Source of the DNA: Allokutzneria sp. NRRL B-24872
GTDB taxonomy: Bacteria > Actinomycetota > Actinomycetes > Mycobacteriales > Pseudonocardiaceae
NCBI RefSeq assembly: GCF_002155965.1
Contig: NZ_MUMH01000043.1
Coordinates: 1-64,000 of the forward strand
DNA: 64,000 nt
Reading direction: 5' to 3'
This document shows, piece by piece, positions 1 to 64,000 of the stretch (position 1 is its first letter; each line of letters begins with the position of its first letter). The translations under genes and the position numbers were made by a program. The notes beneath the pieces were generated by a model that worked only from the letters and a program-made list of their open reading frames with translations, was not told the origin of the DNA and did not search any database.

Positions 1-36
1 GGGTTTGGGGGTCTTGAAGACTGCCCAACCCCCGGG
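1..36. repeat. Partial copy of interspersed hairpin element (copy A)
   Basis: The window opens inside an element that shares GGGTTTGG-GGTCTTGAAGAC and a following AACCC arm with copies near 16360 and 53900. The sequence folds as GGGTT...AACCC around GTCTT-G-AAGAC. It lies 9 bases past the stop codon of the minus-strand gene ending at 45, so here it could also end transcription. The rest of the element should lie to the left of the window. Confidence 0.6.
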
Positions 37-44
37 CGACACCG

Positions 45-878
45 TCAACGGGGGAGGCTGCGGCGGGCGTAGGTGTCGGCGAGACCGAAGACCTTTTGGC
101 CGTACTCCGTCGAGTTGTTGTAGGCGAAGACGGCGGCCCACCAGCCCTTGGCGTCGCTGAGGTCGCGGTTGGCGGAGCAGAGGTAGCGCGCGGCGGTGAC
201 GGCGGCGTCGTCGATCTGCTGGGGGTCGGCGCGGCCGTCGCCGTTGCCGTCGGCGGCGTAGCGCTTCCACGTGCCGGGGATGAACTGCATCGGCCCGACG
301 GCGCGGTCCCACGTGGTGTCGCCGTCGAGGGTTCCGCCGTCGGTGTCGGGGATGGCGCGCACGTTGGGGCCGCCGTCGAGCGGGATGCCGATGATCGGCT
401 TGGACGGCCTGCCCTCCTCGGTGAGGGTGGCCCCGCCGTAGCGGCCGTGGTTGGACTCGATGCGGCCGATGCCGGCGACGGTGGCCCAGGACAGGCGGCA
501 GCGCGGGCGCTCAACGCGCATGGCCAGGTCGGCGAGGGCGTAGGCGCGCAAAGCACGAGCGGGCACGTCGACGGTGTCGGACAGGCGGTTGGCCCACTCG
601 GTCAGGGAGTCGCGCGCGGCGGGAGAGCCCTGCGGGGTGGGCTGTTGCTGGTCGGGCACGACGCCCGCGTCACCGGGCACGACCGAGCCGGGCCGCACGG
701 GGGCGGCGGTGACCGGGGTCTCGGGTCGGTTGTCCCGCGAAGGCGTCACCAGATCGACCAGAACGGCCAAGCCGGCCCCGCCGACGCCGAGCACGAGGAC
801 GACGATGAGCAGCCGCCCCAGCAGCGAACGACCGCGACGCGGCGGGGTCGGCGACAGCACGGGGGCGGGGGTTACCAC
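45..878 (-). CDS. Lytic murein transglycosylase (membrane-anchored)
   Basis: A 277-residue protein starting at GTG 878. A short basic cytoplasmic tail is followed by one hydrophobic segment (about residues 22-42, rich in V, L and G), a Pro-rich linker, and a C-terminal transglycosylase-like domain. That domain carries GIGRIESNHG with the catalytic Glu, AVGPMQFIPGTW, and a DGNGDG-like loop. The enzyme should cleave the MurNAc-GlcNAc bond of peptidoglycan outside the membrane. It is followed in the same direction, with a 39-base gap, by a paralogue from 1721 to 918, so the pair is probably a tandem duplication. The substrate role is inferred from the family. Confidence 0.85.
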   Translation of the reverse strand: MVTPAPVLSPTPPRRGRSLLGRLLIVVLVLGVGGAGLAVLVDLVTPSRDNRPETPVTAAPVRPGSVVPGDAGVVPDQQQPTPQGSPAARDSLTEWANRLSDTVDVPARALRAYALADLAMRVERPRCRLSWATVAGIGRIESNHGRYGGATLTEEGRPSKPIIGIPLDGGPNVRAIPDTDGGTLDGDTTWDRAVGPMQFIPGTWKRYAADGNGDGRADPQQIDDAAVTAARYLCSANRDLSDAKGWWAAVFAYNNSTEYGQKVFGLADTYARRSLPR

Positions 879-917
879 CCGGTCAGGTTACGTGCACTTG
901 AAGCCCAGTGGTCGGGC

Positions 918-1721
918 TCAACGGCTCAACCTGCCATAACGATCAGCGCGGTCGAGGACGTCCTGGGCGTAGCGGCGGCTCTCGTTGTAGGTCAGCACCC
1001 CGCGCCACCAGCCGCTCTCCGTGCCCAGGTCGCCGCCGGAAGCGCACAGGTAGCGGGCGGCGGCGAGGGCGGCGTCGTCGAGGTCGTTGGGGTCGGCGCG
1101 CCCGTCGCCGTCGGCGTCGGCACCCCAGGAGCGCCAGGTCGTCGGGATGAACTGCATCGGCCCGACGGCGCGGTCCCACACGGTGTCCCCGTCGAGCACT
1201 CCGCCGTCGGAGTCCGGGATCGACTTCACACCGGGCCGCCCGTCCAGCGGGAGCCCTCGGATGGGCACGGTCGGCCTGGCCTCGGCGTCCAGTCGCGCGC
1301 CGTTGAAGCGGCCGTGGTTGGACTCGACCTGGCCGATGCCCGCGAGCAGGGTCCAGGTGATCCGGCAGGCCGGGCGCTCGCGCTGGAGCCGCGCGGTCGC
1401 GTAGCCGTAGGCCTGCATCGCCGCGCGCGGCACGTTGAGCCGGTCGGAAAGCCCACCGGCCCAGCCGGCGAGCTGCCGCTGGGGCGTCTGGCCGAACACG
1501 GTCAGGTGCGCGGCGACCCCGAGCATCGGCAGCGCGGTGCCGCCGTTGGGTGGGGCGTTCGCGGGCAGCAGCGGCTCGGTGGGGCCGGTCGGCTGCTGCC
1601 TGGCCGTGACCCCGGCATCACCTGCGACCAGCAGCGTCGCGAGCGTGCACGCCGCCACGCCCAAGGACCCGAGCGCGAGGGCGGACCACCGTTTTCGCCT
1701 CCAGGGAACGTCGAAACGCAA
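918..1721 (-). CDS. Lytic murein transglycosylase, paralogue of its neighbour
   Basis: A 267-residue protein. An open frame extends up to 1928, but the best start is TTG at 1721, because GGAGAGGAGG lies just upstream. It has a basic N-terminus (RRKR), one hydrophobic segment (about residues 14-35), a Pro/Ala linker, then GIGQVESNHG with the catalytic Glu, AVGPMQFIPTTW and DADGDGRAD. The domain layout matches the next gene, with the same order of motifs and the same DxDGDG loop. It probably acts on peptidoglycan at the outer face of the membrane. The upstream region (1722-1991) is shared with the divergent iron operon. Confidence 0.83.
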   Translation of the reverse strand: MRFDVPWRRKRWSALALGSLGVAACTLATLLVAGDAGVTARQQPTGPTEPLLPANAPPNGGTALPMLGVAAHLTVFGQTPQRQLAGWAGGLSDRLNVPRAAMQAYGYATARLQRERPACRITWTLLAGIGQVESNHGRFNGARLDAEARPTVPIRGLPLDGRPGVKSIPDSDGGVLDGDTVWDRAVGPMQFIPTTWRSWGADADGDGRADPNDLDDAALAAARYLCASGGDLGTESGWWRGVLTYNESRRYAQDVLDRADRYGRLSR

Positions 1722-1936
1722 GGAAGCCTCCTCTCCAACCACCCAGCGTGCCGGTAACGGAACGGTTTCGGCAGAGTAGACGGGAGGACACGCGCATTGG
1801 TCACGCCGCCAGGTGAGAAGGTTCGCCCATCCGATTGACCATGATCCGGTCGACCACCGGACATGGGGAAAATTGTCGGATTTGCCGCCTTGTCCGGGGA
1901 CATCCCACGCAGAACCCTCGAACGGCACTAGACAGC

Positions 1937-1955
1937 GCAGGTCAGGCTAACCTAA
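1937..1955 (+). promoter_or_regulatory. IdeR/DtxR-type iron box upstream of efeU
   Basis: Sixteen of 19 bases match the actinobacterial iron box TTAGGTTAGGCTAACCTAA, and the right half GGCTAACCTAA is perfect. The site ends 36 bases before the efeU start codon. IdeR-family repressors bind such sites when loaded with Fe(II), so the efeUOB operon should be switched on by iron starvation. Confidence 0.85.
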
Positions 1956-1991
1956 TTTCGCCCGTCGGGTTCGCGACGGGAGGACGTCAGA

Positions 1992-2819
1992 GTGCTGTTC
2001 AGCAACGCCCTCATCGGGCTGCGCGAGGGGCTGGAAGCCGCCCTCGTGATCAGCATCCTGGTGGCCTTCCTGGTCCGCACCGACCGCCGCTCCGCGCTGC
2101 CGCTGGTGTGGACCGGCGTCGCCGTCGCGATCGGGCTCTCGGTCGCCGCGGGCGCCCTGCTCACCTTCACCGCGGCCAGCCTCAGCTTCGAGCAGCAGGA
2201 GGCCTTCGGCGGCTTCGCGTCGATCGTCGCGGTCGCCCTGGTCACCGGCATGATCTTCTGGATGCGCCGGACCGCGCGCTCGCTCGCCGGTCAGCTGCGC
2301 GACAAGCTCGACCAGGCGCTGGACATCGGCCCCGTCGCGGTGATCGCGGTGGCCTTCCTGGCCGTCGCCCGCGAGGGCCTGGAGACCGCGCTGTTCTTCT
2401 TCTCCAGCGTGCAGGCAGCGGGCGGCGGAACGCTGGAACCGTTGCTGGGCTTCGTGATCGGCATCGTCGTGGCGGTCGTGCTGGCGTGGCTGCTCTACCT
2501 CGGGGCCGCGCGGGTGAACCTGGCGAAGTTCTTCACCGTCACCGGCGTCCTGCTGGTCTTCGTCGCGGCGGGCGTGCTGGCCTACGGCGTGCACGACCTC
2601 CAGGAGGCCGCGATCCTGCCCGGCCTGTACACCCTGGCCTTCGACGTCAGCGAGTACGTGCCAGCCGACTCCTGGTACGGGACCCTGCTCAAGGGAATCC
2701 TCAACTTCTCCCCGCAGACCACCGTGCTCGAAGCCGTGGTGTGGGGCTCCTACGTCCTCGTCGTGCTCACCCTTTTCCTTGCCCCGCAACGCAAGCGCAC
2801 TCAGGAGACCGCACAGTGA
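1992..2819 (+). CDS. efeU: Iron permease EfeU (FTR1 family)
   Basis: A 275-residue polytopic membrane protein with about seven hydrophobic helices. It has the two REGLE motifs that define the FTR1 iron permease family, at residues 11-15 and 127-131. The start is GTG 1992, preceded by GGGAGGA. EfeU carries iron across the cytoplasmic membrane as part of the EfeUOB uptake system. The stop codon overlaps the efeO start (GTGA), so the two are translationally coupled. The upstream iron box predicts repression by IdeR under iron-replete conditions. Confidence 0.93.
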   Translation: MLFSNALIGLREGLEAALVISILVAFLVRTDRRSALPLVWTGVAVAIGLSVAAGALLTFTAASLSFEQQEAFGGFASIVAVALVTGMIFWMRRTARSLAGQLRDKLDQALDIGPVAVIAVAFLAVAREGLETALFFFSSVQAAGGGTLEPLLGFVIGIVVAVVLAWLLYLGAARVNLAKFFTVTGVLLVFVAAGVLAYGVHDLQEAAILPGLYTLAFDVSEYVPADSWYGTLLKGILNFSPQTTVLEAVVWGSYVLVVLTLFLAPQRKRTQETAQ

Positions 2820-3928
2820 ACAGAAAGCCGTACATCGCAGCACTGGCGCTGGTCGCGCTCTCCGGATGCGGCTCCCCCGCAGGGAACGGCGGCCCGATCG
2901 CGGTGCGCGCAACCGACTCCGAGTGCGCGGTCGCCAAGAACACGACGGCGGCCGGGACGATCACCTTCGAGGTGGCGAACAAGGGCACCAAGGTCACCGA
3001 GTTCTACCTCTACGCAGAGGGCGACCGGATCATGGGCGAGGTCGAGAACATCGGCCCCGGCCTGACCCGCAAGCTCAACGTGGAGGTCTCCGAGGGCGGC
3101 AAGTACACCACCGCCTGCAAGCCGGGGATGAAGGGCGACGGCATCCGCGCCGACTTCACCGTGACCGGCGGCGCGGCCAAGGCGGTCGACGGCGACGCGA
3201 AGCTGGCCGAGGCGACCAGGAGCTACCAGCGCTACGTGAACTCGCAGTCCGACGCGCTGCTGGCGAAGACGACCGAGTTCGTGAACGCGGTGAAGGCGGG
3301 CAAGGTCGAGGACGCCAAGGCGCTGTTCCCGATCGCGCGGACGTACTGGGAGCGGATCGAGCCGGTCGCGGAGAGCTTCGGCGACCTGGACCCGAAGATC
3401 GACGGTCGCGAGGACGTGATCGAGGAGGGCCAGGAGTTCACCGGCTACCACCGGCTGGAGAAGGACCTGTGGGTGGACGGCCTGAAGCCGGACTCGAACT
3501 CGATCGCCGACCGGCTGCTGGCCGACGTGAAGGAGATCGTCGAGCGCGCGAAGAAGGTCGAGCTGACCCCGTTGCAGCTGGCCAACGGCGCCAAGGAACT
3601 GCTGGACGAGGTCGCGACCGGCAAGATCACCGGCGAGGAGGACCGCTACTCGCACACCGATCTCTGGGACTTCCGGGCCAACGTGGACGGTGCGCAGGCC
3701 GCCGTCGCCTCGCTGCGCCCGGTGCTCGTCGAGCGCGACGCCAAGACCCTGTCCACTGTGGAGGAACGGTTCTCCGCGCTGGACAAGCTGTTGGAGAAGC
3801 AGCGCAAGGGCGACGGGTTCAAGCTCTACACCGAGCTGACCGAGCCGGAGAAGAAGGAGCTGGCCGCGGCCGTCGACGCGCTCGGCGAGCCGCTGAGCAA
3901 GGTCGCTTCGGTGGTGGCGAGCAAATGA
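2816..3928 (+). CDS. efeO: Iron uptake lipoprotein EfeO (cupredoxin plus imelysin/M75 domain)
   Basis: A 370-residue lipoprotein. The signal peptide ends in the lipobox LSGC with Cys18. An N-terminal cupredoxin-like domain (about 27-117) is followed by an imelysin-like M75 domain containing the HxxE motif HRLE at 212-215. EfeO is thought to bind and present iron to EfeU. The start GTG 2816 overlaps the efeU stop, and the efeB ATG overlaps the efeO stop, so the three genes form one tightly coupled operon. Confidence 0.93.
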   Translation: MNRKPYIAALALVALSGCGSPAGNGGPIAVRATDSECAVAKNTTAAGTITFEVANKGTKVTEFYLYAEGDRIMGEVENIGPGLTRKLNVEVSEGGKYTTACKPGMKGDGIRADFTVTGGAAKAVDGDAKLAEATRSYQRYVNSQSDALLAKTTEFVNAVKAGKVEDAKALFPIARTYWERIEPVAESFGDLDPKIDGREDVIEEGQEFTGYHRLEKDLWVDGLKPDSNSIADRLLADVKEIVERAKKVELTPLQLANGAKELLDEVATGKITGEEDRYSHTDLWDFRANVDGAQAAVASLRPVLVERDAKTLSTVEERFSALDKLLEKQRKGDGFKLYTELTEPEKKELAAAVDALGEPLSKVASVVASK

Positions 3929-5157
3929 CGGGCGTCTCCCGGCGCAGGCTGTTCGGCTACGCGGGCGCGGGGGTCGCGCTCGCCGGTGCCGCCGGTGCTA
4001 CGGCCGGTGCCCTTGCCGCACAACCGAAATCTGTCCCGCACGTGGTGCCGTTCCACGGTGAGCACCAGGCCGGGATCACCACGGCGGCGCAGGACCGGCT
4101 GCACTTCGTGTCCTTCGACGTCACGACGGACAAGCGCGCCGAACTCGTGGATCTGTTGCGCGAGTGGACGATCGCCGCCGAGCGCATGACGAAGGGCGAG
4201 GAGGCCGCCGACCGGGGCGCGGTGGGCGGCCCGCAGCACGCTCCGCCCGCGGACACCGGTGAGGCGCTCGGACTTTCGGCCGCCTCGCTGACACTGACCG
4301 TGGGCTTCGGACCCTCGTTGTTCGACAAGCGCTTCGGCCTGGAGTCGGCCCGTCCGGCCGCGCTCGCGGACCTGCCGAGGTTCCCGCTGGACGACCTCGA
4401 CCCCAAGCGCAGCGGCGGCGACATCTGCGTGCAGGCGTGCGCCGACGACCCGCAGGTCGCGGTGCACGCGGTGCGCAACCTCGCGCGGATCGGCTTCGGC
4501 GCGGTGGCCGTGCGCTGGTCGCAGCTCGGGTTCGGGCGCACGTCCTCGACCACGCAGGACCAGGCCACGCCGAGGAACCTGTTCGGTTTCAAGGACGGCA
4601 CGAACAACATCAAGGCGGAGAACCCCGAGGAGCTGCGCGATCACGTGTGGGCCCGCGAGAGCGACGGTCCACAGTGGATGGTCGGCGGGAGCTACCTGGT
4701 CGCGCGGCGCATCCGCATGCACATCGAGACCTGGGACCGGACCTCGCTGGCCGAGCAGGAGGCGATCGTCGGCAGGAAGAAGGGCTCCGGCGCGCCACTG
4801 GGCCAGGCCGAGGAGTTCGACCCGGTCGACCTGCACGTGAAGGGCGCGGGCGGGGTGCCGCTGATCGCCGAGGACTCGCACGTCCGGCTGGCGGCGGCGG
4901 AATCGCTGGGCGGGGTGAAGATCCTGCGCCGCGGCTACAACTTCACCGACGGCTCCGACGGCTTCGGCCACCTCGACGCGGGGTTGTTCTTCATCTGCTT
5001 CAACCGCGACCCGCGCACGCAGTTCGTTCCCATGCAGCAGGCTCTGTCCACTCGGGACACAATGATGGAGTACTTGAAGCACAACGGTTCCGGGTTGTTC
5101 GCCTGTCCCCCGGGCGTGCGGCCAGGAGAATTCTGGGGACAGCGACTCTTCCAGTAA
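3925..5157 (+). CDS. efeB: Dye-decolourising heme peroxidase EfeB, Tat-exported
   Basis: A 410-residue protein with a twin-arginine signal at the N-terminus (SRRRLFG, residues 5-11, then an Ala/Gly-rich hydrophobic stretch). The DyP signature GFKDG lies at 221-225 with catalytic Asp224, and the proximal heme ligand is probably His319 in DSHVR. In EfeUOB systems this periplasmic or extracellular peroxidase supports iron uptake, either from Fe(II) by oxidation or from heme. It is coupled to efeO by an ATGA overlap. Confidence 0.93.
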   Translation: MTGVSRRRLFGYAGAGVALAGAAGATAGALAAQPKSVPHVVPFHGEHQAGITTAAQDRLHFVSFDVTTDKRAELVDLLREWTIAAERMTKGEEAADRGAVGGPQHAPPADTGEALGLSAASLTLTVGFGPSLFDKRFGLESARPAALADLPRFPLDDLDPKRSGGDICVQACADDPQVAVHAVRNLARIGFGAVAVRWSQLGFGRTSSTTQDQATPRNLFGFKDGTNNIKAENPEELRDHVWARESDGPQWMVGGSYLVARRIRMHIETWDRTSLAEQEAIVGRKKGSGAPLGQAEEFDPVDLHVKGAGGVPLIAEDSHVRLAAAESLGGVKILRRGYNFTDGSDGFGHLDAGLFFICFNRDPRTQFVPMQQALSTRDTMMEYLKHNGSGLFACPPGVRPGEFWGQRLFQ

Positions 5158-5204
5158 CCAGGCTGGCTCGTTTCCCCTTTCACCGCAGGAGAAGGAGCCA
5201 ACCC

Positions 5205-6164
5205 ATGGGTGCGCCCTACCCACCGATCGAGCCCTACGACCACGGTCTGCTCGACGTCGGTGACGGGAACCTCGTCTACTGGGAGACCTGCGGGAACCCT
5301 CGCGGCAAGCCCGTCGTGGTGGTCCACGGCGGGCCGGGATCGGGGTGCACGGCCAACCCGCGGAAGAACTTCGACCCCGAGCGCTACCGGATCATCCTGT
5401 TCGACCAGCGCGGTTGTGGGCGCAGCCTGCCGCACGCCAGCGATCCGGCGACGGACATGAGCGTCAACACCACCGAACACCTCATCGGTGACATGGAGAA
5501 GCTGCGCCAGCACCTCGGCGTCGAGCGCTGGCTGATCTACGGCGGCTCATGGGGCGTCACGCTCGCGCTCGCCTACGCGCAGCGCTTCCCCGAGCGCGTG
5601 TCCGAAATGGTGCTGATGTCGCTGAGCACCACCCGCCGCCGCGAGCTGGACTGGCTCTACGGCGGGGTCAGCCGCTTCTTCCCGGAGGCGTTCGAGCGGT
5701 TCCGCGACACCGTGCCCGAGGCCGACCGCGACGGCAACCTGATGGCCGCCTACGCGCGCCTGATGGAGGACCCCGATCCCGAGGTGCGCGCGAAGGCCGC
5801 GCAGGAGTGGTGTCTCTGGGAGGACACCGTGCTCAGCCTGGAGCCCAACAGCTCGGCGAGCCCGTTCACCGGACGGCCTTCGGACTCCACCCTCGCGCTG
5901 GTCCGGATCATCACCCACTACTACTCGAACGCGGGGTGGCTGGAGGAGGGCGTGCTGATCCGGGAAGCCAAGCGCCTCAAGGGAATCCCGGGTGTGCTGA
6001 TCCACGGGCGCCAGGACCTCAGCTGCCCTGCGGAGACCGCGCACGCGCTCGCGGCGAACTGGCCCGACGCCGTGCTGCACGTGGTGGACGACGCCGGGCA
6101 CAAGGGCGGCGGCGACACGCGCAAGCACCTCTTCGACGCCTTGGAGCGCTTCGCCACCACCTGA
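5205..6164 (+). CDS. pip: Proline iminopeptidase (alpha/beta hydrolase)
   Basis: A 319-residue cytoplasmic serine peptidase that removes N-terminal proline. The oxyanion motif HGGPGSG is at 41-47 and the nucleophile elbow GGSWG has Ser115. The acid Asp lies in the GRQD segment and the base His299 in AGHKGGG near the C-terminus. The start is ATG 5205 with AGGAGAAGGAG before it. It sits 47 bases after efeB on the same strand and may be cotranscribed, although a functional link to iron uptake is not evident. Confidence 0.92.
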   Translation: MGAPYPPIEPYDHGLLDVGDGNLVYWETCGNPRGKPVVVVHGGPGSGCTANPRKNFDPERYRIILFDQRGCGRSLPHASDPATDMSVNTTEHLIGDMEKLRQHLGVERWLIYGGSWGVTLALAYAQRFPERVSEMVLMSLSTTRRRELDWLYGGVSRFFPEAFERFRDTVPEADRDGNLMAAYARLMEDPDPEVRAKAAQEWCLWEDTVLSLEPNSSASPFTGRPSDSTLALVRIITHYYSNAGWLEEGVLIREAKRLKGIPGVLIHGRQDLSCPAETAHALAANWPDAVLHVVDDAGHKGGGDTRKHLFDALERFATT

Positions 6165-6171
6165 CGCAACA

Positions 6172-6206
6172 CGGCGGGCGACCCCCGACTCAGGGGCCGC
6201 CCGCCG
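6172..6206. terminator. Bidirectional terminator between convergent pip and tricorn genes
   Basis: A stem of CGGCGGGCG-CCCC paired with GGGG-CGCCCGCCG, with one mismatch and a 7-base loop. It lies between the stop codons of two convergent genes and so could serve both. Confidence 0.8.
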
Positions 6207-6214
6207 AGTTCAGG

Positions 6215-9200
6215 TCAGGACAGTTCGGGCAGCGCGGGGAGGGTGACCGCCGGGGTTTCCTCCAGCGCCTCCAACGCCATCCGGATCGCGGTGTCCAGCT
6301 GCGGGTCGCGGTCGTTGACCCAGTCCTGCGGAGCCATCACGACCTCGACGTCCGGGTCGACGCCGTGGTTCTCCATGCCCCACTCCACGCCCTTGATCCA
6401 CGTGGCGTAGCGCGGCTGCGTGACCAGCGTGCCGTCGACGAGGCGGTAGCGGGAGTCGATGCCCACCGTCCCGCCCCACGTGCGCACGCCGACCACCGGC
6501 CCGACGCCCATCGCCTTCGCCGCCGCGTTGACGATGTCACCGTCGGAGCCGGAGAACTCGTTGGCCACCACCACGACCGGCCCGCGCGGGGCGTGCAGCG
6601 GGTAGCTGCGCGGGTGGAAGCCATCACGGCCGACCTGCCAGCCGACCACGCGCCGAGCCAGTTTTTCCACCACCAGCTGAGAAAGGTGCCCGCCGCGGTT
6701 CTCGCGGACGTCGGCGACGACGGCCTCGCGAGCGGTCTCCACGCGGAGATCGCGGTGCAGCTCGGCCCAGCCCGCCCCCATCATGTCCGGGACGTGCACG
6801 TAGCCGATCCGGCCTTCGCCGACCCTGTCCACATAGGACCGTCGGTCGGCCACCCACGCCTGGTAGCGCAGGGCTTCCTCGGAGGCGAGCGGCACCACGA
6901 CGACGCGCCGGGACTCCCCGCCGTCACGCGGGCCGACGGTCAGCTCGATCGCCGTGTCCGCGGTACCCGCGAGCAGCGGCCCGGGGCCGGACTCCGCGTC
7001 GACCACGCGGCCGTTCACCGCGATCAGCGCGTCGCCCTCGCGGACGCCGACACCGGGCGCGGCCAGCGGGGACCGCGCGTCGGGCACGGAGGACTCGCCG
7101 GGCAGGACGCGCTCGACCCGCCACACCCCGGCCTCATCACGGGCGATGTCCGCGCCCAGCATGCCCATTCGCCGCGCAGCCGCGTTCGAGCGAGCGGGCG
7201 GCATCACGTAGGCGTGCGAGGCGCCCAGCTCGGCCTGGACCTCCCACAGCATGTCGACGAAGTCGTCATGGCTGCCCAGTCGCTCCACCAGCGGCTCGTA
7301 CCGGTCGAGCACGCCCGCCCAGTCGATGCCGCTCATGTCCGCGCGCCAGTAGTGATCGCGCATGAGGCGGCCGTTCTCGCGGAAGGCCTGGCGCCACTCG
7401 GCTCCCGGGTCGATGACCACGCGCACCCTGGCCAGGTCGACCTCGATGCGGTCGTCGCCCGCGTCGCCGTTGGACTTCGCCTTGCGGTTGGCGGGGAGCA
7501 CTCGCAGCCCACCGCTGTCGCGCACCACGATCCGCTTGCCGTCACCGCTGACCGAGTACCAGTCGAGGTCGTCGACCAGTTCTTCGGCCGAGCGCTTCTC
7601 CAGGTCGAAGAACTCCAGCGAGTTCGGCTGCGCGTCGACACCGCTCGCACCGTCGTCGTCGAGCACGCCGTTGACCGGGTAGCGCAGCCACAGCAGTCCA
7701 CCCTCGGCCGCGCTCAGCCCGTAGTAGCGGCCGGTCGGCACGGGGAACGCGACCACGCGCGCGGACAGGCCCTCGATGTCGACGGTGACCGTGACCGCGC
7801 GGTCGTCCTTCTTCTTGCCGTCCTGCTCGTCGTCGGAGTCCGGGGTGTACGGACGCCCGTCCAGCTGCGGCCCGAACGGCGAGCGGGTCGTCGCACCCAG
7901 CGGCACCAGGTACGGTCGCCCGCCGTTGGCGAAGGACATGTCGAAGACGTGCTCGTCGTAGATCGGGTCGAAGCTGCGCTTGGACAGGAAGGCGATGTGC
8001 TTGCCGTCCGAGGTGAACGCGGGCGAGTAGTCGACGAAGCGCAGCGGCGTGACGTCCACAGTGGACAGATCGTCCACGCGGGCGAGCCTGATCTGCCGCA
8101 GCGGCCAGGCTCCCGGCTGCGACCACGCCACCCACTCGGAGTCCGGCGAGAACACCGCGTCGTCCGGGTCGCCCTCGCCACCGGCGGCCAGCTCGCGCAG
8201 CCCACCGCCGTCCACGTCGACCAGCAGCAGCCTGCGGTCGTGCGTGGTGACCGCGATCGTGCTGCCGTCGGGCGAGACCGCCAGATCCAGCACCCGGCCG
8301 AGCTGGCCGGAGGCGAGCCTGCGCGGGGTCACGCCCGCCGCGCGCCCGGCGACCGGGCTGATCTCCAGCGCGTCCTCGCCGTCCGCGTCGGTCACCCACA
8401 CCACGCGGTCGTCACCGAGCGGTCGCGGCAACCGGCCGCGCACGCCGGGCTCAGCTGCGAGGGCTCGTACCGGCCCGTCGCGGTGGGTCAGCCAGTGCAC
8501 GGTCCCGCGCACCTCGACCGCACTCGCGCGTCCCGTGCGGTCCGGAACCGCCGCGCCGAGGTGCTTCGCGGTGGGCACCGGCGTCGGCTGGCGGAACGGC
8601 CTCGGCCCGGTGAGCCGCACGTCGAGCTCGCGCGGCTCGGCGTCCAGACCGTCGAGCAGCCACAGCGACCCGCCGCTCTGGTAGACCACCCGCGAGCCGT
8701 CCGTGCTGGCGTGCCTGGCGAAGAAGTCCTCGTGCGAGCTGTGCCGCCGCACGTCGGAGCCGTCCGGGGTGCACGAGTAGACGTTGCCGAAGCCCTCGTG
8801 GTCGGAGATGAAGACGATCCGCCCGTCCACCCACATCGGCCGGACGAGCGAGGACCGCAGCTCCGGCAGGACGCGGTCGAACTCGCCGTCGCCGGTGGTG
8901 TCGACCCAGAGCTTGCCCGCCGTGCCGCCCCGGTAGCGCTTCCACCACGCGGGTTCGGCGTTCGCCGCCGAGCTGAGCACGACCGCTCCGTCTGCCGCGA
9001 CCGCGACACCGCTGACCGGGCCGTAGGGCAGGCGGGTCGCGGGGGCTCCGTCCACGGGCACGGCGCGCGCCCAGGTGTGCCGGAGGCTCTGCTCGCCGAC
9101 CGCGCTGAGCGCGAGGACGTCGCCTTCGGGCGTCCAGCCCAGCACGGTGGCTTTGGGATCGCCCCAGTAGGTCAACCGCTTGCCGAGCCCTCCGGCGACC

Positions 9201-9415
9201 GGGACCACGTGGACCTCGGGGGCTCCGTTGAGCCTGCTGGCCCAGGCGAGCAGTTCGCCGTCCGGGGAGAAGCGGGGATTCGCGGCGGGAACTCCGTCCG
9301 CCGTGACCCTCCAGGCGCGGCCGCCGTCGAGCGGGGCCAGCCAGACGTCGTCCTCGGCGACGAAGGTCACCAGATCGTCGTGCACGTGCGGAAAGCGCAG
9401 GTACCCATCTGTCAC
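6215..9415 (-). CDS. Tricorn protease homologue (S41 family)
   Basis: A 1066-residue protein starting at GTG 9415. The first half is made of WD40/beta-propeller-like repeats (for example RFSPDGELLAWAS and VFSPDSEWVAWS). After these come a C1-like helical region, a PDZ domain around GVREGDALIAVNGR, and the S41 catalytic domain with His in GASHAYV and the nucleophile Ser in EFSGSDGD. Tricorn enzymes degrade peptides released by the proteasome, and actinobacteria possess both systems. A Lys/Asp-rich loop (QDGKKKDDRA) interrupts the second propeller. No signal peptide is seen. The gene stands alone between a terminator and a hairpin repeat. Confidence 0.9.
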   Translation of the reverse strand: MTDGYLRFPHVHDDLVTFVAEDDVWLAPLDGGRAWRVTADGVPAANPRFSPDGELLAWASRLNGAPEVHVVPVAGGLGKRLTYWGDPKATVLGWTPEGDVLALSAVGEQSLRHTWARAVPVDGAPATRLPYGPVSGVAVAADGAVVLSSAANAEPAWWKRYRGGTAGKLWVDTTGDGEFDRVLPELRSSLVRPMWVDGRIVFISDHEGFGNVYSCTPDGSDVRRHSSHEDFFARHASTDGSRVVYQSGGSLWLLDGLDAEPRELDVRLTGPRPFRQPTPVPTAKHLGAAVPDRTGRASAVEVRGTVHWLTHRDGPVRALAAEPGVRGRLPRPLGDDRVVWVTDADGEDALEISPVAGRAAGVTPRRLASGQLGRVLDLAVSPDGSTIAVTTHDRRLLLVDVDGGGLRELAAGGEGDPDDAVFSPDSEWVAWSQPGAWPLRQIRLARVDDLSTVDVTPLRFVDYSPAFTSDGKHIAFLSKRSFDPIYDEHVFDMSFANGGRPYLVPLGATTRSPFGPQLDGRPYTPDSDDEQDGKKKDDRAVTVTVDIEGLSARVVAFPVPTGRYYGLSAAEGGLLWLRYPVNGVLDDDGASGVDAQPNSLEFFDLEKRSAEELVDDLDWYSVSGDGKRIVVRDSGGLRVLPANRKAKSNGDAGDDRIEVDLARVRVVIDPGAEWRQAFRENGRLMRDHYWRADMSGIDWAGVLDRYEPLVERLGSHDDFVDMLWEVQAELGASHAYVMPPARSNAAARRMGMLGADIARDEAGVWRVERVLPGESSVPDARSPLAAPGVGVREGDALIAVNGRVVDAESGPGPLLAGTADTAIELTVGPRDGGESRRVVVVPLASEEALRYQAWVADRRSYVDRVGEGRIGYVHVPDMMGAGWAELHRDLRVETAREAVVADVRENRGGHLSQLVVEKLARRVVGWQVGRDGFHPRSYPLHAPRGPVVVVANEFSGSDGDIVNAAAKAMGVGPVVGVRTWGGTVGIDSRYRLVDGTLVTQPRYATWIKGVEWGMENHGVDPDVEVVMAPQDWVNDRDPQLDTAIRMALEALEETPAVTLPALPELS

Positions 9416-9493
9416 CGCACCGACGTTAGTCCCTGACCCCGTTACCCGGTCGTGAACGGACCCGCACGGTATTCACTCTTCAACACCCACCGA

Positions 9494-9548
9494 AGCCCTG
9501 AACGACCCGTTTGGTGCGTTGAGCGCACTGAACGGGTCGTTCAGGGCT
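9494..9548. repeat. Long hairpin of the CTGAAC/GTTCAG family after mazG
   Basis: A perfect 18-bp stem (AGCCCTGAACGACCCGTT against its complement) encloses a second small stem, GTGCG/CGCAC. The structure directly abuts the mazG stop codon on the minus strand. It probably acts as a terminator or 3'-end stabiliser. It resembles the hairpins at 35630 and 40630. Confidence 0.75.
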
Positions 9549-10543
9549 CAAACGGCCGGGGTGGAGGGGGTGGGCCAGTGGGTGCGCCAGCCGGTGGGGC
9601 CCATGGTGGCGGGGTCGAGGCCAGCGGCCTTGGCGGCGCGCTCGGCCGCGCGGACGTCCTCGGCGTAGCGGCGGGCGACCACGCGCAGCTCGTTCTCCGG
9701 GTCCTCGCCCGCGAGCTTGGCCAGTGCGGCGACCACGAACAGGGTCGCCCCGGTGCCGTCGCCGTCGGGGAGCAGGTCGGCGGGGAAGCCGGCGCGCGCG
9801 GTCCGCTGGGCGAGCTTGGCGGCGAGCGCCACCGCGGGCTGACCGAGAGCTACACCGTCCACAGTGGACTCACGGCGCTTCTCGGCCTGCTTCAGCTCCT
9901 CCCAGCGCACTTCCTGGGTCTCGGCGTCGCGCACGGCGGGGTCTCCGCCCGCGAAGACGTGCGGGTGCCTGCCGACGAGCTTGGCGACGAGGTCTCCGGC
10001 GACCTCGTCGACGGAGAACGGGTCGGCGGGGTCCTCGGCGGCCACCCTGGCGTGGAAGAGCACCTGGAGCAGCACGTCGCCGAGCTCCTCGCGCAGCGCC
10101 TGCCGGTCGCCGTCCTCGATCGCCTCCAGCAGCTCGTAGGTCTCCTCGACCAGGTACTGCCGGAGCGAGTCGTGGGTCTGCTTGGCGTCCCACGGGCACC
10201 CGCCGGGCGAGCGCAGCGTGTCCATCACCGCGGTGGCCTCGACGAGCGCGGCACCGGCGGGTTCGGGCGTGCCGATCACCCGCGCGCCGGCTTCGTGCAG
10301 TGCCGCCGCCGCCGGGTCGGTGAGCACGGTCGCGATCACCACGACCGGCTCGTCGGCAGCGCGGCGGAGCAGCTCGGCGGGGTCCGGGGCCGGTTCCGCC
10401 GCGGCTTCCTCGGCGGCGCCGGGGGTGGCGTAGACGGCCGACGCGGCGCGGAGCGCGGGAAGCGCGGCGGCGGGCAGGACGGGGCCGAGTCGCGGGCTGA
10501 GCAGGACGATCGCGCAGCCCGCGGCGAGCGAGGAGGACGTCAC
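9548..10543 (-). CDS. mazG: MazG family nucleoside triphosphate pyrophosphohydrolase
   Basis: A 331-residue protein. The C-terminal two-thirds hold the MazG domain: GGCPWDAKQTHDSL, then the metal-binding EExxE...ExxD helices (EETYELLEAIEDGD and REELGDVLLQVLFHA). The N-terminal 110 residues form an actinobacterial extension. MazG hydrolyses noncanonical NTPs to NMP and pyrophosphate and cleanses the nucleotide pool. The start GTG 10543 overlaps the stop of the upstream lipoprotein gene (GTGA), so the two are coupled. Confidence 0.88.
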   Translation of the reverse strand: MTSSSLAAGCAIVLLSPRLGPVLPAAALPALRAASAVYATPGAAEEAAAEPAPDPAELLRRAADEPVVVIATVLTDPAAAALHEAGARVIGTPEPAGAALVEATAVMDTLRSPGGCPWDAKQTHDSLRQYLVEETYELLEAIEDGDRQALREELGDVLLQVLFHARVAAEDPADPFSVDEVAGDLVAKLVGRHPHVFAGGDPAVRDAETQEVRWEELKQAEKRRESTVDGVALGQPAVALAAKLAQRTARAGFPADLLPDGDGTGATLFVVAALAKLAGEDPENELRVVARRYAEDVRAAERAAKAAGLDPATMGPTGWRTHWPTPSTPAV

Positions 10544-11514
10544 GACCGGGGCGCGGTGGCCTTGAGCTGGAGGGTGGCTCGCTCCAGCGTGCTCGTCACG
10601 AGCTGTGCGGTCGTCAGGTCCCATGCGCCGTAGCGCGGGTTGATCCGCATGCCGAGCTCGTTGCCGAGGATCGAGGCCATGCCCCTGCCGAGGGTGCCGA
10701 CGATCTGCCCCTGCGCGGCCGCGGCCTCCGGGTTCGCGGCGCTGGTCGTCTTCGTGTCGCGCTTGTGGACGTAGGCGACGGCCCACCGGCTGGTGGGCGT
10801 GGCCTGCTGCTGCCGCTGGCCGGAGTTGTCGGCGAGCGGGAAGGCGACGACGGTGTTCTCGCCGGTCGCGAAGAGCGGGCTCACCGCGAGGACCGGGCTG
10901 GCCTGGGAGAACGAGACGCGGAAGTTGCTTTCGGCCTGCCGCTTCTTCGCGGCCTCCGCCTTGACGAGCTGGGCGGTGGCGGCCGGCCCCTTGGCCATCT
11001 GGTTCGCCTTGGCCACGGCGTCGTCGCGGCTGTCGGTCACGACGATGTCGGTGGTGACGGTGGTGCGGTTGGCGTACTTCTTGCCGATCTCGGTGGCCAG
11101 CATGTCGCCGCGGATGCGCTCGCGCAGGGTCTGCGTGTCGTAGGCGGGGAAGGCCTCTTCCGGGAGGCTGTTGCCGGCGAGGCTGGCGATCACCGAGTCC
11201 ACCATGCCGTTGTCGACCTGGACGCCTTCGCGCTGGGCGAGCCGTTCGAGCAGTTCGAGCCGGACCAGCACGCTGAGCAGGCCCCGTCCGGCCTGGTCCA
11301 GCTTGTTCTGGGACTGCAACCGCAGGTACTCGGGGTCCTGGGCGGCGAGGCCGCCGTCGATCCGGCGCTGCACCTCGGCAACGCTGATGACCTTGTCGCC
11401 GATGATCGCGGCGGCGTTGGGCTGCCCGGCACCGGTGCTGCACCCGGTGAGCAGGAGACCGGTGGTGGCCGCCAGCGCGGCGACCAGGCGAGAGGAACGG
11501 CTGATGGCCTTCAC
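10540..11514 (-). CDS. SurA-like peptidyl-prolyl isomerase-type lipoprotein
   Basis: A 324-residue lipoprotein. The start is placed at GTG 11514 because the signal peptide (VKAISRSSRLVAALAATTG) follows at once and GAGAAGG lies upstream; the frame is open further up. The lipobox LLTGC anchors it outside the membrane. A SurA N-terminal-like helical region (NAAAIIGDKVISVAEVQRRI) follows. No parvulin domain is obvious, so a chaperone role is more likely than catalysis. It lies between mfd and mazG, an order conserved in actinobacteria. The exact substrate is unknown. Confidence 0.75.
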   Translation of the reverse strand: MKAISRSSRLVAALAATTGLLLTGCSTGAGQPNAAAIIGDKVISVAEVQRRIDGGLAAQDPEYLRLQSQNKLDQAGRGLLSVLVRLELLERLAQREGVQVDNGMVDSVIASLAGNSLPEEAFPAYDTQTLRERIRGDMLATEIGKKYANRTTVTTDIVVTDSRDDAVAKANQMAKGPAATAQLVKAEAAKKRQAESNFRVSFSQASPVLAVSPLFATGENTVVAFPLADNSGQRQQQATPTSRWAVAYVHKRDTKTTSAANPEAAAAQGQIVGTLGRGMASILGNELGMRINPRYGAWDLTTAQLVTSTLERATLQLKATAPRS

Positions 11515-11585
11515 GGTGTCGTACCTTCTCACGCTCGGGGTGGGCATGGGGTGCAAGGGTTGGCCAAGCATCGAATGGTCGCTGC

Positions 11586-15149
<3,564 letters not shown>

Positions 15150-15224
15150 CGTGACTTTCCCTCCGTATTGCCGTGTGCGTCCCGAGACTACGTCGTGGGT
15201 CTGACGGTGGCTCGCCGTGCCCGT

Positions 15225-16061
15225 TCAGCTGGCGTCGAGGGCGTCCAGCACGGCCTGTGCGCGGTTCCTCGCGTGGTCGTCGAGGTCGCCGTTGGGCAGG
15301 ACGTGCAGTGCGTCTCGCTCGACCGCGGTGAGGATTCGTTCGGCGGCGACGTCCGCGTCGATCATGGTGGCGGCGGAGGCGCGCAGTCCAGCGATTAGTC
15401 CGTCCATGGCGGCCTGGTCGGGGAGGCTGTCGCGGATCATGCGGTAGTGCTCGGAGTCCGGGTCGGCGTCGAGCAGCGCGAAGATCCCGTTGGCCATCGG
15501 GGTGTTCACGAATCCCGGGCAGACCACGCTCACGCCGATGCCCGTGTGCCCACGCGAGCGGAGTTCGATGAGCAGGGTTTCGGAGAGCGCGACGACCGCG
15601 TGCTTGCTGGGCCCGTACGCGCTTTGCAGTGGTGCTCCGCTGAGCCCGGCGAGGGAGGAGGTGTTGATCACGTGCCCGCGTCCGGCTTCGATCATCTTCG
15701 GCACGAAGGCGCGGATGCCGTTCATCACGCCGAACACGTTGACGTCGAAGGTTTTCCGCCACTCCTCGTCGGTGCTCTCCCACAGCATCATGCCGCCGTT
15801 GCCGGTGCCCGCGTTGTTGAAGAGGAGGTCCACGCGCCCGACCCGTTCGGCGAGCCCGTGCACCGCTTCCGCGTCGCTCACGTCGAGGACTTCCGCGTGC
15901 ACGCGGCCTTCCAGCTCACCCGCTGTCTCGTGGAGCGCGTCGCCCTGCACGTCGACGAGCACGAGATCGACTCCGCGGGCCGCGAGCGCACCCGCCAGTG
16001 CCCGCCCGATCCCGCTGGCCGCTCCGCTGACGTAGGCGACCTGCCCAGCCTCGATGATCAC
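15225..16061 (-). CDS. Short-chain dehydrogenase/reductase
   Basis: A 278-residue NAD(P)-dependent oxidoreductase of the classical SDR family. The cofactor motif is VSGAASGIGRALA (TGxxxGxG type), with NNAGTG and the catalytic Ser in NTSSLAG followed by YGPSKHA (Tyr-x-x-x-Lys). Asp at the end of beta-2 (LVLVDVQG) suggests a preference for NAD. The start GTG 16061 is chosen because GGAAGGGGGAG precedes it; the frame opens a little earlier. The substrate cannot be told. It is 75 bases upstream of mfd on the same strand. Confidence 0.85.
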   Translation of the reverse strand: MIIEAGQVAYVSGAASGIGRALAGALAARGVDLVLVDVQGDALHETAGELEGRVHAEVLDVSDAEAVHGLAERVGRVDLLFNNAGTGNGGMMLWESTDEEWRKTFDVNVFGVMNGIRAFVPKMIEAGRGHVINTSSLAGLSGAPLQSAYGPSKHAVVALSETLLIELRSRGHTGIGVSVVCPGFVNTPMANGIFALLDADPDSEHYRMIRDSLPDQAAMDGLIAGLRASAATMIDADVAAERILTAVERDALHVLPNGDLDDHARNRAQAVLDALDAS

Positions 16062-16203
16062 GCGCTCCCCCTTCCGCACTTCCCACCTCGGGGCCCAGCG
16101 CCACACCGCTTCCCGCTTCTTTACAGCCCCCCACCCTCCCGGGGGGCGACCCCGAGCCCAGCCTACCGATGGTCAAGCCCGCGAAACGGCTGCTGGACGC
16201 ACC

Positions 16204-16231
16204 TGTGGACAACGCGAGCCGATGTGGACAA
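16204..16231 (-). promoter_or_regulatory. Pair of perfect DnaA boxes
   Basis: TTGTCCACA occurs twice on the minus strand, at 16204-16212 and 16223-16231, in the same orientation and 19 bases apart. This 9-mer is the actinobacterial DnaA box consensus. No dnaA, dnaN or oriC-like cluster is present, so this would be a regulatory or titration site, not an origin. Confidence 0.5.
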
Positions 16232-16290
16232 CTAGGCGTTCCATGTGGTCAGAGGGTTCATCGGTCTTCACACCCCCAACCCGGCCTCGG

Positions 16291-16385
16291 CGGTCTTCAA
16301 CGACGGCAAACCTTCGACCGCGTGGGGGTTTGGGGTGGTTAACGATGATCGACACGGGGGTTCGGTGGTCTTGAAGACACCTCAA
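16291..16385. repeat. Interspersed hairpin element, copy B
   Basis: The element carries the 20-base core GTGGTTAACGATGATCGACA at 16335-16354, identical to that at 53871-53890. Both flanks are also shared: CGGTCTTCA to the left, and GGTCTTGAAGACAC to the right. A second inverted partial arm (CGGTCTTCACACCCCCAAC) starts at 16262. Confidence 0.7.
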
Positions 16386-16476
16386 CGCCGTGCTCGGCAG
16401 CGCGCGCTGAGCGATTTGGAGCGCCAGGGCCGCACGGCGGAGCGCATCGCAGGCGGTTCCAGCGAGGGCGGATTTC

Positions 16477-16537
16477 GCGTTTTGGCTACTTGTTGTGATT
16501 GAGGAGCGCTCCCATTGACGACGAGTTGCCAAAACGC
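16477..16537 (+). repeat. Long imperfect palindrome in the probable 5' leader of the sugar dehydrogenase gene
   Basis: GCGTTTTGGC at the left pairs with GCCAAAACGC at the right, and the symmetry continues inward to GGAGCGCTCC. Two of the inner mismatches would be G-U pairs in a plus-strand transcript, which favours an RNA hairpin over a DNA operator. It ends 64 bases before the predicted start codon. Confidence 0.55.
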
Positions 16538-16601
16538 CGCGAAGGGGAGATCGCGAAAGGGATTCACGGTGGTTGTACGTGAAGAGGAGGAGCATGGAGG
16601 G

Positions 16602-17765
16602 GTGATCAAGCGCGGCGTTGCGGTTGTTGCTGTCCTGGCGTTCACGGCCGGGTGCGCGGGCCAGGGGTCGCCCGAGCCTCGCGGGAACGCGCCAACGGCC
16701 GGGAAAGCGCCGGCGCTCAAGGTCGAAGTGGTGACCGCGGGGCTGCAGCACGGGTGGGACGTCGGTTTCCTGCCGGACGGCAAAGCGCTGGTCACGCAGC
16801 GGCCGGGCAAGCTGACGCTGCTGTCGGGCACCAAGCCGGGAGCGACCGCGACAACGGTGCGGGCGGACTTCGGCGACCTGATGGCGCGCAGCGAAGGCGG
16901 GCTGATGAGCCTGCTCGTGCACCCGGCGTTCGCCACCAACCGGCGGTTCGTGACGTGCCAGACGACGCAGGCGGACACGCGCCTGATCACCTGGCGGTTG
17001 TCGGAGGACGGCGCCCGCGCGGAGCGGACCGGCGAGCTGCTCACGGGAATCCCGGTCAGCAGCGGGCGGCACTCCGGCTGCCGGATGGAGCTGGCCAACG
17101 ACGGCGCGCTGCTCGTCGGCACGGGGGACGCGGCGCGCGCGGACTCGGCGCAGGACCGCAACGGCTTGGGCGGCAAGGTGTTGCGGCTCGACCTGGAGAC
17201 CGGCGGCCCCGCGCCGGGCAATCCGTTCGCCAACTCGGCGAATCCGCGCGAGCGGCTCTTGTGGACCTACGGGCACCGCAACGTGCAAGGCCTCGTGAAG
17301 CGGCCGGGGACCGACCAGGTGTTCTCCGCCGAGCACGGGCCGGACGTCGACGACGAAGTCAACCTGCTGCGGCCAGGCGGAAACTACGGGTGGGACCCCT
17401 CGCGCGGGGGCACGATCGGCGGGTATGACGAGGACGTGCCGATGACCGATCTGAAGCGCTTCCCCGACGCGGTGGCGGCGACGTGGAGTTCGGGTTCGCC
17501 GACCGAAGCCCTGTGCGGCGCGGCGTTCCTGTCGGGGCCGAGCTGGGGCGAGCTGGACGGAGTGCTCGCGGTGACGGCGCTCAAGGGCAGCAAGCTGCTG
17601 CTGTTCACCCTCGACCAGGCCGGAGCGGTGCGCCAGGTCTCGACGCCCGCTGAGCTGAACGACACGCACGGCAGGCTGCGCGGCGCGCGGCTCGGGCCGG
17701 ACGGCGCGCTGTACGTGACGACGTCCAACGGTGATGACGACAAGCTCCTGCGGATAAGCCGGTGA
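16602..17765 (+). CDS. PQQ-dependent sugar dehydrogenase-like lipoprotein
   Basis: A 387-residue exported lipoprotein of the soluble glucose dehydrogenase (GSDH) six-bladed propeller family. The signal peptide ends in a lipobox with Cys (FTAGC). Family motifs include LQHGWDVGFLPDGKALVTQRPGK (quoted in part: WDVGFLPDGKALVT), GGLMSLLVHPAF, YGHRNVQGL and AEHGPDVDDEVN. Members oxidise aldose sugars with pyrroloquinoline quinone, although many have unknown substrates. The start GTG 16602 is chosen over the upstream open frame because of the GAGGAGGAG...GGAGGG tract. Its stop overlaps the start of the lyase gene (GTGA), which implies joint expression. Confidence 0.82.
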   Translation: MIKRGVAVVAVLAFTAGCAGQGSPEPRGNAPTAGKAPALKVEVVTAGLQHGWDVGFLPDGKALVTQRPGKLTLLSGTKPGATATTVRADFGDLMARSEGGLMSLLVHPAFATNRRFVTCQTTQADTRLITWRLSEDGARAERTGELLTGIPVSSGRHSGCRMELANDGALLVGTGDAARADSAQDRNGLGGKVLRLDLETGGPAPGNPFANSANPRERLLWTYGHRNVQGLVKRPGTDQVFSAEHGPDVDDEVNLLRPGGNYGWDPSRGGTIGGYDEDVPMTDLKRFPDAVAATWSSGSPTEALCGAAFLSGPSWGELDGVLAVTALKGSKLLLFTLDQAGAVRQVSTPAELNDTHGRLRGARLGPDGALYVTTSNGDDDKLLRISR

Positions 17766-19717
17766 GCACCGGGCGCTGGCTCGACCTGCTCACCGGTGGC
17801 GCGGAAGCCGATCCGACCGATCCGCTGATCGCCACCGCCATCGAGCGCACCGAGGCCCGCGCCCGCGCGTTGATGTCCACAATGGACAGATCTCCCGGTA
17901 GGACATCGCTGTGGCCGGACCTCGCGGGGCCTGGCGTCGAGCGGACGACCGCGTCGCTGTCCCGGTTGCGCGCGATGGCGCTCTCCCCCAGCACCAGGGA
18001 CGTGGTGATCGAAGCGCTCGATTGGCTGGCGCGCCACCGCTACCGGGAGGACATGGACGAGGTCGGCAACTGGTGGGAGTGGGAGATCGGCATCCCAGAC
18101 CTGCTGCTCGACACGCTCGTCCTGACCGGCGCGCGCATCCCGGAGCTGCTTCGCGCGGTGCGGCGGTTCGTCCCCGACCCCACGCGCCGGACCGCCAATC
18201 CCAGTGAGGAGGAGGTGGGCGCCAACCGGGCGGACAAGGCGTACATCCACCTCCGGCGCGGCCTGCTCAGCGATTCCAGCCTCATCCCGGAAGCCCGCCG
18301 CGCGCTCGACCAGGTCTTCGAGCACGTGGTCACCGGCGACGGCTTCTACCGCGACGGCTCGTTCGTGCAGCACCAACGCCACGCCTACACCGGTACCTAC
18401 GGCGTGGTACTTCTCGGCAGCGTGGCCAGAACCCTTGCGGTGCTCGGCGATCCGGTTCCGGAGGTGGTCGAGCGCTGGGTGTTCGACGGCGTCGAGCCGA
18501 TCACTTTCCGGGGTCAGGTGATGTCCTTCGTGCGCGGTCGCTCGATCACCAGGAGCAGTGACGACCACGCTTGGGGACGCCAGCTCGTCAGTGCGCTGAC
18601 CTTGTTGGGCAGCAAGAAGTTCGGCCCGCTCATCGGCAGCCTCGTCGAATCCGGCACCTACGAGCGAACCGCTGGCCCGGCCGAGATCGTGTTGCTGCGC
18701 AAGACGACAGCACCACCCAAGACACGGAGGGCCGCACACCACACGTTCACGAGCATGGATCGCGTGGTGCACAAGCGCCGCGACTGGGTGTTCGCGATCG
18801 CCGCTCGCAGCAACAGGATCAACGGCTACGAGTCGGGCAACGGCGAGAACCTGCGCGGGTGGTACACCGGCGAAGGCATGACCTACCTGTACAACGACGA
18901 TCTCCAGCACTACTCCGGCGATTTCTGGTCCACAGTGGACATGTACCGGCTGCCGGGGACCACAACCGCAACGCATCCCCGGACGCCCGCGGACAACCTG
19001 TGGTTCGACGGGTTCCGCGGGCCGGACAAATGGGTCGGCGGAGTCACACTGGACAACGACACCGGTAGCTTCGGAATGCGTTTCACCGCAGGACCGGACC
19101 AGCTCGACCACGGACGTCCGGGAAGACCGAACTCGTTGCGCGGCACCAAGTCCTGGTTCATGTTCGGCGACGAGATCGTAGCGCTTGGCGCGGGCATCAC
19201 CAGCGAGGACGGCGACATCATCACCACGGTCGAGAATCGCAGGACTTCGGCGAAGTTCACGAACGGACCGGGCTGGGCCCATCTCGCCGGAGTCGGCGGC
19301 TACGTCTTCCCGGCGAGCACGAGAGTCCACACCGAGACGGGAAAGTACGCCGTGCTCGTGTTCGACCATGGCCGCAATCCCCGGTCCAGCCACTACGAAT
19401 ACGTGTTGCTTCCCGGCCGAACAGCCGAGGAGACAGCCGAGTACGCGAGCAACCCGAAGACTGTCGTACTCAGCAACACGGCCCAGAAACAGGCCGTGCG
19501 GCACGGCGACATCCTCGCGGCGAACTTCTACGAGCCGGGCACGGTCGAGGACGTGAGCGCGGAGAACCCTGCCGCCGTCGTGCTCGATCGACGCACGCTG
19601 GCGGTCTCGGACCCGATGCGATCACAGGAACCGTTGGTGCTCAACGTGTTCCGCCCCAGCCTGCGCATCAGGGTCGACGCCGAGCACGGCAAGACCTACC
19701 GCGTGCGGTTCGGCTAG
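17762..19717 (+). CDS. Polysaccharide lyase family 8 (hyaluronate/chondroitin/xanthan lyase type)
   Basis: A 651-residue protein with the PL8 alpha/alpha-toroid and beta-sandwich layout. NWWEWEIGIP lies at 103-112. The likely catalytic residues are Asn155 (VGANR), His204 (SFVQH) and Tyr209 (HAYTGTYG). The middle domain shows GENLRGWYTGEG and NDDLQHYSGDFW. PL8 enzymes cleave uronic acid-containing polysaccharides by beta-elimination. Unusually, no signal peptide is visible at the start (GTG 17762, overlapping the previous stop), and no better start is seen. Either it is cytoplasmic or it leaves by another route. The preceding exported sugar dehydrogenase suggests joint use of a polysaccharide. 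Confidence 0.85.
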   Translation: MSTGRWLDLLTGGAEADPTDPLIATAIERTEARARALMSTMDRSPGRTSLWPDLAGPGVERTTASLSRLRAMALSPSTRDVVIEALDWLARHRYREDMDEVGNWWEWEIGIPDLLLDTLVLTGARIPELLRAVRRFVPDPTRRTANPSEEEVGANRADKAYIHLRRGLLSDSSLIPEARRALDQVFEHVVTGDGFYRDGSFVQHQRHAYTGTYGVVLLGSVARTLAVLGDPVPEVVERWVFDGVEPITFRGQVMSFVRGRSITRSSDDHAWGRQLVSALTLLGSKKFGPLIGSLVESGTYERTAGPAEIVLLRKTTAPPKTRRAAHHTFTSMDRVVHKRRDWVFAIAARSNRINGYESGNGENLRGWYTGEGMTYLYNDDLQHYSGDFWSTVDMYRLPGTTTATHPRTPADNLWFDGFRGPDKWVGGVTLDNDTGSFGMRFTAGPDQLDHGRPGRPNSLRGTKSWFMFGDEIVALGAGITSEDGDIITTVENRRTSAKFTNGPGWAHLAGVGGYVFPASTRVHTETGKYAVLVFDHGRNPRSSHYEYVLLPGRTAEETAEYASNPKTVVLSNTAQKQAVRHGDILAANFYEPGTVEDVSAENPAAVVLDRRTLAVSDPMRSQEPLVLNVFRPSLRIRVDAEHGKTYRVRFG

Positions 19718-19718
19718 C

Positions 19719-20333
19719 TCAGGACCGGGCGCGGCGCTTGGGCTTGTGGTCCAGATGGGACAAGCCGTTCCAGCACAGGTTGACCAGGTGCGCGACGACG
19801 TCGTCCTTCTTCGGCTTGCGCGCCTCCAGCCACCACTGGCCGGTCAGCGCGACCATGCCCACCAGCGCCTGCGCGTAGAGCGCCGCCAGCTTCGCGTCGT
19901 AGCCGCGCGCGGAGAACTGCTGGCCGAGGATGTCCTCGACCTGGCTGGCGATGTCGTTGAGCAGGCTGGAGAAGGTGCCGGTGCTCGCCGCGACCGGGGA
20001 GTCCCGCACCAGGATGCGGAAGCCGTCGGTGGAGTCCTCGATGTAGTCCAGTAACGAGCTGGCCGCCCGCTCCAAGAGCTCCCTGGGGTGGTCGGCGACG
20101 GAGAGCGCGGTGACCATGCCGTTCAGCAGCACCTGCATCTCGCGGTCCACGACGACCGCGTAGAGCCCTTCCTTGCCACCGAAGTGCTCGTACACCACGG
20201 GCTTGCTGACCCCGGCGCGGTGCGCGACCTCCTCGATGGAGGTCCCGTCGAAACCCTTCTCCGCGAACAGCTTCCTGCCGACGTCCAGCAGTTGCTGCCG
20301 CCGCTCCTTGCCGGTCATCCGTACACGGGCCAC
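19719..20333 (-). CDS. TetR family transcriptional regulator next to a desaturase gene
   Basis: A 204-residue regulator. The N-terminal helix-turn-helix (about 8-55) has FAEKGFDGTSIEEVAHRAGV followed by VYEHFGGKEGLY, and a helical ligand-binding domain follows. The start is GTG 20333. It lies downstream of a fatty acid desaturase gene on the same strand, beyond a terminator-like hairpin. TetR regulators of desaturases are known (DesT in Pseudomonas, MadR in mycobacteria), and two palindromes lie in the desaturase promoter, so this is the natural candidate repressor. That link is inferred. The stop is 1 base from the convergent lyase gene. Confidence 0.88.
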   Translation of the reverse strand: MARVRMTGKERRQQLLDVGRKLFAEKGFDGTSIEEVAHRAGVSKPVVYEHFGGKEGLYAVVVDREMQVLLNGMVTALSVADHPRELLERAASSLLDYIEDSTDGFRILVRDSPVAASTGTFSSLLNDIASQVEDILGQQFSARGYDAKLAALYAQALVGMVALTGQWWLEARKPKKDDVVAHLVNLCWNGLSHLDHKPKRRARS

Positions 20334-20426
20334 CGGAGCTCCCCCTCCTGCGATGGCTTCACGCGCGTGCCGGAACCTGTCGCACGTGGACTGTGGCGAG
20401 AGTTTATGCGCTTCGCCAACGAATTA

Positions 20427-20454
20427 CCGGGGACCCCTGAGAAGGGGCCCCCGG
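20427..20454 (-). terminator. Hairpin between desaturase and tetR genes
   Basis: CCGGGG and CCCCT pair with AGGGG and CCCCGG around a 4-base loop, with one mismatch. It begins 14 bases after the desaturase stop. It should limit read-through into tetR. Confidence 0.7.
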
Positions 20455-20468
20455 CATCGGTGCTCGTG

Positions 20469-21431
20469 TCAGTGCTGGTCGACGGTGATCCGCGCCAGCC
20501 GGGCCTCGGTGGGCCAGCGGACGTTCCACACCCAGCCGAACTTCTCGAAGATCCAGATGACCCGCGCGGAGGTGTCGATCTGGCCGCGCTTCACGCCGTG
20601 CCGGGCGGAGGTCGGGTCGGCGTGGTGCAGGTTGTGCCAGGACTCGCCGAAGGACAGGATCGCCAGCGGCCAGAAGTTCGCGGCCTTGTCCTTGGACTTG
20701 AACGGGCGCTCGCCGATCATGTGGCAGACCGAGTTCACCGACCAGGTCACGTGGTGCAGCACGGCGATGCGCACGACACCGGCCCAGAAGAAGGCGGTGA
20801 CGGCACCCCACAGGGACCAGGTGATCAGGCCGCCGAGCAGCGCGGGCAGGCCGAGGCTGAGCACGATCCAGACGACGAACAGCTTGTCGACGCGGCGGAT
20901 GTCCTTGTCCGCCAACAGGTCCGGCGCGAAGCGCTCGGCGTTGGTGACGTCCCTGCGCAGCATCCAGCCCATGTGCGCGTGCCAGAAGCCCTTGGTGAGC
21001 GCCCACGGCGAGGTGCCGTAGAGCCACGGCGAGTGCGGGTCGCCCTCCTTGTCGGAGAACGCGTGGTGGCGCCGGTGGTCGGCGACCCAGTGCAGGATCG
21101 GGCCCTGCACGGCGCTGCTGCCCGCGATGGCGAGCATGACGCGCACCCAGCGCTTGGCCTTGAAGGAGCCGTGGGTGAAGTAGCGGTGGTAGCCGACGGT
21201 CACGCCGAGCCCGCCGATGTAGTAGAAGACCAGGGCGAGCGCCACGTCGACCCAGCCGAGACCCCAGCCCCACGCGAAGGGGACGGCCGCGATGAGCGCC
21301 AGCGTCGGAATGATGACGAACGCGAACACGACGACCTGCCCGACGCGGGTGCGGGGCTCGTCGAACATCGGCTTGGGGCCACGCGCTGGTTCCGCGCCGG
21401 GGCGCGTGGAGGGCTCGGATGTCAGCGTCAT
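20469..21431 (-). CDS. Membrane fatty acyl-CoA desaturase (delta-9 type)
   Basis: A 320-residue integral membrane di-iron desaturase. The three histidine boxes are present: HRYFTH (82-87), HRRHH (119-123) and HNLHH (266-270). Four hydrophobic helices lie around 34-75 and 182-225. It should introduce a cis double bond into saturated acyl chains using oxygen and an electron donor. The start is ATG 21431; a longer open frame upstream runs through the promoter palindromes and is rejected. Expression is probably controlled through the two palindromes at 21474-21500. Confidence 0.92.
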   Translation of the reverse strand: MTLTSEPSTRPGAEPARGPKPMFDEPRTRVGQVVVFAFVIIPTLALIAAVPFAWGWGLGWVDVALALVFYYIGGLGVTVGYHRYFTHGSFKAKRWVRVMLAIAGSSAVQGPILHWVADHRRHHAFSDKEGDPHSPWLYGTSPWALTKGFWHAHMGWMLRRDVTNAERFAPDLLADKDIRRVDKLFVVWIVLSLGLPALLGGLITWSLWGAVTAFFWAGVVRIAVLHHVTWSVNSVCHMIGERPFKSKDKAANFWPLAILSFGESWHNLHHADPTSARHGVKRGQIDTSARVIWIFEKFGWVWNVRWPTEARLARITVDQH

Positions 21432-21473
21432 GCGTTGGCTACCTCTATCACTCAGGGGACACTTCCCTACGGC

Positions 21474-21500
21474 TACGGAACCGTAACCTACGCAAGCGTA
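21474..21500. promoter_or_regulatory. Two tandem palindromic operators in the desaturase promoter
   Basis: TACGGAACCGTA (21474-21485) and TACGCAAGCGTA (21489-21500) are both 5-bp inverted repeats with AA spacers, 15 bases centre to centre. A further TACGG half-site lies at 21468. They sit 43-70 bases upstream of the desaturase start. Such spacing fits two dimers of a TetR repressor. Confidence 0.7.
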
Positions 21501-21635
21501 AGTAGAGCGTGAGCACCCGTCACCCCCCGAGTGACAACTCACGGCGTGTCGCATCAAATCGGGCGTGTCGGGCACCGAGGGCGAAGATTTCACGACCACA
21601 CCGGCGACACGCGCGCGATCGCGCATGATCGGCGC

Positions 21636-22856
21636 ATGACGACTTCACCCGTCGCCGAGGCCCCGGTGGCGCGGCCGAGGGCGCGGCGCTCATCACCACG
21701 CCGCCGCGTGACCATCTTCGTGCTGGTCACGGCGCTGCTGGTGGGGCTGGCGACGGTGGGTGGCTCGTACTACTACTCCTCGGTGCTGCTCGTCCCGAAC
21801 CACTCGGAGCCCCGGTACTACGACGAGGTCTTCGCGGTGCACGACAGGGGCGGCGTGAGGAGCGTCACCCTGGCCGAGAACGAGGGCACCCTCCGCCCCG
21901 GCGTCTGGGACCTCCGGTGGTCGACCGAGCTCTCCGGCTCCGCGCAGATCGGCGAGATCCTCGGCCGTTCGGCCGGACGGGTGGAACGGCGCCTGCTGAG
22001 CGGGGCTTCTCCGCCGATCGGCGCGCGCGTGCGGGTGAACACCGACGTCTGGGGCGCCGGCAACCCGCGAACGGCCTTCGGGCTCGACTTCAGCGAGGTG
22101 ATGGTGCCGACGGAGCTCGGCCCGGCCAAGGCCTGGTACGTCGGCCCGCCCGCCGGGATCGAGCCGGACACCTGGGTGATCGGGGTGCACGGGCACAACG
22201 CCAGCTACACCGAGACGCTGCGGATGATCGGCCCGGTGCACCGGGCGGGCATGGCCTCGCTGTCGGTCAGCTACCGCAACGACAGGGACGCCCCGGGCTC
22301 GGCGGACGGCCTGCACCACCTTGGCGAGTCCGAGTGGCGGGACGTGGAGTCCGCGATGCGGATGGCGCTGGGCAACGGGGCCAAGCGGTTCGTGCTCTAC
22401 GGCTACTCGATGGGCGGCGCGGTGGTCGGCCAGCTGCTCGCGCGCTCGGCGCTGGCCTCGCGGGTGGCCGCGGTCGTGCTGGACTCGCCGGTGGTGAGCT
22501 GGAGCAAGACCCTCGTCTTCCAGGCCGAGCAGCGCGGCCTGCCGACCTTCCTGGTCCCGGTCGCCAAGGCCATCAGCTCCTGGCGGGCCGGGGTGGACTT
22601 CGACCGCTTCGACCTGGCCGACCGGCCGCCGACGGTGAAGCCGGAGACCTTGCTGCTGCACGGCGACGCCGATCAGACGGTCCCGGTGAGCGCCGCGCGG
22701 GAGCTGGCGTGGGCGGCGGGGCGGCTGAACTGGCCGCTGCGCTACACCGAGGTGCCGGGGGCCGGGCACGTCGCGCTCTGGAACCACGACCGGGCGAGCT
22801 ACGAGCGGACGGTGACGGACTTCATTACCAACTCGGTGGCGGCCGCGGGGCGCTGA
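21636..22856 (+). CDS. Membrane-anchored alpha/beta hydrolase
   Basis: A 406-residue protein. The start is ATG 21636. A short basic tail (RPRARRSSPRRR) precedes one hydrophobic helix (about 28-49), so the enzyme domain probably faces outward. The catalytic fold shows VIGVHGHNAS near the oxyanion hole, the nucleophile elbow GYSMGG, Asp in LLLHGDADQTVP and His in GAGHVALW. It resembles the large family of uncharacterised actinobacterial serine hydrolases. The substrate is unknown. It is transcribed divergently from the desaturase gene. Confidence 0.82.
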   Translation: MTTSPVAEAPVARPRARRSSPRRRVTIFVLVTALLVGLATVGGSYYYSSVLLVPNHSEPRYYDEVFAVHDRGGVRSVTLAENEGTLRPGVWDLRWSTELSGSAQIGEILGRSAGRVERRLLSGASPPIGARVRVNTDVWGAGNPRTAFGLDFSEVMVPTELGPAKAWYVGPPAGIEPDTWVIGVHGHNASYTETLRMIGPVHRAGMASLSVSYRNDRDAPGSADGLHHLGESEWRDVESAMRMALGNGAKRFVLYGYSMGGAVVGQLLARSALASRVAAVVLDSPVVSWSKTLVFQAEQRGLPTFLVPVAKAISSWRAGVDFDRFDLADRPPTVKPETLLLHGDADQTVPVSAARELAWAAGRLNWPLRYTEVPGAGHVALWNHDRASYERTVTDFITNSVAAAGR

Positions 22857-22972
22857 CCGGGGAAAAGCTGTCGGAAAACAGCCAGAAGTGTGGCCTGCCT
22901 GCCACGAACGGCGCGCGCATGCCACCATGTCGTTGCGTGCGGTAGCGATACCGTGCGCGATGTCGCCCACTA

Positions 22973-23043
22973 TCCGCCGTGGTGTAACGGCAGCACCTCA
23001 GATTTTGGTTCTGATGGTTCAGGTTCGAATCCTGGCGGCGGAG
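22973..23043 (+). tRNA. tRNA-Gln (UUG anticodon)
   Basis: The acceptor arms TCCGCCG and CGGCGGA pair over 7 bp, with discriminator G at 23043. The anticodon stem TCAGA/TCTGA holds the 7-base loop TTTTGGT, which gives anticodon UUG. The T arm GGTTCGAATCC is canonical. CCA is not encoded. Confidence 0.96.
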
Positions 23044-23133
23044 CGGACGGGCCCACCCGGTGTACCCGGCACCGGAGCGGAGCGCCCGGCACGGTGCCCA
23101 CGACCACGTCGTGGCTGTTCACAAGGGGGGTGA

Positions 23134-25098
23134 ATGCACCTGCAGCAGGAGACCGGCATCGACGGTCCCGCGTACAGCCCGGAGGAGTCCCGGACGGGGC
23201 GCCGGCGGCTGGAGCACCTTCCCCCGGAGCAGACCGATCTGGAGCTGTCCGCCCCGGACCTCCCGATCCTCCCCATCAGCGCGGTGCCCGAGCCCGGAAC
23301 CCCGGACGCCTCCGAACTCGTGGAGAGCCCGGCTGCCGCCGCGGTGTCCGTGAGCGCCCCCGTGGAACCACCAGAACAACCGGAAATCCAGCCGGAACGC
23401 CAGGACGCACGTCCGCCCGCACTCGCCGAGGTCTCGGACGCGTGGCTGGTCGGCCGCGCCCGCGAACTGACCGCGACCGCGCAGTCCAGCGACCTGGAAG
23501 CCCAGCTGTCCATGGCCCGCGAGGCCGACGACCTGCTGACCGAGGCGCAGCGGCGCGGCGAGCCGAGGATGGTCGCTCAGATCCTGCGCGCCTCGGTGAT
23601 CGTCCGCCTGGTCACGCCGGGGCTCGGCGAGCTGACCGATCCACTGCTGGAGGAACTGCTCAGCCACACCGGCAGGCACGGCCTGATCGTGTTGCAGGCC
23701 GACGCGCACGCGCTGGCCGGGCGCCGCGCGCTGATGTCCGGCTACGAGGACACCGCGCTCTCCGAGGTCGCCGCCGCGCTGGTGATGCTGGAGGGCGACC
23801 CGGTCCCCGACGTGCTCTTCGGCGGGCGCACCTGGGCCAGGCTGCTGGCCGCGGCGTGGGTCGACATCGGCCTGGTGCTCACCCAGCTCGGCGTCTACGA
23901 GCTCGCCGACGAGGTACTGGCCAGGGCGAACCTGTGCGTCCGGGAGAACGGCGGACCGCACGAGATCGCCGTGCACATGATCAACCGCGTGCGGCTGCTG
24001 CTCGGCTGGGGCCTGCGGCTGGAGCGGGTCGGCAAGGGCGAGGAAGCCGTCGACCGCTTCGCCACCGCTTCCGCGCTGGCCGTTTCCGTCGAGGGCCCCT
24101 GGCGGGAGTCGCTGTTCCCCAGGCGCAGCGACCGCCCGGCCGCCGTGCAGGTGCCGATGCTGGGCGCCGCGCACGCGCTGGCCCGCCCCAGCACCGAGCA
24201 CATCGAGCGGCTGGAGGAGCTGCTCACCCTCTCGATGTACCCGAGGGAGCAGATCGTCACCGCCATCGCGCTCTCCCGCTGCCTCGAACTGGCGGGCCGC
24301 GACGAGCAGGCGCAGCGCGTCCTCGGCGACACCCGCGTGCAGCTGGCGCGCGACACCAGCGAGCCGACCCTGATGCTGTGCCTGGTCCGCGAGTACGCGC
24401 GGCTGTGCGGGCCGGACGGTGGCAGGGAGACGAGCAACGCGCTTGAGGCGTACGCGACCGCGCTGGAGCACGAGCTGTGGACGCTGCGCGAGGCCCGTGT
24501 GGCCACGCTGCTGACCAGGCTGGAGCACGAGCGGCTGAGCCGCGAGCACGGCGCGATCGCGCAGCAGGCGTTGCAGGACCCGCTGACCGGTCTGCCCAAC
24601 CGGCGCGCGTTGGACGAGCGGATGGACACGCTGGTCGCGACCCCGTCGGCCTACCCGCTGTCGGTGGCGCTGGTGGACCTGGACGGCTTCAAGAGCGTCA
24701 ACGACCGGTGCTCGCACGCCGAGGGCGACGACGTGCTGCGGGTGATCGCGAGCACGCTGCGCGACGCGCTGCGCGGGGACGACCTGGTCGGCCGCTACGG
24801 CGGGGACGAGTTCGTGGTGCTGCTGCCCGGCGCTCCGCTCGGGGCGGCTGAGGCGGCGCTGTCCAGGGCGGTGGAGGCGGTCTCGCGGCTGCCGGTGGAC
24901 TTCTCCCGCGGGGTGACGCTGTCGATCGGCGTGGTCTCCGTGCGGCCGGCCGAAACGCCCGGCCAGGCGCTGGCCCGCGCGGACGCCGCGATGTACCAGG
25001 CCAAGCGCCAGGGCGGCTGCCGGGTCGCGGTGAGCGGGGCCGACACCGCCGACGATCTGCCGCACTCCTCCAGCTGGGTGCCGCCGCCCTGCCCGTGA
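23134..25098 (+). CDS. GGDEF-domain diguanylate cyclase, first of a tandem pair
   Basis: A 654-residue protein that should make cyclic di-GMP from two GTP. The C-terminal GGDEF domain begins at QDPLTGLPNRR; the intact active site GGDEF is at 556-560, and the inhibitory I-site RxxD (RGDD) starts at 547. The first 115 residues are Pro/Glu-rich and look disordered. Residues about 115-480 are all-helical with TPR-like Ala/Leu repeats. There is no membrane segment or signal peptide, so it should be cytosolic, with sensing by the helical region. The start is ATG 23134 after AAGGGGGGTGA. It is paralogous to the next gene. Confidence 0.88.
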   Translation: MHLQQETGIDGPAYSPEESRTGRRRLEHLPPEQTDLELSAPDLPILPISAVPEPGTPDASELVESPAAAAVSVSAPVEPPEQPEIQPERQDARPPALAEVSDAWLVGRARELTATAQSSDLEAQLSMAREADDLLTEAQRRGEPRMVAQILRASVIVRLVTPGLGELTDPLLEELLSHTGRHGLIVLQADAHALAGRRALMSGYEDTALSEVAAALVMLEGDPVPDVLFGGRTWARLLAAAWVDIGLVLTQLGVYELADEVLARANLCVRENGGPHEIAVHMINRVRLLLGWGLRLERVGKGEEAVDRFATASALAVSVEGPWRESLFPRRSDRPAAVQVPMLGAAHALARPSTEHIERLEELLTLSMYPREQIVTAIALSRCLELAGRDEQAQRVLGDTRVQLARDTSEPTLMLCLVREYARLCGPDGGRETSNALEAYATALEHELWTLREARVATLLTRLEHERLSREHGAIAQQALQDPLTGLPNRRALDERMDTLVATPSAYPLSVALVDLDGFKSVNDRCSHAEGDDVLRVIASTLRDALRGDDLVGRYGGDEFVVLLPGAPLGAAEAALSRAVEAVSRLPVDFSRGVTLSIGVVSVRPAETPGQALARADAAMYQAKRQGGCRVAVSGADTADDLPHSSSWVPPPCP

Positions 25099-25235
25099 CC
25101 CCGATCTGGGCGAACACCGGAATCGGACCCACAGGATTTTCACTTTCCTGATGCGGTTGTGGTCCTGGCCACAGCGCTCGTCCTAGAGTGCGGTGGTCCG
25201 ATCGGAGCAGAAGATCACGCGAGGGGGTGCCGCCG

Positions 25236-26876
25236 ATGCCCCGCGACCACGGGACCGACAGCGCCTCCGAGGACTTCCCGAGCGGCGAACGGCTGAACGA
25301 GCGCGGGAACGTGCTGCTGGCCCGCGCGCAGAGCGTGCCGCTGCCGGAGCGCTGGGCGATCCTCGCCGAGGTCGACGAGCTGCTGGCCCAGGCGCGGCAG
25401 GTCGCCTCCAGCGAGGTGCTCGCCGCGACGCTGCGCAGGGCACTGCTCCTGCGGCTGCTGACCAACCCCGAGGACGAGGCCGTCGAGCCGCTGCTGGACG
25501 AGCTGGACGCGACCGCGCGCGCCCACGACCTGCCGCTCTACGAGATCCACCACCACGCGCTGCGCGGGCGGGTCGCGAACCGGCGGGCGCGGCAGAGCGA
25601 CGCCCTGGTGGCCGCGGCGCGCGGGCTCGCGGTCATGGCCGAGCCGCTTGATCCGCCGGAGGGAACTCCGCCCGCGGTGTGGGGCAAGAAGGTCGCGTGC
25701 GCGCTGCTGACGCTGAGCAGCGCGTTGTCCGGACTCGGCACCTACGAGCTGGCCGAGGAGACCTTGGACCTCGCGGAGCGGCACATCGCGCCCGAGGACG
25801 TCCACCAGCGCACGGTGCTCACGATCAACCGGCTGTGCCTGACGCTGGACTGGGGTCTGCGGCTGGAGCGCGCGGGCTTCACCGAGCAGAGCACGGAGCG
25901 CTTCGCCGCCGCGGAACGGCTCGCCCGCACGGCCGAGGAGCTGTGGAGCGGCTCGATGTTCGCCGAGGACGCCACGGGCAAGGCCGCAGACGAGGTGGTG
26001 TCCATCGCGGTGGCGCTCGCGCTGGCCGAACCGGACATCTCGCACGTCGACCGGCTGCTGCGGCTGCGCGAGAGCTCGCGCGAGCCCGGCAAGCTGATCC
26101 ACCTGACGGTCGCGCTGGCCCGCTGCCTCGACGACACCGCGACCGGGATCGCGATGATCTCCGACCTGGAGCGCGAGCTGGCGGGCAGCACCGAGGTGCG
26201 GCTGCTCCGGCTGACGCTGAGCTGGGAGCACGCGCGGCTGTTCGCGCTCCAGGAGGGCATCGACCCCGTCGACCACCCGTCCTACCTGCACGTGAGCGCG
26301 ATGGAGGAATACCTCTGGGGCGCGCGGCAGGCGTTGATCGGCACCATCAGGGCGCGGGTGGAGCACGAACGGCTCGCGCGGGTGCACGGGGCCGTGACCA
26401 GGCAGGCGTTGCAGGACCCGCTGACCGGGCTGGCCAACCGCAGGGGGCTCGCCGAGCGGCTGTGCGCGGCCGCGTTGGCGCCCGGTGGGCCCGCGGTGAT
26501 GGTGGCCGTGCTCGACCTCGACGGCTTCAAGGAGGTCAACGACCGGCTCAGCCACATGGTCGGCGACACGGTGCTGCGCGCGGTCGCGGACACGCTGCGC
26601 GGCGCGGTGCGGGCGGACGACCTGGTGGCGCGCTACGGCGGGGACGAGTTCGTGGTGGTGCTGCCGGGCAAGAGCACGGAGCAGGCGCGGTCGGCCCTGG
26701 TGCGGGCCGTGCGGGCGGTCGAGGGGCTGCCCGCGCCGGTCGGGCACGGGGTCACGCTGTCGGCCGGGCTGACCCGGCTGCGCACCGGCGAAGCCGCCGA
26801 GGAAGCCCTCCGCCGGGCCGACGCGACGATGTACGTGGCGAAACACCAGGGTGGCAACCGGGTGGCGGTCGGCTGA
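25236..26876 (+). CDS. GGDEF-domain diguanylate cyclase, second of a tandem pair
   Basis: A 546-residue protein. The intact GGDEF is at 468-472 and the I-site RADD starts at 459, so the enzyme should be active and product-inhibited. The helical N-terminal part shares features with the preceding gene (for example WGLRLER in both) but lacks its Pro-rich tail. The start is ATG 25236, because GAGGGGG lies 8 bases upstream; an earlier in-frame GTG at 25227 sits too close to it. A separate 137-bp intergenic region suggests its own promoter. No membrane segments are visible. Confidence 0.88.
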   Translation: MPRDHGTDSASEDFPSGERLNERGNVLLARAQSVPLPERWAILAEVDELLAQARQVASSEVLAATLRRALLLRLLTNPEDEAVEPLLDELDATARAHDLPLYEIHHHALRGRVANRRARQSDALVAAARGLAVMAEPLDPPEGTPPAVWGKKVACALLTLSSALSGLGTYELAEETLDLAERHIAPEDVHQRTVLTINRLCLTLDWGLRLERAGFTEQSTERFAAAERLARTAEELWSGSMFAEDATGKAADEVVSIAVALALAEPDISHVDRLLRLRESSREPGKLIHLTVALARCLDDTATGIAMISDLERELAGSTEVRLLRLTLSWEHARLFALQEGIDPVDHPSYLHVSAMEEYLWGARQALIGTIRARVEHERLARVHGAVTRQALQDPLTGLANRRGLAERLCAAALAPGGPAVMVAVLDLDGFKEVNDRLSHMVGDTVLRAVADTLRGAVRADDLVARYGGDEFVVVLPGKSTEQARSALVRAVRAVEGLPAPVGHGVTLSAGLTRLRTGEAAEEALRRADATMYVAKHQGGNRVAVG

Positions 26877-26878
26877 CG

Positions 26879-26951
26879 ACGCGGGGCGGGGCCCGGTCGC
26901 GGCACCCGTAGGATCGCCGGGCCGGGGTCACCGGTTGGTGCGGCCCCGCGT
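26879..26951 (+). terminator. Long hairpin between the diguanylate cyclase gene and glmU
   Basis: ACGCGGGGC at the left pairs with GCCCCGCGT at the right, and an inner GGCCCGG/CCGGGCC stem lies within. It starts just after the upstream stop codon. The long loop makes its efficiency uncertain. Confidence 0.4.
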
Positions 26952-26983
26952 GTCTGCTGCGAAACGACCCAAGGAGAGCTCTG

Positions 26984-28507
26984 ATGCCACAGGGCGCACC
27001 CGCCCCAGGCTCCTCCAGCGTCCCCACCACCCCAGGACCGGTCAACGCGATCGTCCTCGCCGCCGGCGAGGGCACCAGAATGCGCTCGGCCACCCCGAAG
27101 GTGCTGCACCCGCTGGCCGGACGGCCGCTGATCGACCACGCGGTCCGGGCCGCCGCCGGACTGGACCCCGCGCACCTCGTCGTGGTCGTCGGCCACGGCA
27201 GGCAGGCGGTCGGCGAACGGCTGGAGAGCACCGGGCACCAGCTCGACCGCAAGATCGTCACCGCCGTGCAGGAGGCGCAGAACGGCACCGGCCACGCGGT
27301 CGGCTGCGCGCTCGCCGCCCTGCCCGCCGGCGCCGACGGCACCGTCGTGGTGACCTACGGCGACGTGCCGCTGCTCACCACCGAGACCCTGGAGGGGCTG
27401 CTCACCGAGCACCGTGACCAGGGCAACGCCGTGACTGTTCTCACCGCCGTGGTGCCCGATCCGTCCGGTTACGGCCGCGTGGTCAGGGACCCCGACGGCG
27501 GTGTGCTCGCCATCGTCGAGCAGAAGGACGCCACCGAGGAGCAGCGCGCGATCCAGGAGATCAACTCCGGGGTCTACGCCTTCGACGCGGCGGTGCTGCG
27601 CGACGGGCTCGGCCGCATCTCCAGCGCCAACGCGCAGGGCGAGCTGTACCTGACCGACGTGCTCGGCATCGCCAGGGGCGACGGCCGCCGGGTCGGCGCG
27701 CTGGTGTGCGAGGACGTCTGGCAGGTGGAGGGCGTCAACGACCGCGTGCAGCTGGCCGCGCTCGGCGCCGAGCTGAACCGGCGGCTGGTCACCGGCTGGA
27801 TGCGCGAGGGCGTCACGGTCGTCGACCCGGCGTCGGTCTGGCTGGACGCCGACGTGGTCCTCGCCCGCGACGTCGTGCTCGAACCGGGCGTGCAGCTCAA
27901 GGCCGCGACGCAGGTCGGCGAGGGTGCGGTGGTCGGACCGGACACCACGCTCAGCGGCTGCTCGATCGGCGCGGGCGCCTCCGTCGTGCGCACCCACGGC
28001 ACTGACGCGGAGATCGGCGCGGGCGCTTCGGTCGGCCCGTTCGCCTACCTCCGCCCCGGCACGAAGCTCGGCGTGAAGGGCAAGATCGGCACCTTCGTCG
28101 AGACCAAGAACGCCACGATCGGCGAGGGCTCCAAGGTCCCGCACCTGACCTACGTCGGGGACGCCACGATCGGCGACTTCAGCAACATCGGCGCGGCCAC
28201 CGTCTTCGTCAACTACGACGGCGTGACCAAGAGCCGCACCACCATCGGCTCGCACGCCCGCACGGGCGCGGACAACATGTTCGTCGCTCCGGTCAACGTG
28301 GGCGACGGGGCCTACACCGCGGCCGGCTCGGTGATCATCACCGACGTGCCGCCGGGCGCGATGGGGGTGGCCCGCGCGAAGCAGCGCAACGTTGAGGGAT
28401 GGGTCACACGCAAGCGCTCCGGCACGCCTGCCGCGGACGCCGCGGCGCGAGCACTCGCGGCGAACAGCGATGATGTGGCCGGCAACGACGCGGAGGACGG
28501 GAAGTGA
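26984..28507 (+). CDS. glmU: Bifunctional UDP-GlcNAc pyrophosphorylase / glucosamine-1-phosphate acetyltransferase GlmU
   Basis: A 507-residue cytoplasmic enzyme for the last two steps of UDP-GlcNAc synthesis, feeding peptidoglycan. The N-terminal uridylyltransferase has VLAAGEGTRMRS; the C-terminal half is a left-handed beta-helix of hexapeptide repeats, with the acetyltransferase segment KNATIGEGSKVPHLTYVGDA (19-20 residues). A Ser/Ala-rich tail of about 35 residues follows. The start is ATG 26984 with AAGGAGAG upstream. The stop overlaps the prs start (GTGA). Confidence 0.97.
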   Translation: MPQGAPAPGSSSVPTTPGPVNAIVLAAGEGTRMRSATPKVLHPLAGRPLIDHAVRAAAGLDPAHLVVVVGHGRQAVGERLESTGHQLDRKIVTAVQEAQNGTGHAVGCALAALPAGADGTVVVTYGDVPLLTTETLEGLLTEHRDQGNAVTVLTAVVPDPSGYGRVVRDPDGGVLAIVEQKDATEEQRAIQEINSGVYAFDAAVLRDGLGRISSANAQGELYLTDVLGIARGDGRRVGALVCEDVWQVEGVNDRVQLAALGAELNRRLVTGWMREGVTVVDPASVWLDADVVLARDVVLEPGVQLKAATQVGEGAVVGPDTTLSGCSIGAGASVVRTHGTDAEIGAGASVGPFAYLRPGTKLGVKGKIGTFVETKNATIGEGSKVPHLTYVGDATIGDFSNIGAATVFVNYDGVTKSRTTIGSHARTGADNMFVAPVNVGDGAYTAAGSVIITDVPPGAMGVARAKQRNVEGWVTRKRSGTPAADAAARALAANSDDVAGNDAEDGK

Positions 28508-29505
28508 ACGACATGACCGTGAGCGCGAGCGCGATGTCGGCGACACCGAAGAAGAGCCTGATGCTCTTCGCCGGGCGCAGCCATCCGGAGCTGGCCGAGG
28601 AGGTCTCCAAGCACCTGGACGTGCCGATCACGCCCCAGTCGGCCTACGACTTCGCCAACGGCGAGATCTTCGTCCGCTTCGAGGAGTCGGTGCGCGGGTG
28701 TGACGCCTTCGTCATGCAGAGCCACGCCGCTCCCATCAACCAGTGGGTGATGGAGCAGCTGATCATGGTGGACGCGCTCAAGCGCGCCAGCGCCAAGCGG
28801 ATCACCGTGATCATGCCGTTCTACCCCTACGCGCGGCAGGACAAGAAGCACCGCGGCCGCGAGCCGATCTCGGCCCGGCTGATCGCCGACCTGTTCAAGA
28901 CCGCGGGCGCCGACCGGATCATGACCGTGGACCTGCACACCGCGCAGATCTCCGGTTTCTTCGACGGCCCCGTCGACCACCTGCTGGCGATGTCGCTGCT
29001 CGCCAACCACGTGCGGAGCAAGTACAGCGACGCCAAGATGACCGTCGTCTCCCCCGACGCCGGTCGCACCAAGCTGGCGGAGAAGTGGGCCAACACCCTC
29101 GGCGGCTGCCCGATCGCCTTCATCCACAAGACCCGCGACCCGCTCAAGCCCAACGAGGTGGTGGCCAACCGCGTCGTCGGTGAGGTCAAGGGCCGCACCT
29201 GCGTGGTCATCGACGACATGGTCGACACCGGCGGCACCATCGCCAAGGCGGTGGAGCAGCTGCTGGACGAGGGCGCGGCGGACGTGATCATCGCGGCCAC
29301 CCACGGCGTGCTCTCCGGCCCGGCCACCGACCGCCTCGCCAACTGCGGGGCCAAGGAGGTCATCTTCACCAACACGCTGCCGATCCCGGACGAGCGCCGC
29401 TTCCCGCGGATGACGGTGCTCTCGATCGCGCCGCTGCTGGCCAAGGCGATCCACCAGGTCTTCGACGACGGTTCGGTGACCAGCCTGTTCGACGGCGAGG
29501 CCTGA
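28504..29505 (+). CDS. prs: Ribose-phosphate pyrophosphokinase
   Basis: A 333-residue enzyme making PRPP from ribose 5-phosphate and ATP, for purine, pyrimidine, His and Trp synthesis. The family motif VVIDDMVDTGGTIAKA binds PRPP, and the flexible-loop region PYARQDKKHRGREPIS is present. The start GTG 28504 overlaps the glmU stop and has GGAGG 8 bases upstream; in-frame ATGs at 28513 and 28534 are possible alternatives. The glmU-prs order is standard in actinobacteria. Confidence 0.96.
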   Translation: MNDMTVSASAMSATPKKSLMLFAGRSHPELAEEVSKHLDVPITPQSAYDFANGEIFVRFEESVRGCDAFVMQSHAAPINQWVMEQLIMVDALKRASAKRITVIMPFYPYARQDKKHRGREPISARLIADLFKTAGADRIMTVDLHTAQISGFFDGPVDHLLAMSLLANHVRSKYSDAKMTVVSPDAGRTKLAEKWANTLGGCPIAFIHKTRDPLKPNEVVANRVVGEVKGRTCVVIDDMVDTGGTIAKAVEQLLDEGAADVIIAATHGVLSGPATDRLANCGAKEVIFTNTLPIPDERRFPRMTVLSIAPLLAKAIHQVFDDGSVTSLFDGEA

Positions 29506-29527
29506 GTTCGGGCCGTGCCGAAGCGTC

Positions 29528-29568
29528 GGTGCGGGGGTGGCCCGGTGTCCGTAGGGTGCCCCCGCACC
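29528..29568 (+). terminator. Terminator after prs
   Basis: GGTGCGGGGG pairs with CCCCCGCACC over 10 bp around a 21-base loop. It starts 22 bases after the prs stop codon. Confidence 0.65.
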
Positions 29569-29594
29569 AGCTCAGGCAACGCTTACGGAGAAAC

Positions 29595-29915
29595 ATGATC
29601 GTCTGGACCGGCTGGGGAATCCTGGCCCTTCTCATCGCGGCGCTCGGCGGGGGCGGCGGCAGCGGCGTCGGTGTCGCGCTCGGCGGCCCCAGCGACGCGC
29701 CCAACCTCGGCACGGTGATCGGCCTGGCGCTGGCCGCCGTGGCCATCTGGTTCGTCGGGGAGCGGCTGAACCGGCCGGTCCAGGGCTTCGACCAGAACAC
29801 CGGCCAGCCGGTGCTCCACCGCAACCGGCACCGCCTCTTCTGGGTGCCGATGCAGTACTTCGGCCCGATCCTGGGCCTGACCGCGCTCGGCCTCGGCGTC
29901 GGTCTGCTGTTCTGA
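29595..29915 (+). CDS. Small membrane protein of unknown function
   Basis: A 106-residue protein. Three hydrophobic segments are visible (about 5-28, 39-54 and 88-106), separated by Gly-rich and polar loops; the middle loop has RNRHRLFWVPMQYFGPI. The start is ATG 29595, preceded by ACGGAG. It lies between two terminators and so is probably a single transcript. The high-GC3 pattern supports a real gene. No family is recognised with confidence. Confidence 0.75.
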   Translation: MIVWTGWGILALLIAALGGGGGSGVGVALGGPSDAPNLGTVIGLALAAVAIWFVGERLNRPVQGFDQNTGQPVLHRNRHRLFWVPMQYFGPILGLTALGLGVGLLF

Positions 29916-29925
29916 ACCGCGCTCC

Positions 29926-29959
29926 CGAAGGGCCCCGTCGATCCCGGCGGGGCCCTTCG
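29926..29959 (+). terminator. Terminator after the small membrane protein gene
   Basis: CGAAGGGCCCCG pairs perfectly with CGGGGCCCTTCG, followed by a short T-containing tract (CTTTCG). It begins 10 bases after the stop codon. Confidence 0.85.
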
Positions 29960-30186
29960 CTTTCGGCCCGCCCAGTTGGGGGATTGCGCGAAACGGCCCC
30001 CGGTTAGGCCCTGCGAGAACCACGGCCTACACTTGCCGGGTTGTCTCGGCGAGGTCGGGTCGTCGCACCCGGCGTGATCGACGCGGCGGCTCATCGGCCG
30101 CGCGCATTCACACGTTTCCGCGCCGCCCGCCGCCGCAGACCGCCAGCTACGAAGTTGATCACTCGACGTCGCAAGGGAGCACCACC

Positions 30187-30804
30187 GTGTCCGAGGTCCG
30201 TCTGGCAGCCGAGCCGCGCACCGAGTTCGGCAAGGGTGCCGCTCGCCGCACCCGCCGCGCAGGCAAGATCCCCGCCGTCCTCTACGGCCACGGCTCCGAC
30301 CCCAAGCACGTGGCCCTGCCCGCGCTGGAGTTCGCCCGTGTGATGCGCCAGCACGGCACCAACACCGTGCTGTCCCTGGAGGTGGGCTCGGACACCGAGC
30401 TCGCGCTCACCAAGACCGTTGTCACGCACCCGCTGCGCAACTACATCGAGCACGTCGACCTGCTGCTGGTCAAGCGCGGTGAGAAGGTCACCGTCGACGT
30501 GACCGTCGCCGTCACCGGCACCGCCGCCTCGGGCACCCTGATCACCCAGGAGGCCACCGAGATCCAGGTCGAGGCCGACGCGCTGAACATCCCCGACGGC
30601 TTCGAGGTCTCGGTCGAGGGCGCCGCCGCCGGCACCCAGATCCTGGCCGGCCAGGTCGAGCTGCCCGCGAACGTCACCCTGGTGACCGACCCGGAGGCGC
30701 TGCTCGTGCACGTCCTCGCGGCCCCGAGCGCCGCCCAGATGGAGGCCGCTGTCGACGCCGAGGGCGCCGGTGTGGTCGAGGACGCTCCGGAGACCGAGAG
30801 CTGA
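30187..30804 (+). CDS. rplY: 50S ribosomal protein L25 (general stress protein Ctc type)
   Basis: A 205-residue protein of the long L25/TL5/Ctc form that binds 5S rRNA. The N-terminal L25 domain (RTEFGKGAARRTRRAGKIPA) is followed by the TL5 C-terminal beta domain. The acidic tail (VEDAPETES) is usual in actinobacteria. The start is GTG 30187, with GGGAG upstream. The order prs, rplY, pth is the standard actinobacterial arrangement. A TACACT -10-like sequence lies near 30029. Confidence 0.95.
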   Translation: MSEVRLAAEPRTEFGKGAARRTRRAGKIPAVLYGHGSDPKHVALPALEFARVMRQHGTNTVLSLEVGSDTELALTKTVVTHPLRNYIEHVDLLLVKRGEKVTVDVTVAVTGTAASGTLITQEATEIQVEADALNIPDGFEVSVEGAAAGTQILAGQVELPANVTLVTDPEALLVHVLAAPSAAQMEAAVDAEGAGVVEDAPETES

Positions 30805-30838
30805 TCACGCCCACGACGTCGGGCACACAGCACTGCTG

Positions 30839-30870
30839 ACGGCGCGCCGCCCGCGAGGGTGGCGCGCCGT
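30839..30870 (+). terminator. Terminator after rplY
   Basis: ACGGCGCGCC pairs perfectly with GGCGCGCCGT around a 12-base loop, followed by TTCGCTTTCG. Confidence 0.85.
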
Positions 30871-30899
30871 TTCGCTTTCGTTCAGGGAAGTTGGGAGTC

Positions 30900-31484
30900 A
30901 TGGTCGGCACGGACGAGCTGGCGCTGGTGGTCGGGCTCGGCAACCCGGGACCGGGCTACGCGGGCAACCGGCACAACATCGGTTTCCTGGTGCTCGACGA
31001 GCTGGCCGGGCGGATCGGCGGCAAGTTCAAGTCGCACAAGGCGGGCGCCGAGGTGCTGGAGGGCAGGCTCGCCGGCAGCCGGGTCGTGCTCGCCAAGCCG
31101 CGCTCGTACATGAACCTCTCCGGCGGGGCCACCGCGGGCGCCGCGCGCTTCTACAAGGCCGAGCCGGGCGCGATCGTGGTCGTGCACGACGAGCTCGACC
31201 TGCCGTTCGGCCAGGTGCGGCTCAAGCTCGGTGGCGGCGAGAACGGCCACAACGGGCTGCGCAGCATCTCCAAGTCGTTGGGCACCAAGGACTACCTGCG
31301 CGTGCGGTTCGGCATCGGCCGCCCTCCCGGTCGCCAGGACCCGGCGGACTACGTGCTCAAGGACTTCTCCAGCACCGAGCGCAAGGAGCTGGCCTTCGCC
31401 ATCGACCTCTGCGCCGACGCCGTCGAGGGCCTGGTCTCCCAGGGCCTGGAACTGGCCCAGAACAAGTTCCACCCGTTGTCCTGA
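30900..31484 (+). CDS. pth: Peptidyl-tRNA hydrolase
   Basis: A 194-residue enzyme that releases peptides from peptidyl-tRNA. Conserved features are [19 protein letters not shown] with the catalytic His, [10 protein letters not shown], and [16 protein letters not shown]. The start is ATG 30900, with GGGAAG nearby; an in-frame TTG at 30891 is less likely. The stop lies 3 bases from the convergent exonuclease gene. Confidence 0.96.
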
Positions 31485-31487
31485 GGG

Positions 31488-32045
31488 CTAGCCGCGCGAG
31501 GGGCGGAGCAGGCCCGCGAGCAGGGCGGCGATGTTCCACGCGTCGTCGACGCCGCGGTGGTGGGTGCCCTCCAGGGCCAGGCCCGCGAGTCCGATCGCGC
31601 GGTCCATGCCCACCTCGCTCTTCAGGTTGTGCGCCAGGGCGAAGAGCGTCTTCACGTTGATGTGCCGAGGCCCGAACGGGTACTTCGCGCCGGTGGACTC
31701 GCACTGCCGGTGGAACTGCTTGCGGTCGTAGTCCCCGTAGCTCGCCCACACGAGCCCCTGGGCGCCGTACTCCTCGCGCAGCACAGCGCAGGCGTCCACA
31801 AAGGACAGTCCACTTGCGACGTCGTCGGCGGTGAGCGTGGTCAGCTCCGTGCAGAAGGCGCTGACCTCGGAGTGCTCGGGCCGCACGAGGATCGCCCTGC
31901 GCTCACCGCGTTCGAGCGTCGCGGTGTCGAGCACGCAGAGCCCGATCTCGATGATCTCGTTGACCTGACCGGGAGGCGGCGCGCCCGCCCAGCACGTCGC
32001 TTCGACGTCCACGACCAGCACGCGCGCCAGGCTTCGCTTCCCCAT
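31488..32045 (-). CDS. DEDDh 3'-5' exonuclease
   Basis: A 185-residue exonuclease of the ERI1/KapD-like branch. The metal ligands lie in VDVEATCW (Asp and Glu), SYGDYD, and HHRGVDDAWN (His and Asp). The family shortens the 3' ends of RNA or DNA; the substrate here is unknown. It resembles 'exonuclease RNase T/DNA polymerase III' type proteins found as single-domain genes in actinobacteria. The start is ATG 32045. Confidence 0.85.
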   Translation of the reverse strand: MGKRSLARVLVVDVEATCWAGAPPPGQVNEIIEIGLCVLDTATLERGERRAILVRPEHSEVSAFCTELTTLTADDVASGLSFVDACAVLREEYGAQGLVWASYGDYDRKQFHRQCESTGAKYPFGPRHINVKTLFALAHNLKSEVGMDRAIGLAGLALEGTHHRGVDDAWNIAALLAGLLRPSRG

Positions 32046-32112
32046 GCGCCCATCCTCCTCCGCCCCGCCATCGCGTTTCGGCTCCGAAACGCGACGGCGG
32101 GGCGGCTGCGCG

Positions 32113-33753
32113 TCAGGAGGGGATGAACTTCCTGGCCTCGGTGCGGCGGAGCTTGCCCGACGGCGTCTTCGGCAGGGTGGCGGGCGGTAGGACGACCACG
32201 GCGGCGGGGCGGACTCCGACGGCGTCCATCACGCGAGCCGCGATCTCCTTGCTCATCGCGCTCTCGGCGGCGGCGTCGCCCGCGTGCTTGGACTCCACGG
32301 CGACGGCGAAGCGCTCGCGCCGCTGCCCCGCGTCGAGCCGGACGGCAACGGCGTTGCCCGCGCGCACACCTTCCACCGCACCCGCCGCGCGCTCCACGTC
32401 GGTCGGGTAGATGTTGCGGCCACCCATGATGATGACGTCCTTGCGGCGCCCGCAGACCACGACCTGGCCGTCGACGAGATAGCCCTCGTCGCCGGTGTTC
32501 AGCCAGCCCTCACTGTCCTTTGTGGCCAGTGGACCGTTCATGGTGAGGTAGCCGTCGGTCACCGCGTCGCCGCGGATGCGCAGCTCGCCGACCTCGCGCT
32601 CGCCGAGCACCCGGCCGCCCTCGCCGACCGCCTGCACCTCGAGGCCGGGCAGCGGCGGACCGAGCAACGGGAACTCGCGGGACTGCGCGCCTTCCGCTGC
32701 GGGAACGGCGATGTGCTTGTCCGCCAACGACTCCGCGTCCACCACATCGACGGCGAGCCCGGTGTCCAGCGGCGCGAAGGACACGCCGAGCGTCGCCTCG
32801 GCCATGCCGTAGGCGCTCACCATGCACTCCGGGCGCAGCCCGAATCGCGCTGCGGCGTCGGTGAATCCGCGCACCGAAGCGGGGTCGATCGGCTCGGCGC
32901 CGTTGAGCGCGAAGCGCAGCGTGGACAGGTCGATCGCGCCATCGTCCAAAGTGGACAGACGACGACCGGCGACCGCGTAGCCGAAGTTCGGCGCGGCGGT
33001 CACGGTGCCCTGGTAGGTGCTGATCATGTCCAGCCACATCAGCGGTCGCCCGACGAACTCCGCCGGCGATGCCTTGACCAGCTCGGCGCCGATGGTCATC
33101 GGCACGGTGAAGAAGCCGACCATGCCCATGTCGTGGAACAGCGGCAGCCAGGACACCAGCACGTCGCGCTCGGCGTCGATCTTCGCCGTCGTCACCATCG
33201 CCTGGATGTTGGCCCACAGCGCGCCGTGGCTGATCCGCACGGCCTTCGGGTCCGAGGTCGAGCCGCTGGTGAGCTGGAGCAGCGCCACGTCGTCCTCGCC
33301 GGTCCGCACCGGTTCGGCCAACGGCTCGGCGTGCGCGCGCAGCTCCTCGATCAACAAGAATTCGATGCCGTGCTGGCGCAAAGTGTCCGCCAGGGCGTCG
33401 AAGGGCGCGCCGAGCAGCACCCGCCGGGCGCCGATCATGCCGAGCACCTTGAGCGTGTCCTCGGCCCACACGGCCAGATCGGTCCTGGGCGTCGGCTGGT
33501 GCAGCATGGTCACGCTGCCCCCGGCCAGCCAGCTCGCCTGCACGGCGGCGGCGATCGGCGCGGGATCGGCGGCGAGCACGGCGAGGGAGTCTCCCCTGCG
33601 CACGCCCGCTGCGACGAGGGCGGCTGCGGCCCTGCTGGCTTCTTCGTGCACCTCTCCCCAGGTTCTGCGCTGGGGGGCGGCGGGAACGCCGGTGACCAGG
33701 CCGCGGTCGGTCGACCGCGCCCTGCTCACCAGTGCGTCGATGAACTGGCTCAT
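32113..33753 (-). CDS. Fatty-acyl-AMP ligase / acyl-CoA synthetase family (ANL superfamily)
   Basis: A 546-residue adenylate-forming enzyme. The ATP-binding loop LTSGSTSDPKAV, the AYGMAEAT motif, NTGDEGYLVDGQVVVCGR and the C-terminal catalytic Lys in PKTPSGKLRRTE are all present. The sequence looks closer to fatty-acyl-AMP ligases (FAAL/FadD32-like) than to CoA ligases, which would activate fatty acids as acyl adenylates for a carrier protein. No polyketide synthase or carrier protein gene is next to it, so the acceptor is unknown. The start is ATG 33753. Confidence 0.8.
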   Translation of the reverse strand: MSQFIDALVSRARSTDRGLVTGVPAAPQRRTWGEVHEEASRAAAALVAAGVRRGDSLAVLAADPAPIAAAVQASWLAGGSVTMLHQPTPRTDLAVWAEDTLKVLGMIGARRVLLGAPFDALADTLRQHGIEFLLIEELRAHAEPLAEPVRTGEDDVALLQLTSGSTSDPKAVRISHGALWANIQAMVTTAKIDAERDVLVSWLPLFHDMGMVGFFTVPMTIGAELVKASPAEFVGRPLMWLDMISTYQGTVTAAPNFGYAVAGRRLSTLDDGAIDLSTLRFALNGAEPIDPASVRGFTDAAARFGLRPECMVSAYGMAEATLGVSFAPLDTGLAVDVVDAESLADKHIAVPAAEGAQSREFPLLGPPLPGLEVQAVGEGGRVLGEREVGELRIRGDAVTDGYLTMNGPLATKDSEGWLNTGDEGYLVDGQVVVCGRRKDVIIMGGRNIYPTDVERAAGAVEGVRAGNAVAVRLDAGQRRERFAVAVESKHAGDAAAESAMSKEIAARVMDAVGVRPAAVVVLPPATLPKTPSGKLRRTEARKFIPS

Positions 33754-33801
33754 GGTTTCGGAGCCTAAGCCAGTCCGACGATCAGTGGACAGCGGTTCCG
33801 A

Positions 33802-35604
<1,803 letters not shown>

Positions 35605-35629
35605 CGATCCTCACATCGCAGTGGTCCAC

Positions 35630-35706
35630 CTGAATGACTCGTTCAGTCCGTTGACCGTGCTGAACGAGTCATTCAGCACGGTCAACCACATCAACGAGTC
35701 ATTCAG
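35630..35706. repeat. Cluster of CTGAATGACTCRTTCAG repeats with a 14-bp-stem hairpin
   Basis: CTGAATGACTCGTTCAG (35630-35646), its inverse CTGAACGAGTCATTCAG (35660-35676) and a third partial inverse (35690-35706) are packed together. The central unit extends to a hairpin with TTGACCGTGCTGAA and its complement (35651-35685). The cluster begins 10 bases after the ispE stop on the minus strand and so could end that transcript. Confidence 0.8.
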
Positions 35707-35716
35707 CACGAAAAGG

Positions 35717-36682
35717 TCAGGCGTGGACCTCGGGCGGGACGGGTCGCGGCGTGTCGTCGCCGCCGATCACCCGAGCCCCGTGCACCGGGCCCTGCGCCAC
35801 CCGAACGCTACGGCAGACGCCCGCGCCGGAGAGCTCCGCGGCCACCCGGACGGCGGCGTCGGCGGAGGAGCAGAGGAAGGCGCAGGTCGGGCCCGATCCG
35901 GAGACGATCCCGGCGAGCGCGCCCGCGTCCACCCCGGCGCGCAGCGTGCGGCGCAGGGAGGGCCGCAGCGAGACGGCGGCGGCCTGGAGGTCGTTGCCCA
36001 GCAGCAGCGCGAGCTGGCGGGGGTCGCCGGTGGCGAGGGCTTCGAGCACGGGCTCGACCGAGCCGACGCGGGGCGGGCGGCCCTCGGCGCGCAGCCGGTC
36101 CAGCTCGGCGAAGACGGTCGGGGTGGACAGGCCGCCCTTGTCGAGCGCGATCACCCAGTGGAAGGTGTGCCTGGTCAGCACGGGCACCAGCCGCTCGCCC
36201 CTACCGGCGCCGAGCGCGGTCCCGCCGTGCAGGCAGAACGGCACGTCGCTGCCGATGGTGGCGGCGATCTCCGAGAGCTCGTCCCTGCCGATCTCCATCC
36301 GCCACAGCGAGGCGGCGGCGACCAGCGCGGCGGCGGCGTCGGCGCTGCCGCCCGCCATCCCGCCCGCGACGGGGATGCCCTTGCGGATCACCACGCGCAC
36401 GCGGGGGTCGTCGGGGTCGCGGCCCGCGCGCTCGGCGAGCGCCTCGATGGCGCGCCACGCGAGGTTCGAGGCGTCGTCGGGCACCAGATCGGCGCCGTCA
36501 CCGACGACCTCGATGCCCGGCTCGTCGGCCTGGGCGACGGTCACCTCGTCGTTGAGCGAGAGGGACTGGAACACGGTCATCAGCTCGTGATAGCCGTCTT
36601 CGCGCAGGTCACCCACCGCGAGGTGGAGGTTCACCTTGGCGGGGGCGCGGACGGTCACAGGGGGCGGGACCACGGCAAGCAC
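35717..36682 (-). CDS. ispE: 4-diphosphocytidyl-2-C-methyl-D-erythritol kinase
   Basis: A 321-residue GHMP kinase of the MEP isoprenoid pathway. APAKVNLHL at the N-terminus, the ATP loop [17 protein letters not shown], and [10 protein letters not shown] in the third motif are diagnostic. The start is uncertain: GTG 36682 gives the longest form, but GTG 36673 and GTG 36658 are also possible, and none has a clear ribosome binding site. The location between rsmA and the ABC-F gene is normal, although metNIQ is inserted here between ispE and rsmA. Confidence 0.93.
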
Positions 36683-36730
36683 TCTGCCAGCCTACGGCCC
36701 CGCGCCCGCTGCTCACGTCTTCACCGATTT

Positions 36731-37546
36731 TCAGGCGGGGATCACACCGCCCGGGAAGGTCTTGCCGATGAACTCGCGCACCTGCTGCGAGCGCAGCAGC
36801 TCCGCCAGCGCCTTGATCCGCTTGTCCTCGGCCAGCTCCGGCCGGGTGACCAGCAGGTTGGCGTAGGCGTTGCCCTCGGCCTTCTCCACCACGAGCGCGG
36901 TCTTCAGGTCGAGCTTGGCCTCCAGCTGGTAGTTGCCGTTGACCACGGCGGCGTCGGCGTCGTCCAGGCTGCGCGGCAGCTGGGCGGCCTCGGTCTCCAG
37001 CAGCTGCACCCGCTTGGGGTTCTCGGCCACGTCCTGCTTGGTGGCCTTGGCCTCGGTGCCCGGCTTGAGCTTGATCAGGCCGGTCGAGGCGAGCAGGTTC
37101 AGCGAGCGGGAGAGGTTGCTCGGGTCGTTGGGCAGCGCGACCTTGGCGCCCTGCGGCAACTCGTCGACCTTCTTGACCTTCTTGGAGAACACCGCGAGCG
37201 GCTCCACGTGCACAGGGGCCACGGACTGGAGCTTGATGTTGCGCGCGCCGGTGAACTCCTCCAGGTAGGGCTTGTGCTGGAAGTAGTTGGCCTCCAGCTG
37301 GCCCTCGGCGAGCGCGGTGTTCGGCGTGACGTAGTCGTTGATCTCGACGACGTCGACCTTGATGCCCTTGTCCTTGGCCAGGTTGTCCGCGACGTAGCGC
37401 AGGATCTCGGCGTGCGGGACGGGGCTCACGCCGACGCGGATCGCGGCGTTGGGGTCCTTGGCGGGGTCAGCGCCACCGCAGGCGGCCAGGACGAGGGCGC
37501 TGGCGGTGACGACTGCGGCGGCGGCGAGCGTGCGGATACGACGCAT
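36731..37546 (-). CDS. metQ: Methionine ABC transporter substrate-binding lipoprotein MetQ
   Basis: A 271-residue lipoprotein of the NlpA/MetQ family. The lipobox VLAACGG anchors it at Cys23. The family motif RVGVSPVPHAEILRYV and NYFQHKPYLEEF follow. It delivers methionine to MetNI. It is the last gene of the metN-metI-metQ operon, 33 bases after metI, and falls under the SAM riboswitch upstream of metN. Confidence 0.95.
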   Translation of the reverse strand: MRRIRTLAAAAVVTASALVLAACGGADPAKDPNAAIRVGVSPVPHAEILRYVADNLAKDKGIKVDVVEINDYVTPNTALAEGQLEANYFQHKPYLEEFTGARNIKLQSVAPVHVEPLAVFSKKVKKVDELPQGAKVALPNDPSNLSRSLNLLASTGLIKLKPGTEAKATKQDVAENPKRVQLLETEAAQLPRSLDDADAAVVNGNYQLEAKLDLKTALVVEKAEGNAYANLLVTRPELAEDKRIKALAELLRSQQVREFIGKTFPGGVIPA

Positions 37547-37579
37547 GGGAGTTCGGTGTCCTTAAGGAGAAGAAGAGGC

Positions 37580-38263
37580 TCAGGCGGTGACCCGGCGGCG
37601 GCGGTCGATGCCGCGCGAGCCGAGGTCGAAGAGGAACTGCACGAGGCGGGCGAAGACGCCGAGCACCACGACGGTGCTGATCAGCACCTTGGTGTCGAAG
37701 CGCTGGTAGCCGTAGCGGATCGCGAGGTCACCGAGACCACCGCCGCCGACGACGCCCGCCATGGCGGAGTAGCCGATCAGCGCGATCACGGTGACGCCGA
37801 TCCCGGCGACGAGCGCGGGCGCGGCCTCGCGGAGCAGCACGCCCCGCACGATGTGCGGTTTGGTGGCCCCGGTGGTGATCGCGGCCTCCACGACGGAGGT
37901 GTCCACCTCGCGCAGCGCGCCTTCGACGAGCCGGGCGAGGAACGGGATCGCGCCGACCGTCAGCGGGACCACGGCGGCGGTGCTGCCGAGCGTGGTGCCG
38001 ACGATCGAGCGCGTCACCGGGAGCAACGCGATCAGCAGGATCACGAACGGCAGTGACCTGCCGATGTCCACGACGAAGTTGAGCACCCGGTAGGTCAGCG
38101 CCTGCGGGCGCAGTCCTCCCGGCGAGGTGACGTGCAGCAGCACGCCCAGCGGCAGGCCGCCGATCAACGCGAACACGGCGGAGAGGACCACCATGTACAG
38201 CGTCTCCCACCCCGTTTCCGCGAGCAGCTCAAAAACGGTGGACCAGGGTGTTTCGGTTCTCAC
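37580..38263 (-). CDS. metI: Methionine ABC transporter permease MetI
   Basis: A 227-residue membrane permease with about five helices. The EAA loop (LREAAPALVAGIGVTVIALIG, cited in part as EAAPALVAG) couples it to the ATPase MetN. The start GTG 38263 overlaps the metN stop (GTGA); the frame is open slightly further up, but that part lies within metN. It carries methionine inward together with MetQ. Confidence 0.94.
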   Translation of the reverse strand: MRTETPWSTVFELLAETGWETLYMVVLSAVFALIGGLPLGVLLHVTSPGGLRPQALTYRVLNFVVDIGRSLPFVILLIALLPVTRSIVGTTLGSTAAVVPLTVGAIPFLARLVEGALREVDTSVVEAAITTGATKPHIVRGVLLREAAPALVAGIGVTVIALIGYSAMAGVVGGGGLGDLAIRYGYQRFDTKVLISTVVVLGVFARLVQFLFDLGSRGIDRRRRVTA

Positions 38264-39273
38264 GCAGCAGTCCCCGCAACCAGGGTGGGCTTGTGGCGGA
38301 CGACGGCGCCGCGCTCGCCGATCCACTTGAGGGCGGCGTCGGCCCGCTCGCCGTTGAGCGCGATGCGGAAGCGGGCGACGGGGGTGTCGTTGAGCCGGGT
38401 CATGCCGCCGCCGAGCAGCGAGAGCTCGACGTCGTGGCGGCTGGCGGCCTCCGGCAGCAGCGCGCCGACCGCGGCGAAGCCGACCAGCACCACGTCGGCG
38501 ACGCGGTCGTGCTGGGCGGTGTGCTGCTGGGAGACCTGGTCCAGCTCGGGCAGCAGCGCCGAGGCGGTGCGGCTGCCGGGCTCGGAGATCAGGTCGAGGA
38601 CCTTGCCGTTCTCCACGACGCGACCGTGCTCCAGCACGGCGATGTCGTCGCAGATCCGGCGGACCACGGCCATGTCGTGGGTGACAACCAGGACGGTGAG
38701 GCCCAGCTCGGAGCGCACGCGGTCGAGCACGGTCAGCACGGAACCGGTGGTCTCCGGGTCCAGCGCTGAGGTCGGCTCGTCGGCCAGCAGCACCGAGGGG
38801 CTCGCGGCGAGCGCGCGGGCGATGGCAACGCGCTGCCGCTGGCCACCGGAGAGCTGGTCGGGGTAGTTCGCCGCTTTGTCAGACAGGCCAACGAGTTCCA
38901 GCAGTTCGGCCACCCGCTGCTTGCGCTGCGGTCCGGGAACCTTCGCGGCCTCAAGGGGAAGCGCGATGTTGCCAGCCGCGGTGCGTTGGCGCAGCAGGGA
39001 ATCCGTCTGCGGGACGACGCCGATCTGCCTGCGGGCCGCGCGCAGCGAGGCACCGGAGAGGCTGACCAGGTCCGTGCCGTCCACCCGGATCGAGCCGGAG
39101 TCCGGCTGCTCCAGCAGCGCGATGCAGCGCGCCAGGGTCGACTTGCCGGCACCGCTGGTGCCGACGACGCCGAGGATCGTGCCGGCGGGAACCTCCAGGG
39201 AGACGCCGTCCAGCGCGCGGACCTCGCCCCCCTTTCCGGGAAAGCTCTTGGTCAGGTTCTCAACAGTGATCAC
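38260..39273 (-). CDS. metN: Methionine ABC transporter ATPase MetN
   Basis: A 337-residue ATPase. Walker A GTSGAGKST, signature LSGGQRQR and Walker B VLLADEPTSALD are intact. A C-terminal ACT-like NIL domain (about 255-337) senses methionine and inhibits transport, as in other MetN proteins. The start GTG 39273 has GGAG 7 bases upstream; an upstream open frame is rejected. It is preceded by two hairpins, a leader peptide and a riboswitch. Confidence 0.95.
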   Translation of the reverse strand: MITVENLTKSFPGKGGEVRALDGVSLEVPAGTILGVVGTSGAGKSTLARCIALLEQPDSGSIRVDGTDLVSLSGASLRAARRQIGVVPQTDSLLRQRTAAGNIALPLEAAKVPGPQRKQRVAELLELVGLSDKAANYPDQLSGGQRQRVAIARALAASPSVLLADEPTSALDPETTGSVLTVLDRVRSELGLTVLVVTHDMAVVRRICDDIAVLEHGRVVENGKVLDLISEPGSRTASALLPELDQVSQQHTAQHDRVADVVLVGFAAVGALLPEAASRHDVELSLLGGGMTRLNDTPVARFRIALNGERADAALKWIGERGAVVRHKPTLVAGTAA

Positions 39274-39292
39274 GATATGACTCCATGGCACG

Positions 39293-39340
39293 GCTGCCGC
39301 TCGTGGCGGCAGCGCTCCGAGACCGTCCACAGTGGACGGT
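39293..39340 (-). promoter_or_regulatory. Two hairpins between the leader peptide and metN
   Basis: CCGTCCACAGTGGACGG (39324-39340) and GCTGCCGC...GCGGCAGC (39293-39313) can both fold in the transcript. Neither is followed by a T run. They could act as an attenuator with leader translation, or only space the messages. Confidence 0.45.
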
Positions 39341-39365
39341 TAAGGGGGTGGGGTGTGCGGTGTGG

Positions 39366-39479
39366 TCAGGCGGCGGCGCGGAATGCGCGGCGACAACCAC
39401 TCACCGTGCGGAGGCACTGGTCGACACAGCGTCGACGGACCAGGTTGGGTCGACGCGCGGACATCGGCTGGCGAGACAT
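39366..39479 (-). CDS. Cys/Arg-rich leader peptide upstream of metN (37 aa)
   Basis: A 37-codon open frame between the riboswitch and metN. GGAG lies 5 bases before its ATG (39479). The peptide has ten Arg and three Cys (residues 18, 22 and 29) in the pattern LVRRRCVDQCLRTVSGCRR. This resembles the short actinobacterial 'putative leader peptides' (often with RRHVDL and a C-terminal Cys) found before sulfur genes. Such peptides are thought to sense cysteine supply or arrest the ribosome. Not previously tied to this operon, as far as can be judged here. Expression itself is inferred. Confidence 0.65.
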   Translation of the reverse strand: MSRQPMSARRPNLVRRRCVDQCLRTVSGCRRAFRAAA

Positions 39480-39486
39480 GAGGACT

Positions 39487-39571
39487 CCATCGGTCCTGGC
39501 GTTAGCACCTGCCCGTTTCCGGGTGGTTGCTGCGGCGTCGCTGAGCCAGGTCTCTCGGCCGCTCGGGATGG
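39487..39571 (-). promoter_or_regulatory. SAM riboswitch (SAM-I/SAM-IV superfamily) controlling metNIQ
   Basis: The minus strand shows P1 CCATC/GATGG and P2 GCGGC/GCCGC. It then has the core AGCAACC (39535-39540 region), a P3 hairpin CCCG-GAAA-CGGG, and the hallmark GGTGCTAAC (39501-39509). The kink-turn-like GAGAGACCTGGCTC lies in P2. The usual P4 of SAM-I is absent or very short. Such RNAs bind S-adenosylmethionine and lower expression of methionine genes. A TACTGT -10-like box lies upstream at 39582-39587. Confidence 0.85.
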
Positions 39572-39721
39572 ATTGCTGCGAACAGTAGAACCGACGATGA
39601 CGGACAGAGGCAAGTCGTTTCGGGTCTCAAACCGTGGATCGTTCGGCACGTCACACTCATGGCCGAATGCGCAGGTGAACGCCCCGGGAACGTGAACTAT
39701 TCCCGAATGGTGATACCAGTC

Positions 39722-40588
39722 TCAGAGCGAGGTACGGGCCTGCGCGATGCGCGCGAAGTCCGCGACGTCCAACTGCTCCCCGCGCGTCGAGGGGTCGATG
39801 CCCGCCGCGACCAGACACTGCTCCGCGAGCGCCGCCGAGCCCGCCCAGCCAGCGAGCGCGGCCCGCAACGTCTTGCGCCGCTGCGCGAAAGCCGCGTCCA
39901 CCAACGAGAAAACAGCCTGGCGGTCCACTGTGGACGGTTCTTCGCGGCGGACGAAGGACACCAGCGCCGAGTCAACGTTGGGCACCGGCCAGAACACCGC
40001 GCGCGGCACCGGTCCGGCCCTGCGCACATCGGCGTACCAGGCGGCCTTGACGCTGGGCACTCCGTAGATCTTGCTGCCGGAGCGCGCCGCGAGGCGGTCG
40101 GCGACCTCCGCCTGGACCATGACGAGCCCGCGCTTCAACGACGGCAGCTCGGCCAGCAGGTGCAGCACCACGGGGACGGAGACGTTGTACGGCAGGTTCG
40201 CCACGAGCGCGGTCGGCGGCTGCGGGAAGTCCGCGGCGGTGACCCGCATGCCGTCGGCGGGCAGGACGGTCAGCCGGTCCGCGTGGGCGGGAGCCTGCTC
40301 GGTGGCGGTCTGCTCGAGGCGGGCGGCGAGCACGGGATCGATCTCCACCGCCACCACGGCCTTGCAGGCGTCCAGCAGCGCCAGCGTCAGCGAGCCGAGC
40401 CCCGGGCCGATCTCCAGCGCGACATCGTCCTCGGTGAGGTTGGCGCCGTTGACGATCCGCCGCACGGTGTTCGGGTCGTGCACGAAGTTCTGGCCCAGCT
40501 TCTTGGTCGGCCGAACCCCCAGCTCCCCGGCCAGCCGCCGCACATCGGCGGGCCCGAGCAGCCGCACATCCCCTACCCGCTCATCCAC
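39722..40588 (-). CDS. rsmA: 16S rRNA (adenine-N6,N6) dimethyltransferase RsmA/KsgA
   Basis: A 288-residue methyltransferase that dimethylates A1518 and A1519 of 16S rRNA (E. coli numbering). [26 protein letters not shown] and the NLPYNVS catalytic motif are all present. The start is GTG 40588. It follows rpfB at 86 bases, an order standard in actinobacteria. Confidence 0.96.
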
Positions 40589-40629
40589 ACCCGAACCCTA
40601 GCCGCTCACCCCGACCGCCCCGTTGCGCC

Positions 40630-40646
40630 CTGAATGACTCATTCAG
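40630..40646. repeat. Palindrome CTGAATGACTCATTCAG after rpfB
   Basis: A perfect 17-base odd palindrome (8-bp arms), 28 bases past the rpfB stop on the minus strand. The same unit occurs at 35630-35706, and a related form at 9494-9548. Confidence 0.75.
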
Positions 40647-40674
40647 CACCGAAGGCGTTGACGGTGGCGAGGGG

Positions 40675-42006
40675 TCAGCGGAGGCCGAGCTTGGCGGAGC
40701 AGTGCGGCCACGCGCTGTAGCCACCGCGGCGGTCGCGGACCTTGGTCGCGATCGCGATCTGCTGCTCGCGCGATGCCTGGCTGGCCACCGGGGCGTAGGC
40801 GCCGCCGCCGTAGGCCTGCCACGTCTGCCGGTCGAACTGCAGGCCGCCGTGGTACTTGCCGTTGGCGCTGACGATCGACCAGTTGCCGGTGGCCTCGCAC
40901 TGCGCGAGCCGGTCCCACACGGCGGCGTCGGCGATCGGCTTGGTGCCGACCTTGATCTTGCGCGGCTTGGGCTCCTTGAGCACCTTGCTGCGCAGCTCCT
41001 TCTTCTCGGCGCGCTTACCGTTGACGGTGATCACCTTGAAGGTGACCTCCTTCTCGCCCGGCTCGCCCTCCTCGATGACTTCCTTCTCGCCCTTGTTCAT
41101 CGAGGAGTCCTCCTGCTTCTCCTCGGGCGGGTCGATCTTGACCTTCTCGACCACCTCGGTGAAGCGGCTCCTGGTCACCTCGACGGTCATCTTCTCGCCG
41201 GTGAGCGGGGTCTTCGGCTCGGGCTTGACGGTGTCGTCCTGTTCCAGGGCGACGTTCTGCTCGCGGAGCAGGTCCTCGACGGAGGTGGCGTTGGTGGCCA
41301 CCTCGCGGGCCGGCTGGCCGCCGTCGACGAGGGTGATGAGCTTGGCGGTCTTGAGGTCCAGCGCCATGCCCTCCAGCGGGATGCGCTGGTGGCGGTCGGC
41401 GGAGAGCAGCGCGCCGTCGTGGCGCATGCCGAGGTGGCGCATGGCCTCGTCGACGGTGAGCGCGGTGGTCCACACCTCGCGCTTGCGGCCGTCCACGGTG
41501 AGCATGAGCTTGCGGCCGCGCTTGAGCACGATCCGGCTGCCGTCGATGATCGAGGCGTGCGCGGCGGGGGCGAGCGCGTCCTTGGCGCCCGCGCTCAGCC
41601 CGGCGCTGTCCAGGGCTCCGTCGACGGTGCCAGCGAAGGTGTGCACCTGGCGCTGCTCGTCGTCGACGGTGATGGTGATCGTCTTGTCCATCGCGATGGC
41701 GGTCGCTCCGCCGGTGGTGACGACCAGGAGGGTGGCGGCGGCTGCCGCCCTGACCATCGTGCTCTTCACAGGTGGTCCAGACGTCGGGCGTCCGGGCAGG
41801 GGCGGGCGGTCGTGCGGGTCGCCGTCGTTCCCCCGACAGGACTCCGGCGCCTCCCCCACCCAGGTGGGGGGCAGACCGCCCGGGATGTCCCCACCCCGGC
41901 TGTCGGTCACGGGACCGTAATCGACATCGGCGTCGTCGACAACCACCGGGATCTCGACCGTGCGCTCGGTCACGTCCTCGGGATGCTCGTAGCCGGGATC
42001 AGTCAC
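40675..42006 (-). CDS. rpfB: Resuscitation-promoting factor RpfB-type muralytic protein
   Basis: A 443-residue protein. An N-terminal cytoplasmic part of about 80 residues precedes one membrane anchor (VRAAAAATLLVVTTGGATA). Then come DUF348 repeats (about 110-260), a G5 domain (about 265-350), and the transglycosylase-like Rpf domain (AVWDRLAQCEATGNW..., catalytic Glu in QCEATGNW). Rpf proteins cleave peptidoglycan and promote exit from dormancy. The long N-terminal part before the anchor is unusual. The start GTG 42006 overlaps the tatD stop. Confidence 0.92.
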   Translation of the reverse strand: MTDPGYEHPEDVTERTVEIPVVVDDADVDYGPVTDSRGGDIPGGLPPTWVGEAPESCRGNDGDPHDRPPLPGRPTSGPPVKSTMVRAAAAATLLVVTTGGATAIAMDKTITITVDDEQRQVHTFAGTVDGALDSAGLSAGAKDALAPAAHASIIDGSRIVLKRGRKLMLTVDGRKREVWTTALTVDEAMRHLGMRHDGALLSADRHQRIPLEGMALDLKTAKLITLVDGGQPAREVATNATSVEDLLREQNVALEQDDTVKPEPKTPLTGEKMTVEVTRSRFTEVVEKVKIDPPEEKQEDSSMNKGEKEVIEEGEPGEKEVTFKVITVNGKRAEKKELRSKVLKEPKPRKIKVGTKPIADAAVWDRLAQCEATGNWSIVSANGKYHGGLQFDRQTWQAYGGGAYAPVASQASREQQIAIATKVRDRRGGYSAWPHCSAKLGLR

Positions 42007-42842
42007 GGAGCGACTACCTCCTGGAACCGGAAGACCCGTTCAGCGGTGGCGGTGGTGGCCGCGGCCAGCTCGGCGAGGTCGTCCCCGCGCAGCTCGGCGA
42101 GGCCGCGCAGGGTGTACGCGACGCAGTACGGCTCGTTCGGCCTGCCCCGGAACGGGTGGGGAGTGAGGAAGGGGGCGTCGGTCTCGACGAGCAGCTGCTC
42201 GGCCGGGACCAGCAGGGCTGCTTCGCGCAGCGCCTTGGCGTTGCGGAAGGTCACCGCGCCCGCGAAGGACAGCACGTAACCGGCGTCCACGCAGCGGCGG
42301 GCGAAGTCCGCGTCACCGGAGAAGCAGTGGAAGACGACCGTGTCCGGCGCGCCCTCCTCGTCGAGCACGCGCAGGACGTCCTCGTGCGCGTCGCGGTCGT
42401 GGATCATCAGCGGCTTGCCGACCCGCTTGGCCAGGTCGATGTGCCACCGGAACGCCTCGGCCTGCGCGTCGTGCGGCGCGTAGTCCCAGTAGTAGTCCAG
42501 GCCGGTCTCGCCGATCGCCACGACCTTCGGCTGCCCGGCGAGCTTCTCCAGCTCGGCGCGGTCGGCGTCGGTGAACACCGAGGTCCTGGTCGGGTGGATG
42601 GCGACCGCGGCGAAGACGCGCTCGTCCCACGTCGCGGCTTCCGCTGCCCAGCGCGCGGCGGCAAGGTCGTCCGCGACGGTGATCGCCCGCGCGACGCCGA
42701 CGGAGTTCGCCCTGTCCATGGCGGCGGCGACGTCCTGCGCGGTCACGCAGCCGCACGCGTCCAGATGGGTGTGCGAATCCACGGCGGGAGCCGGGAGCGG
42801 TTCGGGGAGCGGCGGGCGTTCGCCCTTGCGTTCCCCGCTCAC
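42003..42842 (-). CDS. tatD: TatD family hydrolase
   Basis: A 279-residue metal-dependent hydrolase. DSHTHLD near the N-terminus, ETGLDYYWD, and VETDAPFLTPHPFRG define the family. TatD enzymes are 3'-5' exonucleases or DNases, and the precise role is unsettled. The start is GTG 42842. Coupled to rpfB by GTGA overlap. In many actinobacteria metG precedes it; here metG is absent. Confidence 0.92.
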   Translation of the reverse strand: MSGERKGERPPLPEPLPAPAVDSHTHLDACGCVTAQDVAAAMDRANSVGVARAITVADDLAAARWAAEAATWDERVFAAVAIHPTRTSVFTDADRAELEKLAGQPKVVAIGETGLDYYWDYAPHDAQAEAFRWHIDLAKRVGKPLMIHDRDAHEDVLRVLDEEGAPDTVVFHCFSGDADFARRCVDAGYVLSFAGAVTFRNAKALREAALLVPAEQLLVETDAPFLTPHPFRGRPNEPYCVAYTLRGLAELRGDDLAELAAATTATAERVFRFQEVVAP

Positions 42843-43265
42843 CTCGGCACCGCCGAACGGCGACGGGGAGTCAGCACAGGGGTGGACACGGCGGCATAGC
42901 CTACGGTCGCCGGAGTTGACCGCCTTATCCGGCTCCGTTCTGGTGAGGTTCTCTCAGCTCTTCCCCCTTCTGCTTCGCGAAGAGCGGTGGTGGTTGCTGG
43001 CTGCGTGATCCAGGCGCAGCCGTCGTGCGTCGGCCTCGTCCAGTGTGGGCATGCGCGGGCCCCGGCACACTGAGGTTTTCTTCAAGATTCCGCTGTGGTC
43101 GTCCACCCGGGTTTCTCCGGTTTTCCTCAGTGACCCGACGGTCCCGGCTGCCTAATCTCAGTGGTGTGCGCGGCAACGGCGTCGTGGTCCGATCCCACGC
43201 GCTGAAATTCACACAACGGCGCTGGGCCTACCAGCGGCGGGATTCCTGGCCCATGATGGGCGATC
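42843..43265. other. 423-bp intergenic region between divergent tatD and pabB
   Basis: The region must hold promoters for both directions. No riboswitch, tRNA or repeat was recognised. A TAGGCT -10-like box on the minus strand lies at 42897-42902. A short minus-strand frame from 43052 (32 codons) lacks a ribosome binding site and is not called. Confidence 0.4.
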
Positions 43266-44582
43266 GTGCGAGTCGTAGCGTGGCCCCTGGCCTCCGACAC
43301 CGCGCCGGAGCGGGTGTTCCGGCGCCTGTCGGAGCGCGCGTCGGTGCTCGGCATCGCCCCGCCCGCGGCGCTGGTCGGAGACTGGTTCGGCTCGCGTGCG
43401 GTGCTCGCCCCAACGCTGTCGGCGGAGCCGGTCGACGACGTCGAGGCGTTCGCGTTCCCCGGACAGCAGCCCTCCGTCGCGGTGACCTCGGCCCCGGCCG
43501 ACGCGATCGGCGGCGGGTGGTTCGGTTACCTCGGCTACGGGTTGACCGATCCAGGGGTGTGGGAGCGGCCGAGGCGACTGCCGAACGCGGTGTGGGGCTG
43601 GGCGGATCACGTGCTGCGCCAGGACCGGCGTGGGCGGTGGTGGTTCGAGGCGCTCGTGCCGGACGGACAGCCGGCACCGGATCAGCTGGCGACCGAGCTG
43701 ATCGCGCTCGTCGACCGCGGCGAGGACCCGCCCGTGCGCCCGTGGGTGGTCGACCGCCTCGCGCGGCCGTCCGCCGAGCTGCACATGGACGCCGTGCGCG
43801 CCTGTGTCGACTCGATCGGCGAGGGCGAGATCTTCCAGGCGAACGTGTGCTCGGAGTTCTCCGCCGTGTTCGCCGGTGATCCCGCCGAGGTCTACGCGGC
43901 CGGGGTCGGCAGGCTGCGGCCGACCCGATCCGCTTACCTGGCAGGCGAATGGGGCGCACTGTCCTCGTTCTCGCCGGAGTTGTTCCTCTCGCGCAGGGGA
44001 AACATCGTCCGGTCGAGTCCGATCAAGGGCACGCTCCCCCGCAGGCTGCCCGAGCACAACGGGAACGCGCTGCTGCTCCGGCAGTCCGCGAAGGACGTCG
44101 CGGAGAACGTGATGATCGTGGACCTGGTGCGCAACGACCTCGGCAGGGTGTGCGCGACGGGCAGCGTCACCGTGCCCGAACTGCTCTCCGTCCGCCCAGC
44201 ACCAGGGGTGTGGCATCTGGTGTCCACTGTGGAGGGTCAGCTTCCGTCCACAGTGGACGATGACGAACTGCTCGCTGCCGCGTTCCCGCCCGGCTCGGTC
44301 ACCGGCGCCCCGAAGCTGCGGGCGCTGGAGATCGTCGCCGAGCTGGAGGCGAGCCCGCGCGAGGCGTACTGCGGCGCGATCGGACTCGCCTCCCCCGTCG
44401 CGGGCATGGAGCTCAACGTCGTGATCCGGACGCTGGAGTTCCACGGCGACACCGTGCGCCTCGGCGTGGGCGGCGGCATCACCGCGGACTCCGATCCCGC
44501 CGCGGAGTGGCAGGAGTGCCTCACCAAAGCGGCCCCCATCGAAACCCTCCTCGCCACCCCGCTCCCCACGGCGCTGCGATAA
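43266..44582 (+). CDS. pabB: Aminodeoxychorismate synthase component I
   Basis: A 438-residue chorismate-binding enzyme that makes 4-amino-4-deoxychorismate for folate synthesis with a PabA partner. The chorismate-binding domain shows SPELFLSRRGN, SSPIKGTLPRR, EEN-type VAENVMIVDLVRNDLG and PPGSVTGAPK. The start is GTG 43266. PabA is not nearby. FolD, also a folate-pathway gene, lies 2.7 kb downstream on the other strand. Confidence 0.9.
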   Translation: MRVVAWPLASDTAPERVFRRLSERASVLGIAPPAALVGDWFGSRAVLAPTLSAEPVDDVEAFAFPGQQPSVAVTSAPADAIGGGWFGYLGYGLTDPGVWERPRRLPNAVWGWADHVLRQDRRGRWWFEALVPDGQPAPDQLATELIALVDRGEDPPVRPWVVDRLARPSAELHMDAVRACVDSIGEGEIFQANVCSEFSAVFAGDPAEVYAAGVGRLRPTRSAYLAGEWGALSSFSPELFLSRRGNIVRSSPIKGTLPRRLPEHNGNALLLRQSAKDVAENVMIVDLVRNDLGRVCATGSVTVPELLSVRPAPGVWHLVSTVEGQLPSTVDDDELLAAAFPPGSVTGAPKLRALEIVAELEASPREAYCGAIGLASPVAGMELNVVIRTLEFHGDTVRLGVGGGITADSDPAAEWQECLTKAAPIETLLATPLPTALR

Positions 44583-44591
44583 CCCGGCGGG

Positions 44592-45431
44592 TCAGCCCGC
44601 GATGAGGGCGAGGAGTTCCTCAGCCAGCGCGGGGGTGGCGGCGGCAACTCCGGACCAGCGGCGGGACAGATCCGGGTCGAGCACCAACGGACGACCGAAG
44701 GCGTCGAGCACCACGCCACCCGCGGCGGGCACGGTGACCATCGCGGCGGCGAGGTCCATGATCCGGTGGGTGTCGGAGCCGGGGTCGACGAAGCCGTCCA
44801 CCGAGCCCTCGGCGACCAACGCGCACTCCAGGGCCGTCGTCCCCAGCACCCGCACCCGGTCCGCGCGCGAGGCCACCCGCATCCACGCGTCACGCGCACC
44901 GGGCTTGGGCCGCAGCATGCACAGCTCCGAGCCCTCGACCGACGTCCGCCCGGTGGTCCGGTACGGCGTCGGCTCCCCGGCCTTCGCCCACCACACGCGC
45001 CCGGTGTCGAGCCAGCAGGTGACGGCCTCGGTCGCGACGCCGTCCACGGCGACCACTCCGGCGACGCAGGACAGCGGCACCCCGGCCGCCGCGTTCGCCG
45101 AGCCGTCGATCGGGTCGAGCACGAGGGTGGTGGCCGAGCCGTGGTCGAGGAAGCCGATCTCCTCGCTGAGCAGGTTGACCCCGTGCCGGGCGGCGGCCTC
45201 GGCGATCGCGCCCTCCACGAGTTCGTCGACGCGCATCGTCGGCGTGCCGTCAGCGCCCTGGGCCACCACAACGGCAAGATCGTCCCTGCCGAACCGGTGC
45301 CTCGACGCGCGGTAGGCGGTCGCGGCCGCCCGCACGGCGTCGGCGAGCGCGGGGTGGATGTCGTCGGACAACTCGGGCTCTGGGACCGGCCAGGAGATGC
45401 GGCGTTCGATGTCCAGGTCCAGTTCGCTCAC
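44592..45431 (-). CDS. Inositol monophosphatase family protein
   Basis: A 279-residue phosphatase. LVLDPIDGSANAAAG and the C-terminal MDLAAAM segment form the Mg-binding site. Members act on inositol phosphates, fructose 1,6-bisphosphate, histidinol phosphate or PAP; the specificity cannot be told here. The motif at the second site is SEEIG rather than SEE(S/G)G followed by Asp, which is within family variation. The stop lies 9 bases from the convergent pabB. Confidence 0.85.
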   Translation of the reverse strand: MSELDLDIERRISWPVPEPELSDDIHPALADAVRAAATAYRASRHRFGRDDLAVVVAQGADGTPTMRVDELVEGAIAEAAARHGVNLLSEEIGFLDHGSATTLVLDPIDGSANAAAGVPLSCVAGVVAVDGVATEAVTCWLDTGRVWWAKAGEPTPYRTTGRTSVEGSELCMLRPKPGARDAWMRVASRADRVRVLGTTALECALVAEGSVDGFVDPGSDTHRIMDLAAAMVTVPAAGGVVLDAFGRPLVLDPDLSRRWSGVAAATPALAEELLALIAG

Positions 45432-45548
45432 AGGGGCTCCTCGATGACGACAGCGACGGTGTGCTCACCGGGTGCCCAGACGGGTGTCGTCCTCAATCAT
45501 CCGAGGTGACCCTTGCACGAGGCCCCGACCAGGCGTAGTTTTCGCTGC

Positions 45549-45569
45549 GAACAAGAAATTTGTTTGTTC
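45549..45569. promoter_or_regulatory. Putative operator of the TetR gene at 45590
   Basis: The arms GAACAA and TTGTTC are separated by a 9-base AT-rich centre. The site ends 20 bases before the TetR start codon, as is usual for autoregulation. Confidence 0.5.
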
Positions 45570-45589
45570 ACGGGTTCATTGGAGATCGC

Positions 45590-46237
45590 ATGCCCACGCC
45601 GTTCAGCGCCGCAGACCGCACCAGGATCACCGAGATCCTGCTGCGAACAGGCGAGAACCTGTTCACCACCCAGGGCCTGCGCAAGACCTCGCTGGACGAC
45701 CTGGTCCGGCCCGCGAACATCGCCAAGAGCAGCTTCTACGCCTTCTTCGAGTCCAAGGAGGCGCTGTACCTGGAGCTGATGCTGCGGCAGGCGCCCGAGG
45801 TGCAGAAGCAGCTGCTGGACGAGGTGCTGACCAAGGCGCCCGACCTGCGCACGGCGATCAAGGACTTCCTGCGCGCGACGCTGCGGGTGCTCGACGACAA
45901 CCCGCTCTACCGCCGCCTGGTCACCCACCCGGAGGAACTCCAGACGGTCAGCAGGCGGATCGACCCCGAGCGCGCCGCCGAGGTCCGCGAGCAGGTGAAC
46001 CTGCCGCTGGGCGAGTTCTTCCGGCGCGCCCAGCGCAGCAGCAAGCTGATCGACATCAGCCCGGAGGCGGTGATCGGCCTGATGCAGGCGGTCCTGCTGC
46101 TGCCGTTGCACCGCGACGAGTTCGCCGAGGACGTCTACCCCGTCGTGCTGGACCAGCTGATCGAGTTCGTCGCCAACGGCCTCACCACCGCGCCCGTCCG
46201 CGCACTGGTGACGGAGATGTCGCCGATCTATGTCTGA
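45590..46237 (+). CDS. TetR family transcriptional regulator, coupled to a hydrolase
   Basis: A 215-residue regulator. The start is ATG 45590 with GGAG before it; the open frame begins earlier but passes through the operator. The helix-turn-helix (about 12-55) shows TTQGLRKTSLDDLVRPANIAKSSFYAFF (shown here only by its ends: TTQGLRKTSL and KSSFYAFF). The last 8 bases overlap the hydrolase gene that follows, so the pair forms one operon and the ligand may be the hydrolase's substrate or product. Confidence 0.88.
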   Translation: MPTPFSAADRTRITEILLRTGENLFTTQGLRKTSLDDLVRPANIAKSSFYAFFESKEALYLELMLRQAPEVQKQLLDEVLTKAPDLRTAIKDFLRATLRVLDDNPLYRRLVTHPEELQTVSRRIDPERAAEVREQVNLPLGEFFRRAQRSSKLIDISPEAVIGLMQAVLLLPLHRDEFAEDVYPVVLDQLIEFVANGLTTAPVRALVTEMSPIYV

Positions 46238-47012
46238 GGGAGTGCTGCCTGGCGGCCTGCCGTACTTCACCGTCGGTGAGGGCAGACCGCTGGTGTACCT
46301 CCCCGGTTTCAACCCCACGCACGAGAACCCGTCCGGTATCGCCAGGAAGATCAGCGAGCGGACGGTGCGGCCGTTCGTGCGCGCGGGGCGAAAGGTCTAC
46401 TTCGTCAACCGCAAGCCCGGCATGGCCACGGGCAGCACGATGGCAGACATCGCCGCCGATCACGCCAGGGCTCTGCACGAGTACTTCCGCGAGCCCGTCG
46501 ACGTGCTCGGGCACTCGACCGGCGGCTCGATCGCGTTCCAGCTCCTGCTCGATCACCCGGACGTAGTCCGACGCGCGGTTCTCGCCAGCACCGCCTACGC
46601 GCTCGGACCGGTGGCCAAGCGGGCGCAGATGGCGATGGGCAGGAAGCTCGCCGAAGGCAGGCCCGGCTACCAGGAACTGGTGCCCGGCATGATCAAGCAC
46701 CGCGCGCCCCAACTGGTGGTGAGCGGGCTGATGTGGGTGGCCGGAATGCTCGCGCCGAAGATCAAAGACCCGTCGGACATGATGGCGGTGCTGACCGCCG
46801 AGGACGGCTTCGACGTGCGCGACCGGCTCGGCGAGGTCACCACGCCGACGCTGGTCATCTGCGGGGCGCGGGACTACTTCTGGACGCCGGAGATGTTCGC
46901 CGAGACGGCCGCCGGGATGCCCGGCGGCACGCTCGTCATGTACCCGAGGGCCGGGCACGCGGTGACCACGAAGCGGGAGTTCTACCGCGACGTGCTGGAG
47001 TTCCTCAGGTGA
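46230..47012 (+). CDS. Alpha/beta hydrolase
   Basis: A 260-residue protein. The oxyanion region is YLPGFNPTH, the nucleophile elbow is GHSTGGS with the catalytic Ser, the acid lies in ICGARDYFW, and the base is His in RAGHAVTT. It is soluble and has no signal peptide. The start ATG 46230 overlaps the TetR gene by 8 bases, and its end overlaps the convergent DUF3017 gene by 8 bases. The substrate is unknown. Confidence 0.82.
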   Translation: MSEGVLPGGLPYFTVGEGRPLVYLPGFNPTHENPSGIARKISERTVRPFVRAGRKVYFVNRKPGMATGSTMADIAADHARALHEYFREPVDVLGHSTGGSIAFQLLLDHPDVVRRAVLASTAYALGPVAKRAQMAMGRKLAEGRPGYQELVPGMIKHRAPQLVVSGLMWVAGMLAPKIKDPSDMMAVLTAEDGFDVRDRLGEVTTPTLVICGARDYFWTPEMFAETAAGMPGGTLVMYPRAGHAVTTKREFYRDVLEFLR

Positions 47013-47325
47013 TCGTCAGCGCCACGTAGGTGATCAGCAGGCCGAGCCCGCCGTAGGTGAGGATGTCGGTCAGCCTGGTGCGGATGACCAGCAGGCCGCA
47101 GCGCTCCGGCGGCAGCACCGCGCGGAAGGTCGCGGCCAGCAGCAGCGCCCCCGCGATCGCGCCGGAGCCCATCCGCCAGCGGTAGAGCATGATCAGCACG
47201 AAGCCGATCAGCACGACGCCCATCACCACCATGTAGGGCAGGTGCACCTGCCACCGCTGCGACTTGGGCGGCGGGGGCGGGAGGTCCGGCTCGTGGTCGT
47301 CAAGCAAGTGCTGCTCCGCGTTCAT
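47005..47325 (-). CDS. DUF3017-type membrane protein downstream of folD
   Basis: A 106-residue protein with a Pro-rich cytosolic N-terminus ([10 protein letters not shown]) and three hydrophobic helices (about 34-50, 53-70 and 85-105). The position directly after folD, with an ATGA overlap (start ATG 47325), is the usual setting of DUF3017 in actinobacteria. The function is unknown. Its 3' end overlaps the convergent hydrolase gene by 8 bases. Confidence 0.8.
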
Positions 47326-48182
47326 CGCGCCGCCCGCTCTGCTGCCTCGACGACGTTGCTGACCAGGATGGCCCTGGTCATCGGCCCGACGCCACCGGGC
47401 ATCGGAGCAACGTGGCCCGCGACCTCCCGGACGCCCGGGTGCACGTCGCCGACCAGACCCGCCTCGGTGCGGGTGATGCCCACGTCGAGCACGGCCGCGC
47501 CCGGCTTCACCATCTCCGGGGTGATCAGCGCGGGGCTGCCCGCCGCCGCGACCACGATGTCGGCGCGGCGCACCTCGGCGGCCAAGTCCTTGGTCCCGGT
47601 GTGGCACAACGTGACCGTGGCGTTCTCGGAGCGGCGCGTCAGCAGCAGGCCGAGCGGTCGGCCCACGGTCACGCCGCGACCGACGACCACCACGTGCGCG
47701 CCCGCGATCGGCACGTCGTAGCGGCGCAACAGCTCCACGATCCCGCGCGGGGTGCAGGGCAGCGCGCCGGGCTCGCCGAGCACGAGGCGGCCCAGGCTCA
47801 CCGGGTGCAGGCCGTCGGCGTCCTTGGCCGGGTCGATCCGCTCCAGCAGCGCGCCGGAGTCCAGGTGCTTGGGCACCGGCAGCTGGAGGATGTAGCCCGT
47901 GCAGGCGGGGTCGGCGTTGAGCTCGTCGAGCACCGCCTCCACCTCGGCCTGGGTGGAGTCGGCGGGCAGGTCCCTGCGGATCGAGGTGACCCCGACCTTC
48001 GCGCAGTCGTTGTGCTTGCCGCGCACGTAGGCGTGCGATCCGGGGTCGTCGCCGACCAGCACGGTGCCGAGGCCCGGCGTGACACCCCGCTCGCGCAGTG
48101 CCGCTACCCGGGTCCGCAGATCGTCGAAGATCGCGTCTCTTGTGGCTTTGCCGTCAAGGATCGTCGCACTCACGAACTCCAT
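47322..48182 (-). CDS. folD: Bifunctional methylenetetrahydrofolate dehydrogenase/cyclohydrolase FolD
   Basis: A 286-residue enzyme interconverting 5,10-methylene- and 10-formyl-tetrahydrofolate. Catalytic Lys lies in YVRGKHND, with QLPVPKHLD and the NADP-binding [14 protein letters not shown]. The start is ATG 48182 or GTG 48170; the GTG form begins MSATILDGK, which is typical of the family, and has GGAG 3 bases upstream, while the ATG has no evident site. Confidence 0.95.
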
Positions 48183-48191
48183 CGTGGCAGA

Positions 48192-49154
48192 TCAGCGAGT
48201 GGCCCTGCCGGGCAGCGCCGCGATGCCGACGGCGGCGACGGTGAGCAACGTGCCGACGACCGTCGCGGTGCTCAGGTGGTCACCGGCGGCGGGAACCACG
48301 AGGTCGAGCAGCAGTGCGCCGATGAGCTGGCCCGCGACCTGGCCGAGTCCGAACAGCAGGACACCGGTCGTGGAGACCAGCGCGGCGGCCGCTCCGATGG
48401 CGACCGTGCCGAGCAGACCGCCGACGTAGAGCCAGGGTTCGCCCGGAAAGGTGATCTCGGCGCCGCCCACGAGCAGCCGCACCACCAGCACGGCGGTCAG
48501 CGCCAGTGTCCCGACCAAGAAGTTGATCATCGCGGTGGGCAGCGCGGAACCCGCCCGCGCGCGGACGATCCCGTTGGCCGCCTGCTGCCAGCCCATGCCG
48601 ATCCCGGCCAGCAGCGGCAGCGCGGCCAGCCACAGCAGCGACGGCTGCTCGAACCGGTCGGACACCGCGATCATCACCGCGGCGACGGCGAGCACGGCAC
48701 CGGTGATCCTGTTGCGGCTCAACGGTCTTGGCCCGTCCGAGCCGAGCCCGGCGCGGTCGACCGCGAGGCTGCTCGCCGCCTGGCCGGTCACCACGGCGAC
48801 GGTGAACACCGCCACGCCGAGCGAGGTGATCGTCAGTCCCTGGCTGAGCACGAAGACCGCGCCGCACACGCCGCCGGTGCAGTGCCACCACGACAGCTGT
48901 CCGCCGCCGAGCGCCTCGCGCACCCGGCGCACGCCGCGCCTGCCGACGGGCAGCGCGAGCACGAGAACGAGCAGCACCAGGAGCCCGGTGCTGAAGGAGA
49001 TCAGGGCGGCCGTGAGGCCGTCGCCCATCCGGTCGGCGAGTTCGCCGTTGATCCGGGACTGGACCGCCAGCAACGTGCCGGTGCCCAGAGCGGCGAGCAC
49101 CCCGAGCCCTCGGGCGAACCCGCGAATACGCGGTGCTACAGCGGTTTTCTGCAC
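48192..49154 (-). CDS. DMT-type transporter with two DUF606/YdcZ halves
   Basis: A 320-residue membrane protein with about ten helices in two similar halves. Each half has the YdcZ pattern (LAVQSRINGELADRMGDGL in the first; a comparable segment in the second). The substrate is unknown. The start GTG 49154 immediately follows the MFS stop (zero gap), so both belong to one operon. Confidence 0.78.
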   Translation of the reverse strand: MQKTAVAPRIRGFARGLGVLAALGTGTLLAVQSRINGELADRMGDGLTAALISFSTGLLVLLVLVLALPVGRRGVRRVREALGGGQLSWWHCTGGVCGAVFVLSQGLTITSLGVAVFTVAVVTGQAASSLAVDRAGLGSDGPRPLSRNRITGAVLAVAAVMIAVSDRFEQPSLLWLAALPLLAGIGMGWQQAANGIVRARAGSALPTAMINFLVGTLALTAVLVVRLLVGGAEITFPGEPWLYVGGLLGTVAIGAAAALVSTTGVLLFGLGQVAGQLIGALLLDLVVPAAGDHLSTATVVGTLLTVAAVGIAALPGRATR

Positions 49155-50396
49155 CTAGGCATCGTTGCCGACCTCCACGCGACGAGTCTGTTCCGAAAGC
49201 GCAACGTTCCGTACACGGCCTGCACGGATCGCCAGAAGGGTGCCCAGAACGGCCAGCCCGCCGCTCACCGCGACAGCGGCCGCCGGGCCGGAGGAATCGA
49301 GGAGGTACCCGGCCAGCGGAGAGGCCAGCGCTCCGGCCGCCGTCGTCGCGGTCGCCTGCCAGCCGAACGCCTCGGCCAGCCTGCCCTCCGGGACCAGGTC
49401 GCCGAGCCAGGTGTTCGCGGTGGCGATGGCGGGCGCGATGGCCAACCCGGTGATCACCAACAGCCCGGCGAGCAGCCACGGCGACGGGTCCAGCAGCGGT
49501 GGCAGCACGAGCGCGACGGCGATCATGCCCGAGGTGAACAGCCCGGCGCGGCGGGCCAGGCTCGGCTCGCCCTTGAACGAGCCCGCCGCGAGGCCGCCGA
49601 TCAGCGAGCCGATCCCCCACACCGTGACCATCACGGCGATCAGCTCCGGAGTGCCGCGCTCGCGCGCCCAGCTGATGATCGCGATGTCGGTGATGGTGAA
49701 GGCGCCGAGCATCACGGTGGCGACGGTGAGCAGCGGCACCACGCCCCGGTTGCGCAGGATCGAGGTCTTCGCCTCCTGGCTGGCCTTGATCGACTCCGCG
49801 TTCGGCGTGCCGTGGCCCGAGCGGTGCACGGTCAGCGCGAACCCGAGCACTCCGGTCGCCACCATGGCCGCGCTCAGCAGCAGCCCGGCGCGGCCCCCGC
49901 TGAAGCCCACGGCGACCGCGATCAGCGTCGGCCCGATCAGGAACGCCATCTCCTGGACGATGGCCTCGATGGAGAACACCGCGTTGTGCTTGTCGCGCTC
50001 GACCGCCCGCGTGCACACCGCGCGCACGATCTGCCCGACCGGAGGCATGAACAGCCCGGTCGCGAGCCCGATGACCGGCGCGATCGGCCACCAGGCAGCG
50101 GGTAACGCCGCGAGGACGAGCAGCCCGGTCGTGTGCAGGGTCCCGCTCACCGCGAGCAGGCGCGGGGCCGATCCCCGGTCCGCGGCCTTGCCGCGCAGCG
50201 GCCCGGAAATGCCCTGGCCGAGCGTGACCGCGCCGACGATGAGCCCGGCGATCAGGTAGGAATCGGTCCACTCGACGGCCAGGAAGGTGATGGCGATGGA
50301 GATGCCCGCCATGTGCAGCCTGCCGACGATCGACCAGCCCAGCAGAGCCCGCAGGTGCGGTGTTCCGGCGAGGTCTTTGTAGGGGCTGCTCACCAC
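49155..50396 (-). CDS. MFS transporter
   Basis: A 413-residue protein with about 12 membrane helices. Conserved loop RGKAADRGSAPR between helices 2 and 3 is the MFS signature. It is probably an exporter, judging by the general drug-efflux pattern, but the substrate is unknown. GTG 50396 (VVSSPYKD) is taken as the start; GTG 50393 and TTG 50453 also fit, and none has a strong ribosome binding site. Confidence 0.8.
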   Translation of the reverse strand: MVSSPYKDLAGTPHLRALLGWSIVGRLHMAGISIAITFLAVEWTDSYLIAGLIVGAVTLGQGISGPLRGKAADRGSAPRLLAVSGTLHTTGLLVLAALPAAWWPIAPVIGLATGLFMPPVGQIVRAVCTRAVERDKHNAVFSIEAIVQEMAFLIGPTLIAVAVGFSGGRAGLLLSAAMVATGVLGFALTVHRSGHGTPNAESIKASQEAKTSILRNRGVVPLLTVATVMLGAFTITDIAIISWARERGTPELIAVMVTVWGIGSLIGGLAAGSFKGEPSLARRAGLFTSGMIAVALVLPPLLDPSPWLLAGLLVITGLAIAPAIATANTWLGDLVPEGRLAEAFGWQATATTAAGALASPLAGYLLDSSGPAAAVAVSGGLAVLGTLLAIRAGRVRNVALSEQTRRVEVGNDA

Positions 50397-50487
50397 GACA
50401 GTGTCACCGCGCCACTTGGCTCTGGCGACCCTCTTGGGGTGAGTGCTGTACAAACGACGGCATTCCGAGCTGCGGGGATTGCCTGGG

Positions 50488-51111
50488 CTACTCGATCACG
50501 AGACCATGCGCGGCCGCGAAGCTGACCGCGATCTCCAGGTCCACCTTGGTGCCGCGCAGGTCGGCCTGCACCAGGATGTCCGCGCCGAGCTTCGCCCCGC
50601 GCAGGTCCGCGTCGGCCAGTTTGGCGTCCAGCATCCGCGCGCCGGTGAGGTCGCACTTGGTCAGGTCGGCGCCGCGCAGGTCGCTCTCGTTGAGGTTGGC
50701 CTCGCGCATCCGCAGCCCGGACAGCGAGGAGTCCTTGAGGTCGGCGCCGCTCAGGCCGACCAGGGTCAGGTCGGTGTCGTGCAGCTGCCACTGGCGGAGT
50801 CGGCAGTCGCCGAACTGCGAGCCCATCAGCGAGCACCCGCGCAGCTCCGACTCGCTGAGGTCGGCGCGGCGGAAGGTGCACTGCCGGAACGCGGTGATCC
50901 GGTGCTTGGACTCCGACAGGTCCGCGCCGGTGAAGTCGCACGCCACGAAGGTGCAGTTCTTGGTGATCAGCCCGCGCAGGTCCGCGTCCACGAAGGAACA
51001 TCGCTCGAAGGCGCAGTCCTCCCACACCTCGTTGGCGAAGACGGCGTCGGCGAAGTCCTCACCGACCACCGGTGGCACTGAATCCTGGGTCGCCTCGTCC
51101 ACGCCCAGCAC
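50488..51111 (-). CDS. Pentapeptide repeat protein
   Basis: A 207-residue protein of roughly 25 A(D/N)LXX-type repeats (ADLRG, ADLSE, SDLRG, ADLTK and so on) that should fold as a right-handed quadrilateral beta-helix. Such proteins can mimic DNA and protect gyrase (Qnr/MfpA type), but many have other roles. The start is GTG 51111, or GTG 51102. The 3' neighbour is an exporter, and a TetR gene lies upstream. Confidence 0.85.
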   Translation of the reverse strand: MLGVDEATQDSVPPVVGEDFADAVFANEVWEDCAFERCSFVDADLRGLITKNCTFVACDFTGADLSESKHRITAFRQCTFRRADLSESELRGCSLMGSQFGDCRLRQWQLHDTDLTLVGLSGADLKDSSLSGLRMREANLNESDLRGADLTKCDLTGARMLDAKLADADLRGAKLGADILVQADLRGTKVDLEIAVSFAAAHGLVIE

Positions 51112-51125
51112 CCTGCCACAGGTGA

Positions 51126-51716
51126 TCAGTCAGCGGGGATGGCCCTTTCCACGAACATCCGGACGAGTCCGTCGAGACCGTCGAGTGCGTTGCCGTCGAG
51201 CACCTCGGGCAGCGTCAGGTGCTCGACGATCAGCGCGGTGAGCGAGAAGTACAGCAGCACCACCGAATCCGCATCGCCAGGCAGCCCGGAACCCGTGTGC
51301 TGCTTGATGTTCGCGTCCAGGTTCGCGCGCACGGTCGCGGTCAGCGCGGCGCGCAGCTCCGGCCGCCGCGTCGCCTCCAACCGCAGCTCCTGCAAGGCCA
51401 GGTAGCCCGTGCGGTCGTCGATGATCCGTCGCACCATCTCCGTCATCAGCCACACCACCGCTTCCCGCGTGCGCGGCGCGAGGGTGTTCGCGGACAACGC
51501 GGTGGCGGTCGGCCCGAGTCGCGTGTGGATGCGCCCGCCGACCTGGTTGAACAGGTCCTCGCGGCTGGCGAAGTAGTTGGAGGCCGTGCCCTTGGGCACC
51601 TCCGCCGCCTCGTCGACCGCGCGGAAGGTCAGCCCGCGCGCGCCCTCCGCCGCCAACACCTCGATCGCCGCGTCGACCAGCGCGGTTCGCCGTTCAGTGT
51701 TCCGCTTCCTGACCAC
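51126..51716 (-). CDS. TetR family transcriptional regulator
   Basis: A 196-residue regulator. The helix-turn-helix covers about 8-52, with AAEVPKGTASNYFASREDLF as the recognition part. The C-terminal domain contains a Leu-rich ligand pocket region. The start is GTG 51716. It is divergent from a DHFR-fold reductase gene and 14 bases upstream of the pentapeptide gene on its own strand, so it may control both. Confidence 0.86.
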   Translation of the reverse strand: MVRKRNTERRTALVDAAIEVLAAEGARGLTFRAVDEAAEVPKGTASNYFASREDLFNQVGGRIHTRLGPTATALSANTLAPRTREAVVWLMTEMVRRIIDDRTGYLALQELRLEATRRPELRAALTATVRANLDANIKQHTGSGLPGDADSVVLLYFSLTALIVEHLTLPEVLDGNALDGLDGLVRMFVERAIPAD

Positions 51717-51760
51717 TCTGCGTACAGTACTACAGACATAGTGGTTATGGGAGGAGCGGC
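51717..51760. promoter_or_regulatory. Divergent promoter and probable TetR operator
   Basis: This 44-base gap holds GTAC-A-GTAC and ACTA-(6)-TAGT inverted repeats, the only AT-rich spots between the two starts, together with the ribosome binding site GGGAGGAG for the plus-strand gene. Confidence 0.45.
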
Positions 51761-52330
51761 ATGCGCAAGCTGAGCTACTACATCGCGTCCACAGTGGACG
51801 GTTTCATCGCGACCCCGGAGGGCGCCGCGGACTTCTTCCCCTGGGAGGGCGATCACAACGCGGTCATGACCGCCGAGTACCCGGAGACCGTCCCCACCCA
51901 CGTCGCCGCCATGGTCGGCCTGCCGGTCCCGGAGCCCAGGCACTTCGACACCGTGGTGATGGGTCGCGGCACCTACGACGTCGTGCTCAAGGAGGGCGTG
52001 CCGAGCCCCTACGAGCACCTTCGGCAGTACGTGTTCTCGAACAGCCTCACGCGGCAGCACCCCGACGTCGAGGTCGTGCCCGGCGATCCTGTCGCCAAGG
52101 TCAGGGAGCTGAAGGCGTTGGAGGGCAAGGGAATCTGGCTCTGCGGCGGCGGCGCGCTCGCGGGCGCCCTGCGCGAGGAGATCGACGAGCTGCTGGTGAA
52201 GATCTACCCGATCGTCGCGGGCTCCGGCGTACCGCTGTTCAGCGGCGAGTTTCGCGCGACCGGCTTCAAGCTCGCCGCGCACCGGATCTTCGACAGCGGT
52301 ATGGCGTTCATGACGTACACGAAGCAGTGA
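51761..52330 (+). CDS. Dihydrofolate reductase/RibD C-terminal-fold protein
   Basis: A 189-residue protein. KLSYYIASTVDGFIA at the N-terminus, VVMGRGTYD, and ICGGGALAGALR-like (LCGGGALAGAL) belong to the RibD-C/DHFR family used for NADPH-dependent reductases. It is not the canonical FolA. The start is ATG 51761, with GGGAGGAG. It is divergent from a TetR gene, so expression is probably inducible by an unknown compound. Confidence 0.85.
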   Translation: MRKLSYYIASTVDGFIATPEGAADFFPWEGDHNAVMTAEYPETVPTHVAAMVGLPVPEPRHFDTVVMGRGTYDVVLKEGVPSPYEHLRQYVFSNSLTRQHPDVEVVPGDPVAKVRELKALEGKGIWLCGGGALAGALREEIDELLVKIYPIVAGSGVPLFSGEFRATGFKLAAHRIFDSGMAFMTYTKQ

Positions 52331-53671
52331 TCACGCGCATTCGCGGGCGCGGCCGAGCAGCAGCTCGCGCTCGCGGGTGTTGCGCGTCAGCCCCGCCGCC
52401 CGCTCGAACTCCGCCTTGGCCTCGTCCATCCTGCCGAGCTTGAACAGGAAGTCCCCGCGCACGCTCGGCAGCAGGTGGTAGCTCTTCAGCGCGGGCACGT
52501 CCACCAGGCCGTCCGCCACCTCAAGTCCGGCCGCGGGGCCGAAGGCCATCGAGACCGCCACCGCGCGGTTGAGCTCCACGATCGGCGACGGCGTGACCTC
52601 CACCAACACCGCGTAGAGGCTCGCGATGCGCTCCCAGTCCGTGTCGGCTGCCGTGCGCGCGCGGGCGTGGCAGGCGGCGAGCGCGGCTTGGAGCGCGTAG
52701 GGACCGCGCGCTCCGCCGAGCTTTTCCGCCTGCTCCAGCGCCGCCAGCCCGCGTCGGATGAGCAACTGGTCCCAGCGCGCGCGATCCTGCTCCAGCAACA
52801 GGATCGGCTTGCCCTCCGCGTCCGTGCGCGCTCGCGACCGCGAGGCCTGGATCTCCATCAGCGCGACCAGGCCGTGCGCCTCCGGCTCCTTCGGCACGAG
52901 TCCTACGAGAACGCGGCCCAGCCGCAACGCTTCCGCGCACAGCTCCGGTCGCAGCCAGTCTTCCCCGGCGGTGGCCGAGTAGCCCTCGTTGAAGATCAGG
53001 TAGATCACTTCGAGCACCGAGGACAGCCGCTGCGCGCGGTCCTCCCCCTGCGGCACCTCGAACGGGACCTTCGCCTTCTCCAAGTTCTTCTTCGCGCGGA
53101 CGATCCGTTGCGCCACAGTCGCTTCCGCGACCAGGAAGGCTCGCGCGATCTCGTCCGTGGTCAGCCCGCCCAGCAGGCGCAGCGTCATCGCGACCCGTGC
53201 CTCGGTGGACAGCACCGGGTGGCAGGCCGTGAACACCAGGCGGAGCAGGTCGTCGCCGATCTCCCCGTCCAGCGCGGGGTCGTACTCCAGGTCCGCCCCA
53301 TCGCCCTCGGTCTCCAGGCGGTGGCCGACCTCCTCCAACTTGCGCGCGAAGTTCTCCTTGCGCCGCACCAGATCGATCGCGCGCCGCTTCGCGACCGACA
53401 TCAGCCAGGCGCCCGGGTTGTTCGGCACCCCCGACTCCGGCCACTGCTCCAAGGCCGCGACCAACGCGTCCTGCGCCAACTCCTCGGCGAGCCCGACGTC
53501 CCGGATGAACCGCGCGAGCCCCGCGATCAACCGCGCGGCCTCGATCCGCCACACCGCCTCAATGGCCCGGTGCGCCCGGTCCCCCGCAGCCCTGTCACTC
53601 GCAACACTGCCGCTCGCAGCACTGCCGCTCGCAGCACTGCCCTCGGCCACGTCGTCCGCAGCCCCGCCCAT
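52331..53671 (-). CDS. ECF42-type RNA polymerase sigma factor with C-terminal TPR-like domain
   Basis: A 446-residue protein. Sigma-2 (about 30-100, with LAEELAQDALVAALEQWP) and sigma-4 (about 140-200, with LTTDEIARAFLVAEATVAQRIVR) are followed by the DUF6596-type helical, TPR-like C-terminal domain (about 220-446). The group has no anti-sigma factor and relies on the C-terminal domain. The DGPF-domain gene upstream is its usual partner. The start is uncertain: ATG 53671 is taken. The N-terminus has in-frame repeats (SAASG, SAASG, SVASD) encoded by a 15-bp tandem repeat. Confidence 0.85.
   Translation of the reverse strand: MGGAADDVAEGSAASGSAASGSVASDRAAGDRAHRAIEAVWRIEAARLIAGLARFIRDVGLAEELAQDALVAALEQWPESGVPNNPGAWLMSVAKRRAIDLVRRKENFARKLEEVGHRLETEGDGADLEYDPALDGEIGDDLLRLVFTACHPVLSTEARVAMTLRLLGGLTTDEIARAFLVAEATVAQRIVRAKKNLEKAKVPFEVPQGEDRAQRLSSVLEVIYLIFNEGYSATAGEDWLRPELCAEALRLGRVLVGLVPKEPEAHGLVALMEIQASRSRARTDAEGKPILLLEQDRARWDQLLIRRGLAALEQAEKLGGARGPYALQAALAACHARARTAADTDWERIASLYAVLVEVTPSPIVELNRAVAVSMAFGPAAGLEVADGLVDVPALKSYHLLPSVRGDFLFKLGRMDEAKAEFERAAGLTRNTRERELLLGRARECA
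53605..53650. repeat. 15-bp tandem repeat in the 5' end of the sigma factor gene
   Basis: Three imperfect copies of a 15-bp unit (GCAGCACTGCCGCTC on the plus strand) encode SAASG-like pentapeptides. Length changes would stay in frame. It lies in the disordered N-terminal part, before sigma-2. Confidence 0.6.
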
Positions 53672-53750
53672 CACCGCCCCGGTACCCGCCACGACGCGCA
53701 ATCACAGCAGCCCACCCCACCACTCGCAACCTCCCCGATGTCCCCCAAAT

Positions 53751-53805
53751 CCGTTTCGTACTCATAGCGGCGAAGTGAAGCCACACCGCTATGAGTACGA
53801 AACGG
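53751..53805. repeat. Perfect 20-bp inverted repeat
   Basis: CCGTTTCGTACTCATAGCGG and its exact complement are separated by 15 bases. It lies 80 bases upstream of the sigma factor start and just before copy C of the interspersed element. Confidence 0.8.
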
Positions 53806-53839
53806 GTACCCCTGGCTGCGTTGACGAAGGGGTGCTCGA

Positions 53840-53921
53840 CGGTCTTCACCGGCAACGCGGAGGGTTTGTGGTGGTTAACGATGATCGACAGGGGGTTTGG
53901 CGGTCTTGAAGACACCGCAAC
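53840..53921. repeat. Interspersed hairpin element, copy C
   Basis: It shares the 20-base core GTGGTTAACGATGATCGACA (53871-53890) with copy B and the right arm GGGTTTGG-GGTCTTGAAGAC with copies A and B. The right part folds as GGGTT/AACCC and GCGGT/ACCGC. It lies in the gap between the DGPF gene and the sigma factor gene. Confidence 0.7.
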
Positions 53922-54041
53922 CCGGGTCGTGCCGTCACCAGGACCTGCGCCTCGACCACGTGCAGAACAAGCCCCTGTGCGTGCGCGTGCTTCGGCGCGC
54001 CGGACAGCCCGGCAGACCAGACGGCTTCGGCCGCGCGGTAG

Positions 54042-54491
54042 CTACGACGTCACCGAAGGCTCCGGCGGCGCAGAGCCGAAGTCAGCTGGCCTCAGCCGGT
54101 GTGGAGCCGAAGTCGGCAGTCCTGGCGGCGCAGGGGCTGAGGCGGCGACCTCGACGACGGGGCGGACCTCGACCTCGGCCTCCGAGTCCGGACCGCAGGG
54201 GATGCGTCCCACCCACGCAATGGCCTCGTCGAGCGACTTCACGTCGATCAACCAGAACCCGGCGAGCAGGTCCCGAGCCGCGGGGAACGGGCCGTCGACC
54301 ACGGTCCGCCGAGCGCCGGAGAACCGCACCCGCGCACCGCAGGAGCTGGGCTTGAGCACTTCCCCAGCGAGGAGCACACCGGCGTTGACCAGGTCTTCGT
54401 TGTACTTCTCCAGCGCGGCCAGCACCTCGGCGCTCACCGGTTGACCGGCTTCGGACCGGGCATCCGCCTTCACCATCACCATGAACCGCAT
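54042..54491 (-). CDS. DGPF/YCII-domain protein, partner of the ECF42 sigma factor
   Basis: A 149-residue protein. MRFMVMVKAD at the N-terminus and VDGPFPAARDLLAGFWLID in the middle carry the DGPF motif. A 40-residue Pro/Ala tail extends beyond the usual fold. The start is ATG 54491, after GGAGGAGG. ECF42 sigma factors typically control such genes. A matching promoter lies 35 bases upstream. The biochemical activity of the family is unknown. Confidence 0.85.
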   Translation of the reverse strand: MRFMVMVKADARSEAGQPVSAEVLAALEKYNEDLVNAGVLLAGEVLKPSSCGARVRFSGARRTVVDGPFPAARDLLAGFWLIDVKSLDEAIAWVGRIPCGPDSEAEVEVRPVVEVAASAPAPPGLPTSAPHRLRPADFGSAPPEPSVTS

Positions 54492-54525
54492 CAGCGCCTC
54501 CTCCAGTGGTCGTCCCCACTGGAGC

Positions 54526-54552
54526 GTCGATCGGCGGCCACCCGGATCGACA
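54526..54552 (-). promoter_or_regulatory. ECF42-type promoter of the DGPF gene
   Basis: On the minus strand, TGTCGA (54547-54552) and CGAC (54526-54529) are 17 bases apart, which matches the bipartite ECF42 promoter (TGTCGA in the -35 and CGA(T/C) in the -10 region). It lies 35 bases before the start codon. Confidence 0.7.
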
Positions 54553-54852
54553 ACACCGATCGACGAGCACTGAACTGTTCGCCACCGCACCACCGGGTCG
54601 CAGGTCAGGCGGACAGCGACACGGCGGCGAACGAATCCACACCTCTTCGGTCACACCCGCCCCGCGAACCGCCGCCGGAGGTCATGACCACCCCGTTGGC
54701 CACGACCACCCCGTCCGGCGACAACCCGCGGAGCGAGTGCCACACCGAACACCCGCTTCCTCTTCCCCGGCGAAGGAGCCCGCACCCAACGAACACACAC
54801 GCCACAAGAAGCCGGTGACCACCACGGCTGATCCCGCACCAGCCCTGGCGTT

Positions 54853-54874
54853 CGTTCGAACACGTGTTCGAACG
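54853..54874. promoter_or_regulatory. Perfect LexA (SOS) box without an adjacent gene
   Basis: TCGAACACGTGTTCGA (54856-54871) matches the actinobacterial SOS consensus TCGAAC-N4-GTTCGA exactly, and the palindrome extends 3 bp further on each side. No SOS gene (recA, lexA, dnaE2, imuA) is next to it. Confidence 0.7.
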
Positions 54875-54943
54875 ATGGGACTAGTAAACCGGGGCCCGCC
54901 GCCCCCGTCAAGTCACTCGGACGAGGGTTTCCACACCATAGGA

Positions 54944-54970
54944 GAAGGGCCCGACAACGCCGGGCCCTTC
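54944..54970 (-). terminator. Terminator after purH
   Basis: GAAGGGCCCG pairs perfectly with CGGGCCCTTC around a 7-base loop, 17 bases beyond the purH stop on the minus strand. Confidence 0.8.
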
Positions 54971-54986
54971 CGATCAAAACCGCAGG

Positions 54987-56558
54987 TCAGTGCGCGAAGT
55001 GACGCGTCCCCGTCAGGTACATCGTGACCCCGGCCGCCTGGGCCGCCTCGATGACCGCGGAGTCCCGCACGGAGCCACCCGGCTGGACCACCGCGCGCAC
55101 CCCGGCGGCGGTCAGCACCTCGAGCCCGTCGGGGAACGGGAAGAAGGCGTCAGAGGCCGCGACGGAGCCCTTGGCGCGGTCCCCCGCACGGGAGACGGCG
55201 AGCCGAGCGGCGTCGACGCGGTTGACCTGGCCCATGCCCGCCCCGACCGTGGCGCCCCCGCTGGCCAGCAGGATCGCGTTGGACTTCACCGCGCGACAGG
55301 CCCGCCAGGCGAACACCAGGTCGGCCATGGTCGCGTCGTCGACCGGCTCTCCGCACGCGAGCGTCCACTTCGAGGCGGAGTCGCCCTCGGCGTCGATCGC
55401 GTCAGCGGCCTGGAGCAGCAGGCCACCGGAGACCGCGCGCATCTCCAGCCCGCCGCGCACCGGGGCCTCGGCGACGAGGATGCGGACGTTCTTCTTGCGG
55501 GTCAACACATCCACGGCACCGTCGGCGTAGCCCGGGGCGACGATCACCTCGGTGAAGATCTCCGCCACCTGCTCGGCCATCTCCACGGTCACCTCGCGGT
55601 TGGCCGCGATCACGCCGCCGAAGGCGCTGACCGGATCGCAGGCGTGCGCCTTGCGGTGCGCGTCCGCGATCACGTCACCATCCACAGTGGACACCGCGAT
55701 GCCACAGGGGTTGGCGTGCTTGATGATCGCGACGCACGCGTCGGAGTGGTCGTGCGCGGAGCGCCACGCGGCGTCGGCGTCGACGTAGTTGTTGTACGAC
55801 ATCTCCTTGCCGTGCAACTGCTTCGCGGTGGCGAGGCCAGCGGCGCCGGGGGTGAGGTAGAGCGCGGCGCGCTGGTGCGGGTTCTCGCCGTAGCGCAGCA
55901 CCGAGGAGCGCTCCCACGTCGCACCGGCCCAGCTCGGGAAGCCGGACTCGTCGGCGGCGATGGTGCTGCCCATCCACGAGGCCACCGCGACGTCGTAGCT
56001 CGCGGTGTGCCGGAAGGCGTCGGCGGCGAGGCCCTGGCGGTCAGCGAGGCTGAACCCGCCGCCCCGCACGCGCTCCAGCACCCACTCGTAGCGCGCCGGG
56101 TCGACGACGACCACGACGTTGGCGTGGTTCTTGGCGGAGGCGCGGACCATCGCCGGTCCGCCGATGTCGATCTGCTCGACGCACTCGTCCTCGGACGCGC
56201 CGGAGGCCACCGTCTCCCGGAACGGGTACAGGTTCACCACGAGCAGGTCGAAGGCGGCGATCTCCATCCGCTCCAGCTGCTCGACGTGCTCGGGGCGGCG
56301 GACGTCGGCGAGCAGCCCGGCGTGCACACCGGGGTGCAGCGTCTTGACCCGGCCGTCCAGGCACTCGGGGAACCCGGTGACCTGCTCGACCGGGGTGACG
56401 GGAATGCCAGCGGCGGCGATCGCCTTCGCGGTCCCGCCGGTGGAGACCAGCTCCACCCCGGCCTCGTGCAGCCCGGCGGCCAGCTCGACCAGCCCGGCCT
56501 TGTCGGACACGCCCAGCAGCGCCCTGCGGACCGGCCGCAGGCCATCTGTCGCGGTCAC
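54987..56558 (-). CDS. purH: Bifunctional AICAR formyltransferase/IMP cyclohydrolase PurH
   Basis: A 523-residue enzyme for the last two steps of IMP synthesis. [17 protein letters not shown] opens the N-terminal IMP cyclohydrolase (about 1-200), followed by the AICAR transformylase with [14 protein letters not shown] (catalytic Lys and His). The start GTG 56558 overlaps the purN stop (GTGA). A TCCACAGTGGA palindrome lies inside. Confidence 0.97.
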
Positions 56559-57193
56559 GGAATGTTCACCTCTCGTCCCGTTGTGGTGCAGCCTTCTCGC
56601 GCGAGCCGGGCGAGGACGTCGACCAGCATCCGCCGCTCGACCTCCTTGATCCGCTCGTGCAGGTCTGTCTCGGCCTCGCCGGGCAGCACGGCGACCGCCT
56701 CCTGGGCGAGGATCGGCCCGGTGTCCACGCCCGCGTCGACCAGGTGCACGGTGCAGCCGGTGACCTTGACGCCGTAGGAGATGGCGTCGGCGACGGCGTG
56801 CGCGCCGGGGAAAGCGGGCAGCAGCGCGGGATGCGTGTTGATCACGCGACCGCCGAAGCGCTCAAGCACGGCCGGCCCGAGGATCTTCATGAACCCGGCG
56901 GAGACCACCAGGTCGGGCTCGTGCGCGGCGATCTCCTCGGCCAGCGCGCGGTCCCACGCGGTGCGGTCGGCGTGGTCGCGCAGTCGGACGGAGAAGGTCG
57001 GGACGCCGTGGCGCCGGGCCCGGTCGAGCCCTTCGAGCTTGCTCCGGTCCGCGCCGACCGCGACGACGGTCGCCGGGTAGTCCCCGGCGTCCACCGCGTC
57101 CAGCAGCGCCTGGAGCAGGGTGCCCGAACCGGACACGAGGGCAACGACGCGGGCGGGGACCGGCACGCTCAGCCGCTGTGCGAGCGGCGTCAC
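56555..57193 (-). CDS. purN: Phosphoribosylglycinamide formyltransferase PurN
   Basis: A 212-residue enzyme that transfers a formyl group from 10-formyl-THF to [46 protein letters not shown] (catalytic His) and the Asp in [10 protein letters not shown] are all conserved. The start is GTG 57193. It forms an operon with purH. Confidence 0.96.
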
Positions 57194-57298
57194 ATCCGGG
57201 TGCGATGGGCTCAGCTTCGTCTCCTGGCAAGCCGGATCAGGGGCGTGACCAGCGTAGTTCCTGCCGTGTGGATCACATCGAGCAGGGCGGGCGGCGCG

Positions 57299-58918
57299 TC
57301 AGCGCTTCGGCGGTGGGGGCGGGTCCTCGTCGTCGATCGTCAGCTCCTCGCCCAGCTCCTCCGCGAGTTCCCGCGCGAGCCGGTCCTCCTCGTCCTCGAA
57401 GTCCTCGGGCAGCGGCTCGAACCGGTAGCCCTCGGTCTCCTCGACGTCGTCGTACTCCTCGTAGTCCTCGAAGTCGTCAACGTCCACTTCGGACAGTTCC
57501 GACGTCTCCGGCGCTTCCGGCGCCTCGGCCTCGTCGGATTCCTCAAGCGCCTCAGGCTCTTCGGCGTCCTCGGGCTCGTCGACGGCTTCCGGCGCCTCGG
57601 AATCCTCTTCGGCGTCTTCCGCAGAGTCTTCGGAGTCCTCGTCCGCGTCCTCTGCTTCGAGAACAGCCTCCTCATCCGACTCCGACTCCGACCCCGACTC
57701 GGAGTCAGACTCAGACTCGGCGGCGGCCTCGGCCGCGGGCTCCTCCTCGGCCTTGGGCGCGAACACCCACGCCACAAGGGCTCCTGGCACCAGAACCCAT
57801 CCCGCTGCGGCCAGCACGACCTTGCCCGCCTGCACGGTCACCGGGTCGAACGGCCCACCGCCGAGCCTGCCCCCGGCGAGGAAGGCCAGCACGAACATGG
57901 CCAACCCGATCAGCACGGCGGCGACCGCGACGGCCTTCACCCGCTCGATCGGCTCGGGCGAGCACTTGCGGCAGCACCAGCCGACGAGCACGCCGACCAG
58001 CAGCGGCAGCACGAAGACCACGAGCCACCACCGGCTGGTGACCGGCGGCAGCGCGGCCAGCAGCGGCACCGAGGGCACCGGCGCCAGCGCCATGCCGATC
58101 GGCGCGATCACCGCTTTGCCCACCGCGAAGCCCGATCCGAGCGCGAAGGAACTCGCGGCGATCACGATGTTGGGCAGGTAGGCCAGGCACAGCAACGCGA
58201 TGCCGAAGAACTCGGCGATGCCCTGGCCGGTGTCCAGGAACATGCCCGCGACCTTGGGCAGGGCCACCAGCAGCCCGACGGAGAACAGCAGCGCGCCCAC
58301 CGCGAGGAGCGCGCCGAGCCCGAGAACGCCGACGTAGAGGCCGCGTCGCAGCGGCGCGTCCAGCCTGCTGATCAGCTCGGCCAGGCCGCACGTCTCGGCG
58401 AGCGCGATGGTCGCGGCGACACCGGAAACCAGTGCGGCACCGACGAAAGCGGTCGTCGGCGTCGCGACGGCCGCGCCTTCCGGCTGCACCGCGGCGAGCA
58501 CGGCGGCGAAAACCCCGTGCGCTGCGGCGATGGTGCCGATCAGCTGCTGGGTCGGGCCGGGGGCGCGCAACCGCATCCGGCGCGCGGAGGCCCTGGCCGA
58601 GCGCGCCACGAGCAACGCCACGATGAGGGTGAGCAGCAGCGGCAGCACGCCGAGCGGGGCGCCGCGCAGGGTCACCGGCACCTGGTGGGCGGCCAGCCAC
58701 AGCCAGCGGGCCGACGCGAGGACTTCGGGAACGGAGAAGACGGCGAGCGGGGCCGAGCCCACCACGACGGCGGACACGCTCGCCGCGACGAGGAACCCGA
58801 GCACCAACGGACCGAGCGCGGCTACTACGAGTAACCGGACCCGCAGGCCCCTCGGAGCCGCCCGCGGTCGCACGACCACCTCGTCTACCCCCTGGTCAGT
58901 AGGTTGAGCCGTGGTCAT
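57299..58918 (-). CDS. DUF6350-type multi-pass membrane protein with acidic tail
   Basis: A 539-residue protein. About nine to ten hydrophobic helices fill residues 25-400, after a short N-terminus starting at ATG 58918 (MTTAQPTDQG); an open frame extends further up but lacks support. Residues about 400-539 are an extremely acidic, Ser/Glu/Asp-rich cytosolic tail ending in PPPPPKR. The family lies next to purN in many actinobacteria and has no known function. Confidence 0.8.
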   Translation of the reverse strand: MTTAQPTDQGVDEVVVRPRAAPRGLRVRLLVVAALGPLVLGFLVAASVSAVVVGSAPLAVFSVPEVLASARWLWLAAHQVPVTLRGAPLGVLPLLLTLIVALLVARSARASARRMRLRAPGPTQQLIGTIAAAHGVFAAVLAAVQPEGAAVATPTTAFVGAALVSGVAATIALAETCGLAELISRLDAPLRRGLYVGVLGLGALLAVGALLFSVGLLVALPKVAGMFLDTGQGIAEFFGIALLCLAYLPNIVIAASSFALGSGFAVGKAVIAPIGMALAPVPSVPLLAALPPVTSRWWLVVFVLPLLVGVLVGWCCRKCSPEPIERVKAVAVAAVLIGLAMFVLAFLAGGRLGGGPFDPVTVQAGKVVLAAAGWVLVPGALVAWVFAPKAEEEPAAEAAAESESDSESGSESESDEEAVLEAEDADEDSEDSAEDAEEDSEAPEAVDEPEDAEEPEALEESDEAEAPEAPETSELSEVDVDDFEDYEEYDDVEETEGYRFEPLPEDFEDEEDRLARELAEELGEELTIDDEDPPPPPKR

Positions 58919-58991
58919 GCGGGCACACTCGCACCGGCGGATCGCCGTCCGGGTGAGGCACGCCGCGTGACCAGCCTCGGAAAAGCCGTCA

Positions 58992-59019
58992 GGGTGACAC
59001 CGCGACCGCGGTGCCACCC
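58992..59019 (-). terminator. Terminator after the DUF5336-like gene
   Basis: GGGTG and CACCGC pair with GCGGTG and CACCC around a 4-base loop with one mismatch. It lies 31 bases beyond the stop codon. Confidence 0.65.
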
Positions 59020-59050
59020 CGACGAGAGGTCTTGCTCTATTTGATCAGCA

Positions 59051-59635
59051 TCAGCTCTGCTGGAAACCACCGGGCGGGGTTCCGGGCTGACCGAACTGCT
59101 GGGTCTGCTGCGGCTGCTGCGGCTGCTGGGGGTAGCCCTGCTGCGGGTAGCCGCCGGGCTGCTGGCCGTAGGGCTGCGGGAATCCGCCGGAGGCCGGGTT
59201 CCAGCCGCCGGGCGGGCCGTACTGCGGCTTCGGCTGCAGCTTGATGATCTCGATGTCGGCGAGCAGCGCCACCACCGTCGCACCGGCCTGGAGCAGGCTG
59301 GCGATGAAGACCACCACGTACAGGCCGCTGACCGACGAGGACGCGATCAGGCCCTGCAGCAGCTGCAGCGCGGGCACCACGGCCAGCGGCGCGGCCGCCC
59401 AGAGCAGCTTGGGAGCCTTGGGCAGCACCGCGAGCCCGGCGAGCACACCGCCGGCGAGCTGGTACGCCGAGACGGCGCCGCGGGCGTCGGTGGCGAAGCC
59501 GCAGAAGAACGCGACGAGCGCCAGTCCCGCGGCGACGAGCGAGAGGATGAAGCCGAGGTCGAGGGGCTTTCCCGGCTGCCCGGGCATCCCGGGCTGCTGG
59601 GGATGGGGCTGGGGCGCGCCATAGGGCACGGACAT
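59051..59635 (-). CDS. DUF5336-like membrane protein with Pro/Gln/Tyr-rich tail
   Basis: A 194-residue protein. About 25 Pro/Gln-rich residues are followed by four helices (about 27-135). The C-terminal tail (about 140-194) is low complexity, with PQQPQQ and GYPQQ repeats. The layout matches the actinobacterial 34-kDa-antigen-like group. The function is unknown. The start is ATG 59635, with GAGGAGGAGA. Confidence 0.78.
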   Translation of the reverse strand: MSVPYGAPQPHPQQPGMPGQPGKPLDLGFILSLVAAGLALVAFFCGFATDARGAVSAYQLAGGVLAGLAVLPKAPKLLWAAAPLAVVPALQLLQGLIASSSVSGLYVVVFIASLLQAGATVVALLADIEIIKLQPKPQYGPPGGWNPASGGFPQPYGQQPGGYPQQGYPQQPQQPQQTQQFGQPGTPPGGFQQS

Positions 59636-59794
59636 GCTGGGTCTCCTCCTCGAACGAGGCGGCCACTGTGGACGCTTGAGGGTTGTGGCAGCGGAACGCT
59701 AGCCGATTCCACCGTCAGGACGACATCCGACACCCAGGGCTTCCCCCGGTGTGTCGAACCCGTTCGAGTCAACCACCACCGCTGCGTGACGACA

Positions 59795-59829
59795 GAGGCC
59801 GGGTGACCCGCGAAGGGTCACCCGGCCTC
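59795..59829 (-). terminator. Terminator after sucD
   Basis: GAGGCCGGGTGACCC pairs perfectly (15 bp) with GGGTCACCCGGCCTC around GCGAA. It lies 17 bases after the sucD stop codon. Confidence 0.9.
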
Positions 59830-59846
59830 GTGTCCGAAAGCGGCTG

Positions 59847-60737
59847 TCAGGCGAGGGACTTCATGATCTCGCGCATCAGGTCGGCGGTCGCGGACGGCGT
59901 CTTGCCGACCTTCACGCCGGCGGCCTCGAGGGCCTCCTGCTTCGCGGCCGCGGTGCCGGAGGAACCCGACACGATCGCGCCCGCGTGGCCCATCGTCTTG
60001 CCCTCGGGGGCGGTGAAGCCCGCGACGTAGCCGACGACCGGCTTGGTGATGTGCTCGGCGATGTAGGCCGCCGCGCGCTCCTCGGCGTCGCCACCGATCT
60101 CGCCGATCATCACGATGGCGTCGGTCTCCGGGTCGTCCTGGAACGCCTGGAGGCAGTCGATGTGCGTGGTGCCGATGATCGGGTCACCGCCGATGCCGAC
60201 CGCGGTGGAGAAACCGAACTCCCGCAGCTCGTGCATCATCTGGTAGGTCAGCGTGCCGGACTTGGACACCAGGCCGATCCGGCCCGCGCCGGAGATGTCG
60301 GCGGGGATGATGCCCGCGTTGGCCTTGCCGGGGCTGATCACGCCGGGGCAGTTCGGCCCGATGATCCGGGTCTTGTTGCCCTTGGCGCCCGCGTGGGCCC
60401 AGAAGTAGGCGGTGTCGTGCACCGGGATGCCCTCGGTGATGACGACGGCGAGCGCGATGCCCGCGTCGATCGCCTCGACCGCGGCGTCCTTGGCGAACTT
60501 CGGCGGAACGAAGATCACGGTGACGTCGGCGCCGGTGGCCTCCATGGCCTCGGCGACGGAGCCGAAGACCGGGACGACGGTGCCGTCGAAGTCGACCTTC
60601 TCGCCGGCCTTGCGCGGGTTCACGCCACCGACGATGTTCGTGCCGGAGGCCAGCATCCGCTTGGTGTGCTTGGTGCCCTCGGCACCGGTCATGCCCTGGA
60701 CGATGACCTTGCTGTTCTCAGTGAGGAAGATAGCCAT
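59847..60737 (-). CDS. sucD: Succinate-CoA ligase subunit alpha
   Basis: A 296-residue TCA-cycle enzyme subunit. The CoA-binding Rossmann fold has [18 protein letters not shown] near the N-terminus, and the phosphorylated His lies in [11 protein letters not shown]. The start is ATG 60737, 9 bases after sucC. With SucC it converts succinyl-CoA to succinate with NTP formation. Confidence 0.97.
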
Positions 60738-60746
60738 CTTGTTGTG

Positions 60747-61916
60747 TCACTTCCCCGCGGCAGCGAGTTCGGCGGCGCGGTCGGCCGCGTTGTCCATGGT
60801 GTCCACCACGGTGACCAGCGGGTGGTTCGCCTCGGCGAGGATGCGGCGACCCTCGACGACGTTGTTGCCGTCCAGGCGGACGACCAGCGGCTTGGTGGCC
60901 CCGTCACCGAGGATCTCCAGCGCCTTCACGATGCCGTTGGCGACCGCGTCGCAGGCGGTGATGCCGCCGAAGACGTTCACGAAGACGCTGCGCACGTCGG
61001 TGTCGGAGAGGATGATCTCCAGGCCGTTGGCCATCACCTCGGCGGAGGCACCGCCACCGATGTCGAGGAAGTTGGCGGGCTTGACGCCGCCGTGCTTCTC
61101 GCCCGCGTAGGCGACGACGTCCAGGGTGGACATCACCAGGCCGGCGCCGTTGCCGATGATGCCGACCTCGCCGTCCAGCTTGACGTAGTTGAGGTCCTTG
61201 GCCTTGGCGGCGGCCTCGAGCGGGTTCTCCGCGGCCTTGTCGACCAGCTCGGCGTGCGCCGGGTGGCGGAAGCCCGCGTTCTCGTCGAGGGTGACCTTGC
61301 CGTCGAGCGCGACGATCTTGCCGTGCGGGTCGCGCACGAGCGGGTTGACCTCGACCAGGGTGGCGTCCTCGGAGACGAAGGTCTCCCAGAGCTTCACGAT
61401 GGTGTCGGCGACCTGGTCGGCGACCTCGGCGGGGAACTTCGCCGCGGCGACGATCTCGTTGGCCTTGGCCAGGTCGACGCCGGCGATCGGGTCGATCGCG
61501 ATCTTGGCGAGCGCCTCCGGCTTGGAGACGGCCACCTCCTCGATGTCCATGCCGCCCTCGACGGAGGCCATGGCGAGGAAGGTCCTGTTGGAACGGTCCA
61601 GCAGGAAGGAGAAGTAGTACTCCTCCGCGATGTCGGACGCGGGGGTCACCAGCACGCGGTGCACGATGTGACCCTTGATGTCCAGCCCGAGGATGCCCTC
61701 GGCCTTGGTCTTGGTCTCCTCGGCGGTCTCGGCCAGCTTCACGCCGCCGGCCTTGCCGCGACCGCCGGTCTTCACCTGGGCCTTGACGACGACGGCGACG
61801 CCGTAGTCGGCGGCGATCGCCGCGGCCTCATCCGGGGTGGTGGCCACGGCGCCCGGCAACACCGGGACCCCGTGGGCGGCGAAGAGGTCCTTCGCCTGGT
61901 ACTCGTACAGGTCCAC
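60747..61916 (-). CDS. sucC: Succinate-CoA ligase subunit beta (ADP-forming type)
   Basis: A 389-residue ATP-grasp subunit. [19 protein letters not shown] at the N-terminus, [12 protein letters not shown], and [17 protein letters not shown] define it. The start is GTG 61916, with AGGAGA upstream. It is the first gene of sucCD; its 162-bp upstream region holds the promoter and the 3' end of the next gene. Confidence 0.97.
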
Positions 61917-62078
61917 TCAGAGTCTCCTGATCTCGCCAACGACACCGCTGTCGGACCGGGTGACCCTATCGACCAGCCACTAAGCATTCGCGCCCGCCTG
62001 CGGTGAAGTCGGTCACCGCGCACGCGAATCACCAGGAATCGCGTGCTCACTGAGACGAAGGCAACGCCGGGGAATCGT

Positions 62079-62396
62079 TCAAGTAGTGCGCGTGGCGTCA
62101 CTCGGGCGGGGGTCGGCGCCCGTGAGCGATTCCACAATCTCGCCGGGTTCCGCTCCTGAGCGGAAGAGCACGACGTCCTCAGCACCCTGCGCCACAAGCA
62201 GATCGCGAAGTTCTTCCACGGATTCGGCGGGAACGTCGGTGAAGCCGACGGCGACGGCGTCCTCCTGCACGACGGCCGCGGCGACCTGCGCGGGGTCGCG
62301 CGACTCTCCTATGTGGACGACCTCGAAGCCCGCGTCCCGCAGCGCCCGCGCGAGCGGATCGGCACCGGCCCCGCCCGCGACCACCACTCGGGTCAT
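62079..62396 (-). CDS. Degenerate cobalamin-binding-like small protein
   Basis: A 105-residue protein. TRVVVAGGAGADPLARALRDAGFEVVHIG, cited by its ends, resembles the C-terminal B12-binding domain of methylmalonyl-CoA mutase-type enzymes (which have VAKxGxDGHDRGAK before ARALRDAGFEV). The DxHxxG cobalamin ligand is missing, replaced by GGAGADP. It probably does not bind B12 in the usual way. The start ATG 62396 overlaps the stop of the upstream membrane protein (ATGA), so the two are coupled. Confidence 0.72.
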   Translation of the reverse strand: MTRVVVAGGAGADPLARALRDAGFEVVHIGESRDPAQVAAAVVQEDAVAVGFTDVPAESVEELRDLLVAQGAEDVVLFRSGAEPGEIVESLTGADPRPSDATRTT

Positions 62397-64000
62397 CCGG
62401 TGGCCTTTTCCTTTCGGGACAAGGCGATTCCCGCTGCGATGAGCAACACCGCGAAACCACCCAGCGCGAACCACATTCCGGAAGCCGCCGCCGCGCCTTC
62501 GACTCGCTGCGCCGTCAACGGCAGTTCGGCGGCGCGCAGGCCCACGACGATCGCGGCTCCGAACAACAGCCCGGCGGCGCGGCGCGGGCGGCAGAACAAG
62601 GACAGCGCGCTCGCGGCGACGGCGGTCAGCATCGCGACGAGCACGCCCCACGAGGAGATGCGCAGCGGCGAGAGCAGTCCGGGCGCGATGAAGTCGGGAG
62701 CGGAGAGCACGGGCACGACGAAGGCCGCCGCGCTCAGCGCCACCGCGAGCCCGACCGGGGCGAAGAGCGCGTCGTTGCGGATCGGCTCGCTGAGGTCGAC
62801 CTCGTCCCGCTCGACCCCGCCCGCGAGCCCGGCAGCGGCACCCGCGCCCAGCGCGAGCACCACGGCGGCGATCAGCGCCCAGGTGCCGGAGGCGACCTCG
62901 ACACCGGCGACCCCGACAGCGCCGACCACCACGTCCAGCGCGACGGCGGCGGCGAGGACGACCCCGGCCCAGGCGACGGCGAGCACGGGGCGCAGCGCCC
63001 CGGCGAGACCGCGCACGGTCATCGCCAGCCCCAGTACTAGAAGGACGCCTCCGGCGGGCAGCAGCATCCGGGCCGGGTAGTTCACCAGGCTCGGCAGATC
63101 CGGCGGCACCTCGATGGTGTCGAGCAGCCCGCCCGCGAGCGAGGCCAGCCCGGAGAGCACGGCGAGGGCTCCGGCGACCATCTGCAACCGCTCCTGGCCG
63201 GGCAGCTCCACGTCATCGGTTCCCGAGGTGGGCTCCCCCCGCCCCCGTCCGGCCGGGATCGCCAGCACCGCGAGCACGAGCGCTCCGGCCAGTGCGACGA
63301 ACGGCCCCCACGTGATGAAGAACTGGTCGGAGGCGACGGCGGAGGCGATCGGCGGCACGATCAGCCCGAGCACGGCGAGCACCAGGCCGAGCAGCTTGCC
63401 GCGGGCGGCGCCGGGCTCGGCCGAGCTGATGGCCAACGCGGCGGAGATCGGCACGGCGACCGCGACCAGGAGCACGCCGACGAGCACCCACGGCGGAGCG
63501 TCCAGCACCGCGGCGGGCAGAAGATAAGGATCGGTCGAGCGGAACGGTGCCGCCGCGAGACCGACGGAGACCAGCACGCCGACGCAGAGCGTGAAGGCGA
63601 ACAGCCCGTGCCTGGGTTCTCCGGCCTCACCGGTCCTGGCGAGCGACTTGGCCGCGAAGAACCCGGCCGCGACCGTGGCGGCGTGGGCGACCAGCAGCGC
63701 GAGCAGTCCGGGCCCCGCGCCCAGCACGTTCAGGCTGTGCGGCAACAGCAGCTCCGGACGCGCGGCCAGGCTCGCGCCGTCCAGGAACTGGAGGTCGATC
63801 GCGGCGCGTCCGGGAGCGAGCAGCGCCGCCGGGACGAGGACCCCCGCGGCCAGCGCCACGCGACCGCGCGCGCGGGCGATGAGCGCCGCGAGCACGGGCA
63901 GCGCCGCGAGCAGGCCCAGCAGCGGCCAGGAGGTGAAGGCGGCGGGTTCGGCGGGCGCCGTCACGCCCAGCACCGGGGCGAGGGCGGCGGCGACCGCGGA
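62393..64000 (-). CDS. Large multi-pass membrane protein, 5' end outside the window
   Basis: At least 535 residues, open to the right edge. About 14 or more hydrophobic helices fill the visible part, with a Gly/Arg-rich, acidic loop (RGRGEPTSGTDDVELPGQ) in the middle. The C-terminus is basic (SRKEKATG). GTG 63973 is the first start codon inside, but the frame continues without a stop, so the real start is probably outside. The family is not recognised; it is coupled to the B12-like gene. Confidence 0.7.
   Translation of the reverse strand, partial: SAVAAALAPVLGVTAPAEPAAFTSWPLLGLLAALPVLAALIARARGRVALAAGVLVPAALLAPGRAAIDLQFLDGASLAARPELLLPHSLNVLGAGPGLLALLVAHAATVAAGFFAAKSLARTGEAGEPRHGLFAFTLCVGVLVSVGLAAAPFRSTDPYLLPAAVLDAPPWVLVGVLLVAVAVPISAALAISSAEPGAARGKLLGLVLAVLGLIVPPIASAVASDQFFITWGPFVALAGALVLAVLAIPAGRGRGEPTSGTDDVELPGQERLQMVAGALAVLSGLASLAGGLLDTIEVPPDLPSLVNYPARMLLPAGGVLLVLGLAMTVRGLAGALRPVLAVAWAGVVLAAAVALDVVVGAVGVAGVEVASGTWALIAAVVLALGAGAAAGLAGGVERDEVDLSEPIRNDALFAPVGLAVALSAAAFVVPVLSAPDFIAPGLLSPLRISSWGVLVAMLTAVAASALSLFCRPRRAAGLLFGAAIVVGLRAAELPLTAQRVEGAAAASGMWFALGGFAVLLIAAGIALSRKEKATG

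Follow-up and report, generated by a model that had tools for sequence, protein, structure and literature searches.

A SAM-I riboswitch adjoining the start of a conserved cysteine-type leader peptide gene in the metNIQ leaders of Pseudonocardiaceae

Background

Control by riboswitch and control by amino-acid attenuator are usually presented as alternatives, and the leader of the metNIQ operon of Allokutzneria sp. NRRL B-24872 raises the question of why it appears to hold one of each. The original prediction for this DNA, a stretch of 64,000 nucleotides that we call the window, was that a SAM riboswitch and a short peptide frame rich in Cys and Arg follow one another ahead of metN, and that the peptide resembles the actinobacterial leader peptides found before sulfur genes. 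The questions considered here are how the two elements are joined, which parts of them are conserved, and what the pair might sense.

In 2020 Canestrari reportedly found that mycobacterial leader peptides with several Cys respond to cysteine. Cysteine-responsive attenuator peptides in mycobacteria are discussed in PMC13236596, and earlier candidates for mycobacterial Cys leader peptides are given in PMC1262725 and PMC4633059. In M. tuberculosis, uORFs under riboswitch control have already been described for the ligands B12 and Mg2+ (PMC11260477, PMC12810186). A search of the open-licence literature, with subscription papers outside its scope, found no report of a SAM riboswitch combined with a cysteine-type leader peptide.

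Results

The leader and its operon lie on the reverse strand in the order SAM-I aptamer, peptide ORF, C-rich stretch, two hairpins, GGAG, metN, metI and metQ, followed by ispE, with ksgA upstream (Table 1). All three transporter genes have support from Pfam. The best NCBIfam match of metN is TIGR02314, below its cut-off, and because TIGR02314, PRK10782 and PRK11063 all miss their cut-offs for the transporter genes, methionine is only the presumed substrate. The nearest named MetN, that of Allokutzneria sp. A3M-2-11 16, is 95% identical, and further named relatives include those of Kutzneria, Saccharopolyspora, Umezawaea, Actinopolyspora, Actinoalloteichus and Pseudonocardia. Elsewhere in the window a tRNA gene is found at 22973-23043 on the forward strand.

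Table 1. Features of the metNIQ leader and operon, in window coordinates
Feature	Coordinates	Strand	Remarks
-10-like TACTGT, probable promoter	39582..39587	-	spacing 7 nt to aptamer 5' end, 15 nt to P1 UCCAUC
SAM-I (S box) riboswitch aptamer	39484..39574	-	RF00162, 62.7 bits against gathering score 44.4; full model 1-108
P1 5' strand UCCAUC	39567..39572	-	pairs with 39491-39486 (Rfam alignment); UCCAUC in 96/129 leaders
P1 3' strand GAUGGA	39486..39491	-	GGA is part of leader ORF SD; GATGG directly 3' of aptamer core in 129/129 leaders
SD GGAG of leader ORF	39485..39488	-	5 nt before ATG
Leader peptide ORF	39366..39479	-	ATG, 37 codons and stop; MSRQPMSARRPNLVRRRCVDQCLRTVSGCRRAFRAAA; 3 Cys, 10 Arg
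Conserved core RRCVDQCLRTVSGC (R0 to C13)	39393..39434	-	family consensus RRV[VI]DxxRRTxxxC
Invariant Cys codon UGU (codon 29)	39393..39395	-	TGT in 129/129 leaders and 117/117 distinct rows (rows related by descent)
C-rich, G-poor stretch just after leader stop (rut-like)	39338..39365	-	C exceeds G in 37/40 genera (0-15 nt) and 39/40 (15-30 nt)
Hairpin ACCGUCCACUGUGGACGGU	39322..39340	-	fold z -3.5 for 39262-39368; holds palindrome found 7 times in window
Hairpin GCUGCCGC-CACGA-GCGGCAGC before metN SD	39293..39313	-	fold
metN SD GGAG	39281..39284	-	GGAG or AGGAG 5-10 nt before metN in 128/128 leaders with located start
metN	38260..39273	-	GTG start at 39273; ABC ATPase with NIL domain; Pfam ABC_tran and NIL above cut-off
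metI permease (longest ORF)	37580..38326	-	Pfam/NCBIfam searches
metQ lipoprotein	36731..37546	-	Pfam Lipoprotein_9, 284 bits, above cut-off

MetN was matched in 134 genomes of the family. For comparison we assembled 130 metN leaders from 129 of them; G040, which shares its genus and almost its score with G073, was left out, as were the weak matches in G006, G051, G082 and G138. An ORF with a common core occupies the same place in 129 of the 130 (129 Pseudonocardiaceae genomes; the motif-bearing leaders represent 41 genera). The window ORF is retained in both congeners, with its core unchanged. The exception, L099, is the second MetN copy of one genome and lacks the aptamer core. One leader, L165, was excluded from counts that need the metN start.

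The Rfam scan found a single SAM-I aptamer in the whole window, its ends within 3 bases of the 39487-39571 originally predicted, and no match there to SAM-IV or SAM-I/IV at gathering score. RF00162 also passes in all 20 further metN leaders that were chosen from the 129 and searched with cmscan, and at four motif-bearing metN loci (L041, L047, L160 and L177). By aptamer sequence and structure score, the window element is thus a SAM-I riboswitch, which would be expected to bind SAM; P1 is absent from a plain minimum free energy fold of the aptamer region computed without ligand. The family is common in these bacteria, with RF00162 matches in all 150 Pseudonocardiaceae genomes sampled (mostly two copies) and in 168 of the 246 genomes of the class sample (nearly always one copy). 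A -10-like TANNNT occurs 8-32 nt before P1 in 65 of the 111 leaders whose P1 5' strand could be located by pattern (18 of the 129 could not), nearly always at -13 to -15, vs 13 of 387 control windows. No promoter was recognized at the TACTGT site of the window by a scan for the sigma-70 consensus.

The riboswitch and the peptide ORF are more than neighbors. Both are present in one leader, as had been proposed, but they do not simply follow each other: the GGAG of the leader ORF (39488-39485) shares three bases with P1 (39491-39486). This is the placement of a Shine-Dalgarno sequence within P1 that marks a translational SAM riboswitch, found here for the leader peptide ORF, and because the SD overlaps the P1 3' strand, it is the peptide start and not metN that adjoins the riboswitch. 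An in-frame start codon lies 6-15 nt after the GG of GATGG in 129/129 leaders (67 GTG, 55 ATG and 7 TTG). When the first ATG or GTG 5-16 nt after the GG was chosen by position alone, it was in frame with the core in 116 of the 122 leaders that have one. An upstream segment able to form at least 5 consecutive pairs with GATGGA was present in every one of the 129 leaders, and 6 pairs in 112, in a search that allowed G-U pairs and tried 32 offsets. The P1/SD overlap makes a strong case that the leader peptide would be the direct target of SAM. At two other kinds of gene, by contrast, the aptamer directly precedes the gene's own start. The second SAM-I riboswitch of the genome (L001, 1501-1633, reverse strand) stands before a gene read as thrC, with that gene's own SD at P1, and short SAM-I aptamers at L379-L381 lie directly before a GNAT-like gene (read by eye), an unusual target for a SAM riboswitch.

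The predicted counts of three Cys and ten Arg in 37 codons proved exact for the window ORF. Across the family the wider core of the peptide is L-T-x-R-R-V-[VI]-D-x-x-R-R-T-x3-C, with one Cys kept. The search pattern for the core demands R0, D/E4 and C13, so conservation at these three positions is partly by construction; four leaders were placed by exact strings, and the pattern failed outright in 1 of the 130. The core alignment comprises 64 of 65 chosen cores, which were chosen from 88. Between genera, 60% of the differing codons in an 18-codon stretch are synonymous in frame, vs 10% and 6% in the other frames, and at the nine pattern-free positions the corresponding values are 43% vs 8% and 7%. 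Codon mismatch rates in the 18-codon stretch are 0.57 at third positions, 0.22 at first and 0.15 at second. These patterns indicate that the leader ORF is under selection at the protein level.

Arginine in the core is encoded by up to six different codons that vary freely. The TGT at C13 is imposed by no search pattern; positions 6, 11 and 14 of these ORFs, where Cys is also frequent, hold 32 TGT and 53 TGC. The window's 46 gene-like ORFs contain 12 TGT and 119 TGC. Because the leader rows are related by descent, their counts are not independent. The peptides range from 23 to 89 amino acids among the 129, with a variable N-terminus, and carry one Cys in 53 cases, two in 41, three in 28 and four in 7. 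With a single Cys in 53 of 129, Cys-richness is ruled out as a conserved trait. The Cys of the window peptide occur at codon 18 in 5 of 117 distinct rows, at codon 22 in 50 and at codon 29 in all 117. Alignment of the leaders, which had been suggested as a check, therefore bears out the conservation of aptamer core and peptide in 129 leaders, but among the Cys only that of codon 29 is kept and those of codons 18 and 22 mostly are not. The description of the peptide as Cys- and Arg-rich is accurate for the window; what selection keeps is one UGU-encoded Cys and RRxVDxxRRT, and not richness in Cys. Nor were the tandem Cys codons of a cysteine attenuator found, since the three Cys of the window peptide are not in tandem and 53 of the 129 peptides have only one.

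The window peptide is a divergent member of its group, with no match in NCBIfam (E<=10 for NF042933) or Pfam. Among five other metN peptides, NF042933 (Ms5788A Cys-rich leader peptide, cut-off 45 bits) was not reached: four scored 8.6, 12.5, 16.2 and 20.2 bits, and one had no match. Of 62 core peptides, 22 match NF042933 at E<=10 (best 0.0055) and 3 match NF042934 at the same limit (cis_reg_atten, cut-off 27 bits; best E 0.0017), and NF042934 matched none of six fully scored metN peptides, the window peptide included. With a model built from 23 non-metN peptides, 125 of the 129 metN peptides score above the best shuffle (11.2 bits among 2341 scored shuffles; 2580 were made and 239 gave no score), a likeness that is partly selected because the 23 were found with models containing metN cores. 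At 4.9 bits the window peptide falls below the shuffle maximum, as one of the four of 129 that do not exceed it, and it is assigned to the RRxVD...C group by position and orthology only.

At E<=0.003 a broader model detects an RRxVD...C-like signature in the class, with hits in 111 of 148 genomes. Of 30 loci that it returned, 29 were read (L328 was left out); they hold 26 TGT and 3 TGC, and most lie before a DUF4395-like or sulfurtransferase gene, as read by eye. A cmscan of 20 of these loci turned up a single element, of the SAM-IV type and over 1 kb away from the peptide. The source genome encodes three further RRxVD...C peptides with UGU; the genes downstream, again read by eye, are a sulfite/PAPS reductase cluster (L405, G000:C53), an OsmC-like gene (L404, G000:C24) and a DUF4395-like gene with a sulfurtransferase gene (L406, G000:C437). 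These three loci are probably parts of a cysteine regulon. Relatives of the metN peptide thus occur before sulfur genes, both in other actinobacteria and in the source genome, without an adjoining riboswitch. Together with the weak NF042933 and NF042934 matches of related metN peptides, they uphold the predicted resemblance to actinobacterial leader peptides before sulfur genes.

The combination of aptamer and peptide is not confined to metN. In genera g5 and g42, the latter without a MetN match, aptamer, GATGG, start codon and RRxVD...C-like peptide precede other genes at nine loci (L395-L403). The Cys codon is TGT at seven of these and TGC at two, and seven of the nine aptamers pass the gathering score, the other two reaching 42.1 and 42.4. 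Two more composites, with aptamers of 33-34 bits, were found in G082. The best NCBIfam matches of three partial downstream proteins, all under cut-off, are an NtaA/DmoA FMN monooxygenase, an ABC binding protein (TIGR04028) and an amine-oxidase-like protein. A single genome, G006, has six RF00162 matches, five of which are composites with the leader peptide before different genes (L395-L398 and L403).

Outside the family, MetN-like leaders were taken from 29 of 34 other genomes with a MetN-like match, where L342 was cut by a contig end. The aptamer core was found in none of the 29, within 500 nt or anywhere in the locus, and cmscan gave no RF00162 match in 20 of them. Eight of the 29 (L345, L347, L348, L350, L352, L354, L356 and L358) carry a Streptomyces-type GARC[ML]CRM peptide instead, similar to metL of S. 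lividans (PMC8079986). From this distribution the composite is portable but restricted. Both Cys and Met codons occur in the Streptomyces-type metN leader peptides; the interpretation published for this leader (PMC8079986) involves methionine and threonine only.

Between the leader stop and the metN start lie about 60-230 nt. The first 30 nt after the stop are 0.44-0.46 C and 0.17-0.21 G, a composition unlike that of the ORF or the upstream region, and this C-rich stretch fits a role for Rho. No intrinsic terminator was found at 39200-39720. In the window, the metN SD and the bases 3' of it are predicted to fold onto the leader stop region. Predicted accessibility of the metN SD in 128 leaders depends little on ribosome position, being 0.25 with the ribosome at the leader start, 0.27 at the Cys and 0.31 at the stop. 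Consensus folds made per genus suggested that the Cys-codon region pairs over a long range with the metN start. By duplex energy, own pairs of these two regions are no more complementary than pairs drawn between genera; by longest helix, z reaches 4.7 at a few windows and -3.2 at others, with phylogeny included in these values. A repeated element, the palindrome GTCCACTGTGGAC, has 7 copies in the window (8054, 9857, 18928, 39325, 39923, 44246 and 51787) against an expectation of 0.01; one copy is in the metN leader and another inside ksgA.

Discussion

Because a SAM switch adjoins a conserved gene for a cysteine-type peptide, SAM and cysteine signals probably meet in this one RNA leader. We favor, with moderate confidence, a two-input leader in which the SAM riboswitch gates translation of a cysteine-type attenuator before metNIQ. 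Transcription would start just before the SAM-I aptamer. High SAM would stabilize P1, mask the SD and leave the leader peptide untranslated, and the untranslated RNA would be the default, non-permissive state, in which either the metN start is occluded or the C-rich RNA after the ORF is open to Rho. When SAM is low, P1 would open and a ribosome would translate the leader peptide; if cysteinyl-tRNA were also short, this ribosome would pause on reaching the invariant UGU, close to the ORF's end, where it could remodel or shield the RNA before metN and so allow metNIQ to be expressed. Uptake would be highest with SAM and cysteine both in short supply. In this scheme SAM binding, SD masking, translation of the ORF, pausing at UGU, the coupling to metN (translational or through Rho) and the direction of the cysteine response are all expectations. 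Sensing of cysteine by the peptide is suggested by its kinship, by the genes that neighbor its relatives and by the mycobacterial attenuators. Two observations count against a simple cysteine reading. Peptides with a single Cys, 53 of 129, would be weak as codon-hunger sensors, and in the window a ribosome at the Cys would still be 27 nt from the stop and would leave the pairing of the stop region with the metN SD uncovered.

The single-Cys peptides fit better with a relay that does not sense cysteine, in which translation of the leader alone, by reinitiation, unfolding or Rho shielding, permits metN expression and the peptide is conserved for some other reason. The P1/SD overlap in 129/129 leaders, the C-rich RNA after the leader stop and the precedent of a B12 riboswitch and uORF at ppe2 of M. 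tuberculosis (PMC11260477) all agree with such a relay. The distance from stop to metN start, with no stop-start overlap like that at ppe2, does not, and neither do the invariance of UGU or the relatives of the peptide before sulfur genes with no riboswitch adjoining them; we regard the relay as unlikely. The UGU might instead belong to an arrest peptide, in which the nascent RRxVDxxRRT chain and a single slow codon together pause the ribosome, and the signal is cysteinyl-tRNA, free cysteine or another small molecule and not simple codon hunger. Residues are kept over 14 positions although their Arg codons vary freely, UGU is fixed at one position only, one Cys is often enough, and a like signature is found in most of the 148 class genomes. 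Against this, the mycobacterial peptides have several Cys and reportedly answer to cysteine, so that this explanation seems quite improbable to us.

The remaining explanations separate the two elements. The riboswitch might act on metN through a distant platform while the peptide is an independent cysteine attenuator, its SD lying in P1 by coincidence. Each type of element is known singly, but the nearly fixed position of SD and start relative to the aptamer core in 129/129 leaders, the recurrence of the same geometry at other genes, and the thrC-read and GNAT-like genes, where the aptamer places the gene's own start at that position, lead us to disfavor this reading as very improbable. That the peptide is a small trans-acting protein, binding thiols or metal, would suit its Arg and Cys content and its conservation. 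Its variable length and N-terminus, its location between aptamer and metN in all 129 leaders and the codon-level constraint on UGU make this the kind of explanation to which we give hardly any credence.

The two-input leader shares parts with several known systems. Its aptamer is that of the SAM-I riboswitch (RF00162), with the difference that P1 carries the SD of a leader peptide and not of a metabolic gene. Like the mycobacterial Cys leader peptides (NF042933, NF042934 and NF042936), the metN peptide is encoded by a short ORF with a Cys near its end, before sulfur genes, and an RRxVDxC-type signature is common to those peptides and to the metN peptides that match NCBIfam models. The mycobacterial ORFs are described as leaderless, whereas the metN leader ORF is led by an SD from riboswitch P1. 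At the B12 riboswitch and uPPE2 of M. tuberculosis a riboswitch likewise hides the SD of a uORF, and the downstream gene depends on translation of that uORF, but the ligand is another one, the uORF overlaps the gene, and the excerpt of the source describes no amino-acid sensing (PMC11260477). The Mbox of M. tuberculosis pe20 also combines a riboswitch, a translational platform, a conserved uORF and Rho-dependent termination; it differs in its ligand, Mg2+, and in having a peptide to which no role is assigned (PMC12810186). In S. lividans, metL is a leader peptide with Cys codons before metNIQ, but its sequence, GARCMCRRMCAF, is unrelated, the source as excerpted reports no SAM aptamer, and it is read as methionine-dependent (PMC8079986). 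The uORFC-8-2 before cysS in Rhodobacterales has conserved Cys codons as well, and differs in having two in tandem, mostly UGC, and an intrinsic terminator (PMC8632094).

A broader proposal, which we offer tentatively and consider somewhat doubtful, is that the composite is a portable module of the Pseudonocardiaceae in which ribosomes bind at P1 of a SAM-I riboswitch to translate a nascent-chain sensor that has a single, near-obligatory UGU. Low SAM would license translation and arrest would report on cysteine, giving a NOR-type gate of the two signals ahead of metNIQ and also of FMN-monooxygenase-like, transporter and amine-oxidase-like genes.

Conclusions

In the Pseudonocardiaceae a riboswitch has apparently been put in control of an attenuator, in an arrangement that is shared by 41 genera and recurs at other genes. 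Control of an operon by a riboswitch through a peptide ORF, a question raised by recent mycobacterial work, would become directly testable in this leader, and the invariant UGU of a widespread peptide group offers a clean test of codon choice vs nascent chain in cysteine sensing. If the two-input reading is true, it would explain why a cysteine-type leader peptide stands before a methionine importer, and the leader would be a natural two-input RNA gate that joins both ends of sulfur amino-acid metabolism, SAM and cysteine.
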